Shown: piece by piece, positions 1 to 45,460 of the stretch
How the letters are laid out: every line of letters begins with the position of its first letter
Numbering within the stretch: the stretch's first letter is position 1
Assembly (NCBI GenBank): GCA_015056545.1
Contig: SVGE01000008.1
Span: 1 to 45,460, forward strand
From: Clostridiales bacterium
Lineage (GTDB): Bacteria; Bacillota; Clostridia; TANB77; SIG350
Direction of reading: 5' to 3'
Length of the DNA stretch: 45,460 bases
The notes under the pieces: model-generated
What the model was told of the DNA's origin: nothing
Database searches by the model: none
What the model saw: the letters and a program-made list of their open reading frames with translations, nothing else
Program-made: the position numbers and the translations under genes

Positions 1-2534
1 TGATAATATTGTGCATTACTTTCTTTTAATGCTATTCTGTATTTGCAATTCTTTTCTAATTTTTGTGCTGGTACTACATATTCTGAACCTGTTAATATTT
101 TTCCTGGTTCTATTTCTGTATTATATTCATCTCCTGCTTCTGATAATTTTACCATTCTTATATAATACTCTTTTCCTGCTTCTCCTGACCATTTTATTTT
201 TAAATCTTTGTTTGCACTTACTATATCATTATTTGCAATATTTGTTATTTGTAATATTTTTAAGTATATTTCTTTTACATCTTTCTTTCCGTCTTCATAT
301 TCTGCTCTAATTGTTAATTTATATTTATTTGTTCCTACTTCTTTATAATGTTCTATTGTTGTATATATTTCTTGTTTATTGTTTGTTCCAACACATAATT
401 CATATTTTCCTGTTTTTTCATTCATTATTTCCCATCTTGCTATATTTTTATCTGTTCTATTTTCTAATACTATTCCACTAAATATTGCTCCTGTATATAT
501 TGGATTTTCTTTTGTTGCTTCATATTCTTTTCCACTTAATATCATTCCTATTTCATCTGATACTTTTATTTTTATAGTATATCCTTCGCTATCTCCATTA
601 GCTCTTGTTATACCTGCTCTTAAAATATATGTATTAGCATCCTCTTTTACCATTGTATTAATGTATTTATTTATGTTATCTATCTTTCCACTTGGTAATA
701 CAACTTTTTCATTTTTAATTTGATCCCATATTCTATATTCTGTTATATTTTGTTCTAATATTTCAATTTTACTATTTTCTCTTACCCAAATTACATTTTC
801 ATTATTTTCTTCTATTGTATATTCCCTTTCTGTTTTTCCTGTTGTTACTTTTACTTTCATTCCATCTTGTATATTTGATGGTATATCTGTTGTTTCTTCT
901 TTTGCCTTTAATATAATTTGTTTTTTCTTTGTTGCACTTATACCAATAATTTGTTCTATTGTTATTAAATTGTTTTCTGGGTTTATATACTTAGCATATC
1001 CTTCTTCTCCAAATGGTATTGTAACTATACTTTCCCCACCTAAATATTCTGGTGTTCCATCTGCTTTATATATTATCCATGATAATCCTAATGCTTTACT
1101 ATTTGCTTTGTCTTCTAATTTTATTGTTTCTACTTTGTCTACTCCTAATGGTAATACTGTTCCATTTTCATAATTATATGCTTTTGTTTCTATTTCATTT
1201 ACATATACTTCAAAATTTGGCTCTACAGGTATTTTTTCTATTTTTAAAGCAATTTGTTTTTTACTTACTTCTTTTATACCAACAATTTGTTCTATTGTTA
1301 TTAAGTTATTTTCTGGATTTACATATTTTGCATATCCTTCTTCTCCAAAGTTTATTACTGGTGTTCCTCCACCTAAATATTCTGGTGTTCCGTCTGCTCT
1401 ATATATTACCCATGATAATCCCCAATTTTTTATATTAGATTTATCTTCTAATTTTATTGTTTCTACTTTATCTACTCCTAATGGTAATACTGTTCCATTT
1501 TCATAATTATATGCTTTTGTTTCTATTCCATTTACATATACCTCAAAATTATGTACTAATGGTATATTTTCTGCTTCTAAAACTATTATTTTACTATTTG
1601 GTTTACTTCCACCTACTTTTTGTTCTATTGTTATTAAATGATTAGCTGGATTTACATATTTTGCATACCCTTCAGCTCCAAAATTTATTGTTTTTTCTGA
1701 ATCTGTTCCTAAGTATTCTGGTGTTCCATCTGCTCTATATATAATCCATTGTATAACATAATCTTTATTTTCTTCTGTTGCTGATAATTTTATTGTTTTA
1801 ATTTCATCTACTCCTATACCAAATTTAGTTCCATTACTACAACCATTTACACCTTGTACTTTTTCTCCATTTATTAACATTTCAAAATTTGCAGTTACTT
1901 CTGGTATAGAATATTCTGGTGCCGTTGGACTATAGTCTACACCACCTGGATCAAATTTATTTCCACATGTTGAAGACCATGCCCATAGACTTCCTACTGC
2001 TCCTCTTCTACTAAATGAACTACTTTTTAATTGTGAATATGAATAATTACCATTATATTCTCCTCCCCATGGATCTAATATTTTAAATGGTTTATTATCA
2101 TTTCCTGAATATCCTGCTGCTAAAAGGTGTCCTGGTGTTCCTACTACAAACATTCCTCCATTTTTTACATGAGCTTCTGCATTTGATTGACTCCATCCAT
2201 AATTACCTACATAAACAACATCATATATGTTCCAATAGCTTGATTCGAATGCAGCATGCGCTGTCCCATTATTAGCTGTTCTCCAACCTTTACTTACACA
2301 AGTATTTGCTACAGTTACTGGAGAAACCTTTTCACTTCCTAAATTAGCTATTACCATTGCTAATGATGTTGGTCCACATCCTGATGAACCTATTGTTTGC
2401 TTGCTATCTCCTATTGATGTATATGAATAATCATAATAATCCTTTTGATTATAATACACATATGCAAATGCTTGTACACTTACCATCACAAGCATCATTA
2501 CTAATATCATTACTCTTATTATATTTTTTCTCAT
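1..2534 (-). CDS. Secreted C39-like cysteine peptidase with repeats (partial)
   Basis: The frame is open from an ATG at 2534 to the left edge (about 844 codons), so the C-terminus is missing. A signal peptide (residues 1-24, ending AFA) leads into a papain-like Peptidase_C39_2 type domain: GCGPTSLAMV with Cys53, GHLLAAGYSG with His136, and LDPWGGEY with Asp154 form a plausible catalytic triad. Three repeats of about 100 residues follow (roughly 214-315, 327-430, 438-536), each with NFEVYVNG-like, ADGTPEYLG and GEEGYAKYVNP motifs. After them come beta-rich, fibronectin-like stretches. The start has a good site (GAGAGGAG) lying at the stop codon of the SLH gene upstream, so the two are co-transcribed. 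Substrate is unknown; a role in the cell wall or in processing surface proteins is inference. Confidence 0.75.
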   Translation of the reverse strand, partial: MRKNIIRVMILVMMLVMVSVQAFAYVYYNQKDYYDYSYTSIGDSKQTIGSSGCGPTSLAMVIANLGSEKVSPVTVANTCVSKGWRTANNGTAHAAFESSYWNIYDVVYVGNYGWSQSNAEAHVKNGGMFVVGTPGHLLAAGYSGNDNKPFKILDPWGGEYNGNYSYSQLKSSSFSRRGAVGSLWAWSSTCGNKFDPGGVDYSPTAPEYSIPEVTANFEMLINGEKVQGVNGCSNGTKFGIGVDEIKTIKLSATEENKDYVIQWIIYRADGTPEYLGTDSEKTINFGAEGYAKYVNPANHLITIEQKVGGSKPNSKIIVLEAENIPLVHNFEVYVNGIETKAYNYENGTVLPLGVDKVETIKLEDKSNIKNWGLSWVIYRADGTPEYLGGGTPVINFGEEGYAKYVNPENNLITIEQIVGIKEVSKKQIALKIEKIPVEPNFEVYVNEIETKAYNYENGTVLPLGVDKVETIKLEDKANSKALGLSWIIYKADGTPEYLGGESIVTIPFGEEGYAKYINPENNLITIEQIIGISATKKKQIILKAKEETTDIPSNIQDGMKVKVTTGKTEREYTIEENNENVIWVRENSKIEILEQNITEYRIWDQIKNEKVVLPSGKIDNINKYINTMVKEDANTYILRAGITRANGDSEGYTIKIKVSDEIGMILSGKEYEATKENPIYTGAIFSGIVLENRTDKNIARWEIMNEKTGKYELCVGTNNKQEIYTTIEHYKEVGTNKYKLTIRAEYEDGKKDVKEIYLKILQITNIANNDIVSANKDLKIKWSGEAGKEYYIRMVKLSEAGDEYNTEIEPGKILTGSEYVVPAQKLEKNCKYRIALKESNAQYY

Positions 2535-2552
2535 TCTCTTTTTCTCTCCTCT

Positions 2553-3476
2553 CTATTGTGCTTTATATATTATTTCTTCTTCCACTTTTATTTGATATAT
2601 CTCTGGTGCATCATTATAATATATTACTTCTATTAATTTCCCATCCATTGTTACTATTACATAGTTTCCTATCCATGATCCTCTATCCATCTTATCCATT
2701 GCTGCTTTACTTACTTCTATTTCGCTTAATTCATTATTTACATATATTATCTTCCATCCATTTGATTCGCCTTTACTTAAGTATTCCATTCCATTTCTTG
2801 CACATGCTTCTGCTAGCATTCTTTCTTCATAACTCATTATTTCTTCTAATCCTATCTTATCTCCTAATGTTCCTGCATCTTCTCCCATGTACATATGCAA
2901 ACTATTATATATCATTATCCCTACTTTTCCTCTTACTATTTCGCCTTCTCCTATCTCTTCTGCTATTCCTGCTAATTCTCCTATTTCTTTTACATTATCC
3001 ATTTCTACATTTTCATACCCTAATACTCTTAATAAGAATATTCCTGTTTGCTTCTCTGTTAATGTATCATCATATCCAAACCATTCTTCACTATACCCTT
3101 TTGTTATATTATTATCTTTTGCCCATGCTATATATCCTGCTGCCCAATTGTCTTTTCCTACATCTTCAAATGTTAACCCTTCTCTATTCCAGTTCTTTGC
3201 TTCTTCTTCTTTTCCCATTAATCTTGATATTAATACTACCATTTCTTGTCTTTTTAATGTTTTATCTAAATTTAATTTTCCTTCATCATCACCTATAAAT
3301 ATCTTGTTCTTTGTTAATTCCCTTATTCTAAAATCTGTTTCCTTTACCACTTCTATAGAATTAGTTACCATGTTTGTTACTTCTGTTTTTTCGTTTTCAT
3401 TTGCTATTACTCCTATTGTTCCTAATCCTATTAACACACTTAAGCCTACTATGCCTATTATGCTTTTTTTCTTCAT
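2553..3476 (-). CDS. S-layer homology (SLH) domain protein
   Basis: 307 residues with an N-terminal signal peptide (MKKKSIIGIVGLSVLIGLG). Residues about 55-150 carry SLH-type repeats: a KRQEMVVLISRLMG helix, then FEDVGKDNWAAGYIAWA, NNITKGYSEEWFGYDD and EKQTGIFLLRVLGY. SLH domains bind pyruvylated secondary wall polymers, so the protein should sit on the cell surface. The C-terminal third (WIGNYVIVTMDGKLIEVIYY) is a small beta-rich region I do not recognise. The start is supported by AGGAGG seven bases upstream. It is first in an operon with the C39-like peptidase, whose ribosome site begins at this gene's stop codon; the pair may act together at the surface (inference). Confidence 0.8.
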   Translation of the reverse strand: MKKKSIIGIVGLSVLIGLGTIGVIANENEKTEVTNMVTNSIEVVKETDFRIRELTKNKIFIGDDEGKLNLDKTLKRQEMVVLISRLMGKEEEAKNWNREGLTFEDVGKDNWAAGYIAWAKDNNITKGYSEEWFGYDDTLTEKQTGIFLLRVLGYENVEMDNVKEIGELAGIAEEIGEGEIVRGKVGIMIYNSLHMYMGEDAGTLGDKIGLEEIMSYEERMLAEACARNGMEYLSKGESNGWKIIYVNNELSEIEVSKAAMDKMDRGSWIGNYVIVTMDGKLIEVIYYNDAPEIYQIKVEEEIIYKAQ

Positions 3477-3507
3477 ACTTTTACCTCCTATTTCTTTATT
3501 TTCTCAT

Positions 3508-3537
3508 AGTTTACACTATCTGATTTTATTTTAACAA
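3508..3537 (-). promoter_or_regulatory. Likely promoter of the SLH/C39 operon
   Basis: On the minus strand TTGTTA (3532-3537) and TAAACT (3508-3513) are separated by 18 bases, about 30 bases before the SLH start codon. The spacing is slightly long and both boxes are imperfect. The rest of the 3538-3792 gap is AT-rich and I see no gene in it. Confidence 0.4.
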
Positions 3538-3792
3538 TTTTCTTTTTTCTTTTCAATGTTTTTTATACACTTAATATTTTCTTAATATTCTTGTAACATT
3601 TCTGTAATATTGGAATTTTTTATCTTTTTTCTTATTTTCTAACTTTGTTTGTATTATCTGATACATATTTTTAAATTAATTATATAAAAATGATTTAAAA
3701 ATTAATAAATATATATTATACTATTATTGTAAAAAAATATTATATATATCATTATCACATTTTTTCTAGTAATTTTTTTTATCAAAATAGGG

Positions 3793-3821
3793 TTGTTTTT
3801 TGCTTTTAACCATGTTATAAT
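3793..3821 (+). promoter_or_regulatory. Promoter of pflB
   Basis: TTGTTT (3793-3798), a 17-base spacer, and a perfect TATAAT (3816-3821), a sigma-A type promoter. Transcription would begin near 3828, about 38 bases before the pflB start, with AGGAGG at 3851-3856 as ribosome site. Confidence 0.75.
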
Positions 3822-3865
3822 ATTTAACCCTGTAATAAAATAATACTTTAGGAGGTTTAATATAT

Positions 3866-6100
3866 ATGAATTTTAATGAATGGAATGGTTTTAAAAAAGG
3901 TGACTGGCAAACTGAAATAAATGTTAGAGATTTTATTCAAAAAAACTATACACCATATGAAGGTGATAGTTCTTTTCTTGCTAATGCTACTGAAAAAACA
4001 AAAAAATTATGGAATGAAGTTTTAGAACTTTATAAAAAGGAAAGAGAAAATAATGGTGTATTAGCAATTTCAAATGACATAGCTTCTACAATTATTAGTC
4101 ATGATGCTGGATACATTAATAAAAATTTAGAAGAAATTGTTGGTCTTCAAACAGAAGAACCTTTAAAAAGAGCAATAATGCCAGAAGGTGGTATTCGTAT
4201 TGTTGAAAAGTCTTGTGAAGCATTTGGAAGTAAAGCATCTGATGAAATTAGAAAAATATATAATCATCATAGAAAAACACATAATAGTGGTGTTTTTGAT
4301 GCATATACTCCTGAAATAAGAGCTGCACGTTCTTCTCATATAATAACTGGTCTTCCAGATGGTTATGCAAGAGGAAGAATTATTGGTGATTATAGAAGAG
4401 TGGCACTTTATGGTGTTGATGCATTAATTGAAGATAAACAAAAACAATTTGCACATACAGTATCTGCTAGTTTTACTGAAGATATAATTCGTGATAGAGA
4501 AGAAATTACTGAACAAATTAGAGCATTAAATGATTTAAAAGTTATGGCTGAAAAATATGGTTTTGACATTTCTAGACCTGCCCAAACAGCAAAAGAAGCT
4601 GTTCAATGGACATACTTTGGTTATTTAGCAGCTATAAAGCAACAAAATGGTGCTGCTATGAGTTTAGGTAGAACTGCTACTTTCTTAGATATATATTTTG
4701 AAAGAGATATAAAAGCTGGAATATTAACAGAAACAGAAGCTCAAGAAATTATGGATCATTTTGTTATGAAATTAAGAATGGTTCGTTTCTTAAGAACACC
4801 TGAATATAACGAATTATTTAGTGGTGACCCAGTTTGGGTAACTGAATCAATTGGTGGTATGGGAATAGATGGTAGAACATTAGTAACTAAAAATTCATTT
4901 AGAATGTTAAATACACTTCGTACATTAGGTCCTGCACCAGAACCAAATTTAACTATTTTATGGTCTACTAATCTTCCAAAAGGATTTAAAGATTATTGCT
5001 CAGAATTATCTATTGAAACAAGTTCAATACAATATGAAAACGATGATTTAATGAGAGAATATTGGGGAGATGACTATGGAATAGCATGTTGTGTATCTGC
5101 TATGAGAATTGGTAAACAAATGCAATTCTTTGGTGCTAGATGTAATTTAGCAAAAACATTATTATATGCTATAAATGGTGGTAGAGATGAAATATCTGGT
5201 AAACAAGTTGCTCCAAATATGGAACCTGTTACATCTGAATATTTAGACTATGATGATGTTATGAAAAGATTTGATAATATGATGGATTGGGTTGCTAGAG
5301 TATATATTAGTGCACTAAACATTATCCATTATATGCATGATAAATATGATTATGAAAGTTTAGAAATGGCACTTCATGATAAAGAAATCTTAAGAACAAT
5401 GGCTTGTGGTATAGCTGGTTTATCTATAGTTGCTGACTCATTATCTGCTATTAAATATGCAAAAGTAAAAGCAATACGTAATGAAAATGGTGTAGTTGTT
5501 GATTTTGAAACAGAAGGTGATTTCCCTAAATACGGAAATGATGATGATAGAGTAGATAGTATAGCTGTTGAAGTAACAGAAAGATTTATGAATAAATTAA
5601 GAAAACAAAAAACATATAGAAATTCTAAACCAACAATGTCAATTTTAACAATTACTTCTAATGTTGTTTATGGTAAAAATACAGGAAATACTCCTGATGG
5701 AAGAAGGGCTGGCGAACCATTTGGTCCAGGTGCTAATCCGCTTCATGGTAGAGATACACATGGTGCTATAGCAGTTTTAAATACAATTGCTAAACTTCCA
5801 TATAGACATGCTGAAGATGGTATTTCATATACATTTGCTGTTGTACCAGGTGCATTAGGTAAAACACCTGAAATGAGAGTAAATAATTTAACAGCTTTAT
5901 TAGATGGATATTTCTCTCAATCAAGTCATCATATTAATATTAATGTATTTGATAAATCATTATTATTAGATGCTATGGAACATCCTGAAAAATATCCACA
6001 ACTAACAATTCGTGTTTCTGGATATGCTGTTAATTTTATAAAATTAACAAGAGAACAACAATTAGATGTTATTAATAGAACAATACATGAAAATGTATAG
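3866..6100 (+). CDS. pflB: Formate C-acetyltransferase (pyruvate formate-lyase)
   Basis: 744 residues, full length for the family. The enzyme cleaves pyruvate plus CoA to acetyl-CoA and formate in anaerobic cytoplasm, using a glycyl radical. The adjacent catalytic cysteines are Cys408-Cys409 in [12 protein letters not shown], and the radical glycine is Gly719 in RVSGYAVNF near the C-terminus. The substrate-binding region with [19 protein letters not shown] is intact. The Cys-Cys pair and the RVSGYAVNF form separate it from glycerol dehydratase-type relatives. The activating enzyme gene pflA follows directly. Its own consensus-like promoter lies at 3793-3821. Confidence 0.97.
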
Positions 6101-6105
6101 ATTTA

Positions 6106-6147
6106 AAAATAATAGTTTAAAAACAATTGTTTTTAAACTATTATTTT
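6106..6147 (+). terminator. Perfect 42-base palindrome between pflB and pflA
   Basis: A 21-base arm is followed directly by its exact complement, centred at 6126/6127, beginning six bases after the pflB stop. The core is TAGTTTAAAAACAA/TTGTTTTTAAACTA, flanked by AT runs, with T residues at the end. It could be a partial terminator or an mRNA 3'-end stabiliser that makes pflB more abundant than pflA; the sequence does not decide. Confidence 0.6.
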
Positions 6148-6180
6148 GCTAAAATTATTTTAGAAAGGAGAAAAAAATCT

Positions 6181-6900
6181 ATGGAGGAAATAACCGGAAA
6201 AATTCATTCTGTTGAAACATTTGGAACTGTTGATGGGCCAGGAATTAGATATATTTTATTTTTGCAAGGATGTCCTTTAAGATGTAAATATTGTCATAAC
6301 AGAGATACTTGGGATATTAATGGTGGAAAAAACAGAACAGTAAGTGAAATAATAAAAGAAATAAAAAGATATACACCATATTTTAATAGTTCAAATGGTG
6401 GAGTTACTGTATCTGGCGGAGAACCTTTATTGCAAGCTAATTTTGTCACAGAATTATTTAAGGAATTACATAAATTAAATATACATACTGCATTAGATAC
6501 TTCTGGAAGCTTACCTATTACTGATGAAATAAAAGAGTTATTAACTCATACTGATTTAGTTCTCTTAGATATTAAACATATCAATGATGAAAAAGCAAAA
6601 GCATTAACTTGTGTATCTAATAAGAATAATTTAGATTTTGCTAAATACTTAAATGAAAATAATATTCCAGTATGGATACGACAAGTATTAGTTCCTGGAT
6701 ATACTGATGATGAACATGATTTGAATGAATTAAAAAAATTTATAGATTCTCTTTCTAATGTAAAAAAAGTCGAACTTCTTCCATATCATAAAATGGGTGA
6801 ATTTAAATGGAAAGACCTAGGAATAGATGCTCCTCTTGAGGATATTGCAGTTCCTACCAAAGATCAAATTGATAAAGCAAAAAAAATATTAAATATATAA
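6181..6900 (+). CDS. pflA: Pyruvate formate-lyase activating enzyme (radical SAM)
   Basis: 239 residues from the ATG at 6181, chosen because AGAAAGGAG lies about 10 bases upstream; the frame stays open further upstream but into the palindrome. The protein is a radical SAM activase: the cluster motif CPLRCKYCHN has Cys31, Cys35 and Cys38 (CX3CX2C), followed by VSGGEPLLQ for SAM binding. It abstracts a hydrogen from the PflB glycine using reduced ferredoxin or flavodoxin. It directly follows pflB, the usual order, and lacks the extra ferredoxin domain of glycyl-radical activases for other enzymes. Confidence 0.96.
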   Translation: MEEITGKIHSVETFGTVDGPGIRYILFLQGCPLRCKYCHNRDTWDINGGKNRTVSEIIKEIKRYTPYFNSSNGGVTVSGGEPLLQANFVTELFKELHKLNIHTALDTSGSLPITDEIKELLTHTDLVLLDIKHINDEKAKALTCVSNKNNLDFAKYLNENNIPVWIRQVLVPGYTDDEHDLNELKKFIDSLSNVKKVELLPYHKMGEFKWKDLGIDAPLEDIAVPTKDQIDKAKKILNI

Positions 6901-6905
6901 GAATC

Positions 6906-6942
6906 AAGCAATAGTTGTTTATATTTTATAAAACTATTGCTT
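6906..6942 (+). terminator. Terminator after pflA
   Basis: An 11-base stem AAGCAATAGTT/AACTATTGCTT with a 15-base loop is followed by CTTTTAATTT, starting six bases after the pflA stop. Confidence 0.7.
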
Positions 6943-7054
6943 CTTTTAATTTATTAATTCTTATTATAATATTTTTAAATTTGTCTTATCAATAAACAAG
7001 TTGGTCTATCTCATATTTCCCTAAGATTTTTTTGAATTTTGTTATAGAAATTCA

Positions 7055-7083
7055 TTGACACTATACCATGCAAAGTATATAAT
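7055..7083 (+). promoter_or_regulatory. Perfect consensus promoter of porGDAB
   Basis: TTGACA (7055-7060), exactly 17 bases, then TATAAT (7078-7083): both hexamers and the spacing are ideal for the housekeeping sigma factor, suggesting strong constitutive expression. Upstream (6943-7054) is AT-rich without other signals. Confidence 0.9.
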
Positions 7084-7117
7084 ATCTGTGTAGATTTTTA
7101 GAAATGGAGGTAATACT

Positions 7118-7699
7118 ATGAGTAATCTTATAGAAATAAGATGGCATGGTAGAGGTGGTCAAGGTGCTAAAACTGCGTCACTTTTACTTGCAGATGCAAC
7201 ATTCAATACTGGTAAATATATTCAAGGTTTCCCTGAATATGGTCCAGAAAGAAAAGGTGCTCCAATTACAGCATACAACAGAATTAGTGATACTCCTATT
7301 ACTATACATAGTAATATATATGAACCTGATTATGTTGTTGTAGTTGATGACACTTTACTTGAATCAGTTGATGTTACAAAAGGATTAAAAAAAGAAGGTG
7401 CAATTATTATTAATACTAAAAAAGGTATTGATGAATTAAGACCTTTATTAAAAGGATATGAAGGAAAAGTATGTACAATTGATGCTAGAAAAGTATCTAT
7501 TGAAACAATAGGTTCATACTTCCCTAATACACCAATGCTTGCTGCAGTTGTTAAAGTAAGCAAGGTAATGGATGAACAAGTATTCTTAGACGATATGGTT
7601 GGTTCATTCAAACATAAATTTGCTAAAAAACCTGAAGTTATTGATGGTAATATTAAAGCAATAGAAATGGCATTAAAGGAGGTTAATATTTATGAATAA
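7118..7699 (+). CDS. porG: Pyruvate:ferredoxin oxidoreductase, gamma subunit
   Basis: 193 residues, normal for the separate gamma subunit of four-subunit 2-oxoacid:ferredoxin oxidoreductases. The N-terminal IRWHGRGGQGAKTAS and FPEYGPERKGAPI motifs are diagnostic of the gamma domain, which takes part in CoA binding. Start is supported by TGGAGG seven bases upstream. It is the first of four genes in the order gamma-delta-alpha-beta, the order known from Thermotoga porGDAB. Assignment to pyruvate rather than a branched-chain oxoacid is by overall resemblance and is less certain than the family. Confidence 0.9.
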   Translation: MSNLIEIRWHGRGGQGAKTASLLLADATFNTGKYIQGFPEYGPERKGAPITAYNRISDTPITIHSNIYEPDYVVVVDDTLLESVDVTKGLKKEGAIIINTKKGIDELRPLLKGYEGKVCTIDARKVSIETIGSYFPNTPMLAAVVKVSKVMDEQVFLDDMVGSFKHKFAKKPEVIDGNIKAIEMALKEVNIYE

Positions 7700-8000
7700 T
7701 AATCATGATATAATACCTGCTGATATATCTTGGAAAGATATCACTCCAGGTGGAACAATTACATGTTCTGGAAATGCAAAATATTTTAAAACTGGTGATT
7801 GGAGATCTAAAAAACCAATATTTTTAGAAGAAAAATGTAAACAATGTTTATTATGTGTTCCTATTTGTCCAGATTGTGCAATTCCATTAGATGAAGAAGG
7901 AAAAAGAACTGATTTTGATTTCTTTGCATGTAAAGGTTGTGGAGCATGTGCAAAAGCATGTCCATTTGGTGCAATAGAAATGGAAGAGGGGGGAAAATAG
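7692..8000 (+). CDS. porD: Pyruvate:ferredoxin oxidoreductase, delta (ferredoxin) subunit
   Basis: 102 residues. Two 4Fe-4S motifs are visible: CKQCLLCVPICPDCAIP and CKGCGACAKACPFGAIE. The N-terminal GGTITCSGNAKYFKTGDWR is typical of the delta subunit, which passes electrons from the beta-subunit cluster to external ferredoxin. The reading frame overlaps porG by eight bases, with AAGGAGG inside the end of porG, so translation is likely coupled. Confidence 0.93.
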   Translation: MNNNHDIIPADISWKDITPGGTITCSGNAKYFKTGDWRSKKPIFLEEKCKQCLLCVPICPDCAIPLDEEGKRTDFDFFACKGCGACAKACPFGAIEMEEGGK

Positions 8001-9182
8001 ATGTCAATAAAAGAAAGATTAAGTGGTAACGAAGCTATCGCTACTGCTATGAAACAAATAAATCCAGATGTTGTTGCAGCATTCCCTATAACTCCATCTA
8101 CTGAAATACCTCAATATTTTTCAACATTTGTTAGTAATGGAAGTGTTACTACAGAATTTGTTGCAGTAGAAAGTGAACATAGTGCAATGAGCGCTAGTAT
8201 AGGTGCTCAAGCAGCTGGTGGTAGAGCTATGACTGCTACATCAGCAAATGGTTTATCTTTAATGTGGGAAATGGTTTATATAGCTTCAAGTTTACGTTTA
8301 CCTATGGTAATGACTGTTGCTAATAGAGCTGTTTCTGGTCCATTAAATATACACAATGACCACTCAGATTCAATGGGATGCCGTGATTCTGGTTGGATCC
8401 AATTATATAGTGAAACAAACCAAGAAGCATATGATAATATGTTAATGGCACATAGAATTGGTGAACACAAAGATGTTCAATTACCTGTAATGATTTGTAT
8501 GGATGGATTTATAACATCACATGCTATAGAAAATATTATGTTAGAAGAAGATAGTTTTGTTAAAGAATTCGTTGGTGAGTATCATCCAGAAAACTATTTA
8601 TTAAATGCTGAAAATCCAATAGCTGTTGGTCCACTAGACCTTCAAGCATATCTATTTGAACATAAAAGACAACAAGCTGAAGCTATGGCTAATGCTAAAC
8701 AAGTTATCTTAGATGTTTCTAAAGAATTTGAAGCAGCCACTGGTAGAAAATATGAATTATTTGAAAAATATATGTTAGATGATGCTGAAGTAGCTATAGT
8801 TGTTATTAACTCTACTGCTGGTACAGCAAAAGCAGTTGTAAATGAATTAAGAGAAAAAGGTATTAAAGCTGGTTTATTAAAAATCAGAGTATACAGACCA
8901 TTCCCTGCTGAAGAAATAGCTAAAGCATTAGCTAATGTTAAAGCAGTTGCTATTTTAGATAAAACTGATGGTTTAAATGCTGCTGGTGGTCCAGTATTTA
9001 CTGATGTTACAAGTGCATTATATGCAAATAATATTTCTGTTAAAGCTATCAACTATATCTATGGTATAGGTGGTAGAGATGTTAGAACAGATGATATCGA
9101 AAAAGTATATAATGAATTAATAAAAATTAAAGACACTGGTGTTGTAGAAAATGTTTACAACTACTTAGGTGTTAGAGACTAG
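8001..9182 (+). CDS. porA: Pyruvate:ferredoxin oxidoreductase, alpha subunit
   Basis: 393 residues. The N-terminal half has the pyrimidine-binding thiamine-diphosphate fold with AAFPITPSTEIPQ and a glutamate in EFVAVESEHSAMSASIGA, the family's cofactor-activating region. The C-terminal half is a transketolase-C-like domain (VVINSTAGTAKAVVNELR). It pairs with PorB to bind TPP and oxidise pyruvate to acetyl-CoA and CO2. The ATG directly follows the porD stop codon, with GAGGGGGG as ribosome site. Confidence 0.94.
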   Translation: MSIKERLSGNEAIATAMKQINPDVVAAFPITPSTEIPQYFSTFVSNGSVTTEFVAVESEHSAMSASIGAQAAGGRAMTATSANGLSLMWEMVYIASSLRLPMVMTVANRAVSGPLNIHNDHSDSMGCRDSGWIQLYSETNQEAYDNMLMAHRIGEHKDVQLPVMICMDGFITSHAIENIMLEEDSFVKEFVGEYHPENYLLNAENPIAVGPLDLQAYLFEHKRQQAEAMANAKQVILDVSKEFEAATGRKYELFEKYMLDDAEVAIVVINSTAGTAKAVVNELREKGIKAGLLKIRVYRPFPAEEIAKALANVKAVAILDKTDGLNAAGGPVFTDVTSALYANNISVKAINYIYGIGGRDVRTDDIEKVYNELIKIKDTGVVENVYNYLGVRD

Positions 9183-9194
9183 GAGGGATAAACA

Positions 9195-10139
9195 ATGGCA
9201 TATAATTTAAAAGAAAATTTAAAAAAGAAAAATCGTTTAACAAATGGTCATAGAATGTGTGCTGGTTGTGGTGCTCCTGTTGTTGTTAATGCAGTTTTAA
9301 GAGCATTAAAAGAAGAAGACCATGCAGTTATTTCAAGTGCAACTGGATGTTTAGAAGTTTCAACTTTTATTTATCCATATACAGCATGGGAAGATTCATT
9401 TGTACATACTGCTTTTGAAAACTCAGCTGCTACATTATCTGGTGTTGAAGCAGCATACAAAGCTATGAAAAAAACTGGTAAGCTGCCAGCTGATAAAAAC
9501 ACAAAATTCATCGCATTTGGTGGAGATGGTGGTACTTATGATATAGGTCTTCAATCTTTATCTGGTGCTATGGAAAGAGGCCATGATATGGTTTATGTTT
9601 GTTATGACAATGGTGCATATATGAATACAGGTATTCAAAGATCATCAGCTACACCTAAATATGCTGATACTACAACTTCTCCAGCTGGAAAAGTTATACC
9701 TGGTAAACAGCAATCTAGAAAGGATTTAGCATTAATTATGGCAAATCATCACTTACCATATGTTGCACAAACAGCTATTACTCAAAACTTTAAAGATATT
9801 CATGAAAAAGCTGAAAAAGCTATATATACAGAAGGAGCTTGTTTCTTAAATGTATTAACTCCTTGCCCAACTGGTTGGGTTTATGATACAAGCGAATTAT
9901 TACAAATTAGTAAATTAGCTGTAGATACTTGTTACTGGCCATTATATGAAATAGACCATGGTAAATTAACTATTACATATAAACCTGCTAACAAATTACC
10001 TGTTGAAGAATTCTTGAAAAAGCAAAAAAGATTTAAACATTTATTCAAACCAGGTAATGAATGGATGATAGAAGACATCCAAAGAGAAGTAGACGAAAGA
10101 TGGGAAGAATTATTAAAACTTGAAGAAATGAGTAAATAA
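9195..10139 (+). CDS. porB: Pyruvate:ferredoxin oxidoreductase, beta subunit
   Basis: 314 residues. The TPP diphosphate-binding motif is GGDGGTYDIGLQSLSGAMER followed by YDNGAYMNTG. Cluster cysteines are seen in MCAGCGAP, SATGCLEV and a later Cys in TPCPTGWV, the pattern of the separate beta subunit. AGGAGGG overlaps the porA stop, so the gene is coupled to porA. A strong bidirectional terminator follows. With pflB just upstream the cell has two pyruvate-cleaving routes, one giving formate and the other reduced ferredoxin. Confidence 0.95.
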   Translation: MAYNLKENLKKKNRLTNGHRMCAGCGAPVVVNAVLRALKEEDHAVISSATGCLEVSTFIYPYTAWEDSFVHTAFENSAATLSGVEAAYKAMKKTGKLPADKNTKFIAFGGDGGTYDIGLQSLSGAMERGHDMVYVCYDNGAYMNTGIQRSSATPKYADTTTSPAGKVIPGKQQSRKDLALIMANHHLPYVAQTAITQNFKDIHEKAEKAIYTEGACFLNVLTPCPTGWVYDTSELLQISKLAVDTCYWPLYEIDHGKLTITYKPANKLPVEEFLKKQKRFKHLFKPGNEWMIEDIQREVDERWEELLKLEEMSK

Positions 10140-10145
10140 TTTTAA

Positions 10146-10175
10146 AGCTCTTATACATTAATTTGTATAAGAGCT
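10146..10175 (+). terminator. Bidirectional terminator after porB
   Basis: An 11-base stem AGCTCTTATAC/GTATAAGAGCT with an 8-base loop, followed by CTTTTTT. A-rich sequence on the other side lets it also serve the converging minus-strand gene that ends at 10181. Confidence 0.85.
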
Positions 10176-10180
10176 CTTTT

Positions 10181-10936
10181 TTAATAAAACATATCTTCTA
10201 AATCTGATTTTGGTTGTTCATTTTTAGGTTTGTTTTCGGACTTATTTGTTTTTTCATTTTCTTTTGTTTTATCTTTAACATATGTATCGAGTTCATTAAT
10301 AACTTCTGTCGCAATTTTATCATAAGAAGATAAATACATCTTTTTTGTATTATCATTTAAAGTTTGTTGTAGCATTTGATATATGCTTCCTTTTAATGTT
10401 CTTTCCATTCTTGACTTAATATCTGCAAATTTATCATATGCAAGAGGATCATTATCATTTTGCCTTAATATATGACCTTTAACATCTGCTAATATACCAT
10501 CAATACCCTCATTATATTGCCATTCAAAATCAAAAGCTTTATTTGCACTGTCTTTATGATAATCCTTATTATCTTCTGCTTTTCTTTTTGTATAATCTAG
10601 TTCATCTTTTTCTACATTTTCATCTAGAAGGCAATAATCTCTTATTGTATTACCTAAAATCATTTGCCCATCTTCCATATTGGGTTGCATTTTTTTACTT
10701 AAAATATTATATTTCATCATACCCAATTGATTTGAAATTAAATCTCTAATAGTTCCTTCATTAAAATTTCTAATTCTTCCTTCTTGTAATTCTTCACAAA
10801 ACATTCGAGTTGCCTTTTCTTTTAAAGCTGAACATAATTTATCATAATCTTGATTAATTCTATTAGCAGTATCTTTGCTCCACTCATTTATTAACCTTTT
10901 TAATTCTTCTACTTTTTCTGCACTTATCATATCCAT
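10181..10936 (-). CDS. Uncharacterised helical cytoplasmic protein
   Basis: 251 residues from the ATG at 10936, chosen because AAGGAG lies nine bases upstream; an upstream in-frame extension overlaps the promoter. I do not recognise it. No signal peptide or membrane segment is visible. The protein is strongly charged and probably alpha-helical, with a long helical N-terminal half and a Lys/Glu/Asn-rich C-terminal tail (about residues 220-245) ending in SDLEDMFY. It stands alone behind a perfect consensus promoter. The tail looks like a flexible linker ending in a short acidic-aromatic peptide, which may be a docking motif (inference). Confidence 0.7.
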   Translation of the reverse strand: MDMISAEKVEELKRLINEWSKDTANRINQDYDKLCSALKEKATRMFCEELQEGRIRNFNEGTIRDLISNQLGMMKYNILSKKMQPNMEDGQMILGNTIRDYCLLDENVEKDELDYTKRKAEDNKDYHKDSANKAFDFEWQYNEGIDGILADVKGHILRQNDNDPLAYDKFADIKSRMERTLKGSIYQMLQQTLNDNTKKMYLSSYDKIATEVINELDTYVKDKTKENEKTNKSENKPKNEQPKSDLEDMFY

Positions 10937-10966
10937 ATTTCTCATCTCCTTAGTATATCTATATAA

Positions 10967-10995
10967 ATTATACAATTTAATATATTTGTTGTCAA
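10967..10995 (-). promoter_or_regulatory. Perfect consensus promoter of the unknown gene
   Basis: On the minus strand TTGACA (10990-10995), 17 bases, TATAAT (10967-10972). It lies just downstream of the ypeB terminator, so this gene is transcribed independently of ypeB. Confidence 0.85.
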
Positions 10996-11002
10996 ACAAA
11001 AA

Positions 11003-11024
11003 GAATGCTATATTGTTAGCATTC
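11003..11024 (-). terminator. Terminator containing the ypeB stop codon
   Basis: Minus-strand stem GAATGCTA/TAGCATTC with a six-base loop, followed by TTTTTG. The TAG stop codon of ypeB (11008-11010) is part of the hairpin. Confidence 0.75.
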
Positions 11025-12423
11025 CATTTTCATCATCAATTAATATATATATGTTTTCTTCTTTTCCGTTTTCAGCATTAATATATATTAAATATGTTGT
11101 GTCTTCAACAATTCCTTTAAATTCATAACATAATAGTTCTGTTTTCCAATCTGTTGGAATTATACATTGTCTTTCTGAAATGATTTGAACTAATGGGCTT
11201 ATTTTTTCTCTTGCCTCATTTATACTTAAACTTGATTTTTTATTACTTCTATCATGATGATTATATAAATACCCATTTGCTTCCATACCAACTACTTCTC
11301 CATTATCTAAAGCTATTTTTAGTTTAATTAAATCTGTATACATTATTATATCATTTTCAGTATATGCATAGTTTATTATTACTGAACCATTTTCATTCAT
11401 ATGATATGTTTCTATCATATTATTATATCCAATTTTATTTAAATATTCTCTTCCCTTTTGTTTTGCCTCTTCAATAGATATTGTTTCCACGCCATAATCT
11501 CTATTATATGTCATACATAAAATATCTCCACCTTTTTTGGTAATACTAATATTTAAATAATTATCTCCTAACTGCTCATGTGAAAGTAGAATATCAAAAT
11601 TATAAGCTTCAATTGTACCATTTCCTAAACCATTGCTTTTTATTTCTTTTACTGTTGCTTCATCTATAAATGTATATATTTTTTGTTTTGCTTCTTCTTC
11701 TGTAACTTCATTATCTTTAAGCCCCTGTGGAACTGTTTGTGTAATATGGTCTGAAAATGCCCCATCATAAATTATTCCTGAATAATCTTGCAAATTATTA
11801 TTTACATTATCCATAAAACCTACTTTAACAGTTTGATTTTCCAGGTTATAGTTTCCTTTTTTTAATATATCATTCCAAGAAAAAGTATCTGCTTGCAAGT
11901 CAGATGAAAGATTGCTTAATTCTTCCTTTAGTGTTTTAGAATAAGTATACATTTGCTTTAAATTATTTACTTGCTCTTCTGTTAAAGTTTCATTATTAGT
12001 ACATGCTCTAGACAAGGTATATGAATAATCACTTACTTGATTTAAATATTTATTTGTTTGTTCTAATAAATCGCCACTTACTGGAATTTGACTAATAGCA
12101 CTTTGAGCTAAATTTGCTTCTCTCCATATATCATTTAAAGTCTGTGTACTATACTCAGGAGTTGTAACAATCATTGCCTTAGACAATTTTGTTTCCACAT
12201 TTTCAACATAACCAACTAATTCATAAAAAGCCTGATTATATTGATTTTCCATTGCTTCCATATAGCTTTCTTGTGACTTATATGCATATAACCCTGTTAC
12301 AATTACAAGTGCTGTAAGAACATATATAATTGTTTTTAATTTTCTTTTTTCTCTATCCTTTTTCCTTATAATCTGTTTAATTCTCTTTTCATTTTTATCT
12401 TCATTTGATAAATTTATCTCCAT
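11008..12423 (-). CDS. ypeB: Germination protein YpeB
   Basis: 471 residues. One membrane segment at about 31-48 (TIIYVLTALVIVTGLYAY) is followed by the YpeB N-terminal helical domain and C-terminal PepSY-like beta repeats (for example SIEEAKQKGREYLNKIGY and SINEAREKISPLVQI). In Bacillus YpeB localises and stabilises the cortex-lytic enzyme SleB in the spore. Here sleB is not adjacent: upstream is the divergent glycosyltransferase and downstream an unrelated gene. Start supported by TGGAGG six bases upstream. In spore formers it is usually made in the forespore. Confidence 0.88.
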   Translation of the reverse strand: MEINLSNEDKNEKRIKQIIRKKDREKRKLKTIIYVLTALVIVTGLYAYKSQESYMEAMENQYNQAFYELVGYVENVETKLSKAMIVTTPEYSTQTLNDIWREANLAQSAISQIPVSGDLLEQTNKYLNQVSDYSYTLSRACTNNETLTEEQVNNLKQMYTYSKTLKEELSNLSSDLQADTFSWNDILKKGNYNLENQTVKVGFMDNVNNNLQDYSGIIYDGAFSDHITQTVPQGLKDNEVTEEEAKQKIYTFIDEATVKEIKSNGLGNGTIEAYNFDILLSHEQLGDNYLNISITKKGGDILCMTYNRDYGVETISIEEAKQKGREYLNKIGYNNMIETYHMNENGSVIINYAYTENDIIMYTDLIKLKIALDNGEVVGMEANGYLYNHHDRSNKKSSLSINEAREKISPLVQIISERQCIIPTDWKTELLCYEFKGIVEDTTYLIYINAENGKEENIYILIDDENGMLTI

Positions 12424-12473
12424 ACTTTCCCTCCATTTTTTCTATTTTTTTCATATATTATTATTATACATAT

Positions 12474-12502
12474 TTGTATTTTTATTCTTTTTTTGATATA
12501 AT
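12474..12502 (+). promoter_or_regulatory. Promoter of the glycosyltransferase gene
   Basis: TTGTAT (12474-12479), 17 bases, TATAAT (12497-12502). Transcription would start near 12509, ahead of the AAGGAG at 12526-12531. Confidence 0.65.
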
Positions 12503-12525
12503 ATTTTTGTTCTAAAAAGAATAGA

Positions 12526-12566
12526 AAGGAGAGTAATATTTTTAAAAAAATATTACAAATTAATAT
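12526..12566 (+). promoter_or_regulatory. Shine-Dalgarno separated from ATG by a hairpin
   Basis: AAGGAG (12526-12531) is the only good ribosome site but ends 35 bases before the ATG at 12567; an in-frame TAA at 12561 rules out an earlier start. Between them GTAATATTTTT and AAAAATATTAC (12533-12556) form a stem of nine or more bases. If folded, the effective distance shrinks to about 11 bases, within a usable range. Confidence 0.55.
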
Positions 12567-13691
12567 ATGAAAGTATTATTATTATATGCATCTTTTGGTG
12601 GTGGGCATTTCAAAGCTGCTGAAAGTTTAAAAGAATATTTTGAAGAGTATCATCCAGATTATGAATTAATGTTTTTGGATGCAATGAAATATACAAGTCC
12701 TGAAATTAATAATATAATTTTAAAATCTTATGTACAATTAGCTAAAAATATGCCTAAAGCATGGGGAAAAATATATAATTTATCTGATCAATATTCTAGT
12801 TTAACAGATTTTACAACACTTCTAAACAAAATTGTTGCAGGCAAATTCAAACAGCTAGTTTTAGATTTTAAACCAGATATAATTATATGTACACATCCTT
12901 TTGCAGTAGACATGTTATATACATTAAAAAAGAAAAATACTCTTAATGCTAAAATAGGGTTAGTACTTACAGATTATGCACCACATGCAATGTGGCTTAC
13001 ACAACCTAATACAGTTGATGCTTTTTTTGTAGCACATGAAGGTATGATAGATTTAATGGAGATTGAAAATATAGATACTAAAAAGGTTTATGCAACGGGA
13101 ATTCCAGTTTTAAAAGCTTTTCATACTGAATACGATAGAGTTGAATTACTTAAAGAATTTGGTTTAGAAGATAAATTCACTCTTCTATTTATCCCTGGTG
13201 GAGAATATGGAATGTCTAAAAATAGTAAAGTATTTAAAGATATTCTTCGTATACCAGATATACAAATAATTGCTGTAACGGGTAAAAATGAAAAATTAAA
13301 AAAGAAATTTGAAAAATTAGCTGGAGTTTCTAGTAAAAATATAAAAGTATTAGGCTATACAAATGATATTCCTAAATTATTACATATTTCTAATTTAATC
13401 ATATCTAAAACTGGTGGACTAACAACAACTGAAAGTATTGTATCACATACTCCTTTAGTTGTACTATCTCCTCTTCCAGGTCAAGAAGAGCACAATAGTA
13501 ATTATGTTATAAACAATGGATTAGGATATAGATTGTTTGAAAATTGTAACAAACTAGTTACATTAAAAAGTATTATATATAATAAAAAAAGATTAGAACA
13601 AATTAATGAAATGTGTAGCTTACTTGCTAAACCAAATGCAAGTAAAGATATATGTGAAAAAATGATAGAATTATCTAAAAATGTGGATTAA
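12567..13691 (+). CDS. Processive diacylglycerol glycosyltransferase (MGDG synthase family)
   Basis: 374 residues. The N-terminal domain has the MGDG-synthase signature LLLYASFGGGHFKAAESL and the C-terminal domain is GT28-like (PGGEYGMSK, then SKTGGLTTTES and PLPGQEEHN for nucleotide-sugar binding). Relatives such as UgtP of Bacillus transfer glucose from UDP-glucose to diacylglycerol to build glycolipids and the lipoteichoic-acid anchor at the membrane face. Sugar specificity cannot be told from sequence. The gene is alone, between its own promoter and a strong terminator, and has an unusual structured ribosome-binding region. Confidence 0.88.
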   Translation: MKVLLLYASFGGGHFKAAESLKEYFEEYHPDYELMFLDAMKYTSPEINNIILKSYVQLAKNMPKAWGKIYNLSDQYSSLTDFTTLLNKIVAGKFKQLVLDFKPDIIICTHPFAVDMLYTLKKKNTLNAKIGLVLTDYAPHAMWLTQPNTVDAFFVAHEGMIDLMEIENIDTKKVYATGIPVLKAFHTEYDRVELLKEFGLEDKFTLLFIPGGEYGMSKNSKVFKDILRIPDIQIIAVTGKNEKLKKKFEKLAGVSSKNIKVLGYTNDIPKLLHISNLIISKTGGLTTTESIVSHTPLVVLSPLPGQEEHNSNYVINNGLGYRLFENCNKLVTLKSIIYNKKRLEQINEMCSLLAKPNASKDICEKMIELSKNVD

Positions 13692-13704
13692 AAATATTAT
13701 ATAT

Positions 13705-13738
13705 AAAAATGAGTTTTAGAAATCTAAAACTCATTTTT
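13705..13738 (+). terminator. Bidirectional terminator between convergent genes
   Basis: Stem AAAAATGAGTTTTAGA/TCTAAAACTCATTTTT (16 bases, 2-base centre), with T-runs in both directions; it serves the glycosyltransferase and the leftward ferredoxin gene. Confidence 0.85.
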
Positions 13739-13753
13739 TATTCTATGTATTAA

Positions 13754-13918
13754 CTATTTTTCTATAGCTCCTACTGGACAACCTTGAGCACATGCTCCAC
13801 ATTCAATACATACATTTTCATCTATTTTGTAAGGTGCTCCTGATGCAATAGCTTCTACTGGACAAGTAGCTTGACATGCACCACAACCTATACAACTTTC
13901 ATTAATTTTATATGCCAT
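13754..13918 (-). CDS. Clostridial-type 2[4Fe-4S] ferredoxin
   Basis: 54 residues from the ATG at 13918, with AAAGGAGG seven bases upstream; the longer frame runs back into ricT. Two CX2CX2CX3CP motifs, CIGCGACQATCPVEAI and CIECGACAQGCPVGAI, fill the two halves of the protein, the classic small bacterial ferredoxin. It is a likely electron carrier for the pyruvate:ferredoxin oxidoreductase. It lies 19 bases after ricT and is the last gene of the lepB-holB-ricT run. Confidence 0.95.
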   Translation of the reverse strand: MAYKINESCIGCGACQATCPVEAIASGAPYKIDENVCIECGACAQGCPVGAIEK

Positions 13919-13937
13919 ATTTTTCACCTCCTTTAAA

Positions 13938-14783
13938 TTATTCCTCATTATTATTTTGTTCTGCATTTTTCTTAGGCTTAAACTCAATTTCAGATATATC
14001 ATATGTTTTATATGCTATATCTTCATTTGGTCTATTAAATTTTATTTTTAATTTATCTTGCAAAACAGCAATTTGAAGTACTGTTCCTTCTCCGTCAGGT
14101 GTTTTTACTTTTTGTCCAACCTTTGGAAAACTTTTTAATTTATCTTCATAAACATTTTGTTCAAATTTTAAACAACACATTAATTTTCCACACATTCCAG
14201 ATATTTTAGTAGGATTTAAAGATAATCCTTGGTCTTTTGCCATTTTTATTGAAACAGGTTCAAACTCATTTAAAAATGAATTACAACACAATCCTCTTCC
14301 ACAAACACCATTTTCACCTAACATTTTTACTTCATCTCTTGCACCAATTTGTCTTAGTTCAATTCTTGTTTTATATTGTGCAGCAATTACTTTAACAAAA
14401 TTTCTAAAATCTATTCTATCTTCTGCTGTAAAGTAAAATAATAGTTTGCTTCTATCAAATATATATTCACAGCTTATTAACTTCATATCTAACTCAAATT
14501 CTTTAACTTGCTCTTTAAAGAATTTTGTTGCCTCTTTTTCAATTTGTTGATTTTCTTCATTTTGTTTTTTATCTTCATTAGTAGCAATTCTTATAACTTT
14601 TTTAAGTTCACCACTAATCTCTTTTTCATCTACTTGTTTGTTGTCTAAAATAACTGTTGCGAATTCATTTCCTCTAACAGTATCAACTATTATGTTTTCT
14701 CCTTTTTTTAGCTGTAAACCATTAGGAGAAAAATAATACATCTTACAATTCCTGCGGAATTTAACTCCTACTATTTCTATCAT
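13938..14783 (-). CDS. ricT: RicT/YaaT, PSP1-domain iron-sulfur protein
   Basis: 281 residues with the PSP1 domain. The cysteine cluster GVCGRGLCCNSFL and SGMCGKLMCCLKFE is the hallmark of RicT. In Bacillus RicT (YaaT) works with RicA and RicF to stimulate Spo0F phosphorylation and RNase Y processing. It directly follows holB, the conserved holB-yaaT order; GGGAGG sits at the end of holB. The C-terminal tail is Asn/Glu-rich and probably disordered. Confidence 0.93.
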   Translation of the reverse strand: MIEIVGVKFRRNCKMYYFSPNGLQLKKGENIIVDTVRGNEFATVILDNKQVDEKEISGELKKVIRIATNEDKKQNEENQQIEKEATKFFKEQVKEFELDMKLISCEYIFDRSKLLFYFTAEDRIDFRNFVKVIAAQYKTRIELRQIGARDEVKMLGENGVCGRGLCCNSFLNEFEPVSIKMAKDQGLSLNPTKISGMCGKLMCCLKFEQNVYEDKLKSFPKVGQKVKTPDGEGTVLQIAVLQDKLKIKFNRPNEDIAYKTYDISEIEFKPKKNAEQNNNEE

Positions 14784-14784
14784 T

Positions 14785-15663
14785 TTATTCCTCCCATATA
14801 TGCATTATTAAATAGTCTATACATATATCAAAATTTATATTTCCATTTATATATTTTTTTGTTTGTTCAATAACTTTTATGTTATTTGAATATTTATTTA
14901 TTAATTCTATATTTTTTACATTGTTTACTATTTCATAATTTAATAATTTTATAAAATACTCTAATATCTCATTTATTTTTTCTTTATTTTCTACTAATAC
15001 ACTTGATAATTTGTTTAATTCAATTATATTAATATTTTGCTTTTTGATATATTCATTTATTAATATTATAACTTGTTTATTATCAATTATGCTATATATA
15101 TTTTTAATACTTCCATCAATCAAATACATTAATTTATCCTCTTGTATATCTATTTGTATTTGATTACTATTTATATATTGTTTTATTTCATCATTAGATA
15201 AATTAGAAAAATCTACTTTAGTAGCTCTAGACCTAATTGTATCTATTAATTCATAATATCTAGATGTTATTAATATTATAATACTAAAAGTTGATGGTTC
15301 TTCTAATGTTTTTAATAATGCATTTTGTGCTTGCGTAGTTACTTTTTCAGCATTATCTATTATATATACTTTATATTGTGATTGAACTGGCTTTATATTT
15401 ACATCAGAAATTAGTTCTCTTATTTGTTCAATTTTTATGCTGTTTTTTTCATCTTCACAAATATATTTAAAATCTGGATGATTATTATTGTCAAACATTA
15501 ATTCATCTTTTTCATTTTTGCACATTATTTTTTTAGCAAAATCAAAAGCTACTTTCTTTTTACCTATTCCCTCTGTTCCACTAAAAATATATGCATGTAA
15601 AAGATTATTTTCATTAATATTTTTCTCCAAATTATTAATTATATCAATATGCCCTATTATCAT
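14785..15663 (-). CDS. holB: DNA polymerase III delta-prime subunit
   Basis: 292 residues, AAA+ clamp-loader fold. A Walker A-like SGTEGIGKKKVA lies near residue 30, NAEKVTTQAQNALLKTLEEP is the conserved Walker-B region helix, and TIRSRATKVDF carries the SRC-like motif (here SRA). The zinc-binding cysteines of some HolB proteins are absent. The subunit helps load the sliding clamp at the replication fork. Start supported by AGGAGA six bases upstream. The gene lies 10 bases after lepB and touches ricT. Confidence 0.9.
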   Translation of the reverse strand: MIIGHIDIINNLEKNINENNLLHAYIFSGTEGIGKKKVAFDFAKKIMCKNEKDELMFDNNNHPDFKYICEDEKNSIKIEQIRELISDVNIKPVQSQYKVYIIDNAEKVTTQAQNALLKTLEEPSTFSIIILITSRYYELIDTIRSRATKVDFSNLSNDEIKQYINSNQIQIDIQEDKLMYLIDGSIKNIYSIIDNKQVIILINEYIKKQNINIIELNKLSSVLVENKEKINEILEYFIKLLNYEIVNNVKNIELINKYSNNIKVIEQTKKYINGNINFDICIDYLIMHIWEE

Positions 15664-15673
15664 TTATGTTCTC

Positions 15674-16372
15674 CTATTCTATTTTTCCAAAAACATCAAG
15701 AGGCCACATTCTAAATTTAACTTTACCTTCTATTTTATCCATTGGTATACATCCAAATTCTCTAGAATCTTTGCTTCCTGTTCTATTATCTCCCATTACA
15801 AATATTGTACCTTCTGGAACAGTTAAGTCATGGAAATTAGTTGCATATGTTTCTACGCCTTCTGTAATATATGGTTCAATATATTCTTCTCCATTTACAT
15901 ATACTTTTCCATCTTTTATTTCTATTTTATCTCCTGGAAGTCCTATTACTCTTTTTATATAACATATCTTCCCTATCTCAAAAAAATCCTTTATAAATCC
16001 TTCTACTGCTGTTTCATCATTATATATAGCTTTTGGATTAGCATTACTTTCTCCAATTGCATATGGTGCTTCAAATGTAATAATATCTCCTCTTTCTGGC
16101 ATACCATTAGTAACTCTTATTATTCTACTTAAAAATAATCTTTCATTTTCTTTTAATGTTGGATACATAGACGTTTGCTTAACCATTGTAGGTGTAAATA
16201 AGAAATACCTAATTAGTAATGCAACAATCATTGCAACAGCTATTGCATATATCCATTCTAATATCTCTTTTTTAAGATTAAATGGCTCTTTTTCCTTCTT
16301 TTTGTTTTCTTCAACTATTTCATTAACAGTTTCCTCAACTTGATTATTTATTTCATTAGTATCTTCACTCAT
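15674..16372 (-). CDS. lepB: Signal peptidase I
   Basis: 232 residues. A charged cytoplasmic N-terminus is followed by one membrane segment (about 38-60) and an extracellular catalytic domain. Ser68 lies in VKQTSMYPTL and Lys140 in YIKRVIGLPGD, the Ser/Lys dyad, and MGDNRTGSKDSREFG is the conserved box. It cleaves signal peptides of exported proteins, such as the C39-like peptidase here. Start supported by AGGAGG. Downstream follow holB and ricT. Confidence 0.95.
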   Translation of the reverse strand: MSEDTNEINNQVEETVNEIVEENKKKEKEPFNLKKEILEWIYAIAVAMIVALLIRYFLFTPTMVKQTSMYPTLKENERLFLSRIIRVTNGMPERGDIITFEAPYAIGESNANPKAIYNDETAVEGFIKDFFEIGKICYIKRVIGLPGDKIEIKDGKVYVNGEEYIEPYITEGVETYATNFHDLTVPEGTIFVMGDNRTGSKDSREFGCIPMDKIEGKVKFRMWPLDVFGKIE

Positions 16373-16490
16373 ATTTATCCTCCTATTATAATAAATAAAT
16401 ATTGTCTTTTTTGCAAAAAAATTTAAATCTTTCTTAAAGCATTAATATTTTATCACATATTAAATAATATTTCTATATTAATATTAAATT

Positions 16491-18248
16491 TTATTTATTT
16501 TTGTTTTTTTTATTCTTTTTTTCATTATTTAAATCTTTTACTGGCAGTCTAATAATAACTTCTGTACCTTTTTCAACTTCACTAGTAATATCTATACTTC
16601 CGTTATTTCTTTCAACTATTTCTTTGGCAATAGATAATCCCAAACCTGTTCCACCTTGCTGTCTAGAACGTGCTTTATCTACTCTATAAAATCTTTCAAA
16701 TACTCTATTTAAATCTTTTGCTGGTATTCCTATTCCATTATCTATTACTTTAATATATGCATGATTATATACAAAACCAACATATATTTTTATTTGACCA
16801 TAATCTGGTGTATATTTTATTGCATTGCTAATTACATTTAATACAACTTGTTCTATACCATCTTCATCAGCATAAATTTTTGGAACATCTGCTGTAACAT
16901 AACATTCAACTTCTTGTCCTCTTTTTTGTGCTTCAATACTAATTTTATCATATGTTCTTTTTACTAACTGTCCTAAATCAAATTCTTTTTTCTTATTTTG
17001 GTCTTTATTTATATCAAATTTAGATAATTGTAGTAAATCTCTTACTAATCTAGCCATTCTTTCTGCTTCTATTGATATTACATTTAAAAATCTATTTCTT
17101 CCTTCTTCATCCATTTCGTTTTCAATTAAAGCTTCTGAGTAACTTTTTATTGAAGTAATAGGTGTTTTTAATTCATGAGAAACATTTGCTACAAATTCTT
17201 TTCTCATATTATCTAGTTTAACTTGTTCTGTTATATCTTGAATTAAAACAATTACTCCACCAATAGTATCTTCTTCATCCTTATATGTTTCAAAAAACAT
17301 ATTTACATAACCATCATTAATATGTAATCTATGTTCTGATGTAGTCCAATCTTGCAAATATATAATCTTTTCAATATTTATATTTAATCCTAATTTTTTA
17401 AATATTTTATCAAACTCAGTTTCTTTTTCATCAACATCTAATAATCTTACTGCTGATGGATTTTTATATATTAAATTTCCAAAAGTATCAAAAGCCATTA
17501 CACCATCTGACATATGTAACAATATTGTCTCTGTTTGTGCCTTTTGGCTAGATATTTCTTGCAAATTATCATTTAATTTTTGAGCTAATATTTTAAATTT
17601 ATCTGCTAAATCATATATTTCATTACTAACTTTATTATTTGTAATATTTTTAATATTATCTGTTTTTCCTTCAATTATTTCATCTAGATTTTTAGTTAAT
17701 TTTTTTATTGGCTGCATAATGTTTTGTATTATTATAGATGAACAAATTAGTGTAATTGAAAGCAATATTAATATCATAATATACATCATAAGTTTATACT
17801 CTTTTAATTCTAATTCAATAAATGATTTATCTTGATTAATTAAAATATAATATTTAATATTTCCTTCTTTATCTTTTATTTCAGCTTTATATTCATATTT
17901 ATTATTTTTAACCAATTCATTTGTTTTTATTTCTTTTGTTTTCGAAATAATTTCTTGTTTTAAAGAATCATTTAATTCAATATTATTACTATATTGAATT
18001 AAATTCAAATTATTATCTAATATATATATATCTTTATCATTATTAAAATATTTTATAAAATTCACTTGTTCTTGATTATCAATTGCTTTTTCAAATTCAC
18101 TTTTTATATTATTAAATTCAGCAATTAAACTCTTTTCATAAATTTGTTCAATTTTAATATATGAAAAAACATTTGATATTATTAATATAACTGTTGATAT
18201 TATAAAAAATAATAAAATTATTTTTGGTTGTAATCTTCTTTTTCTCAT
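16491..18248 (-). CDS. walK: Sensor histidine kinase WalK-like
   Basis: 585 residues. Two membrane segments (about 10-30 and 154-176) flank an extracellular sensor of about 125 residues. HAMP (about 177-232), a PAS domain (about 240-340), HisKA with His358 in FVANVSHELKTPITSIKS, and HATPase with NAIKYTPDYGQI, DNGIGIP and GGTGLGLSIAKEI follow in order. This order matches WalK, which monitors cell-wall metabolism and phosphorylates WalR. yycH/yycI-type accessory genes are absent. The C-terminal Lys/Asn tail is low-complexity. A PhoR-type role is the main alternative. Confidence 0.85.
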   Translation of the reverse strand: MRKRRLQPKIILLFFIISTVILIISNVFSYIKIEQIYEKSLIAEFNNIKSEFEKAIDNQEQVNFIKYFNNDKDIYILDNNLNLIQYSNNIELNDSLKQEIISKTKEIKTNELVKNNKYEYKAEIKDKEGNIKYYILINQDKSFIELELKEYKLMMYIMILILLSITLICSSIIIQNIMQPIKKLTKNLDEIIEGKTDNIKNITNNKVSNEIYDLADKFKILAQKLNDNLQEISSQKAQTETILLHMSDGVMAFDTFGNLIYKNPSAVRLLDVDEKETEFDKIFKKLGLNINIEKIIYLQDWTTSEHRLHINDGYVNMFFETYKDEEDTIGGVIVLIQDITEQVKLDNMRKEFVANVSHELKTPITSIKSYSEALIENEMDEEGRNRFLNVISIEAERMARLVRDLLQLSKFDINKDQNKKKEFDLGQLVKRTYDKISIEAQKRGQEVECYVTADVPKIYADEDGIEQVVLNVISNAIKYTPDYGQIKIYVGFVYNHAYIKVIDNGIGIPAKDLNRVFERFYRVDKARSRQQGGTGLGLSIAKEIVERNNGSIDITSEVEKGTEVIIRLPVKDLNNEKKNKKNKNK

Positions 18249-18274
18249 ATTTAGCTCCCCTTATTTTGTAAAAT

Positions 18275-18298
18275 AAAAAGCGATTTAACTCGCTTTTT
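18275..18298 (-). terminator. Terminator-like hairpin between walR and walK
   Basis: Minus-strand stem AAAAAGCGA/TCGCTTTTT with a six-base loop, followed by ATTTT, in the 57-base gap before walK. It resembles an attenuating terminator that lets less transcript into the kinase gene than into the regulator. Confidence 0.6.
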
Positions 18299-18305
18299 AA
18301 ATATA

Positions 18306-19070
18306 TTATTGTTCATTTATTGTATCACTATTAAATGTATATCCTAAACCTCTTTTTGTTAATATATATTCTGGCGAGCTAGAATCTTTTTCAATTTTTT
18401 CTCTTATTCTTCTTACAGTAACATCAACTGTTCTTACATCACCATAATAATCATATCCCCATACTTTTTCTAATAATTGTTCTCTTGAGAATATTTGTCC
18501 TTTATTTTGTATTAAGAATTTTAATAATTCAAATTCTCTTAATGTTAATTCTATTGGATTCTCTCCTACTTTTAATAAATATCTTTCAAAGTCTATTGTT
18601 GCATCTCCAAATGATACTACTACATTTTTCTTTTCTTCTTTTTTTATTTTTTCTTGTTCTTCTATTCTTTTTAATGTTATTTCAGAACTAATTGCTTCTA
18701 CCTTTCTTAAGTTAGCTTTTATTCTAGCTATTAATTCTCTAGTACTATATGGTTTTGTTATATAATCATCTGCTCCAATTTCTAACCCTATTATTTTATC
18801 TACAACATCTTCTTTAGCTGTTAACATTATAATTGGCACACTTGATTTTTCTCTTACCTTTCTACATACAGTTAAACCATCTTGTTTTGGTAGCATAACA
18901 TCAAGAAGTATTAAATCTGGTTTATCGTTTATTGCTCTATCATATCCTACTTCTCCATCATATGCCTCTATTATTTCATATCCTTCTTTTTGTAGATTGT
19001 ATGTTAAAATATCAACAATTGGTTTTTCATCATCTATTATTAATATTCTTTTCTTATTTTTTTCTTCCAC
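18306..19070 (-). CDS. walR: Response regulator WalR-like (OmpR family)
   Basis: 254 residues from a GTG at 19070, chosen because AAAGGAGG lies seven bases upstream, although the frame continues further. The receiver domain has IIDDEKP, phospho-acceptor Asp57 in LILLDVMLP and Lys in YITKPYSTREL; VIGLEIGADDYITKP strongly resembles WalR. The C-terminal winged helix is PhoB-like (LTLREFELLKFL, VWGYDYYGDVRTVDVTVRRIREK). A Lys/Glu-rich linker of about 25 residues between the domains is longer than usual. WalR typically controls cell-wall hydrolase genes; an M23 peptidase gene lies about 2.4 kb upstream. Confidence 0.9.
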   Translation of the reverse strand: MEEKNKKRILIIDDEKPIVDILTYNLQKEGYEIIEAYDGEVGYDRAINDKPDLILLDVMLPKQDGLTVCRKVREKSSVPIIMLTAKEDVVDKIIGLEIGADDYITKPYSTRELIARIKANLRKVEAISSEITLKRIEEQEKIKKEEKKNVVVSFGDATIDFERYLLKVGENPIELTLREFELLKFLIQNKGQIFSREQLLEKVWGYDYYGDVRTVDVTVRRIREKIEKDSSSPEYILTKRGLGYTFNSDTINEQ

Positions 19071-19109
19071 AAAATTTCCTCCTTTACTACGGAAATAACA
19101 TCTACAAAT

Positions 19110-19138
19110 ATTATCTATTATTATACGCAAAAAGTCAA
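19110..19138 (-). promoter_or_regulatory. walR promoter
   Basis: Minus-strand TTGACT (19133-19138), 17 bases, GATAAT (19110-19115). The whole promoter is inside a 12-base inverted repeat described separately. Confidence 0.65.
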
Positions 19139-19148
19139 TAATAGATAA
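19111..19148. promoter_or_regulatory. Inverted repeat spanning the walR promoter
   Basis: TTATCTATTATT (19111-19122) and AATAATAGATAA (19137-19148) are exact complements 14 bases apart. Covering both promoter boxes, they could be an operator; no regulator is identified. Confidence 0.45.
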
Positions 19149-19199
19149 CAAAAAACTATATGAAAACACTATTTTTAGTTTCTTTTATACACAAAAAAG

Positions 19200-19238
19200 A
19201 AAAGATACAGAATATTTTTAAATAATCCTGTATCTTTT
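19200..19238 (-). terminator. Terminator after the 628-residue pilin-like protein
   Basis: Arms AAAAGATACAG (19200-19210) and CTGTATCTTTT (19228-19238) pair; on the minus strand the second arm runs into TCTTTTTTGTG. It separates this gene from walR. Confidence 0.75.
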
Positions 19239-19258
19239 TATTATTTACTACTTGACTA

Positions 19259-21145
19259 CTAGTTATTTGCAACTGTTACATTGCCATTAGGCACAAATTC
19301 AAAAGTTGTTTCATTCCAAGTAACAGAAGTAGCTGCCATTTCATTTAATTTACTAGAAGTACCACTTAAAGTAACTGGTTTAACTATATCTATAAACATT
19401 AAGCTATAACTTTCCGGTTCAGCATTAATCTCTATATTACCAGTTAAATTAGGACAACCAGTGAATGTTTGAGTAAGATCTTTTATTCCACTATTAATAA
19501 CAGGAGCTGTTACTATACTTGAATTAGCAAAACAATTTTTTAAACTTATAACATCTTTACCTGCAATTTGACTTAAAATTTCACCATATGTAGATTTTGT
19601 CTTATCAATAACTGCAACGCCCCAACCATCGAAAGTATTATAATCACCCCATTCTATACTTTCATTATGCATACTATATCTATATTCATAATCTCCTTCT
19701 ACATAAATGTCACCCTTTTCAACAGTTTCTGGGAAGGCACCATTTATATATTTAATAGAAGGTTCTGAATAATTACCAAATTCATTATTAACTACACCTT
19801 TATAATAAACACCTGTTTTTGAAACATCACCTCCATCAATAGTTTCAATAGGTTTAACTAATGTAATGCCATTTACTTCTGCAATTTTTTGTTTTAATTC
19901 ATCAGAAATAGAACCAGTAATCCATGTAATCTTTGTTCCTTCTAAAGCCGCACTATAAGACATTTCATCATTAATATTTAAATTAGCATTAATTTCAATT
20001 GTTCCTGTTAAACTAGTACAATTAGCAAAAGCATTATTCATATCAACAATACTTTCTGGAATTACTGGTGCTTGTACTAACGATGTACAGTTGCCAAAAG
20101 TAATAGGCAAAGCTGTTACACTACTTGGAATTTCAGGAGCAACTTTCAATGCTGTACACTCACAAAACGTTTGCATCATATTAGTAACGCCATAAGGAAT
20201 TTCAGGAGCAACTTCTAGCGATGTACAACTAAAAAATGTCAATAACATACTAGTAACACCACTTGGGATACTAGGAGCAACTTCTAATGATATACAATTA
20301 TTATAAGAATACGCCATGCTTTCTACATAAGATGGTAAAGTTGGACTTTCTATAAGATTAGCACAATTAGCAAAAATACTATCAGCAGAAACAATATTCT
20401 TATTATTAATTGTAGTTAAAATGGTACCATAAGATGATTTGGTATTATCTAATACTCTTACTCCCCATCCGTTTAAATCTGACCTTTCTCCCCAAGAATT
20501 CATTTGTGGGTAAATATTGTCAAAACTATAATACATATTATATCTATATTCATAGTCACCATATACATAAACATCACCAATTTGAGGTATTGGGAATTCA
20601 TCACCAGCTGTATATTCTGCTTCAGCTCCAGTATAATTACTAAGTGCATATATCTCTACATCACTTCCATACATATCTACAACCTCATTTCGAGGTACTT
20701 TAACATAATATTTACCACCTTCAGGAATTATTCCATTATGAATTATTGGTAGTATTACTTTTTCTCCTATTCCTAAATCTAAAAGCCATGTACTATATGG
20801 CTCTTCACTTCTACTTCCCAATACTATTTCTCCATTTTGTATTTCTACTAAGTCTTTATATTCTTCTTTAAATTCTGGGATTAATTCTTGTATTTTCTCT
20901 AATGTATCTGCATTTAATAATCCACCTTCTCCATTTCCTGTTGCTAGTTCTATTTGTTTTTCTGCATTCTTTACTGCTAGTATTTCTTGATATATTCTTA
21001 TATCACTTTTGAATACCGCTTCTTTTGCCTTTTCTATTATGCCTCCTTCCATAAACGTAACTATAACTGCAGCAGTTAATATTATTAGTACAATTATTGT
21101 TACTACTAATGCAACAAGTGATATACCTGATGTGCTTTTCTTCAT
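19259..21145 (-). CDS. Pilin-like surface protein with BspA-type leucine-rich repeats
   Basis: 628 residues. The N-terminus, a short Lys-rich stretch then GISLVALVVTIIVLIILTAA, resembles a type IV prepilin segment, but the usual Glu at +5 is Ala. A helical stalk follows to about residue 100. Two copies of an unnamed module (GD-YV-GDYEYRY-M, then WGV-V-D-TKS-YG-IL) occur, the first followed by four 23-residue BspA-type repeats of the form AP-IP--VT-M--TF--CTSL. The protein is likely anchored and exposed at the surface. The first part is nearly identical to the protein at 27835-28911. Transcription passes through a structured leader ending in a terminator before the gene. Confidence 0.82.
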   Translation of the reverse strand: MKKSTSGISLVALVVTIIVLIILTAAVIVTFMEGGIIEKAKEAVFKSDIRIYQEILAVKNAEKQIELATGNGEGGLLNADTLEKIQELIPEFKEEYKDLVEIQNGEIVLGSRSEEPYSTWLLDLGIGEKVILPIIHNGIIPEGGKYYVKVPRNEVVDMYGSDVEIYALSNYTGAEAEYTAGDEFPIPQIGDVYVYGDYEYRYNMYYSFDNIYPQMNSWGERSDLNGWGVRVLDNTKSSYGTILTTINNKNIVSADSIFANCANLIESPTLPSYVESMAYSYNNCISLEVAPSIPSGVTSMLLTFFSCTSLEVAPEIPYGVTNMMQTFCECTALKVAPEIPSSVTALPITFGNCTSLVQAPVIPESIVDMNNAFANCTSLTGTIEINANLNINDEMSYSAALEGTKITWITGSISDELKQKIAEVNGITLVKPIETIDGGDVSKTGVYYKGVVNNEFGNYSEPSIKYINGAFPETVEKGDIYVEGDYEYRYSMHNESIEWGDYNTFDGWGVAVIDKTKSTYGEILSQIAGKDVISLKNCFANSSIVTAPVINSGIKDLTQTFTGCPNLTGNIEINAEPESYSLMFIDIVKPVTLSGTSSKLNEMAATSVTWNETTFEFVPNGNVTVANN

Positions 21146-21210
21146 ATTAATTCCTCCTTTAAAATTTCCATTATTGGGTAATGGCTCCCTAAATTCTTTT
21201 TATGCACGAC

Positions 21211-21261
21211 AAAAAGAACTTAAGGCCATATTACTTTTCGTAATATATTCTTAAGTTCTTT
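21211..21261 (-). terminator. Attenuator terminator in leader 1
   Basis: Minus-strand AAAGAACTTAAG pairs perfectly with CTTAAGTTCTTT and is followed by TTG after a T-run. Inside is a second hairpin, ATATTAC/GTAATAT. It lies 66 bases before the ATG at 21145, so it must be bypassed for expression. Confidence 0.85.
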
Positions 21262-21378
21262 ATATTTTTTTGCATGTCAATTAAAGATGTTTTTATACTA
21301 TAAACATCCCCCCCCTAGTATTTAGCACTTTCTGGCTCTTTGTACTGGTTTTATTTGACATTTTTTCACCCCTTTTCT
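21211..21378 (-). ncRNA. Structured leader 1: candidate riboswitch/attenuator
   Basis: On the minus strand the RNA should start near 21378. An outer stem pairs TGTCAAATAAA (21350-21360) with TTTAATTGACA (21275-21285), one mismatch. Within it is a core CAGAAAGTGCTAAATACTAG, eight G (21308-21315) and a hairpin GATGTTT/AAACATC (21286-21308). A terminator (21211-21261) follows. Bases 21239-21334 match leader 2 with three differences, while the stretch between terminator and start codon differs. I do not recognise the motif; it is not GEMM-I (c-di-GMP), preQ1, SAM, TPP or T-box by eye. Confidence 0.7.
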
Positions 21379-21384
21379 TTTTGT

Positions 21385-21413
21385 AATATATCATATGTAG
21401 TTCAAGAGTTCAA
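21385..21413 (-). promoter_or_regulatory. Promoter of leader 1
   Basis: Minus-strand TTGAAC (21408-21413), 17 bases, TATATT (21385-21390), about seven bases ahead of the proposed leader start. Confidence 0.65.
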
Positions 21414-21430
21414 GTATTTAGATAAAAAAA

Positions 21431-21454
21431 ATGAGATACCTTTTAGTATCTCAT
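21431..21454 (-). terminator. Terminator after the M23 peptidase gene
   Basis: Nine-base stem ATGAGATAC/GTATCTCAT, six-base loop, followed on the minus strand by eight T. It isolates the leader-1 promoter from upstream transcription. Confidence 0.88.
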
Positions 21455-21461
21455 AATTTTC

Positions 21462-22517
21462 TTATTTTCCTATATTTTCTATATAACTTGTTGGATCAAC
21501 ACATTTGTTATCTATTCTTACTTCAAAGTGTACATGAGGTCCTGTTGTTCTTCCTGTCATACCAATTGTAGCAACTTGTGTACCTTGAGTAATTTCATCT
21601 CCAACATTGACTAATAATTCATTACAATGTGCATAATATGTTATCATATTATCCGCATGTTGAATAACTATTGTTCTTCCATAATTACCTATTGTTTCAG
21701 CTTTAATAACTACACCATCTGCTGCTGCATATATTGGTGTTCCAACTGGGTTAGCTATATCTATACCTGTATGGAAACCACTACTTCTATAACCAAATCT
21801 TGAAGTTATTGTTCCCCTAGCAGGTGATGCAAATGCTACATTTATACTTTGAGGTACTATTTCTTTTTTTACACTTAATCCACCAACACCATATTGTGCT
21901 ATTGTTCTTGTTTTATACTTACTTTCCATTGTAGCAACAACAAATTCTTTATCTTCAGTAAATATTGGATTTACTAAGTGTGCTTCATTTATTGTTATTT
22001 CAACATTATCATTATTTATACTATCTTTAATTTCTTGTAATAATTCTTCTGCTTCAGATTTAGTTTCTACCACGGCTATTTCTTCGTCAGAAGTATTTAT
22101 AGTATAAACTCTATTATATATAATTGTATTTGCTTTAACTATTTCTAAAACATTTTTTTCATCTATGTCTGTATTTTTCTTTACAAACATAAACTCTGTT
22201 TTTGGCTGTTCATCTATATGAACATATGCTATTTTGTCATTACTTTGTTCTAGATAATTAGTTAATTCTTTATTAAATTTTTCTTCATTATCTATATATC
22301 CAATTGTATTATTTGCTAATGTTACTTTATATGCTGGCTTATATATTAATAACATAAGAGCAATAATTAATATTAGCATTGTTATAATTATTGTAAATAT
22401 TTTTGTTGTTATTTTTAGTATAGATATTTTACTTATATTATCTTGACTAATAATAAACACTTCCTTTTCTTTTAATTTTCCATTTACAATTTTAACATTT
22501 TGTTTACATTTAATCAA
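21462..22517 (-). CDS. M23 family peptidoglycan endopeptidase
   Basis: 351 residues if the TTG at 22517 is used; no convincing ribosome site is seen and the start is uncertain (a GTG near 22460 is the alternative). A membrane segment lies at about 36-60 (IFTIIITMLILIIALMLLIY). The middle is a beta/alpha region, and the C-terminal 130 residues are an LytM-type metallopeptidase: SRFGYRSSGFHTGIDIANP, YYAHCNELL and GPHVHFEVRID carry the zinc and catalytic His/Asp. It cuts peptide cross-links or provides a divisome or spore wall function. The gene lies after pcrA and a lectin-fold gene and ends at a strong terminator. Confidence 0.88.
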   Translation of the reverse strand: MIKCKQNVKIVNGKLKEKEVFIISQDNISKISILKITTKIFTIIITMLILIIALMLLIYKPAYKVTLANNTIGYIDNEEKFNKELTNYLEQSNDKIAYVHIDEQPKTEFMFVKKNTDIDEKNVLEIVKANTIIYNRVYTINTSDEEIAVVETKSEAEELLQEIKDSINNDNVEITINEAHLVNPIFTEDKEFVVATMESKYKTRTIAQYGVGGLSVKKEIVPQSINVAFASPARGTITSRFGYRSSGFHTGIDIANPVGTPIYAAADGVVIKAETIGNYGRTIVIQHADNMITYYAHCNELLVNVGDEITQGTQVATIGMTGRTTGPHVHFEVRIDNKCVDPTSYIENIGK

Positions 22518-22610
22518 ACATTATTTCATTTGATTATTAATTGAAAAAATGTGTATTATTCTTTTTTACTTTGTTTTTCTCTGTTTTTCTTTATTTTACT
22601 TAAGAATACT

Positions 22611-24326
22611 TTAGTGTGTATTATCTGTAATAACACTTCTAAATCCTGAATAAATATATCTTCCTCCACTTGAACCTAAGAAAGAAAATACCCCAGCTTC
22701 AGAAGAATCCATAATTGTACCACCTCTTAATATGAAACAATGTTCTCCTGTTGGCATTGATGCAGTATCTGAATACCAAGCAAATGCTCCACCTTCACTA
22801 CTTGATGTTTCATAAATAGCTTGTCCGTATGTCCATACTAAATTATGATAATTATTTTTTGCTGTATCTTCTCCATTTAAATAATATTTATCATAATACT
22901 TATTATTTGCTTCTTCATATAAGCTTTTTCCATCTGTTAATAAATATTTTGAACCATTATCTACATAAGCTGCCACTTTTTCTGTTGCTCCACCTGACAT
23001 ATCATATATTCCATATACATTACCAGTAGTACTTGCTTTTACACCATTTAAGCTATTCCATGGATATACAGTATCATTACCATAGTTAACTTCATTTGCT
23101 TTTCTTCCTGAATATCCTGTTTTTATTCCTGTATTATCTAAATATGGGTTTATCCATATTTCATTATTATTTTTTCCATATTTACTATGCGCTAGATATG
23201 TTACTGCTCCCCATTCTGAATTTTTTATTAAATGAGTATCTATTTCATCTTTATTTATTCCATAAATATTATTATCTTTAATACTCTTAGAAATATCAAA
23301 AGCTTCGCTTAATGTTATATTTGTCCATGAATAAGTATCTTGTAAACTTTTATATACACCTTCTACATTACTTCCTTCGAATTTTGAAACCCATATTCCA
23401 GTTAAAGGTTTTCCAAAATTAAATGCTGGATGTATAACATAATCTTTTGTAACATCTCCATTATTAGGATCTATAACTGTTCCATCTGTAGCTATATTAG
23501 TATCATCTTTTAAAAATTTAATATCAAAGCTTCCTGCTCTATTAGTATGATAATTATTTTCATTCATCTTATATGCAAATCTAGGTATCCATACAAAATA
23601 ACTTCCATCTTTATTTGAAATATCTCCATCTGTATAATCTGATAACATAACATTTGCCCATTTTTTCTCACTATAATTATACCAAACAGTATTTTCAGTA
23701 TCTTCTACAATTACCCATTCATTATTATCATTATTGTACATAACTGGGTTCATTCCCTCAAATAGCATAGGGGCATTTGCTCCAGATAAATCTATACTTT
23801 GTTTTTGTTGATAATTTTGTATTATCATATCTAATGTATATATTTTATTTTCTTCTTCAATTAATGGCTCAGTAGAAAATACTACTTTATTTTGATAACT
23901 AACTAAATATTCTCTTTCTATATCTTCTAAACCAAATTGCTCTAAATTTTCTTTAGTTAAAATATAATAATCTTCATTTATTTTTGTATTTAATTGTTGC
24001 TCAACATAAGCAAATAATTCTTCATATTTATAACTTCTACTTATTGCTGATACTCCTTTAAATACATAATCATAATCTTCTTCTTTTTTAGCTTGTTCTT
24101 CTAATACTTTTTCGTATACTAGTTTTAAATCATTTTCAAATTTTTCTTTATATAATTCTTTAGCCTTAATATTTAGTATTACTACAGCAATAATTGAAAT
24201 AACAATTAATACAGCTATTACAATTAAAGCTATCTTTATTTTCTTCTTTTTCTTTAATTTGTTTTCACTTCTTTTTTCATTAAATTTAATTGATTGTTGT
24301 AGTCTTTCTTTTTCAAAATCTTTCAA
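22611..24326 (-). CDS. Membrane-anchored SUMF1/C-type-lectin-fold protein
   Basis: 571 residues from a TTG at 24326, preferred because GAGGTG ends six bases upstream. A Lys-rich cytoplasmic N-terminus is followed by a membrane helix (about 34-54), a coiled stalk, then EDYYILTKENLEQFG...SYQNKVV, a segment shared with the protein at 35398. The C-terminal 350 residues have the formylglycine-generating-enzyme/C-type-lectin fold: GSYFVWIPRFAYKM, VYGIYDMSGGATE, FILRGGT and YSGFRSV. Only one cysteine is present, so the two-cysteine catalytic site is missing; a ligand-binding surface role is more likely. It starts 35 bases after pcrA. Confidence 0.75.
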   Translation of the reverse strand: MKDFEKERLQQSIKFNEKRSENKLKKKKKIKIALIVIAVLIVISIIAVVILNIKAKELYKEKFENDLKLVYEKVLEEQAKKEEDYDYVFKGVSAISRSYKYEELFAYVEQQLNTKINEDYYILTKENLEQFGLEDIEREYLVSYQNKVVFSTEPLIEEENKIYTLDMIIQNYQQKQSIDLSGANAPMLFEGMNPVMYNNDNNEWVIVEDTENTVWYNYSEKKWANVMLSDYTDGDISNKDGSYFVWIPRFAYKMNENNYHTNRAGSFDIKFLKDDTNIATDGTVIDPNNGDVTKDYVIHPAFNFGKPLTGIWVSKFEGSNVEGVYKSLQDTYSWTNITLSEAFDISKSIKDNNIYGINKDEIDTHLIKNSEWGAVTYLAHSKYGKNNNEIWINPYLDNTGIKTGYSGRKANEVNYGNDTVYPWNSLNGVKASTTGNVYGIYDMSGGATEKVAAYVDNGSKYLLTDGKSLYEEANNKYYDKYYLNGEDTAKNNYHNLVWTYGQAIYETSSSEGGAFAWYSDTASMPTGEHCFILRGGTIMDSSEAGVFSFLGSSGGRYIYSGFRSVITDNTH

Positions 24327-24370
24327 AAATACCACCTCACATAATTATTTACAAACACATTATATACTAA

Positions 24371-26605
24371 CTAATTTATGATTTCAAGTCCTGCAAATTT
24401 AGCCATTAATCTTTTTGTTCCAGCACTTTCAAAATTAATTTCTACTTTATAATCATCGCCTTCTTCTTCAATATTTGTAATAATACCTTTTCCAAATTTT
24501 CTATGACTTACATTTTGACCTATTTCGTAATTCATTACAAAATTAGCTGCTGTTTCTTTTACTTTATTATTAAGATTACTTAAGAATGATTCAGCACTTC
24601 TATAATTAAATGGATTTTTTTCTTTTATCTCAAATCTTACAACATCTGCTCTATCTTCATTTTGTTTTGGTTTTACTTCTTTTTTAATTATTTGTATCAT
24701 ATATTCTGGAATTTCTTTAATAAATCTTGAAGGCATATTACAAGTTGTGCTTCCAAATATGCTTCTCATACGTGCAGATAATAAATATAGTTCTTTTTTT
24801 GCTCTTGTCATTGCAACATAACATAATCTTCTTTCTTCTTCAACACCATTTTCTTCACCTAATGATCTGTATGAAGGAAATAATCCTTCTTCCATACCTG
24901 TTACAAATACTGTGTCAAATTCAAGTCCTTTAGCATTGTGCATTGTCATCATTGTTACATAATTATCTCCTTCATTTAAGTTATCTAAATCTGTTATTAA
25001 TGCTAAATTTTCTAAGAAATCTGATAAAGTATTATCTGCATTTTCACTTTCAAATTCAATAATAACTGTTAAGAATTCTTTTAAGTTTTCAATTCTACCT
25101 TGTGCTTCAACAGTTTTTTCATTTTCAAGCATTCTAATATATCCTGTTACATCTAAAACTCTATTTGTTAATTCTTCTATAGATATTTTATCTTTTTCTT
25201 CAGCAAAATCAGTAATCATTTGAGCAAAATCTTTTAAAGTAGCAAATGATTTTAAGCTATATTCATCTGCTTTAGAAATTATTTCAAACAATGTTTTTTC
25301 TTCTATATTAGCAATATTTTCGATATTATTTAATGTAACTTGTCCAATACCTCTTTTTGGTTCATTTATTACTCTTTTTAAACTTACTGCATCTTTGTTA
25401 TTTTCAATCAATCTTAAATATGCAATAATATCTTTTATTTCTTTTCTATCATAGAATTTTTGTCCACCAATTACTTTATATGGAACTCTTTCTCTCATAA
25501 ATATATCTTCTATTGCTCTTGATTGTGCATTTGTTCTATATAGTATTGTAAAATCATTATATTCTTTTCCTTGCATAACTTTGTCATCAATACATTTAGC
25601 AATATATTGAGCTTCATCATATTCATTATTTAAATTATTATATATAGGTTTTTCCCCTTCTTTATTCTCTGTCCACAATTCTTTTACAATTTTACTTTCA
25701 TTATTTTTAATAACTTCATTTGCAACATCAAGTATTGGTTGTGTTGACCTGTAATTTTGCTCTAATTTAATTATTTTAGCACCTGGATAATCTTTTTCAA
25801 AATTTAATATATTTGTTATATCTGCACCTCTAAATGCATATATTGATTGGTCATTATCTCCAACAACAAATACATTACCATACATTCCAGCAAGTAAATT
25901 TATTAATGTAAATTGAGATTTGTTTGTATCTTGATATTCATCTACTAAAATATATTGAAATTTTTGTTGATAAAATGTTAATGCATCAACATTTTCTAAT
26001 AAAAGCTTTATTGTTAAAAGTATAATATCATCAAAATCTATTCCATTATTTTGTTTTAATTTTTTTTGATATAGCTTATATACTTGTGCAATTTTAGCTT
26101 GTCTAAAATCGCTACCTGCTATAGTCTCAAATTGCTCTTCATCAACCATATCATTTTTTAAATTACTAATGTTACTTAATAATGATTTTTCTGTAAATTG
26201 TCTATCATCAATATTTAATTCTTTTATACATTCTTTTATTATTGTCTTACAATCTGTTGTGTCAAATATATTAAAATTAGATGTATATCCTAATCTATCT
26301 ATATATTTTCTAAGAATTCTTACACATATAGAGTGAAAAGTTCCTATCCATATATCATTTGCCATATCACCTACAACATTATATGTTCTTTCCTTCATTT
26401 CATTAGCTGCTTTATTAGTAAATGTTATTGCTAATATATTCCATGGTCTAACACATTTTTCTTCTATTAAATATGCTATTCTATGTGTTAAAACTCTTGT
26501 TTTTCCACTCCCTGCACCCGCTATTACAAGTACTGGTCCTTCTGTTTCCAAAACAGCTTCTTTTTGTCTATCATTTAAGCCTTCAATTAATCTATTTTCT
26601 TCCAT
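24371..26605 (-). CDS. pcrA: ATP-dependent DNA helicase PcrA/UvrD
   Basis: 744 residues from the ATG at 26605, with TGGAGG five bases upstream. Superfamily 1A helicase motifs are in order: LNDRQKEAV, Walker A AGAGSGKT (30-36), AITFTNKAANEMKER, VDEYQDTN, GDNDQSIYAFRGA, EQNYRS, TMMTMHNAKGLEFD and YVAMTRAKKELYL. The C-terminal region ends with the conserved PcrA Tudor-like segment (VSHRKFGKGIITNIEEEGDDYKV). The enzyme unwinds DNA in repair and in removing RNA polymerase or recombinase from DNA. It heads the leftward run with the lectin-fold and M23 genes. Confidence 0.96.
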   Translation of the reverse strand: MEENRLIEGLNDRQKEAVLETEGPVLVIAGAGSGKTRVLTHRIAYLIEEKCVRPWNILAITFTNKAANEMKERTYNVVGDMANDIWIGTFHSICVRILRKYIDRLGYTSNFNIFDTTDCKTIIKECIKELNIDDRQFTEKSLLSNISNLKNDMVDEEQFETIAGSDFRQAKIAQVYKLYQKKLKQNNGIDFDDIILLTIKLLLENVDALTFYQQKFQYILVDEYQDTNKSQFTLINLLAGMYGNVFVVGDNDQSIYAFRGADITNILNFEKDYPGAKIIKLEQNYRSTQPILDVANEVIKNNESKIVKELWTENKEGEKPIYNNLNNEYDEAQYIAKCIDDKVMQGKEYNDFTILYRTNAQSRAIEDIFMRERVPYKVIGGQKFYDRKEIKDIIAYLRLIENNKDAVSLKRVINEPKRGIGQVTLNNIENIANIEEKTLFEIISKADEYSLKSFATLKDFAQMITDFAEEKDKISIEELTNRVLDVTGYIRMLENEKTVEAQGRIENLKEFLTVIIEFESENADNTLSDFLENLALITDLDNLNEGDNYVTMMTMHNAKGLEFDTVFVTGMEEGLFPSYRSLGEENGVEEERRLCYVAMTRAKKELYLLSARMRSIFGSTTCNMPSRFIKEIPEYMIQIIKKEVKPKQNEDRADVVRFEIKEKNPFNYRSAESFLSNLNNKVKETAANFVMNYEIGQNVSHRKFGKGIITNIEEEGDDYKVEINFESAGTKRLMAKFAGLEIIN

Positions 26606-26695
26606 ATTTGCCTCCATTTTCGCATATATTATATTCAAAATTTTACTAAATGTATTATACTATTCTTAATCTTTTATTACAATCGAACAAAGCAA

Positions 26696-26734
26696 AAAAA
26701 GTATACAAATTTTAAATCAATTTGTATACTTTTT
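26696..26734 (-). terminator. Terminator after yabG
   Basis: Stem AAAAAGTATACAAAT/ATTTGTATACTTTTT, nine-base loop, T-run on the minus strand. Confidence 0.85.
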
Positions 26735-26738
26735 AAAT

Positions 26739-27521
26739 TTATATATATTTAGCTCTACCATATGTTGGTATTCCATTTATACTTCTATATCCTTCTTGTA
26801 ATTTATCTACAATTGTTCCCATTCCAACTATATGGTGATTATCTGTTATAGATAAAGCATGTGCTACAATTAAAGGATCAAAAAAATCAATAAATATTCT
26901 GCCTGGTGAACTTGCAAAATTTGCACCTGCATTCATTAATTCTTCATAATATGACTGACAAGCTCCTGCAAATATAGCTAATTTATTTTTATCTCTTTGC
27001 ACTCGTCTTGCTTGAATAATCGAATCTCTAAAGTATTTAGAATTTCTATAACTATTAATATCTCTAATATCGCTATTCTTAGATAAAGCATCATGCCCTG
27101 TAATTATTAAAATACTTGGATTTTCTTTAAATAATAAATCTTTAATATATTTAGGTTGATGTTTTTCTTTTATACTATACACACTACATGGTAAATTATT
27201 TTTTTTGTAATATCTAAGAGTTTTTTTAGCATAAATATCATCACCATCTATATGAAGAATTTTACCAAATTTAATATTCCTTTCTTTTTCAAGATATCCC
27301 CTAAACTTATTATATATATCATATTCACGTCTATCTAAGTGCATAAAAAAATCTTTTATGTTTTGATATCTTACTAAATCTGAAATATGTGCATCTGCAA
27401 ATATTCTCATATTAAGACCTTGTAAGTAGCTTATATTATTTCTTATATCTATAACTTTAAATAAAATATCTTTATTATGTGATTTTCTAACAACATAATC
27501 TCCTATTTTTATATTATGCAT
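26739..27521 (-). CDS. yabG: Sporulation-specific protease YabG
   Basis: 260 residues from the ATG at 27521, chosen because AAGGTGA lies six bases upstream. Typical YabG features are the N-terminal MHNIKIGDYVVRKSH, the central ILHIDGDDIYAKKTL and ITGHDALSK, AGACQSYYEELMNAGANFASSPGRIFI with a conserved Cys, and the C-terminal end GIPTYGRAKY. YabG processes coat and cortex proteins during late sporulation and prepares the spore for germination. It stands alone between its own promoter region and a terminator; the region has a sigma-K-like promoter. Confidence 0.95.
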   Translation of the reverse strand: MHNIKIGDYVVRKSHNKDILFKVIDIRNNISYLQGLNMRIFADAHISDLVRYQNIKDFFMHLDRREYDIYNKFRGYLEKERNIKFGKILHIDGDDIYAKKTLRYYKKNNLPCSVYSIKEKHQPKYIKDLLFKENPSILIITGHDALSKNSDIRDINSYRNSKYFRDSIIQARRVQRDKNKLAIFAGACQSYYEELMNAGANFASSPGRIFIDFFDPLIVAHALSITDNHHIVGMGTIVDKLQEGYRSINGIPTYGRAKYI

Positions 27522-27537
27522 AAATATCACCTTATAC

Positions 27538-27562
27538 ATTGTATGAAAATAGGGAAGGTTTT
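27538..27562 (-). promoter_or_regulatory. Possible sigma-K promoter of yabG
   Basis: On the minus strand ACA, 16 bases, then CATACAATG, close to the sigma-K pattern AC...CATANNNTA (the T-A end is T-G). yabG is a known sigma-K gene in Bacillus. The boxes are only approximate and coordinates are rough. Confidence 0.35.
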
Positions 27563-27632
27563 GTTAATAGGAAAAAACTGAGTAAATGCCTGTTTAAAAA
27601 AAATCCCGACCACCCACCCCCAAATATGTAAA

Positions 27633-27656
27633 AAGATACGAATTTTTTCGTATCTT
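27633..27656 (-). terminator. Terminator after the 358-residue pilin-like protein
   Basis: Stem AAGATACGAA/TTCGTATCTT with a four-T loop, T-run on the minus strand. It is about 180 bases past the stop; the sequence between (27657-27834) has no open frame of note. Confidence 0.8.
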
Positions 27657-27834
27657 CTACTCTCATTACTGTTATTCATTACTAGCTATTTAATTTCTAT
27701 GCTGTATCTAATATATCTTCTCCAACTTATTCATCTACTACTTGGATACTAGAACTTAATCTTATCATTCGACAGCATGCGTCTACATAGTATGCTCAAA
27801 AGGTATTTAGTAGTATGAATTTCTAAATATTATT

Positions 27835-28911
27835 CTAATTATTTATATTTTTTACTGTTACATTACCTGAAGGATTTCCAAATTCATCAACTGCTGTTGC
27901 TGCTATTTCAGATAATATAGGGCAAGTTCCTGTTAAAACTATAGGTTGCACTGTACCAGCAAAGCAATCACTATAAGTTAAATTTGTTGCATTAATTTCT
28001 ATTTCACCTGTTAATGAAATACAATCTCTAAAAGTCCATTCTAGGAATACTACACTATTAGGTATTATAGGACCATCTTCTAAGGAATCACAATAAGCAA
28101 AAGCAGCGTACATATTTTCTACACTATTAGGTATTGTAGGCGCTGTTATAATATTAGAATACCTAAAAGCCCATTCCATATTGCGCATAGGCACACCATT
28201 TATTTCTTCTAAAATTATACCATACTCTGTCTTATCTGGATTAAGAATATGCATTGACCAGTAGTTTGAATTGCTACCATATGACCAGATTTCATACCAA
28301 AACATATTATAGCGATACTCATAATCACCATATACATAAACATCTCCTGTATTTACTGTTTCTGGAAAACTATCTCCAGCATATAAAATTTTTGTAGCTC
28401 CACTATAATCACCAACTGCAGTATCTTCTTCAACGCTTACATAATAAATTCCTCCTTCTGGAATTATTCCATTATGAACAGTTGGTGTATTTACTGTTTC
28501 ATCTCCTGTTTTTCCTGCTACTATTCCTAATTCTGCAAGCCATGTACTATATGGTTCATCACTTCTTGCTCCTAATACTATTTCTCCATTACTTATTGCT
28601 ATTAAATCCTTATATTCTTCTTTAAATTCGGGGATTATTTCTTGTATTTCTGCTAATTCTGTTGCATTATATAATCCGCCTTCTCCATTTCCGGTTGCTA
28701 GTTCTATTTGTTTTTCTGCATTCTTTACTGCTAATATTTCTTGATATGTTCTTATATCACTTTTAAATACAGCTTCTTTTGCCCTATCTATTATGCCTCC
28801 TTCCATAAACGTAACTATAACTGCAGCTGTTAATATTATTAGCACAATTATTGTTACAATTAGTGCAACTAAGCTTATACCTGATGTTTTACTATTCTTT
28901 AAATTTTTCAT
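27835..28911 (-). CDS. Pilin-like surface protein, short paralogue
   Basis: 358 residues. After a short basic start come GISLVALIVTIIVLIILTAA and a stalk that is almost identical to the 628-residue protein for about 115 residues, including AVKNAEKQIELATGNGEGG and EPYSTWL. It has one copy of the GDVYVYGDYEYRYNM module, then two or three degenerate 23-residue repeats (APTIPNSVENMYAAFAYCDSL, GPIIPNSVVFLEWTFRDC split across units) and the end GNVTVKN. AGGAGG supports the ATG. It is controlled through a structured leader like its paralogue. No pilus assembly genes are in the window, so true pilus incorporation is unproven. Confidence 0.8.
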   Translation of the reverse strand: MKNLKNSKTSGISLVALIVTIIVLIILTAAVIVTFMEGGIIDRAKEAVFKSDIRTYQEILAVKNAEKQIELATGNGEGGLYNATELAEIQEIIPEFKEEYKDLIAISNGEIVLGARSDEPYSTWLAELGIVAGKTGDETVNTPTVHNGIIPEGGIYYVSVEEDTAVGDYSGATKILYAGDSFPETVNTGDVYVYGDYEYRYNMFWYEIWSYGSNSNYWSMHILNPDKTEYGIILEEINGVPMRNMEWAFRYSNIITAPTIPNSVENMYAAFAYCDSLEDGPIIPNSVVFLEWTFRDCISLTGEIEINATNLTYSDCFAGTVQPIVLTGTCPILSEIAATAVDEFGNPSGNVTVKNINN

Positions 28912-29078
28912 ATTTTTTCCTCCTTTGAATTTTAAATTTGTTATTATACAATTTTATTGTATAGCACTTTTGGTTTTACTTCAACTGTTTTGTTGTATTT
29001 TTTCTTTTTATTTCCTCCCTTCCTCGGCTCTTTATTTTTATTATTGGCAAAATATTTGTTTTTTAATTTTGGCAAAAC

Positions 29079-29131
29079 AAAAGAACCTAAGACTATACTA
29101 CGTTTTCTCGTAATATATTCTTAAGTTCTTT
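29079..29131 (-). terminator. Attenuator terminator in leader 2
   Basis: Minus-strand AAAGAACTTAAG pairs with CTTAGGTTCTTT, with one U-G pair where leader 1 has U-A, and runs into TGTTTT. The inner hairpin is ATATTACG/CGTAGTAT. The 3' half differs from leader 1 but pairing is kept. Confidence 0.8.
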
Positions 29132-29231
29132 GTATTTTTTTTGCATGTCAATTAAAGATGTTTTTATATTATAAACATCCCCCCCCTAGTATTTAGCACT
29201 TTCTGACAGTTTTGCTTAGGTTTATTTGACA
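29079..29231 (-). ncRNA. Structured leader 2: candidate riboswitch/attenuator
   Basis: Same organisation as leader 1: outer stem 29221-29231 with 29146-29156, core CAGAAAGTGCTAAATACTAG, eight G (29179-29186), inner hairpin GATGTTT/AAACATC (29157-29179), then the terminator. Bases 29109-29205 match leader 1 with three differences. The strand between the outer stem and the core differs. Some 165 bases lie between terminator and ATG, AT-rich and without other visible structure. No clear promoter is seen: the leader begins about 50 bases after divIVA, so read-through or a weak promoter is possible. Confidence 0.68.
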
Positions 29232-29264
29232 TTTTCTTACACCTCTTTTTTTGTTAATTTTTAA

Positions 29265-29296
29265 AACAAAGTAAAGAAATTAATCCTTACTTTGTT
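29265..29296 (-). terminator. Hairpin across the divIVA stop codon
   Basis: Minus-strand AACAAAGTAA pairs with TTACTTTGTT (ten bases), 12-base loop, then TTAAAAATT. Only a short T-run, so termination may be partial. Confidence 0.55.
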
Positions 29297-29732
29297 CTTT
29301 TAATAATTCTAATTGACTAATTAATAATGCTTCTGTTTTTGCTTTATATACTTCAACTTGTTTTACTAATTCATCATATTCAATTTGTTTTGCTGTTAAT
29401 TTATTATTTATTTCAGATAATATTTCTTGTGCTTTGTTATTAGCATTTCCTATTATATTTTCCGCTTCTTTTTTTGCATTATTTTTTAAATCTTCTGCAG
29501 CATTTTGTGCAACCATTAAGGTATTTTGAAGAGTATCTTCCATTGATTTGTAATGTGAGATACCATCATTTAATGAATTTGCCTTATCTTTTAGTTCAAT
29601 ATTTTCTTTATATAAAATTTCATAATCTCTAAGTATTTCTTCTAAAAAATCTTCTACTTCATCTGCATCATATCCATTAAAGACCATTTTTTTCTGAAAT
29701 TCTTTGTTCTCAATATCACGAGGAGTTAACAT
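29280..29732 (-). CDS. divIVA: DivIVA domain protein
   Basis: 150 residues. The N-terminal membrane-binding motif LTPRDIENKEFQKKMVFNGYDADEVEDFL is typical, followed by a long coiled coil (residues about 35-145) rich in Ala, Glu and Lys. DivIVA binds negatively curved membrane at poles and septa and recruits division, wall growth or sporulation factors. It follows sepF, the conserved order, although ylmG, often between them, is absent. Start supported by GAAGGAAGTG. Confidence 0.92.
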   Translation of the reverse strand: MLTPRDIENKEFQKKMVFNGYDADEVEDFLEEILRDYEILYKENIELKDKANSLNDGISHYKSMEDTLQNTLMVAQNAAEDLKNNAKKEAENIIGNANNKAQEILSEINNKLTAKQIEYDELVKQVEVYKAKTEALLISQLELLKEQSKD

Positions 29733-29748
29733 TTATATCACTTCCTTC

Positions 29749-30237
29749 TTATTTAATCCAAGAAACACCTAATTTATTTTTTAATTCTTCTCTTGCCATT
29801 TCATTAGTTATTTCATAGTTCATTGGTGCAACTAAGAATATTGCATTTGATACTTTTGATATACTTCCATCTAAACCATAAACTGCACCACTAACAAAAT
29901 CAATTATTCTTCTTGCAACATCTTTGTTAACAAACTCAAGATTTACAATAACTGATTTTTTTTCTTTTAAATGTTCACAAATTTCTGGTGATTGATCAAA
30001 GCTATTTGGTTGTAATATTACAACTTTAATTTGTGAAGGATTATTTGGTAAACTTACTACTGATTTATTAGCTTTTTTTCTTCCAAATAAATCTTCTTTA
30101 AAATCATTTTTATATTCATAATCACTATTATCTTTTGTGTCTATATCATCATATTCATCAAATTCATCATAATCTTCATCATATTCTTCCCCAAAAGAAA
30201 ATAAATTTTTTAAAAATTTACCCATACCAGCTCCCAT
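29749..30237 (-). CDS. sepF: Cell division protein SepF
   Basis: 162 residues from the ATG at 30237, chosen because TAGGAGG lies seven bases upstream. The N-terminal amphipathic membrane anchor is MGAGMGKFLKNLFSF, then an acidic, Asp/Glu/Tyr-rich linker, then the SepF domain (residues about 75-160): IKVVILQPNSFDQSPEICEHL, VIVNLEF and RRIIDFVSGAVYGLDGSISKV. SepF tethers FtsZ to the membrane. It is co-transcribed with divIVA. Confidence 0.94.
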   Translation of the reverse strand: MGAGMGKFLKNLFSFGEEYDEDYDEFDEYDDIDTKDNSDYEYKNDFKEDLFGRKKANKSVVSLPNNPSQIKVVILQPNSFDQSPEICEHLKEKKSVIVNLEFVNKDVARRIIDFVSGAVYGLDGSISKVSNAIFLVAPMNYEITNEMAREELKNKLGVSWIK

Positions 30238-30323
30238 TATTATACCTCCTAAAAATATCATATTTTAATATGTTTAATTTAAAACCTACAATTATATATA
30301 TGATTTCATATAATTCTACATTT

Positions 30324-30353
30324 ATTTTACATTTTATATATTTAAAAAGTCAA
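30324..30353 (-). promoter_or_regulatory. Likely promoter of sepF-divIVA
   Basis: Minus-strand TTGACT (30348-30353), 18 bases, TAAAAT (30324-30329), giving a leader of about 80 bases before sepF. Confidence 0.5.
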
Positions 30354-30406
30354 TATGTTATATGTTTGTAATATAAAATTAATACTCCTGTAACAATTCT
30401 GTAACA

Positions 30407-31624
30407 TTACTGCACTTTTATTTCATCATATATAGAAATTTCTCCTCCTAGTTGCTGTTCCGTAATACCTAGTTTTTTCATATCTTCTTCATTTAAATTA
30501 TCTATTATTGCATAATCATTATTCTGTTTTAATACTTTTACTAAAACTTTATATTCTGCATTATTTTTTAATTTTGTAATATATGTATTTTGTCCTTCAA
30601 TAACTAAAGAAGCATTTGGTACTTTTAACCCTTCATATTCCCACCAAATTATATCAAAACTAATTTTTCTATATAAAATTAAGTCTTCTACATTTTTACT
30701 GATTTTTAAAAATACGGTTTTACTATTTTCATTTTCTTTAACTTTAACAATTGTTGCATTAATTGTTTCTGAATTTCCAATATTAAATCTTACTTTAATG
30801 TTTTTTCCTTCTTCTATTTTTTCATTATATTTATTGTTTTCAATATTAGTAACTAAATAGCAATAATAATTATCTACTATTTTTATTTTCTTTGTATCTA
30901 TTGCTACTATTTCGTCTGTCCTTAGATTATATTCTTCTAACATTTCATAAGTTATATTATCTAACTCAGTTGTTCTTAAAACATTTTCTAATCCATCTAC
31001 TCTAATACTAACAATACCTGAACTTGTTGACTTTATGTAATCTGTTGATTCATTCAATTCTTTTTCATAAGCATTTCTTTGAGAAATTAATTCATTAATA
31101 TATGAACCTGAACTACTTAATTCTCCAGATAATTTAGCTTTTTTTTCTAATAAAGTATGTATTTCTGTATATTTTTGATTTATCTTTTGCATCTCATTAG
31201 AATTATTAATGTCTTGCAATAATTGTTCAATTTCAGTTTCTATTTTTTTTGTATCTGAAGAATATAAATCTGTTTGTTCTTGCAAAGCTGATTGAATTTT
31301 CACATCTAATTCTTCTATTTTTTTTCTTGTACTATCATTATTCTTACTTGTATATGTTCCAACAACTTGTCCTTTTGCAACTTTACTTTCTTCTGGTTTT
31401 GATAATATTATGTCTGAAACATTATTAGTATTTAACACTGTTTCTTCTCTAATAATATACCCTTCTACACTTTGTTCATCTGATATTTTTCCTTGAACTA
31501 TATTAACTTTATTAACTGGGTCTAAAAACAAATTGATTAAAGATATTAAAACATATGCAAAAATTGCAAAAACAATTATTAATCTAACTATATTTAATTT
31601 TTTTCCTTCATTTTTTTTCTTCAC
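30407..31624 (-). CDS. HlyD-like membrane-fusion protein
   Basis: 405 residues from a GTG at 31624, with AGGTGA four bases upstream. One membrane helix near the N-terminus (LNIVRLIIVFAIFAYVLISLI) is followed by a biotinyl-lipoyl-like strand region (GYIIREETVL, ILSKPEESKVAKGQVVG), a long coiled coil (about residues 95-190) and a C-terminal beta-barrel region (KIKVRFNIGN-like). This resembles HlyD-type adaptors, but no transporter gene is near. In Clostridia such a protein often sits next to sepF, so a role in envelope or division biology is more likely than drug efflux (inference). Confidence 0.7.
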   Translation of the reverse strand: MKKKNEGKKLNIVRLIIVFAIFAYVLISLINLFLDPVNKVNIVQGKISDEQSVEGYIIREETVLNTNNVSDIILSKPEESKVAKGQVVGTYTSKNNDSTRKKIEELDVKIQSALQEQTDLYSSDTKKIETEIEQLLQDINNSNEMQKINQKYTEIHTLLEKKAKLSGELSSSGSYINELISQRNAYEKELNESTDYIKSTSSGIVSIRVDGLENVLRTTELDNITYEMLEEYNLRTDEIVAIDTKKIKIVDNYYCYLVTNIENNKYNEKIEEGKNIKVRFNIGNSETINATIVKVKENENSKTVFLKISKNVEDLILYRKISFDIIWWEYEGLKVPNASLVIEGQNTYITKLKNNAEYKVLVKVLKQNNDYAIIDNLNEEDMKKLGITEQQLGGEISIYDEIKVQ

Positions 31625-31719
31625 ATTATCACCTATCACAATTTTATTATAACAGTATTTTTTTTTCAATAGAGTATTTAAATTTTATACACTTTTTTTA
31701 AAATCACATCATTTTTATA

Positions 31720-31749
31720 TTGACAAAAGCCTTTATTTTATGTTAATAT
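31720..31749 (+). promoter_or_regulatory. Promoter of tRNA-Leu
   Basis: Perfect TTGACA (31720-31725), 18 bases, TAATAT (31744-31749), about 22 bases before the tRNA. Confidence 0.65.
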
Positions 31750-31770
31750 TTATATTGTTCAAATGAACAC

Positions 31771-31854
31771 GCGGATGTGGCGGAATTGGCAGACGCACTA
31801 GACTTAGGATCTAGCGCCAAAAGCGTGCAGGTTCAACTCCTGTCATCCGCACCA
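31771..31854 (+). tRNA. tRNA-Leu (anticodon UAG)
   Basis: Acceptor stem GCGGATG/CATCCGC, D-arm with GGCGGAATTGGCAGACGC, anticodon arm CTAGA-CTTAGGA-TCTAG giving anticodon UAG for CUA codons, a long variable arm (class II), T-arm GCAGGTTCAACTCCTGT, and an encoded ACCA 3' end. Confidence 0.95.
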
Positions 31855-31879
31855 CTTATATAATAGGTGTAAATATTGA

Positions 31880-31909
31880 AAAATAGTGAGTTTTAAGACT
31901 CACTATTTT
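31880..31909 (+). terminator. Terminator after tRNA-Leu
   Basis: Stem AAAATAGTGAGT/ACTCACTATTTT with a six-base loop, then TATTTTATTT. Confidence 0.85.
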
Positions 31910-32000
31910 TATTTTATTTATGAAATTACGGCAAAAATATTTAAAATAATAAATATAATAATAAAATGTACTAATTAATAAAATTTATTTGTAAAAGGAT

Positions 32001-32395
32001 ATGTATAAAAAAAACGTAGATTTATTAGTAATAGTATGGGTAGTTTCCGTAATTTGTGCAGTTATATATGGATTTAAATGTTTTAAAAAAGAAATCAATT
32101 CAGATAACAAAAATAATACAGAAACTACAATAACTGAAACTAAAGAAGAAGATAATAACACTCATATACTAAATGTTCCAGATACAATACCCCAAAAAGA
32201 AATATAAAATACAACAAATACACATAATAATGTTAAAACATCAACTTATATTTTAAATACTAATTCTAAAAATTTTCATAAACCAACTGGTAATAGTGTT
32301 TTAACAATAAGTGAAAAAATAAAGAAACATTTACGCGAATAAGGGATGATGTTATAATCATAAAATATCAACCATATAAAAATTGTAATCCATAA
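32001..32395 (+). pseudogene. Decayed gene with TM segment and FH..C/CxxC domain
   Basis: The first frame (32001-32207) codes for a short protein with one membrane helix (LLVIVWVVSVICAVIYGFKCF) and an Asn/Thr/Glu-rich linker, stopped by TAA. In the same frame after the stop is TYILNTNSKNFHKPTGNSV, then a second TAA at about 32340. A shifted frame (+2) then reads RDDVIIIKYQPYKNCNP and a stop. Together these match the small domain of many Firmicute proteins with pattern YVLNT--KKFHKPSC...SRDDLI--GY-PCKNCNP. The stop, the shift and loss of two cysteines (PTG, QPYKN) show it is broken. The ribosome site AAAAGGA remains. Confidence 0.7.
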
Positions 32396-32434
32396 AAAAG
32401 CTGATGCCTTTCAGACTATTAATAAAGTAAAAAG

Positions 32435-32473
32435 TATTGATAAAAAATATTGATAAAAAATATTGATAAAAAA
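32435..32473 (+). repeat. Three tandem 13-base repeats
   Basis: TATTGATAAAAAA occurs three times head-to-tail (32435, 32448, 32461). The third copy supplies the -35 box of the next gene. Confidence 0.85.
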
Positions 32474-32491
32474 AATACACTATGGTATATT
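32463..32491 (+). promoter_or_regulatory. Promoter of the 243-residue unknown gene
   Basis: TTGATA (32463-32468), 17 bases, TATATT (32486-32491). The -35 box lies in the third tandem repeat. Confidence 0.6.
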
Positions 32492-32513
32492 AATATAAAA
32501 GGAGGAATAAAAT

Positions 32514-33245
32514 ATGAATAAAAAATTGCTATCTGTATGTATTGTTTGTATTATTATTTCAATTAGTGGATTTTTATTAATTAGACAATATCCTAAAAAT
32601 AAATCATTTTCTAATCATGTAGATGCCACTAAATTAGAAAAAATGAAAGATTCCAAATTAGCAGATTTATTTTATAATATTTCTAAAGATGACGGATTTG
32701 TAACTGAAAAAGAAAAAGATTATAGCTTCCCATATAATTGTGCAGCTAGTGTTGAAGACGCAATAGAAAAAACAAAAACTATTGGTCAATCTAGTAATAC
32801 AAAAATATTAGAGTTGAAATTGCTAGAAGAAACTGATTATTATTACATTATATATCAAGAATACGTTTCATATAGAGAATCTGGAGATGTAACTTATAAA
32901 AACTCATATTTATATTTTAAAAACTCTATTCTAGATATTGATAATAAAACTATCAATACAAATATTTTGAATAGTGCTAATAAAGTTAAGGAAATATTTA
33001 ATTTATATACATACATTAGAAATAACGCAAACTCAAGCATAAAATTACTACTACCAGAAATTACAGAAAATCCAAATGAATATATATATACATATTATTA
33101 TTTTAACACATCATATGGAGACTGGGGTTTATCAGATACTATAACTTTATATAAAAATACAGTATCAATAAATAAACAAACTGGAAAGTTTGAATCTATT
33201 GAAAATCAAATTAGACAAGTATCAGGAAAAACTAATAATTATTAA
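32514..33245 (+). CDS. Unknown exported or membrane-anchored protein
   Basis: 243 residues with AAAGGAGG eight bases before the ATG. An N-terminal helix (LLSVCIVCIIISISGFLLI) is a signal anchor; no lipobox is evident. The rest is a soluble domain rich in Tyr, Asn and Lys, with repeated beta-like stretches (TDYYYIIYQEYVSYRES, YKNSYLYFKNSILDI, YTYYYFNTSYGDWGLSDTIT). I do not recognise a family. It stands alone, after a decayed gene, with its own promoter and a strong terminator. The location between tRNA-Leu and such a remnant suggests an exchangeable region (inference). Confidence 0.7.
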   Translation: MNKKLLSVCIVCIIISISGFLLIRQYPKNKSFSNHVDATKLEKMKDSKLADLFYNISKDDGFVTEKEKDYSFPYNCAASVEDAIEKTKTIGQSSNTKILELKLLEETDYYYIIYQEYVSYRESGDVTYKNSYLYFKNSILDIDNKTINTNILNSANKVKEIFNLYTYIRNNANSSIKLLLPEITENPNEYIYTYYYFNTSYGDWGLSDTITLYKNTVSINKQTGKFESIENQIRQVSGKTNNY

Positions 33246-33308
33246 AAAATAATAATTATAGTAAATTGAAGAATACACATTATTTTATGATTCTAAAAGA
33301 ATATACTC

Positions 33309-33336
33309 AAAAAGCCATTCAGATGAATGGCTTTTT
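33309..33336 (+). terminator. Bidirectional terminator
   Basis: Stem AAAAAGCCATTCA/TGAATGGCTTTTT-like, four-base loop or smaller, T-runs both ways; serves the unknown gene and the convergent permease-like gene. Confidence 0.85.
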
Positions 33337-33374
33337 ATATTATTTATTTTTTATGTATGCAATTTAACATTTAA

Positions 33375-33923
33375 CTATATTATAAATGTATAAATAATAT
33401 CTATAACTAACAGTATAATAATACTGCTAGATAATATATTTAATGTTTTTTTATTCATCTTACCTGTTATCTTTTCAAATAATGGTTGAAGAATATATAA
33501 AAATACTACTCCACCTAATCCAAATCTAATACTTGGGCTAAGTGCAATTCTTCCTTGAAAATGAATTGCATAATCTCTAGCATATGTTTGCCATGGCCAG
33601 CTTCCAATTGTCCATTCACATAAATATGAAGTTAAAAGTTCAATTGCTGTGGCTACTAGCATACATCCTAAAAACACTATTGGTATCATTAATATTTTTC
33701 TTTTTAGAGATTTATCTCTTATAATTTTATCTATTGTAAACAAAAAAGCTATTGCTCCAAATCCATATACAGGACAATATGGACCAAATAGTACTCCTCT
33801 GTTTGTAAATCCCCATTTATATACTACTACTTCTAAAAAAACTTCATAACACCAACCAATAATTGCATATAATATAAAATATATAAATAATTTTTGTAAT
33901 TTTTCTAAATTAATTGTTTTCAC
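33375..33923 (-). CDS. Putative ABC-transporter type IV membrane protein (PF06541)
   Basis: 182 residues from a GTG at 33923; an earlier GTG at 33932 lies within the AGGAGGTG ribosome site and is unlikely. Four or five membrane helices. The N-terminal FILYAIIGWCYEVFLE, GFTNRGVLFGPYCPVYGFGA and later LTSYLCEWTIGSWPW motifs are those of the PF06541 family, described as a putative ABC-transporter type IV protein of unknown function. No ATPase partner is adjacent. The end is a terminator shared with the unknown gene. Confidence 0.8.
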   Translation of the reverse strand: MKTINLEKLQKLFIYFILYAIIGWCYEVFLEVVVYKWGFTNRGVLFGPYCPVYGFGAIAFLFTIDKIIRDKSLKRKILMIPIVFLGCMLVATAIELLTSYLCEWTIGSWPWQTYARDYAIHFQGRIALSPSIRFGLGGVVFLYILQPLFEKITGKMNKKTLNILSSSIIILLVIDIIYTFII

Positions 33924-33987
33924 TTTTTCCACCTCCTATTTTTAAAATTTTATCATATATTATTTATAAATACTATATACTTTATTA

Positions 33988-34016
33988 TTGTTTTATTAAA
34001 TAGTTTGTGTTAAAAT
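33988..34016 (+). promoter_or_regulatory. Promoter of the DUF368 gene
   Basis: TTGTTT (33988-33993), 17 bases, TAAAAT (34011-34016), about 37 bases before the ATG. Confidence 0.6.
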
Positions 34017-34052
34017 ACTTTTGCAATAATTTAATTTAAAGGATGGGATAAA

Positions 34053-34943
34053 ATGAATAAAATAAAAGATTTAATTATGAATTTTATTAATGGTTTTTGT
34101 ATGTCTTTAGCTGATAGTGTTCCTGGTGTATCAGGTGGTACTATAGCATTTTTATTAGGTTTTTACGATAAATTTATATCTTCATTAGATGATTTATTTA
34201 GAGGTAATTTTGAAGCAAAGAAAAATGCTGTAATATTTTTAATCAAGATTGGAATTGGATGGGTTGTTGGTTTTTTACTTTCAGCTACAATACTTGCAAA
34301 TACTTTTAATACACATATTTATGCAATGAGTTCATTATTTTTAGGTTTTATTATATTTGCAATACCAATAGTTATTCGTGAAGAAAAAAATGTATTAAAA
34401 AGCAAATATAAGAATTTAATATTTTTAATACTAGGAATTGCTTTAGTAATAGGTATAAGCTTATTTAATACATCAAATTCTGCAAATATAAATTTATCTA
34501 ACTTAAATTTATTTACTATTATATATATTTTTATAGCTGCAATGATATCTATATCTGCAATGATTTTGCCAGGTATTTCTGGTTCAACACTTTTACTAAT
34601 ATTTGGCCTATATATGCCTATTATATCTAGTATAAAACAATTTATATCATTTGATTTTACACCATTTCCTGTACTTTTTGTATTTGGACTTGGTATATTA
34701 ACTGGTATATTAGTATTTGTTGGTTTAATTAGAAAGTGCTTAGAAAAGTATCGCTCACAAACAATATATACTGTTATTGGTATGATGTTAGGTTCAATTT
34801 ATTCAATAATTATAGGACCTACTTCTTTAGATGTGCCTCTACCAGCTATGACTTTTTCTACATTTAATATTATAGCTTTTATTATCGGGGGAGTAATTAT
34901 ATTTGGTTTAGAATTATTAAAATATTATTTTAACAAAAAATAA
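34053..34943 (+). CDS. DUF368 polyprenyl-phosphate transporter family
   Basis: 296 residues with about eight membrane helices. DUF368 hallmarks are GFCMSLADSVPGVSGGTIAFLLGFYD at the N-terminus and the internal second copy SAMILPGISGSTLLLIFGLY, two inverted re-entrant-type repeats. Members (PopT) are known to recycle undecaprenyl phosphate across the membrane for wall synthesis. GGATGGG is a weak ribosome site seven bases upstream. Single gene between own promoter and terminator. Confidence 0.92.
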   Translation: MNKIKDLIMNFINGFCMSLADSVPGVSGGTIAFLLGFYDKFISSLDDLFRGNFEAKKNAVIFLIKIGIGWVVGFLLSATILANTFNTHIYAMSSLFLGFIIFAIPIVIREEKNVLKSKYKNLIFLILGIALVIGISLFNTSNSANINLSNLNLFTIIYIFIAAMISISAMILPGISGSTLLLIFGLYMPIISSIKQFISFDFTPFPVLFVFGLGILTGILVFVGLIRKCLEKYRSQTIYTVIGMMLGSIYSIIIGPTSLDVPLPAMTFSTFNIIAFIIGGVIIFGLELLKYYFNKK

Positions 34944-34956
34944 TTTATGTATATAT

Positions 34957-34989
34957 AAAAGGATGTAATATTTTTAATTACATCCTTTT
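34957..34989 (+). terminator. Bidirectional terminator
   Basis: Thirteen-base stem AAAAGGATGTAAT/ATTACATCCTTTT with a seven-base loop; serves DUF368 and the convergent XRE gene. Confidence 0.85.
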
Positions 34990-35004
34990 ATTGTAAAATT
35001 TATT

Positions 35005-35268
35005 TTATGCACTTATTTCCTTTTTATTTGTTTTTCCAAATAAAAAGTCTAAGTTCACTTCTAATACTATAGATAGTTTATATATGGTTTCTACAGAAAA
35101 ACCTTTCTTTCCAGTTTCAATTCCTTTATAAAAACCATAACTAATTTCACTCATTAAAGCAACATCCTCTTGTGTGTATCCTTTTTCTTTTCTAATTTTT
35201 CGTAGATTTTTTATAACTGTTTTTCTAATATCTGCATCAAACTCATAAAATTTATTATTATTATGCAT
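35005..35268 (-). CDS. XRE-family HTH transcriptional regulator
   Basis: 87 residues from the ATG at 35268, with AGAGGTG six bases upstream. The helix-turn-helix is LRKIRKEKGYTQEDVALMSEISYGFYKGIETGKKG split over about 60 residues (typical YTQEDVA then S-GFYKGIETG), and the end VLEVNLDFLFG is typical for Cro/C1-type proteins. No sensor domain. A perfect palindrome on its own promoter suggests autoregulation. Its other targets are unknown. Confidence 0.88.
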   Translation of the reverse strand: MHNNNKFYEFDADIRKTVIKNLRKIRKEKGYTQEDVALMSEISYGFYKGIETGKKGFSVETIYKLSIVLEVNLDFLFGKTNKKEISA

Positions 35269-35314
35269 AAAAAACACCTCTGCATACAGCTTAACATATA
35301 TTTAATAATTTTTT

Positions 35315-35333
35315 AGTATACTGTCAGTATACT
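35315..35333. promoter_or_regulatory. Palindromic operator on the XRE promoter
   Basis: AGTATACTG-T-CAGTATACT is an exact 9+1+9 palindrome. On the minus strand its centre forms the -35 box CTGACA (35321-35326), followed by 17 bases and TAAATA. A dimeric HTH protein bound here would block its own promoter. Confidence 0.75.
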
Positions 35334-35353
35334 TTTTGAATTTAAAAAATAAT

Positions 35354-35382
35354 AAAGCTCTATTGTTTCTTAATAGAGCCTT
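35354..35382 (-). terminator. Terminator after the lectin-fold gene
   Basis: Stem GCTCTATT/AATAGAGC with an eight-base loop, then TTTATTATTTTTT on the minus strand. Confidence 0.7.
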
Positions 35383-35397
35383 ATCAATATTATTATA

Positions 35398-36879
35398 TTA
35401 ATCTATATACATTACTACTCTTATTCCTACATTATTCCAAATATCATTTTTCTGAATTCTCTTATATTTAGAAATATTATTGCTTCCTTTAGTATCGAAA
35501 CTTCCTCCTCTTACAATTATATATTCTAATCTTTCTTCCATAGTTAATTCATATAAGTTTCCTGCTAAATCATAAATATTAAAAACTTGATTTTGGTAAT
35601 TTTCTGTATCTTCATCAACTTTATAAGTCGTTACTCCTGTAGGTAATAACTTTCCCTCATTTTTATTTTTAGTATACATTGTGTTACCAATAGTATATCT
35701 AAATTCAGATTCAATAAAATTTCCCCACAACATATTATTTTCAGTAATTGCATTTTCTTTTTCATATTGTTTATTTTGTAAGAAATTTTTCCTTTCTATA
35801 ATTTTTACTACTGTATCTAATTGTTCTGAATATATTAATGTTGTGTTTATACTTTTATCCCAATTATAATCTGTAGCCATTTGTCTAGCCATTTCTATTG
35901 CTCCTCTAACTTCTTCTACTGTATCTAACGTTTTTTGTGTAATTTCTCCATTTTTATTATATCCATATGCCACTTCTAATCTTTCACCATTATATACTGG
36001 TATATTAACATCTATTAATCCATTATCTTTTTTTTCATATACATATTTATATTTTTCTGTAGAAAAAGATACATTAGATAAAGGCATAATTTCTTTTTTT
36101 ACTTGCAAAATGTTTGTATTTCCTTTATCACTAGTTGATGTAGCACCTTTTAATGAAGCTTCATATCTTCCTATATAAAAACCACCATACTTATCTACAC
36201 TTTCCTTTATCTTTTTAAATTCTTCTGTTGTATTTTCATCTTGATCAAATGTATCATAATATCTTTTTAATGCTTTTGATGGTGTCTCCTCATTAATCCA
36301 TCCAACTGGTACCCATACAAACTCATTTCCATTCTCATCTGTTATAACAAAACCTGTATCCCAATTTCCTGTTAAATATCTAAAACCATTTGGTATAATT
36401 GGAACATTATATGAATAATCAGTTGATTGCATATTATCACCACTAATTGCTCCTATCGTATATAATGTTTTTCCTTTATATTTTAAAGGATTTAAATTAT
36501 ATACTTCCCCTGAATTATAATTTACTACAAAATTTCCTTCTATATTATTAATACCAAGCTTATTCTTACTATCATTATCTAAAAAATAGTAATCCTCTGA
36601 CAATATATTTTTATTATATATTTTTTGTATTTCTTTTATGGCATTATTATATTTTTCTTTATCAGAATATGTATTCATTTTTATTCCAACATATTCCCCT
36701 TTAGTTATATAAACATAGTTTATCTTTTCTGCAACTAAATTTATTTTTTCTTCAAATTCTTTATATTCTTTTACTCCTTTTGCACTAAGCATATTTATTA
36801 ATAATGAACTAATAAACATCATCATTATAAATACCATAAATATTATAAATAATGCACTAAATTTTTTCATTTTATTCAT
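35398..36879 (-). CDS. Membrane-anchored SUMF1/C-type-lectin-fold protein, second
   Basis: 493 residues. Signal-anchor helix at about 7-30, a stalk with EDYYFLDNDSKNKLGINNIEG and VYNLNPL matching the stalk of the protein at 22611, then a SUMF1-type fold: GNEFVWVPVGW, YGGFYIGRYEAS, FNIYDLAGNLYELT, VRGGSFDTKG and NVGIRVVM. No cysteine occurs in the whole protein, so it cannot be an active formylglycine enzyme; it is probably a binding domain displayed outside the cell. It follows spoIIID by about 80 bases. Confidence 0.78.
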   Translation of the reverse strand: MNKMKKFSALFIIFMVFIMMMFISSLLINMLSAKGVKEYKEFEEKINLVAEKINYVYITKGEYVGIKMNTYSDKEKYNNAIKEIQKIYNKNILSEDYYFLDNDSKNKLGINNIEGNFVVNYNSGEVYNLNPLKYKGKTLYTIGAISGDNMQSTDYSYNVPIIPNGFRYLTGNWDTGFVITDENGNEFVWVPVGWINEETPSKALKRYYDTFDQDENTTEEFKKIKESVDKYGGFYIGRYEASLKGATSTSDKGNTNILQVKKEIMPLSNVSFSTEKYKYVYEKKDNGLIDVNIPVYNGERLEVAYGYNKNGEITQKTLDTVEEVRGAIEMARQMATDYNWDKSINTTLIYSEQLDTVVKIIERKNFLQNKQYEKENAITENNMLWGNFIESEFRYTIGNTMYTKNKNEGKLLPTGVTTYKVDEDTENYQNQVFNIYDLAGNLYELTMEERLEYIIVRGGSFDTKGSNNISKYKRIQKNDIWNNVGIRVVMYID

Positions 36880-36959
36880 AATTTATCTCTCCTATAATTA
36901 CTATATATATAATATTATCATATTTGATTTAAAATAAATACTATTTTTCAATTTTTATA

Positions 36960-37226
36960 TTAATTTTTTACTTCTCTAATTTTTTGATATTTTTCTTTAG
37001 TCGCTAAACCACCTCTAATATGTCTTTGCATTTTATTCTCATCTAATACTTCTCTAACTTTATAAAAAAGTGGTTTGTTCACTTTACTTAATCTAGTTGT
37101 TAAATCTTTATGTACAGTACTTTTACTTATTCCAAATTTTTTTGCTGCATAACGTACAGTACATTTATTATCAACTAAATAATTAGCTAACTTTATTATT
37201 CTTTCTTCAATATCATATGTTTGCAA
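36960..37226 (-). CDS. spoIIID: Sporulation regulator SpoIIID
   Basis: 88 residues from TTG at 37226, the only start in frame close to AAAGGAGG (eight bases). The helix-turn-helix TVRYAAKKFGISKSTVHKDL is diagnostic, and the basic C-terminal part KMQRHIRGGLATKEKYQ is also conserved. SpoIIID switches mother-cell genes on and off after sigma-E. A possible sigma-E-like -10 (CATATATC) lies about 20 bases upstream, weakly supported. It sits between a GNAT acetyltransferase and the lectin-fold gene. Confidence 0.95.
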   Translation of the reverse strand: MQTYDIEERIIKLANYLVDNKCTVRYAAKKFGISKSTVHKDLTTRLSKVNKPLFYKVREVLDENKMQRHIRGGLATKEKYQKIREVKN

Positions 37227-37306
37227 ATTAAAAACCTCCTTTGATATATGTGTTTTGCTACATTTTATTCAAAGAAAGTTTTTTTATTACAATATACTTA
37301 TATTGT

Positions 37307-37726
37307 TTATATATTTTTAATTATCTTTATCATTCCAGAACCTACTTCTTCTGTAGGGACTTTCATAAAGTCTAGTTTATGATAAAACTTTTCTGCTTGC
37401 TCATTTTCTGCTATTAGAAATATTGTCGCTTTTTCATTTTGAGGTAAATCTTTTTTTATTAAATCAAGTAATTCCTTCATTAAATTCATTCCAATACCTT
37501 TGTTTTGGTATTCTTTGCATACAGCAACATCAAGTATAGTATTATATATTCCATCTGATATTGCTCTAGCCATCCCAATCGCTTTTCCTTCATCTACTGC
37601 TTTTACTAAATATTTAGTGTTTTTTAGTGCTTCTTTAACTCTTTCAGAATCATATTCTCTCCAATTAATATTTTTTCTAATGTTATTATATTCTTGCTCA
37701 GTAATTTGATATTGTATTTCTATCAT
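37307..37726 (-). CDS. GNAT family N-acetyltransferase
   Basis: 139 residues. The acetyl-CoA binding motif is VCKEYQNKGIGMNLMKELL (Q-x-x-G-x-G form, here QNKGIG) preceded by strands GMARAISDGIYNTILDVAV, and the C-terminal ENEQAEKFYHKLDFMKV is the usual last motif. Acceptor unknown; a small-molecule or protein amine. AAGGTGAT ribosome site; starts 12 bases after the ABC-F gene, so co-transcribed. Confidence 0.9.
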   Translation of the reverse strand: MIEIQYQITEQEYNNIRKNINWREYDSERVKEALKNTKYLVKAVDEGKAIGMARAISDGIYNTILDVAVCKEYQNKGIGMNLMKELLDLIKKDLPQNEKATIFLIAENEQAEKFYHKLDFMKVPTEEVGSGMIKIIKNI

Positions 37727-37737
37727 ATAATCACCTT

Positions 37738-39333
37738 CTATAAATTATTTTTTTCTTTAAATTCCATATATTCATCATATGTCATCATTTTATCTATAAT
37801 ACCATCTTCTGTAATTTCAATAATTCTGTTAGCTGTTGTTTGCATTAATTGTATATCTCTTGTTCCAAATAATACAACTCCATTAAAATTAATTAATCCA
37901 TTGTTTAATGATGTAATTGATTCCAAGTCTAAATGGTTTGTTGGTTCATCTAAAATTAACATATTAGCACCACTTACCATCATTTTAGATAACATACATC
38001 TAACTTTTTCTCCTCCAGATAATACTTTTACTTTTTTTAACGCCTCTTCACCTGAAAATAACATTCTACCTAAAAATCCTCTTACATATGTTTCGTCTTT
38101 ATCTTCTGAATATTTAGTAAGCCATTCAACTATAGTTTCATCTGTTAAAAACTCTGCTTCATTATCATTTGCAAAATATGTAGTTATAGGAGTTTTGCCC
38201 CATACACAACCACCATTATCTGCTTTTGTTTCACCAGCAATAATATCAAATAGCGCTGTTTTTGCTATACCATCTTTATCTATAAAAGCAATTTTATCTC
38301 CTTTTTTAACTGAAAAAGAAACTTTGTTTAATACTTTAACTCCATCAATAGTTTTTGTTACATTTTTAACTTCTAATATTTCATTTCCTAATGCTTTTTC
38401 AAATTTAAAATCAATATATGGATATTTTCTTGTTGATGGTTTTATATCCTCTAATTGAATATTTTCTAATAATTTTTTTCTTGAAGTAGCTTGTTTAGAC
38501 TTAGAAGCATTAGCACTAAATCTTGCAATAAAGTCTTGCAATTCTTTAATCTTTTCTTCTTTCTTTTTATTAGCTTCTTTTACTTGTTTTAACATTAACT
38601 GACTTGATTCATACCAGAAATCATAATTACCAACATAAATTTGTATTTTATTAAAGTCAATATCTGCTATATGTGTACATACTTTATTTAAAAAGTGCCT
38701 ATCATGTGATATTACAATAACAGTATTTTCAAAATCTGCTAAAAATTCTTCTAACCATCTAACAGTTTTTTCATCTAGACCATTTGTAGGTTCATCAAGT
38801 AATAGTATATCTGGATTTTGAAATAATGCTTGTGCTAATAATATTTTCACTTTTTGGATTGAAGATAAATCTTTCATTAATTTGTTTTGAAATTCACTTT
38901 CAATTCCTAATGAATTTAATAATGTAGCTGCATCAGCCTCTGCCATCCAACCATTAAGCTCACCAAATCTTTCTTCTAATTCACCTGCTCTAATACCATC
39001 TTGTTCTGAAAAATCTTCTTTCATATATATAGCTTCTTTTTCTTTCATTATATTATATAATTCTTCATTTCCCATTAAAACAGTATCCATAGCTGTATAT
39101 TCATCATATGCATTATGATTTTGTTTTAAAACTGACATTCTATTTTGTTTATTAATTAAAACTTCACCTTTTGTTGGTTCAATTTCACCTGAAAGTATTT
39201 TTAAAAATGTTGTTTTACCAGCACCATTTGCACCAATTAAACCATAACAATTCCCTTTTGTGAATTTTATATTAACATTTTCAAATAATACTCTTTTACC
39301 ATATTTCAAACTTAAATTTACTGTTGTTATCAT
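37738..39333 (-). CDS. ABC-F family ATPase (YbiT-like), with altered motifs
   Basis: 531 residues, two ABC domains joined by a linker with SANASKSKQATSRKKLLE, as in YbiT/YkpA-type ABC-F proteins acting on ribosomes. Walker A of domain 1 (GANGAGKTT) and Walker B LLLDEPTN are intact, but the signature is LSSIQ rather than LSGGE, and TNGLD replaces TNHLD. Domain 2 keeps LSGGEKVR and DEPTNHLD but its Walker A is DKDGIAKTA and the switch is GTRD instead of SHD. Activity could therefore be reduced or specialised. AGGAGG start site; co-transcribed with GNAT and perhaps spoIIID. Confidence 0.9.
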   Translation of the reverse strand: MITTVNLSLKYGKRVLFENVNIKFTKGNCYGLIGANGAGKTTFLKILSGEIEPTKGEVLINKQNRMSVLKQNHNAYDEYTAMDTVLMGNEELYNIMKEKEAIYMKEDFSEQDGIRAGELEERFGELNGWMAEADAATLLNSLGIESEFQNKLMKDLSSIQKVKILLAQALFQNPDILLLDEPTNGLDEKTVRWLEEFLADFENTVIVISHDRHFLNKVCTHIADIDFNKIQIYVGNYDFWYESSQLMLKQVKEANKKKEEKIKELQDFIARFSANASKSKQATSRKKLLENIQLEDIKPSTRKYPYIDFKFEKALGNEILEVKNVTKTIDGVKVLNKVSFSVKKGDKIAFIDKDGIAKTALFDIIAGETKADNGGCVWGKTPITTYFANDNEAEFLTDETIVEWLTKYSEDKDETYVRGFLGRMLFSGEEALKKVKVLSGGEKVRCMLSKMMVSGANMLILDEPTNHLDLESITSLNNGLINFNGVVLFGTRDIQLMQTTANRIIEITEDGIIDKMMTYDEYMEFKEKNNL

Positions 39334-39353
39334 GTAATCAACTCCTCCTATAT

Positions 39354-39382
39354 AGTTTACAATGAATAACTTGTTTTGTCTA
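39354..39382 (-). promoter_or_regulatory. Likely promoter of the ABC-F operon
   Basis: Minus-strand TAGACA (39377-39382), 17 bases, TAAACT (39354-39359), only about 20 bases from the start codon. Confidence 0.5.
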
Positions 39383-39424
39383 TAATTTGGGTTATTTTTA
39401 ACAAAAATTCCTTACTTTACATAA

Positions 39425-39453
39425 TTGACAACTATCTATATACATGGTATAAT
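39425..39453 (+). promoter_or_regulatory. Perfect consensus promoter of the HAD gene
   Basis: TTGACA (39425-39430), 17 bases, TATAAT (39448-39453). Confidence 0.85.
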
Positions 39454-39513
39454 TTATATGTTGTTTTAATATTGTTATTTAATTTTGAAAAATTTTTTCA
39501 AATGGAGGTTGCT

Positions 39514-40044
39514 ATGTTTAAATTATTTTCAATTGATTTAGATGGAACTTTATTAGATGATAATTACAGTATATCTAACGAAAATATGAATGCAATAAAA
39601 AAAGCAAAAGAAAAAGGCTATATTATATGTATAAATACTGGTCGGAACTATCCTCAAGCTATAGAATATTGCAAATTAATTAGTGCAGATTACCTCATAT
39701 ATTTGCATGGCTGTCTTATAAAGGATTTAGCTAATGATAAATTTGTAGGAAATAAATTATTAAATTTTTTACGTTATATAATTTTTTCTTTGTTTTCTCA
39801 TAGAATTGTTAGCAATAAATCATCTGGATTAAAGCGGTTATGTAAAAATATAGGGATAGAGCTTAGAAGGACTGTTTCAATAGGAGATTCTGTTACAGAT
39901 ATTGACATGATTATAAATTCTGGATTGGGTTTATGTGTAATGAACTCTGATTGGGCTGTAAAAGATGTGGCAGATTATACCGTAAAAAAAGATAATAATA
40001 ATTCTGCTGTTGCTGAAGCAATTTATTATGCTTTTAAATATTGA
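39514..40044 (+). CDS. Cof-type HAD phosphatase lacking its cap domain
   Basis: 176 residues from the ATG at 39514 (GGAGG five bases upstream). All four HAD core motifs remain: DLDGTLL, INTGR, Lys in SNKSSGLKRL, and GDSVTDIDM. Cof-type enzymes are usually about 270 residues; here only some 40 residues stand between motif II and the Lys motif, where the C2 cap of over 100 residues is expected. This looks like an in-frame internal deletion. The product might be a truncated, possibly inactive phosphatase. Own consensus promoter and terminator suggest it is still expressed. Confidence 0.8.
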   Translation: MFKLFSIDLDGTLLDDNYSISNENMNAIKKAKEKGYIICINTGRNYPQAIEYCKLISADYLIYLHGCLIKDLANDKFVGNKLLNFLRYIIFSLFSHRIVSNKSSGLKRLCKNIGIELRRTVSIGDSVTDIDMIINSGLGLCVMNSDWAVKDVADYTVKKDNNNSAVAEAIYYAFKY

Positions 40045-40073
40045 TAATTTCAATTACTTGTTCTCCTATAAAA

Positions 40074-40111
40074 AGAAATGACTCGGAACTTAACTGTTTC
40101 GAGTCATTTCT
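40074..40111 (+). terminator. Bidirectional terminator
   Basis: Stem AGAAATGACTCG/CGAGTCATTTCT, followed by TTTTA; A-run on the other side. Serves the HAD and DUF3048 genes. Confidence 0.85.
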
Positions 40112-40112
40112 T

Positions 40113-41276
40113 TTACTCTATTTCAATTTTATTATTTATTGGGACTATTTGTACCCAAGTAATACCATCATTTAATATTATTTCTTTTCCTTCATTATCA
40201 TAATATTTTGTTTTATTTTGTCTACTAGTTTTTTCCCATGTTATATTAATCGCTTTACCATTTGTAATAAATACTCCTTCTCCTGTACCTATGTTATATA
40301 ATTCTTGTCTACCTTTGTCTTCTGGGTCATCAAGTAATCCATTTTTTATATAGCAAACCACTATATTTTTTGCTACAAAAAATTCATTCGTATCTCTATC
40401 TTTATGTTCTTGTCCTCTCATATATCTTTCATATACTTTTTTATTTTCATTATATTTGTATGTTACATTTTGAAGTCCTGAATATTTTATTTTTATTTCA
40501 TTTGCTTGTTGGCCATTTTCTAAATTAATTTCATCAGCTGAATATGTAAATATTCCTTTATCTTCAGACTTAACCCTATATTGTTTTTCTTCTGACCTAT
40601 CTAATATTTTTTCTATACTTGTAAATGCATTATGGTATGAATTCTTGTTTCCTTCTCTCCAGAAAATCTTACTATCCCCTGTAACACCATTTATATTGTT
40701 TATTTTAAAAGTTTTTACATCTGATTGAGCTTGTGGACTCCATCCAAAATGAACATACTGAGCATCATTTTCCATTACATAGTCTAAGAAATAATGTCTT
40801 GCACTTCTTACAGGTCCTATCTTTTCAGTATTTTTCCCTTTAAAAAGTGCCATTATTCTACTTTCTCCACCTTCAATAATAATTTCATAAAGTAAATATG
40901 CATCATTTAATCCTGCATGAGGCCATGCTGGTTTTTCGTTATCTATCATTACTGCAATAGGTCTATCATCACCTTTGAATATTTGTACTTCTTTATTTTC
41001 AACTACTTTATTTTCTTCTTGCTCATTATTTATAACTTCATTATTTTTCTCTTTATTATTTTCTTGTTTTAATAAATAATTACTATATATTGTAGATGAA
41101 AGTAATCCTAAATCTATAATTAAAATTGATATTATTATTGGAATTAATATTTTTTTATTTTTTATTCCTTTCCAATTCTTAATTCTATTTATTATTTCTT
41201 GTACCTTTATACATTTTCTATCCTGTTTTTTATTTCTGTTTTTTCTTCTTTCACTTTCTCCATTATTTGATTCCAT
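40113..41276 (-). CDS. DUF3048 (YerB-like) membrane-anchored protein
   Basis: 387 residues from the ATG at 41276 (weak GAGTG site); the GTG nine bases earlier is an alternative. A basic N-terminus and one membrane helix (IPIIISILIIDLGLLSSTIY) precede an Asn/Glu-rich linker and the DUF3048 domain: RPIAVMIDNEKPAWPHAGL, YEIIIEGGESRIMALF, KIGPVRSARHYFLDY and the C-terminal part with ITWVQIVP. Function unknown; typically extracellular lipoprotein-like. Last gene of the pdaA-yqfCD-ybeY run, and it ends at a bidirectional terminator. Confidence 0.9.
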   Translation of the reverse strand: MESNNGESERRKNRNKKQDRKCIKVQEIINRIKNWKGIKNKKILIPIIISILIIDLGLLSSTIYSNYLLKQENNKEKNNEVINNEQEENKVVENKEVQIFKGDDRPIAVMIDNEKPAWPHAGLNDAYLLYEIIIEGGESRIMALFKGKNTEKIGPVRSARHYFLDYVMENDAQYVHFGWSPQAQSDVKTFKINNINGVTGDSKIFWREGNKNSYHNAFTSIEKILDRSEEKQYRVKSEDKGIFTYSADEINLENGQQANEIKIKYSGLQNVTYKYNENKKVYERYMRGQEHKDRDTNEFFVAKNIVVCYIKNGLLDDPEDKGRQELYNIGTGEGVFITNGKAINITWEKTSRQNKTKYYDNEGKEIILNDGITWVQIVPINNKIEIE

Positions 41277-41292
41277 ATATATCACTCTTTCA

Positions 41293-41790
41293 TTACCTTT
41301 TTATATTTAACTTGTCCATTATTTTTTCTTCTTTATCTCTCATTATTTTTTTCTCATCATCTTCCATATGGTCATATCCTAATAAGTGAAACATTGCATG
41401 TGTAATTAAATATATAAGCTCTCTTTCAAATGCATGTCCATATTCTTCAGCCTGCTCTTTAGTTTTTTCAATTGATATTATTATATCTCCTAATTGATTT
41501 ATTGGCATTTTATTATTTTCCAATTCTTGTTTAACTTCATAGGGTTCGTACATTGGAAATGACAAGACATCTGTTGGTCTATCTATATTTCTATATTCAT
41601 TATTTATTATTTTTATTTCTTGATTATTTGTATATCTAATATATATTTCTATATTATTACTTGTTTTAATATCTTCTTCTTCAATACAATACTTTACACA
41701 TTTTTGTATTGTTTTATTATATTCTTTTATACTATCTACATATTTTGTGTTTTTTATATCTTGATAATCATGTGTAATTTTTATTTTCAT
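41293..41790 (-). CDS. ybeY: Endoribonuclease YbeY
   Basis: 165 residues. The metal-binding motif is HAMFHLLGYDHMEDDE, matching the H-x3-H-x5-H pattern of YbeY, and NIDRPTDVLSFPM is the second conserved motif. The protein is needed for 16S rRNA maturation and ribosome quality control. It lies 15 bases after the unknown 410-residue gene and 17 bases before DUF3048. In related genomes the cluster is yqfC-yqfD-phoH-ybeY; phoH is absent here. Confidence 0.94.
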   Translation of the reverse strand: MKIKITHDYQDIKNTKYVDSIKEYNKTIQKCVKYCIEEEDIKTSNNIEIYIRYTNNQEIKIINNEYRNIDRPTDVLSFPMYEPYEVKQELENNKMPINQLGDIIISIEKTKEQAEEYGHAFERELIYLITHAMFHLLGYDHMEDDEKKIMRDKEEKIMDKLNIKR

Positions 41791-41804
41791 TTTTCATCAC
41801 TTTC

Positions 41805-43037
41805 CTACATATCTTTATTTAATTTATATTTTCCTTTTAATAAATTAAATGTATTTTTAATTTTTCTTAAGCCTTTTAATTCTCTTAATTTAATTCTGTA
41901 ATATTCTTTTATCGCTTCATATTTATTTGAATTACTTCTATTAATCATTTTTAAATCATAATATATAAATAAGCTTTCTTTTTGTCTTATATATTCTTCA
42001 TAATCCACTATTTGAAGTTTATTAATACGTAAAAATTCATTTGTAAATTTTCTATATTCTTCTCTTTCTTTTGGATCATCCCAATATGCTTTTTTAGATA
42101 AAAGCTTTACATTATAACATTCAATTAAATTAATAATTAATTTATATGCTTCTTCTTTTTTAGAGAAATTATCTGCACTTACAAGTATCTCTCTAGCTTT
42201 TTTAAGTAGTCTAATATAACATTGCTCTGCTGCAACAAGTGGAAGGCTATGTGCAAAAAGTTCTCTACTTATAGAAAGTAGTAACATATTTTTTTCTACA
42301 TATTTAATTCCATCTTTTAAGTCAACTTCATATTTGTATCTTTCAAATTTTTTATATTCTTCTACTATATTTTGATATACTTCTAATTCACTAATTTGCA
42401 TTTTATATGGTAAAACTGTAACTATATATTCTTCTAGTTCATTAAACATTTGTTCATATATATTTTCTTTTTTATCACTATTTTCCATAAGCTTTATACT
42501 ATATGTTCTAAGTAAAGTTTTATATATATTATCCATTTTATACACATAGAAATTTTTATACATTTCTATTGTGTATAAATTTTTCATTTTGAGTACTGTT
42601 GCAAAATCTTTTTCAATTAAAAATCTTTGTCTTTTATATTTATATTCCATATGTTCTGTTTCTTTTAATCTTGCAATTTTTTGATATTCTTCTATTAATT
42701 TATTGTCTTCATAACTTCCTTTATTCTCTTGTACTTTTGAATATATAGTATTTACAACATAATTATCTAATGCCTCTAAATATTTTGAATATGCATTTTC
42801 ATATTTTTTATTAATTATTTCTCTTTTTTGTTCATCTGGAATTTGTGATACATTTTGATAATTCTTAAAAGTCTTTAATGCTTGATTTCTTTTTACTCCA
42901 ATAAATAAATTTCTAAAACTTCCTCTTGATAAATATATTGATTTAGATAAATTATTTAATGCCCTATTGAATAAATTATTTTGATCTTTTACTACAACTA
43001 ATTGATTTGTATTTTGATTTATTTGATTTTCAGCCAT
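41805..43037 (-). CDS. Uncharacterised helical protein between yqfD and ybeY
   Basis: 410 residues from the ATG at 43037 (TAGGAGGG six bases upstream). I do not recognise it. No signal peptide or membrane helix. It is rich in Lys, Glu, Asn, Tyr and Leu, apparently all-alpha, with many long helices and no clear nucleotide-binding motif, so it is not PhoH. It starts 14 bases after yqfD and ends 15 bases before ybeY, so it is in the operon. A cytoplasmic scaffold or assembly role in sporulation or RNA maturation is a guess from position only. Confidence 0.7.
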   Translation of the reverse strand: MAENQINQNTNQLVVVKDQNNLFNRALNNLSKSIYLSRGSFRNLFIGVKRNQALKTFKNYQNVSQIPDEQKREIINKKYENAYSKYLEALDNYVVNTIYSKVQENKGSYEDNKLIEEYQKIARLKETEHMEYKYKRQRFLIEKDFATVLKMKNLYTIEMYKNFYVYKMDNIYKTLLRTYSIKLMENSDKKENIYEQMFNELEEYIVTVLPYKMQISELEVYQNIVEEYKKFERYKYEVDLKDGIKYVEKNMLLLSISRELFAHSLPLVAAEQCYIRLLKKAREILVSADNFSKKEEAYKLIINLIECYNVKLLSKKAYWDDPKEREEYRKFTNEFLRINKLQIVDYEEYIRQKESLFIYYDLKMINRSNSNKYEAIKEYYRIKLRELKGLRKIKNTFNLLKGKYKLNKDM

Positions 43038-43051
43038 GAAAATCCCTCCTA

Positions 43052-44242
43052 TTAATAAATTTTTTCCTTTGTTCCAATTTGTTCTAGACATTCATATATA
43101 AGTTCCACATTAACTCCACCGTTATATTCTGTTATATTATTACTTTTGTTTAATATAACAGTATCTTGATTAAAGTTGGTAGATATATTTTTTTCTAGAA
43201 TTTCATTTGCATATTTCAAAGCTTCCTCATATGTTCTATTTATACTAGTTGTCACTTTTTCTTTTATTATATATTCATAAATTACTATTGGAAATTGTTT
43301 TCCTTTTACGGATAATTTACTTTCGTTTATTATTGTATCATATTCTTTGTAATTTGTAGATAGTTTTCCAAAAAAAATTTTTTTATTTAATAATTTTGTT
43401 CCAAAACGTTTTATTTCACTACCTGTATAGCTTGTATTTTCTTCATAAAAATTTACATTTATATCTTCTTTATACCACACTTTTGCAAAAACTTCCCCTT
43501 GTGCATTAACATATTTTTCATCAATTATCTCAGACGGAATAACTCCTGAAATTAAAACATCCCCTTCATATACCATATCTCCTTTTTCTACAGCTGATTT
43601 TCCTTGTGTTGCAACTACCTTTTCAATTATACCTGGTTTTATTGCAATGATATTAGAAAATTCATTATTATTTATAACTTCTGGTCCTATTACTCTTTTT
43701 CTAATATCTACATTTAAAACAACTCCTTTTATCTTAAATTCAATCCACGATAAATCTTCAACATTAATTAACATTTGATTTTCTATATTTTTATCATCTA
43801 TATTATATTTATATATGTATTTTTTTACACCTAGTTTTTCTAATTCTTGAATAATATATTGTTTATATTCTTCAGTATATTCCTCTCCCTCAGTTACAAT
43901 TCTTATATCATATATAAAACTTGTTGATATAATTAATAGAATTATTATAGTTATTGGAATAAGTAATAAAAATCTTCTTTTTCTATATTTATGTAGAATA
44001 AATGGAAGACCCCTCTTTTTAACTATTTTATATTTGCATTTAGTTTTTTTGCCTATATTTTTTAGTTTTTTATAATCTTTAATACTTACATTTGCAGTAA
44101 ACATACAACTATTTTCTCTTTGTATATTACTTAACTCTATTTTTCTATTTGTACATATATTTATATATTTCTCTATAAAGAAACCTTCAACTAATATAGT
44201 TACTTTTCCAAATATATAGTCTAATATTTTTTTTAGAAACAT
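43052..44242 (-). CDS. yqfD: Sporulation protein YqfD
   Basis: 396 residues. The N-terminal domain (GFFIEKYINICTNRKIELSNIQR and related) precedes a membrane helix at about 91-112, then an extracytoplasmic domain with IEFKIKGVVLNVDIRKRV, VATQGKSAVEKGDMVYEGDVLISG and NAQGEVFAKVWY, all typical of YqfD. It is required for mother-cell sporulation in Bacillus and Clostridioides relatives. AAAGGTAGG overlaps the stop of yqfC, so translation is coupled. Probably sigma-E controlled. Confidence 0.93.
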   Translation of the reverse strand: MFLKKILDYIFGKVTILVEGFFIEKYINICTNRKIELSNIQRENSCMFTANVSIKDYKKLKNIGKKTKCKYKIVKKRGLPFILHKYRKRRFLLLIPITIIILLIISTSFIYDIRIVTEGEEYTEEYKQYIIQELEKLGVKKYIYKYNIDDKNIENQMLINVEDLSWIEFKIKGVVLNVDIRKRVIGPEVINNNEFSNIIAIKPGIIEKVVATQGKSAVEKGDMVYEGDVLISGVIPSEIIDEKYVNAQGEVFAKVWYKEDINVNFYEENTSYTGSEIKRFGTKLLNKKIFFGKLSTNYKEYDTIINESKLSVKGKQFPIVIYEYIIKEKVTTSINRTYEEALKYANEILEKNISTNFNQDTVILNKSNNITEYNGGVNVELIYECLEQIGTKEKIY

Positions 44243-44250
44243 ATATATTC

Positions 44251-44517
44251 CTACCTTTCAAATTGTATATTATTTATTTTTCCTGTAATAACCATTTCAT
44301 CTTTAGTAAGTTCCCCTATATTTAAATCTATTCCATAAATATATACTTCACCATCACTTGTGTTAAGTCTAATCATATAATCTTCATATTCAATTATTCC
44401 TAAATAGTTTTCAACATATATTTTTTCATTACTATAACATGTTAATTTAGTAATATCATCAATAATGCCTTCACTTATTTCTAAAGCATTTTCTATTTTT
44501 CTAATATTTTTAAACAT
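44251..44517 (-). CDS. yqfC: Sporulation protein YqfC (YabP family)
   Basis: 88 residues, normal length. The YabP/YqfC fold is seen in SNEKIYVENYLGIIEYEDYMIRLNTSDGEVYIYG and ITGKINNIQF split over the second half. It overlaps the deacetylase gene by one base (TAATG) and precedes yqfD, a conserved pair made in the mother cell. Confidence 0.93.
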   Translation of the reverse strand: MFKNIRKIENALEISEGIIDDITKLTCYSNEKIYVENYLGIIEYEDYMIRLNTSDGEVYIYGIDLNIGELTKDEMVITGKINNIQFER

Positions 44518-45320
44518 TATTTTTCAAACTCCTCTAGACTTTTAAATTCATATCCCATATTTCTAATTTCAATTATAACTTCTTCTAAAACATTTGCATT
44601 ATCCTTTGAAACTGCATGTAAAAGTAATATTGCTCCTGGGTGAATATTTTTTAATATCTTATCTTTTGCATATTCAATTCCTTTTTGATTATTCACATTC
44701 CAATCATCATATGCAAATGACCACATTACTGTTGTATACCCCATATTATTAATAGTATTTAATGAATATTCACTAAATTCACCCATTGGTGGTCTAAAAT
44801 ACTTCATTTGGTATCCATACTTATCCATAACTTTATTTTCTAAATTTTTTAATTCATTTTCTATTTTCTCTTTTGTATTCAGACTTGGAATACTTGGATG
44901 TGAATTTGTATGATTTCCAACAATATGCCCTTCATTAATTATTCTTTGGACAATATCTCCACTTGTTTTTAAATAATCCCCTGTTATAAAAAAGGCTGCT
45001 GGTACATTACATTTCTTTAATATATCCAGTATTTGATTAGTATATCCATTTTCATACCCTTCATCAAAAGTCAAATACACATATTTTTTATCTTTATTTC
45101 CAACATATATTCCATTATATTTATCTAATACATCTGTGTCAGATTTATTAAATTGTGGCTGAAGGTTATTATTTTCTCTTTTTAATCCCCATGCTATTTT
45201 TTTATTATTAGTAGGTGTTCCATTTGTTGTAACACTACTTTTTTTGTTATAAATATTATGTATATATATTAAAGAAATTAAAGATACAATAATTAATATT
45301 AATACAGTTTTTTTCTTCAA
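44517..45320 (-). CDS. pdaA: PdaA-like polysaccharide deacetylase
   Basis: 267 residues from TTG at 45320 (GGAGG seven bases upstream); a GTG at 45326 lies only one base after the site. After a signal anchor (TVLILIIVSLISLIYIHNIY), the N-terminal IAWGLKR and GIYVGNKDKKYVYLTFDEGYENGY match PdaA-type enzymes. NodB motifs are TFDEGYENG, HTNSHPSI and FRPPMGEFSE, plus ILLLHAVSKDN. PdaA removes an acetyl group in making muramic delta-lactam of the spore cortex. The DD of most NodB domains is DE here, which is usual for PdaA. It begins the yqfC-yqfD cluster. Confidence 0.88.
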   Translation of the reverse strand: MKKKTVLILIIVSLISLIYIHNIYNKKSSVTTNGTPTNNKKIAWGLKRENNNLQPQFNKSDTDVLDKYNGIYVGNKDKKYVYLTFDEGYENGYTNQILDILKKCNVPAAFFITGDYLKTSGDIVQRIINEGHIVGNHTNSHPSIPSLNTKEKIENELKNLENKVMDKYGYQMKYFRPPMGEFSEYSLNTINNMGYTTVMWSFAYDDWNVNNQKGIEYAKDKILKNIHPGAILLLHAVSKDNANVLEEVIIEIRNMGYEFKSLEEFEK

Positions 45321-45326
45321 AAACAC

Positions 45327-45460
45327 CCCTCCTTTTTAAAAGCATCCTATTAGTATACGTTTCTATTATTTTTTACATATTATGCCATTTTCAATTGACA
45401 AGTTCACCTAAAAGTACTAATATATATTTGCTATTATTATTTTTGTTTATAATACATTTT
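45327..45460. other. Upstream region of the pdaA-like gene, right edge
   Basis: No gene is seen in the last 134 bases. On the minus strand CATAATA with a weak GTGAA about 18 bases upstream might be a sporulation-type (sigma-G-like) promoter; the match is poor. Confidence 0.25.

Follow-up and report, generated by a model that had tools for sequence, protein, structure and literature searches.

What does a leader that carries eight consecutive G between a promoter and an intrinsic terminator do in front of a pilin-like gene? We analyzed the 45,460-nucleotide stretch of Clostridiales DNA that holds this leader (hereafter the window), the 1.45-Mb genome to which it belongs (G000) and other genomes. 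An earlier description made without database searches (the sequence-only reading) had proposed a riboswitch or other attenuator, with control by cyclic dinucleotides as a guess. We conclude, with a probability of roughly 0.8, that the leader is a slipped-strand, phase-variable transcription attenuator controlled by translation of a leader peptide. An attenuator, as one half of the earlier proposal had it, is thus very probably present, while the ligand-sensing half falls; the cyclic-dinucleotide guess found no support, the deciding feature being the reading frame.

Two leader copies in the window

The elements named by the sequence-only reading, i.e. a promoter, an outer stem, an inner hairpin and a terminator 66 nt before a start codon, were all present on the minus strand. 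The promoter (21385-21413) consists of TTGAAC (21413-21408), a 17-nt spacer and TATATT (21390-21385) with an extended -10 (TGA). In the outer stem (21274-21361), which covers the leader start codon, ATGTCAAATAAA (21361-21350) pairs with TTTAATTGACAT (21285-21274), and the inner hairpin (21286-21308) is formed by GATGTTT and AAACATC (arms 21308-21302 and 21292-21286). The intrinsic terminator (AAAGAACTTAAG...CTTAAGTTCTTTTT; about 21211-21261) lies about 66 nt ahead of the ATG at 21145. This strand folded at -38.9 kcal/mol, compared to -21.4 for shuffled sequences (z = -5.6), and the 11 of 12 pairs of the outer stem were reached by none of 2000 shuffles. The gene that follows (19259-21145, minus strand) encodes 628 amino acids with a pilin-like N-terminus and an LRR_5-like C-terminal region.

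The eight G, described before as part of an unpaired core, indeed lie at 21308-21315. The core itself, however, is the end of a short ORF (MSNK..KVLNTRGG..) that enters the homopolymer, and the G-run varies in length among 31 copies of the leader, which had been overlooked. In the window this ORF spans 21293-21361 on the minus strand (MSNKTSTKSQKVLNTRGGMFIV*; Shine-Dalgarno sequence GGGGTG), and the poly-G tract is the proposed slippage switch. With eight G, copy 1 as assembled is in the frame referred to below as OFF: both OFF-frame stops (TAG and TAA) lie in and beside the loop of the inner hairpin, while the TAA closing the ON-frame ORF (G9 class) lies within the terminator hairpin (21231-21233, +28 nt).

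A second leader, previously placed at 29079-29231, was found on the minus strand at 29232-29079, but without a promoter: none of the common type is visible directly upstream. It comprises a leader ORF (29164-29232; MSNKPKQNCQKVLNTRGGMFII*), again with eight G (29179-29186) and in the OFF frame, and an intrinsic terminator (29079-29131), and is followed by a gene for a pilin-like protein of 358 amino acids (27835-28911, minus strand). This copy may be a silent cassette or may depend on read-through. Directly upstream (29232-29290, minus strand), the apparent terminator of a divIVA-like gene passes straight into the leader. Between terminator and gene (28912-29078, minus strand), as in other loci of this long type such as L005, lies an extra conserved block that in most copies contains an inverted repeat (TTGCCAAAAT..ATTTTGGCAA), a hairpin (TTATACAATaaaATTGTATAA) and a GGAGG to which no start codon can obviously be assigned; the block is missing from a shorter type of locus.

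One leader family in front of one gene family

An 85-nt core of the leader gave about 32 strong matches on 14 contigs of the genome, and in 31 of them the sequence could be followed from start codon to beyond the G-run. The run was 7, 8, 9, 10, 11 or 13 G long in 1, 5, 4, 19, 1 and 1 copies, respectively, a variation among paralogues of one assembly, the collections searched having yielded no second strain; all three length frames occurred, so that the frame is not kept. The sequence-only reading had called a run of eight G striking, and from base composition about 0.44 runs of eight or more would be expected in 1.45 Mb, while nearly all runs of seven or more lie within these leaders. One isolated intergenic G9 (L033:3557-3565, contig C14) is unrelated to them and adjoins a histidine-kinase-like ATPase gene and an HNH-like gene. 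Six contigs (C7, C10, C11, C12, C13 and C16) end in or beside the leader element, as expected for repeats that break assembly.

A promoter accompanied 30 of the 31 copies, matching the pattern TTGAAA/N17/TATATT in 28 and carrying TTGATA in two more. Leaders on the same contig were nearly always co-oriented (9 of the 10 contigs with two or more copies; C1, C6-C13) and mostly lay on the G-rich strand (mean skew of flanks +0.18), so that the G-tracts probably sit on one replication strand. Homologues of MutS are present in the genome.

The RNA structures are conserved as well. The inner hairpin was kept in all 12 sequence variants, with changes from U-A to C-G, the outer stem retained 10 to 12 of its 12 pairs, linking the leader start codon with bases shortly before the terminator, in every copy, and the terminator pairs were kept by one-sided changes. 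As a guess, the outer stem and inner hairpin might make the start codon inaccessible once the pioneer ribosome has passed, or pause the polymerase so that the ribosome keeps up.

Wherever the available DNA was long enough, a pilin-like gene followed the leader (26 of 26 copies). The converse also held: the 29 pilin-like genes of highest similarity in this genome (at least 80% identity) either follow a leader or lie near a contig end with the leader missing or cut. Their products share an N-terminus (..TSGISLVAL(I/V)VTIIVLIILTAAVI..) and are about 90% identical over the first 80 aligned residues, but only 20-40% beyond alignment column 160, with large gaps; their C-termini include BspA-type LRR repeats, and one C-terminal region resembles that of type IV pilins of another genus (G007, see below). 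The structure model of the 358-residue protein combines a long helix at the N-terminus with a beta-rich, LRR-like part at the C-terminus, and it matched LRR proteins only weakly (best E = 0.07). Genes for type II/IV secretion ATPases lie near one leader copy (C13:22441-24428; leader L009 at C13:20620). Pfam and NCBIfam returned no family for the N-terminus. No Peptidase_A24 was found in the genome, for which reason "pilin" stays a likeness here; a role at the cell surface is presumed for these proteins.

The reading frame across the G-run

The leader ORF follows a Shine-Dalgarno sequence (AGGTG or GGGTG) and opens with a start codon (ATG in 27 copies, TTG in 4) and TCA AAT AAA..., and its 46-nt prefix was free of indels and stops in 31 of 31 copies. 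Many changes upstream of KVLNTRGG alter the peptide, which is therefore not strictly conserved, while the frame stays open. The 16 bases before the G-run (AAAGTGCTAAATACTA; 21316-21331 and 29187-29202 in the window, minus strand) are by contrast almost invariant: one copy differs, in the last base, and no synonymous change was seen, while codons just upstream vary freely. This suggests a constraint at the nucleic-acid level or gene conversion; the attenuator model does not require it, and we count it against the model.

The terminator is complete in 30 copies, and each of these was translated with all three G-length classes. In every one, exactly one class stayed open past the 5' arm of the terminator hairpin, to a stop 24-51 nt after the hairpin starts, and the other two stopped 22-40 nt before the hairpin. 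The early stops are nearly always one TAG and one TAA, close together in the inner hairpin. This rule holds over 26 different haplotypes of the sequence after the G-run, including those in which indels are compensated by other G lengths: it is obeyed by copies with an indel next to the run (L021, L030) and by copies with distal indels (e.g. L004, L020, L024, L026-L029), which change the peptide yet leave a frame open, the permissive class being shifted or the C-terminal peptide replaced by that of another frame. A shuffled linker satisfied the rule in 25% of cases, so that the rule alone is not rare and the weight rests on its conservation and recurrence. When the observed changes were relocated on the commonest haplotype, the rule was retained at 0.3-1.0 per haplotype, a product of 4e-6 over 25 haplotypes that overstates independence, given that haplotypes share ancestry and the 30 copies are related rather than 30 independent tests. 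As assembled, 4 of the 30 copies are ON (L005, L008, L021, L026), and ON loci with G9 lie at C7:125141 and C12:117; for most copies in the commonest state, G10, a single deletion would lead to ON.

We propose that transcription from the promoter yields a leader RNA that opens with the short ORF, and that this ORF enters a poly-G tract that would gain or lose bases at replication. In one frame of three, the ribosome would pass the tract into the terminator hairpin and block its formation, so that RNA polymerase would go on to transcribe the pilin-like gene (ON). In either of the remaining frames, translation would end at a stop just past the tract, with over 20 nt still to go to the hairpin; the terminator would form and the gene would be OFF. 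As each variable surface-protein gene would have a switch of its own (about 31 in all), each cell would express a random subset. In Bacillus subtilis, the polymerase has been reported to outrun the ribosome, which would weaken control of this kind and counts against the model.

Ribosome-dependent antitermination selected by G-tract length, and slippage of the tract in living populations, are proposed here: we infer the former because the geometry matches that of the Pil1 locus of Streptococcus gallolyticus. There, GCAGA repeats shift the frame of a leader ORF, a leader stop about 40 nt before the terminator goes with low expression and one in or beside the terminator with high expression, and experiments on the start codon, on the terminator and with chloramphenicol showed dependence on translation (PMC3894217; Danne et al. 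2014). The leaders described here likewise have, as judged from their sequence, an ORF with a ribosome-binding site downstream of a promoter, a repeat inside that ORF with a unit length not divisible by three (poly-G, 7-13), and a long frame that ends in the terminator next to short frames that end well before it (30 of 30 copies, and 11 of 11 in the genera described below). Pil1 and Pil3 share with them the order of promoter, repeat-bearing leader ORF, stem-loop terminator and downstream pilus genes, but use a pentanucleotide at two loci instead of poly-G across one gene family with about 31 loci. Moreover, two of three frames are ON in Pil1 as opposed to one of three here, and the conserved outer stem and inner hairpin are additional; the likeness is one of geometry, and we claim no sequence relationship. 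On the attenuator reading, the leader family represents a mechanism known from one streptococcus, in a variant that uses a homopolymer and spans many loci. In the gut commensal Bifidobacterium breve, slippage of a G-tract at replication also controls pilus expression, but the tract there is internal to the first gene of the pilus cluster, whose two ORF halves it fuses, and no leader attenuator is involved (PMC9187656).

The near-identical leaders and N-termini, the variable C-termini, the mosaic-looking flanks and the promoterless copy 2 would also suit a DNA recombination signal, in which the G-tract and the conserved leader and N-terminus serve to shuffle C-termini. The model for such a signal is Neisseria pilE, with a multi-tract guanine-quadruplex motif upstream of one expressed locus and silent promoterless cassettes. 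We consider this explanation unlikely: it accounts neither for the start codon nor for the frame rule or the terminator, each leader holds a single tract rather than a multi-tract motif of the pilE type, and 30 of 31 copies have their own promoter. It could, however, coexist with a phase-variable attenuator.

Long G-runs can be slippery, and together with the hairpin directly after the run this would allow ribosomal frameshifting or polymerase slippage to keep every gene partially ON at a constant level, with no heritable switch. One run length should then be favoured, yet lengths of 7-13 in all three frames were found, and stops are kept in both OFF frames in 30 of 30 copies, which makes a constant partial expression quite improbable.

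The presence of a leader peptide and a terminator, and of the rare codons AGG GGG GGG (Arg-Gly-Gly) at a fixed place in nearly every copy, recalls attenuation by amino-acid supply, with ribosomes stalled on these codons by a shortage of arginine, glycine or their tRNAs and the stall setting the fold. As in ribosome-mediated attenuators of the trp type, the position of a translating ribosome would decide whether the intrinsic terminator forms. But those take amino-acid supply as input and work through an alternative antiterminator hairpin, while here the input would be the length of a DNA tract and no antiterminator overlapping the terminator was found in the leader folds. As the terminator arms lie more than 40 nt downstream and would be left free by a stall on the G-run, the targets are surface rather than biosynthetic proteins, and the G-run length is not kept in frame, control by amino-acid supply is very unlikely.

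Searches in other genomes and recurrence of the layout

A covariance model, as the sequence-only reading had suggested building, was run over 385 genomes of the order and recovered the family's own genome only, with all copies in front of one gene family. Rfam yielded nothing relevant at gathering or relaxed thresholds, in agreement with the earlier remark that the motif fits no known riboswitch consensus. A riboswitch, in which the stem-enclosed core would bind a metabolite and toggle the terminator, fits the stable fold and the conserved outer stem, inner hairpin and terminator, but we regard it as the least probable alternative, since neither an Rfam match nor an aptamer core of fixed geometry was found, the core forms the last part of an ORF that appears to be translated (Shine-Dalgarno sequence, ATG or TTG, stop-free 46-nt prefix), its length differs by up to six bases among paralogues of one genome, which a ligand pocket would hardly tolerate, and homologues were seen neither before unrelated genes nor in the 385 genomes of the order or in genome_contigs. 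A DNA search of 57 genomes gave a single match (in G004), which we attribute to chance given its unrelated sequence and missing G-run. Two matches of a degenerate KVLNTRGG pattern in distant taxa of genome_contigs were likewise taken as chance, and the pattern was absent from viral_contigs.

Genomes with isolated runs emerged when poly-G was searched for by itself. In one of another family (G003), nine poly-G loci lie at the ends of short ORFs, and a genome of a different genus of that family (G007) has two. Their layout is a Shine-Dalgarno sequence, an ORF, G9 or G10 and an intrinsic terminator, then a gene where the DNA reaches far enough. The covariance model built from the window missed these leaders, whose sequences look dissimilar. 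The frame rule nevertheless held in 11 of 11, one class stopping at +18 to +32 and two at -19 to -38 relative to the terminator hairpin. The downstream genes in G007 encode N_methyl type IV pilins; in G003, three of those tested carry Listeria-Bacteroides (Flg_new) repeats and are secreted, and one is without a Pfam match. Judged by layout, this recurrence is the strongest independent support for the attenuator reading.

The wider picture, which we hold with less assurance than the mechanism at the single locus but still judge likely, is that about 31 pilin-like genes are switched singly by homopolymer slippage in attenuator leader ORFs, giving a random combination per cell, and that at least two other genera of the order place this device before type IV pilins and repeat-containing secreted proteins, where it either had an origin of its own or has diverged too far for a common one to be recognized. 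In the literature that we found, the only described cases of phase variation by a leader-peptide attenuator are two pilus loci in a single streptococcus. If our reading is right, a plain homopolymer runs a genome-wide family of surface proteins in a bacterium with a small genome, and the device recurs with dissimilar leaders in two further genera. The ON or OFF state of each gene could then be read from DNA by counting G's, metagenomes could be scored for the surface proteins expressed in a population, and one could directly track selection exerted by host or phage.

In other genera of the order (G001, G002, G004 and G008; L052-L081), each genome contains 6 to 30 pilin-like matches, none with a poly-G leader; G001 and G002 belong to the sister genus. 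At two loci of G001 (L066, L070), (AC)10 repeats occur within 330 nt before a pilin-like match, possibly another switch. Over 391 genomes of the class, hits of poly-G with a start codon that we read lacked the attenuator layout, at least three having the G-run inside a long open frame; the very high poly-G counts of G056 and G066 were taken as artefact, as the runs read there sit at contig ends. Several runs of G9-G11 near the starts of short ORFs (L125-L128, contig C1 of G121), in a region that is phage-like by eye, are possibly phase-variable phage genes. Poly-G runs within long coding genes (L136 on contig C37 of G111; L137 and L138 in G284) resemble ordinary contingency genes.

Follow-up and report, generated by a model that had tools for sequence, protein, structure and literature searches.

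Two short leaders in a Clostridiales contig (SVGE01000008.1, of which the 45,460 nucleotides analysed here are called the window) precede different genes, and each carries a run of eight G residues just ahead of a hairpin. What keeps two such leaders alike? The original prediction, which was made from this sequence, held that selection on RNA structure explains the likeness better than a simple recent duplication. Alignment confirmed that leader 2 matches leader 1 over about 97 nt, from CAGAAAGTG to ATTACG, with G8 in both and only three differences (G/A, a one-base A indel, and T/C), both leaders being on the minus strand. As had been claimed, the changes in the predicted terminator preserve pairing, with U-A becoming U-G and AUAUUAC/GUAAUAU becoming AUAUUACG/CGUAGUAU. 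The accompanying statement that the surrounding DNA has diverged is only partly correct, since 300 nt near the starts of both downstream genes are 88% identical. The features of the two loci are as follows.

29240-29245, minus strand: ribosome-binding site GAGGTG of leader 2, read from the sequence.
29230-29232, minus strand: ATG start codon of the leader 2 open reading frame (ORF) (MSNKPKQNCQKVLNTRGG...), at the conserved start-to-run distance.
29179-29186, minus strand: G run of leader 2, G8, predicted OFF.
29164-29171, minus strand: OFF-frame stops of leader 2, TAA at 29171-29169 for G10 and TAA at 29166-29164 for the present G8.
29157-29179, minus strand: small hairpin GATGTTT/AAACATC of leader 2, with the OFF stops in its loop, identified from pair conservation.
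29145-29232, minus strand: possible helix P1 of leader 2, AUGUCAA (29232-29226) with UUGACAU (29151-29145), over the start codon, from the minimum-energy fold.
29079-29130, minus strand: predicted intrinsic terminator of leader 2, a stem of about 21 bp followed by TTCTTTT (dG -22.9 kcal/mol).
29093-29095, minus strand: predicted ON-frame (G9) stop of leader 2, in the 3' arm of the terminator, from frame simulation.
27835-28911, minus strand: prepilin-like gene downstream of leader 2 (MKNLKNSKTSGISLVALIVTIIVLIILTAAVIV...), from the ORF list and family search.
21408-21413, minus strand: -35 box TTGAAC of the leader 1 promoter, with the -10 box TATATT at 21390-21385 and TGA before it.
21359-21361, minus strand: ATG start codon of the leader 1 ORF (MSNKTSTKSQKVLNTRGG...), from sequence and frames.
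21308-21315, minus strand: G run of leader 1, G8, predicted OFF, read from the sequence.
21211-21260, minus strand: predicted intrinsic terminator of leader 1 (dG -19.6 kcal/mol), with the ON-frame stop TAA at 21233-21231 inside it.
19259-21145, minus strand: prepilin-like gene downstream of leader 1, with a BspA-type leucine-rich repeat (LRR) region, from the ORF list and family search.

The count of two copies had to be corrected. A DNA search of the window's own genome (1.45 Mb in 17 contigs) recovered about 33 copies of one short leader, comprising 30 full copies with 85 to 100% identity and incomplete ones at contig ends. Several contigs of this draft genome terminate in the leader repeat. 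Every run of at least eight G residues in the genome lies within a leader, the exceptions being L060:978 and L060:8556, two sites on contig 14 that belong to a different repeat. This other repeat is present in two copies, has an inverted AATGTCCCC...GGGGGGGGGACATT structure, and each copy is found 3' of an ORF copy related to MNKNILKLIFENRVDDISKITE. In the window itself, positions 907 to 1835 hold a tandem unit repeated three times, each of about 333 to 336 nt and 72 to 89% identical. A DNA search of 57 relatives and of 385 genomes of the order found no other genome carrying the leader; weaker matches were rejected because they resemble chance hits in AT-rich sequence. GTDB contigs and IMG/VR, from which records near the window genome may be left out, were also scanned for exact patterns and gave no match. 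No Rfam family matched the leader at the gathering score, where only a tRNA was detected in the window, and the permissive mode returned nothing relevant.

The copies share a common anatomy. A promoter-like TTGAAA, followed after 17 nt by TATATT and with TG before this second hexamer, is present in 30 of the 31 leaders (spacing judged by eye). The GG(T)G core of the ribosome-binding site is conserved in 30/30 aligned copies despite variable flanks, and the start codon is ATG, or TTG in four copies. From this start codon to the G run, the distance is 45 nt with zero indels in 31/31 copies. The short ORF thus delimited encodes MSNK......QKVLNTR and then glycines, and AAAGTGCTAAATACT before the run is invariant among leaders. 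Run length, on the other hand, varies among the paralogous copies and is 7, 8, 9, 10, 11, or 13. Located 3' of the run are the small hairpin GAUGUUU/AAACAUC, with stop codons in its loop, and an intrinsic terminator predicted from sequence and folding (a stem of about 21 bp, dG about -23 kcal/mol, and a TTCTTTT tail). Wherever the contig is long enough, the leader is followed by a prepilin-like gene that has a separate ribosome-binding site and begins 216 to 389 nt from the leader start.

Given that a G run lies inside a short ORF, we set its length to each residue modulo 3 in the 30 complete copies and read the resulting frames. In 30/30 copies, two of the three frames meet a stop codon 9 to 26 nt past the run (at 10 or 15 nt for nearly all copies), and the third crosses the 5' arm of the terminator without a stop, ending in or just past the terminator. 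The OFF stops of leader 2 lie 33 and 38 nt 5' of the terminator stem. Since two frames close early and one is open through the terminator, run length modulo 3 should set whether a ribosome arrives at the terminator. Among spacers that differ in length and sequence, the terminator falls in one of two frames, each of which stays open. In L029 and L030, an open frame is retained, at G10 instead of G9, despite a one-base difference. All 26 distinct post-run sequences keep the frame, compared to 16.3 +/- 2.2 in simulations with the same number of changes scattered at random, in which 26 was never reached in 5,000 trials. When each distinct change was counted once, frame conservation had a P value of about 6.5e-4; because the leader copies are related, these tests and controls are not fully independent. 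Ahead of the run, variable sites are evenly spread over the three codon positions (5/4/6), and therefore the frame is kept while the peptide itself is apparently unconstrained.

The reading that we favor, at a probability of about 0.82, is that each leader acts as a phase-variable transcription attenuator operating by translation-coupled anti-termination. Transcription would start from the promoter just upstream of the leader, and a ribosome would begin the short ORF at its AUG or UUG codon. The frame of this ORF would then be shifted by replication slippage in the G run, occurring at a given locus within a population. In two of the three frames, the ribosome would stop early and a working terminator would fold, leaving the pilin-like gene OFF. 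In the third frame, translation would block termination, as the ribosome would cover the 5' arm of the terminator and RNA polymerase would read through, turning the gene ON, so that expression is predicted to track run length. If each of about 33 separate loci is switched in this way, the subsets of related surface proteins displayed by a population could change.

Under this scheme, both window leaders (G8) read as predicted OFF. At their assembled lengths, only four leaders read as ON, namely, L003, L008, and L022 (G9) and L030 (G10), and the remaining 27 of 31 read as OFF. ON leaders are rarer than one-third (binomial P = 0.009, for copies that are not independent), a distribution which is compatible with the switch model and would also fit decay. 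Leader 2 is the one leader without the promoter box found in the other 30 of 31. A strict sigma-70 and terminator scan near leader 2 gave promoters at chance level and no terminator under the T-run rule. In place of the promoter of this leader, the end of a DivIVA-family gene (29280-29732) carries a hairpin with T's behind it (window positions 29240 to 29300). Leader 2 may be silent or fed by read-through.

We also considered that the leader could be a structured RNA, i.e., a riboswitch-like or protein-bound element that senses a signal and controls the terminator, with the G run as a binding or pairing element. The fold of leader 2 is strong compared to shuffled sequences (z = -6.6), and 15 nucleotides 5' of the G run are invariant. 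Over the 30 paralogous copies, terminator stem pairs are kept in 98.9% of cells. In the small hairpin, 216 of 217 pairs are intact. RNA structure is conserved by both of these measures, which a structured RNA would also account for. No two-sided, compensatory change was found in the terminator stem among the 30 copies, where five pairs vary by one-sided wobble, and because all pair-preserving changes there are one-sided wobbles, a test for compensatory changes has almost no power on the terminator. The small hairpin shows a single two-sided change, from U-A to C-G, in four related copies. As for helix P1, its outer pair is broken by the four TTG starts, three copies keep pairing by wobble, and one breaks it. 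Against a sensing RNA stand the lack of an Rfam family, run lengths that range from 7 to 13, and the fact that a binding element needs neither a kept start codon, nor an indel-free segment before the run, nor an open frame through the terminator. The same layout is moreover repeated with dissimilar sequence in another genome (G007, described below), and we regard this explanation as quite unlikely. Within the attenuator reading, the small hairpin might, as a guess, make RNA polymerase pause and so give the ribosome time to catch up. The claim of selection on RNA structure was borne out in part, in that the pairs are conserved; it missed the ORF that carries the G run, and the leaders also owe much of their identity to shared ancestry, perhaps together with gene conversion. 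The main feature beyond structure is the G run within a short ORF, which is predicted to set whether this ORF ends before or inside the terminator.

Such ancestry could be taken further, the leader being a conserved cassette kept by gene conversion or recent duplication that may promote recombination of the pilin-like genes, with the G run as an unregulated slippery tract. Leader copies are 85 to 94% identical to each other across dispersed loci, the starts of the genes are conserved too, and gene conversion would help such likeness. Diverged positions and indel-bearing spacers nonetheless still preserve the open frame and the terminator, making a cassette very unlikely as the whole account, although it is not exclusive of the attenuator, since conversion may act on a functional switch. 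It is highly improbable that the G run is instead a length-variable target of a C-rich small RNA that affects translation or stability of the downstream mRNA. A variable G run in the 5' leader of a surface protein gene does fit the tlpB/RepG precedent of Helicobacter pylori, but the run here is more than 200 nt from the start of the pilin-like gene, with a terminator between them, and the frame pattern is not predicted by pairing with a small RNA. Least probable of all is a nonheritable mechanism, in which RNA polymerase slips or ribosomes shift frame on the run, or ribosomes stall at GGG codons as in amino acid attenuation. In its favor, 8 to 13 G's could slip in transcription or translation, and GGG codons are expected to be rare in this AT-rich genome. 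Against it, genomic run length differs among copies as heritable slippage predicts; such events could coexist with a heritable switch and blur its OFF state.

The proteins encoded downstream of the leaders share an MK..K.SGISLVALIVTIIVLIILTAAVIV start, and their mean pairwise identity, 89% over residues 1 to 45, is down to 27% in the C-terminal part; BspA-type LRRs are found in a few of them. They carry a G^ISLVAL motif without the usual Glu5, gave only a weak GspG hint, and none of them has a Pfam pilin match. One leader and its gene (C13:20609) are located directly 3' of a type IV pilus operon with genes for PilB-, PilT-, and PilC-like proteins; a prepilin peptidase domain (A24_N) is encoded nearby. 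The A24 peptidase catalytic domain (PF01478) was not found in the window genome. Because the proteins have neither a Pfam pilin match nor Glu5, yet Pil-like genes lie beside one leader, we infer from their sequences that the downstream genes encode a family of prepilin-like surface proteins.

A scan of the 385 genomes of the order for a ribosome-binding site, a start codon, and G8 identified a genome of another family, G007, whose DNA at this place is identical to that of a goat-rumen Clostridia metagenome-assembled genome, RGIG3495 (JAFSUW010000021). Three leaders are present there, dissimilar in sequence to the window leaders but alike in layout. Two of them read ATGGGATAT...ATC-G9-TAA..., with a G8 frame whose stop, TAG, is located in the 3' arm of the terminator and other frames that stop no more than 8 nt past the run. 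Their predicted terminator is GCAGATAAAGCTATG/CATAGTTTTATCTGC-TTTTT (-21.7 kcal/mol), and both precede canonical type IV pilins (MKQKGFTLIELIIVIAILGIIALIAVPN; GFTLIE). The third has G7, and only its G8 frame reaches the terminator (read by hand); it precedes a protein whose start resembles, by eye, that of surface proteins of the copper amine oxidase N type. In two same-genus genomes, G503 and G708 (L152 and L153), an ORF leader with G20 and G15, respectively, precedes the same PAS-like gene, and in both the frame as assembled stops precisely where a large hairpin has its base. This pair is a possible third case of the switch.

Generic matches to the same pattern elsewhere were set aside as mostly chance-like or as G runs inside a coding gene (G569, G571, G711, and G694), and elsewhere in the class G runs sit within coding genes. 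G569, from another Clostridia family, has at least five surface-type proteins (L179 to L183; MKMLKFTTGGGQALLR...) with G8 to G11 directly in the coding frame, which is ordinary coding phase variation. L184, L185, and L186 (in G571, G711, and G694) encode membrane proteins that by eye are acyltransferase-like, with a G run near the start codon, and are likely phase variable. In L123 (G171), a small ORF contains G11, and with G9 its frame would end at TAAATG, where the stop and the following start codon overlap, so a phase switch by translational coupling is possible. Lastly, L118 (G269) has G10 in a short ORF (MIGKIYGVGGG...) just 3' of a sequence that by eye resembles a variable region of a diversity-generating retroelement.

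Leader-ORF attenuation would thus be genome-wide in an uncharacterized Clostridia lineage and would recur, with dissimilar sequence, in another family. We consider it rather probable that homopolymer slippage acting solely via a leader ORF and attenuation constitutes a general type of phase variation among Clostridia of the gut and rumen, with more than one origin, as suggested by the dissimilar G007 leaders, and with some 33 independent switches here allowing combinatorial surface display. Scans for repeats in coding sequences miss such a switch because it lies outside genes. Its layout (start codon, G run, one open frame, and terminator) is directly searchable, and metagenomic reads could reveal the state of each gene.

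Parts of this arrangement are known from other systems. In H. pylori, tlpB has a G run of variable length in its 5' leader, as here, but the run acts via pairing with the RepG small RNA and not via a leader ORF and terminator. Attenuation of Escherichia coli pyrBI is controlled by UTP-dependent pausing; there, as proposed here, the hairpin is blocked by a ribosome that trails RNA polymerase closely and translates a leader ORF extending into the terminator, whereas the changes proposed here are heritable frame changes. Replication slippage in a G tract switches pili in the gut bacterium Bifidobacterium breve, where the tract is intragenic (Penno et al. 2022, PMC9187656). That switch alters the frame of the pilus protein itself, while the G tract described here is in a leader with a terminator.

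The closest likeness is with Streptococcus gallolyticus pil1, in which the number of GCAGA repeats was shown experimentally to set the length of a leader peptide; with the long form, ribosomes can break up a premature terminator located 5' of the gene (Danne et al. 2014, PMC3894217). The pil3 locus has the same layout, and its high variants carry a like change; strains with a leader stop at least 28 nt before the terminator resemble the parental strain, which is mostly low expressing (PMC3894217). In the literature searched, which was mostly outside subscription journals, we found no further phase variation by leader-ORF attenuation than these two pilus loci of one streptococcus, and the words attenuation, terminator, leader peptide, and gallolyticus are all absent from a 2025 review of phase variation. 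As in pil1 and pil3, the repeat here lies in a leader ORF with a ribosome-binding site and start codon (31/31 copies), and OFF stops fall well before the terminator while ON stops fall in or past it (30/30), with a pilus gene downstream in S. gallolyticus. An intrinsic terminator is likewise predicted between leader ORF and gene, here from sequence and folding. The OFF stops of leader 2, 33 and 38 nt before the stem, compare with the distance of at least 28 nt in the low-expressing S. gallolyticus strains. No sequence relation was seen between the two sets of leaders, and the repeat unit is a GCAGA pentamer in one and a single G in the other, which we treat as a variant rather than as defining the mechanism. 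S. gallolyticus has two such loci, which encode sortase pili, whereas about 33 loci preceding type IV prepilin-like proteins are found here in an uncultured Clostridia lineage.
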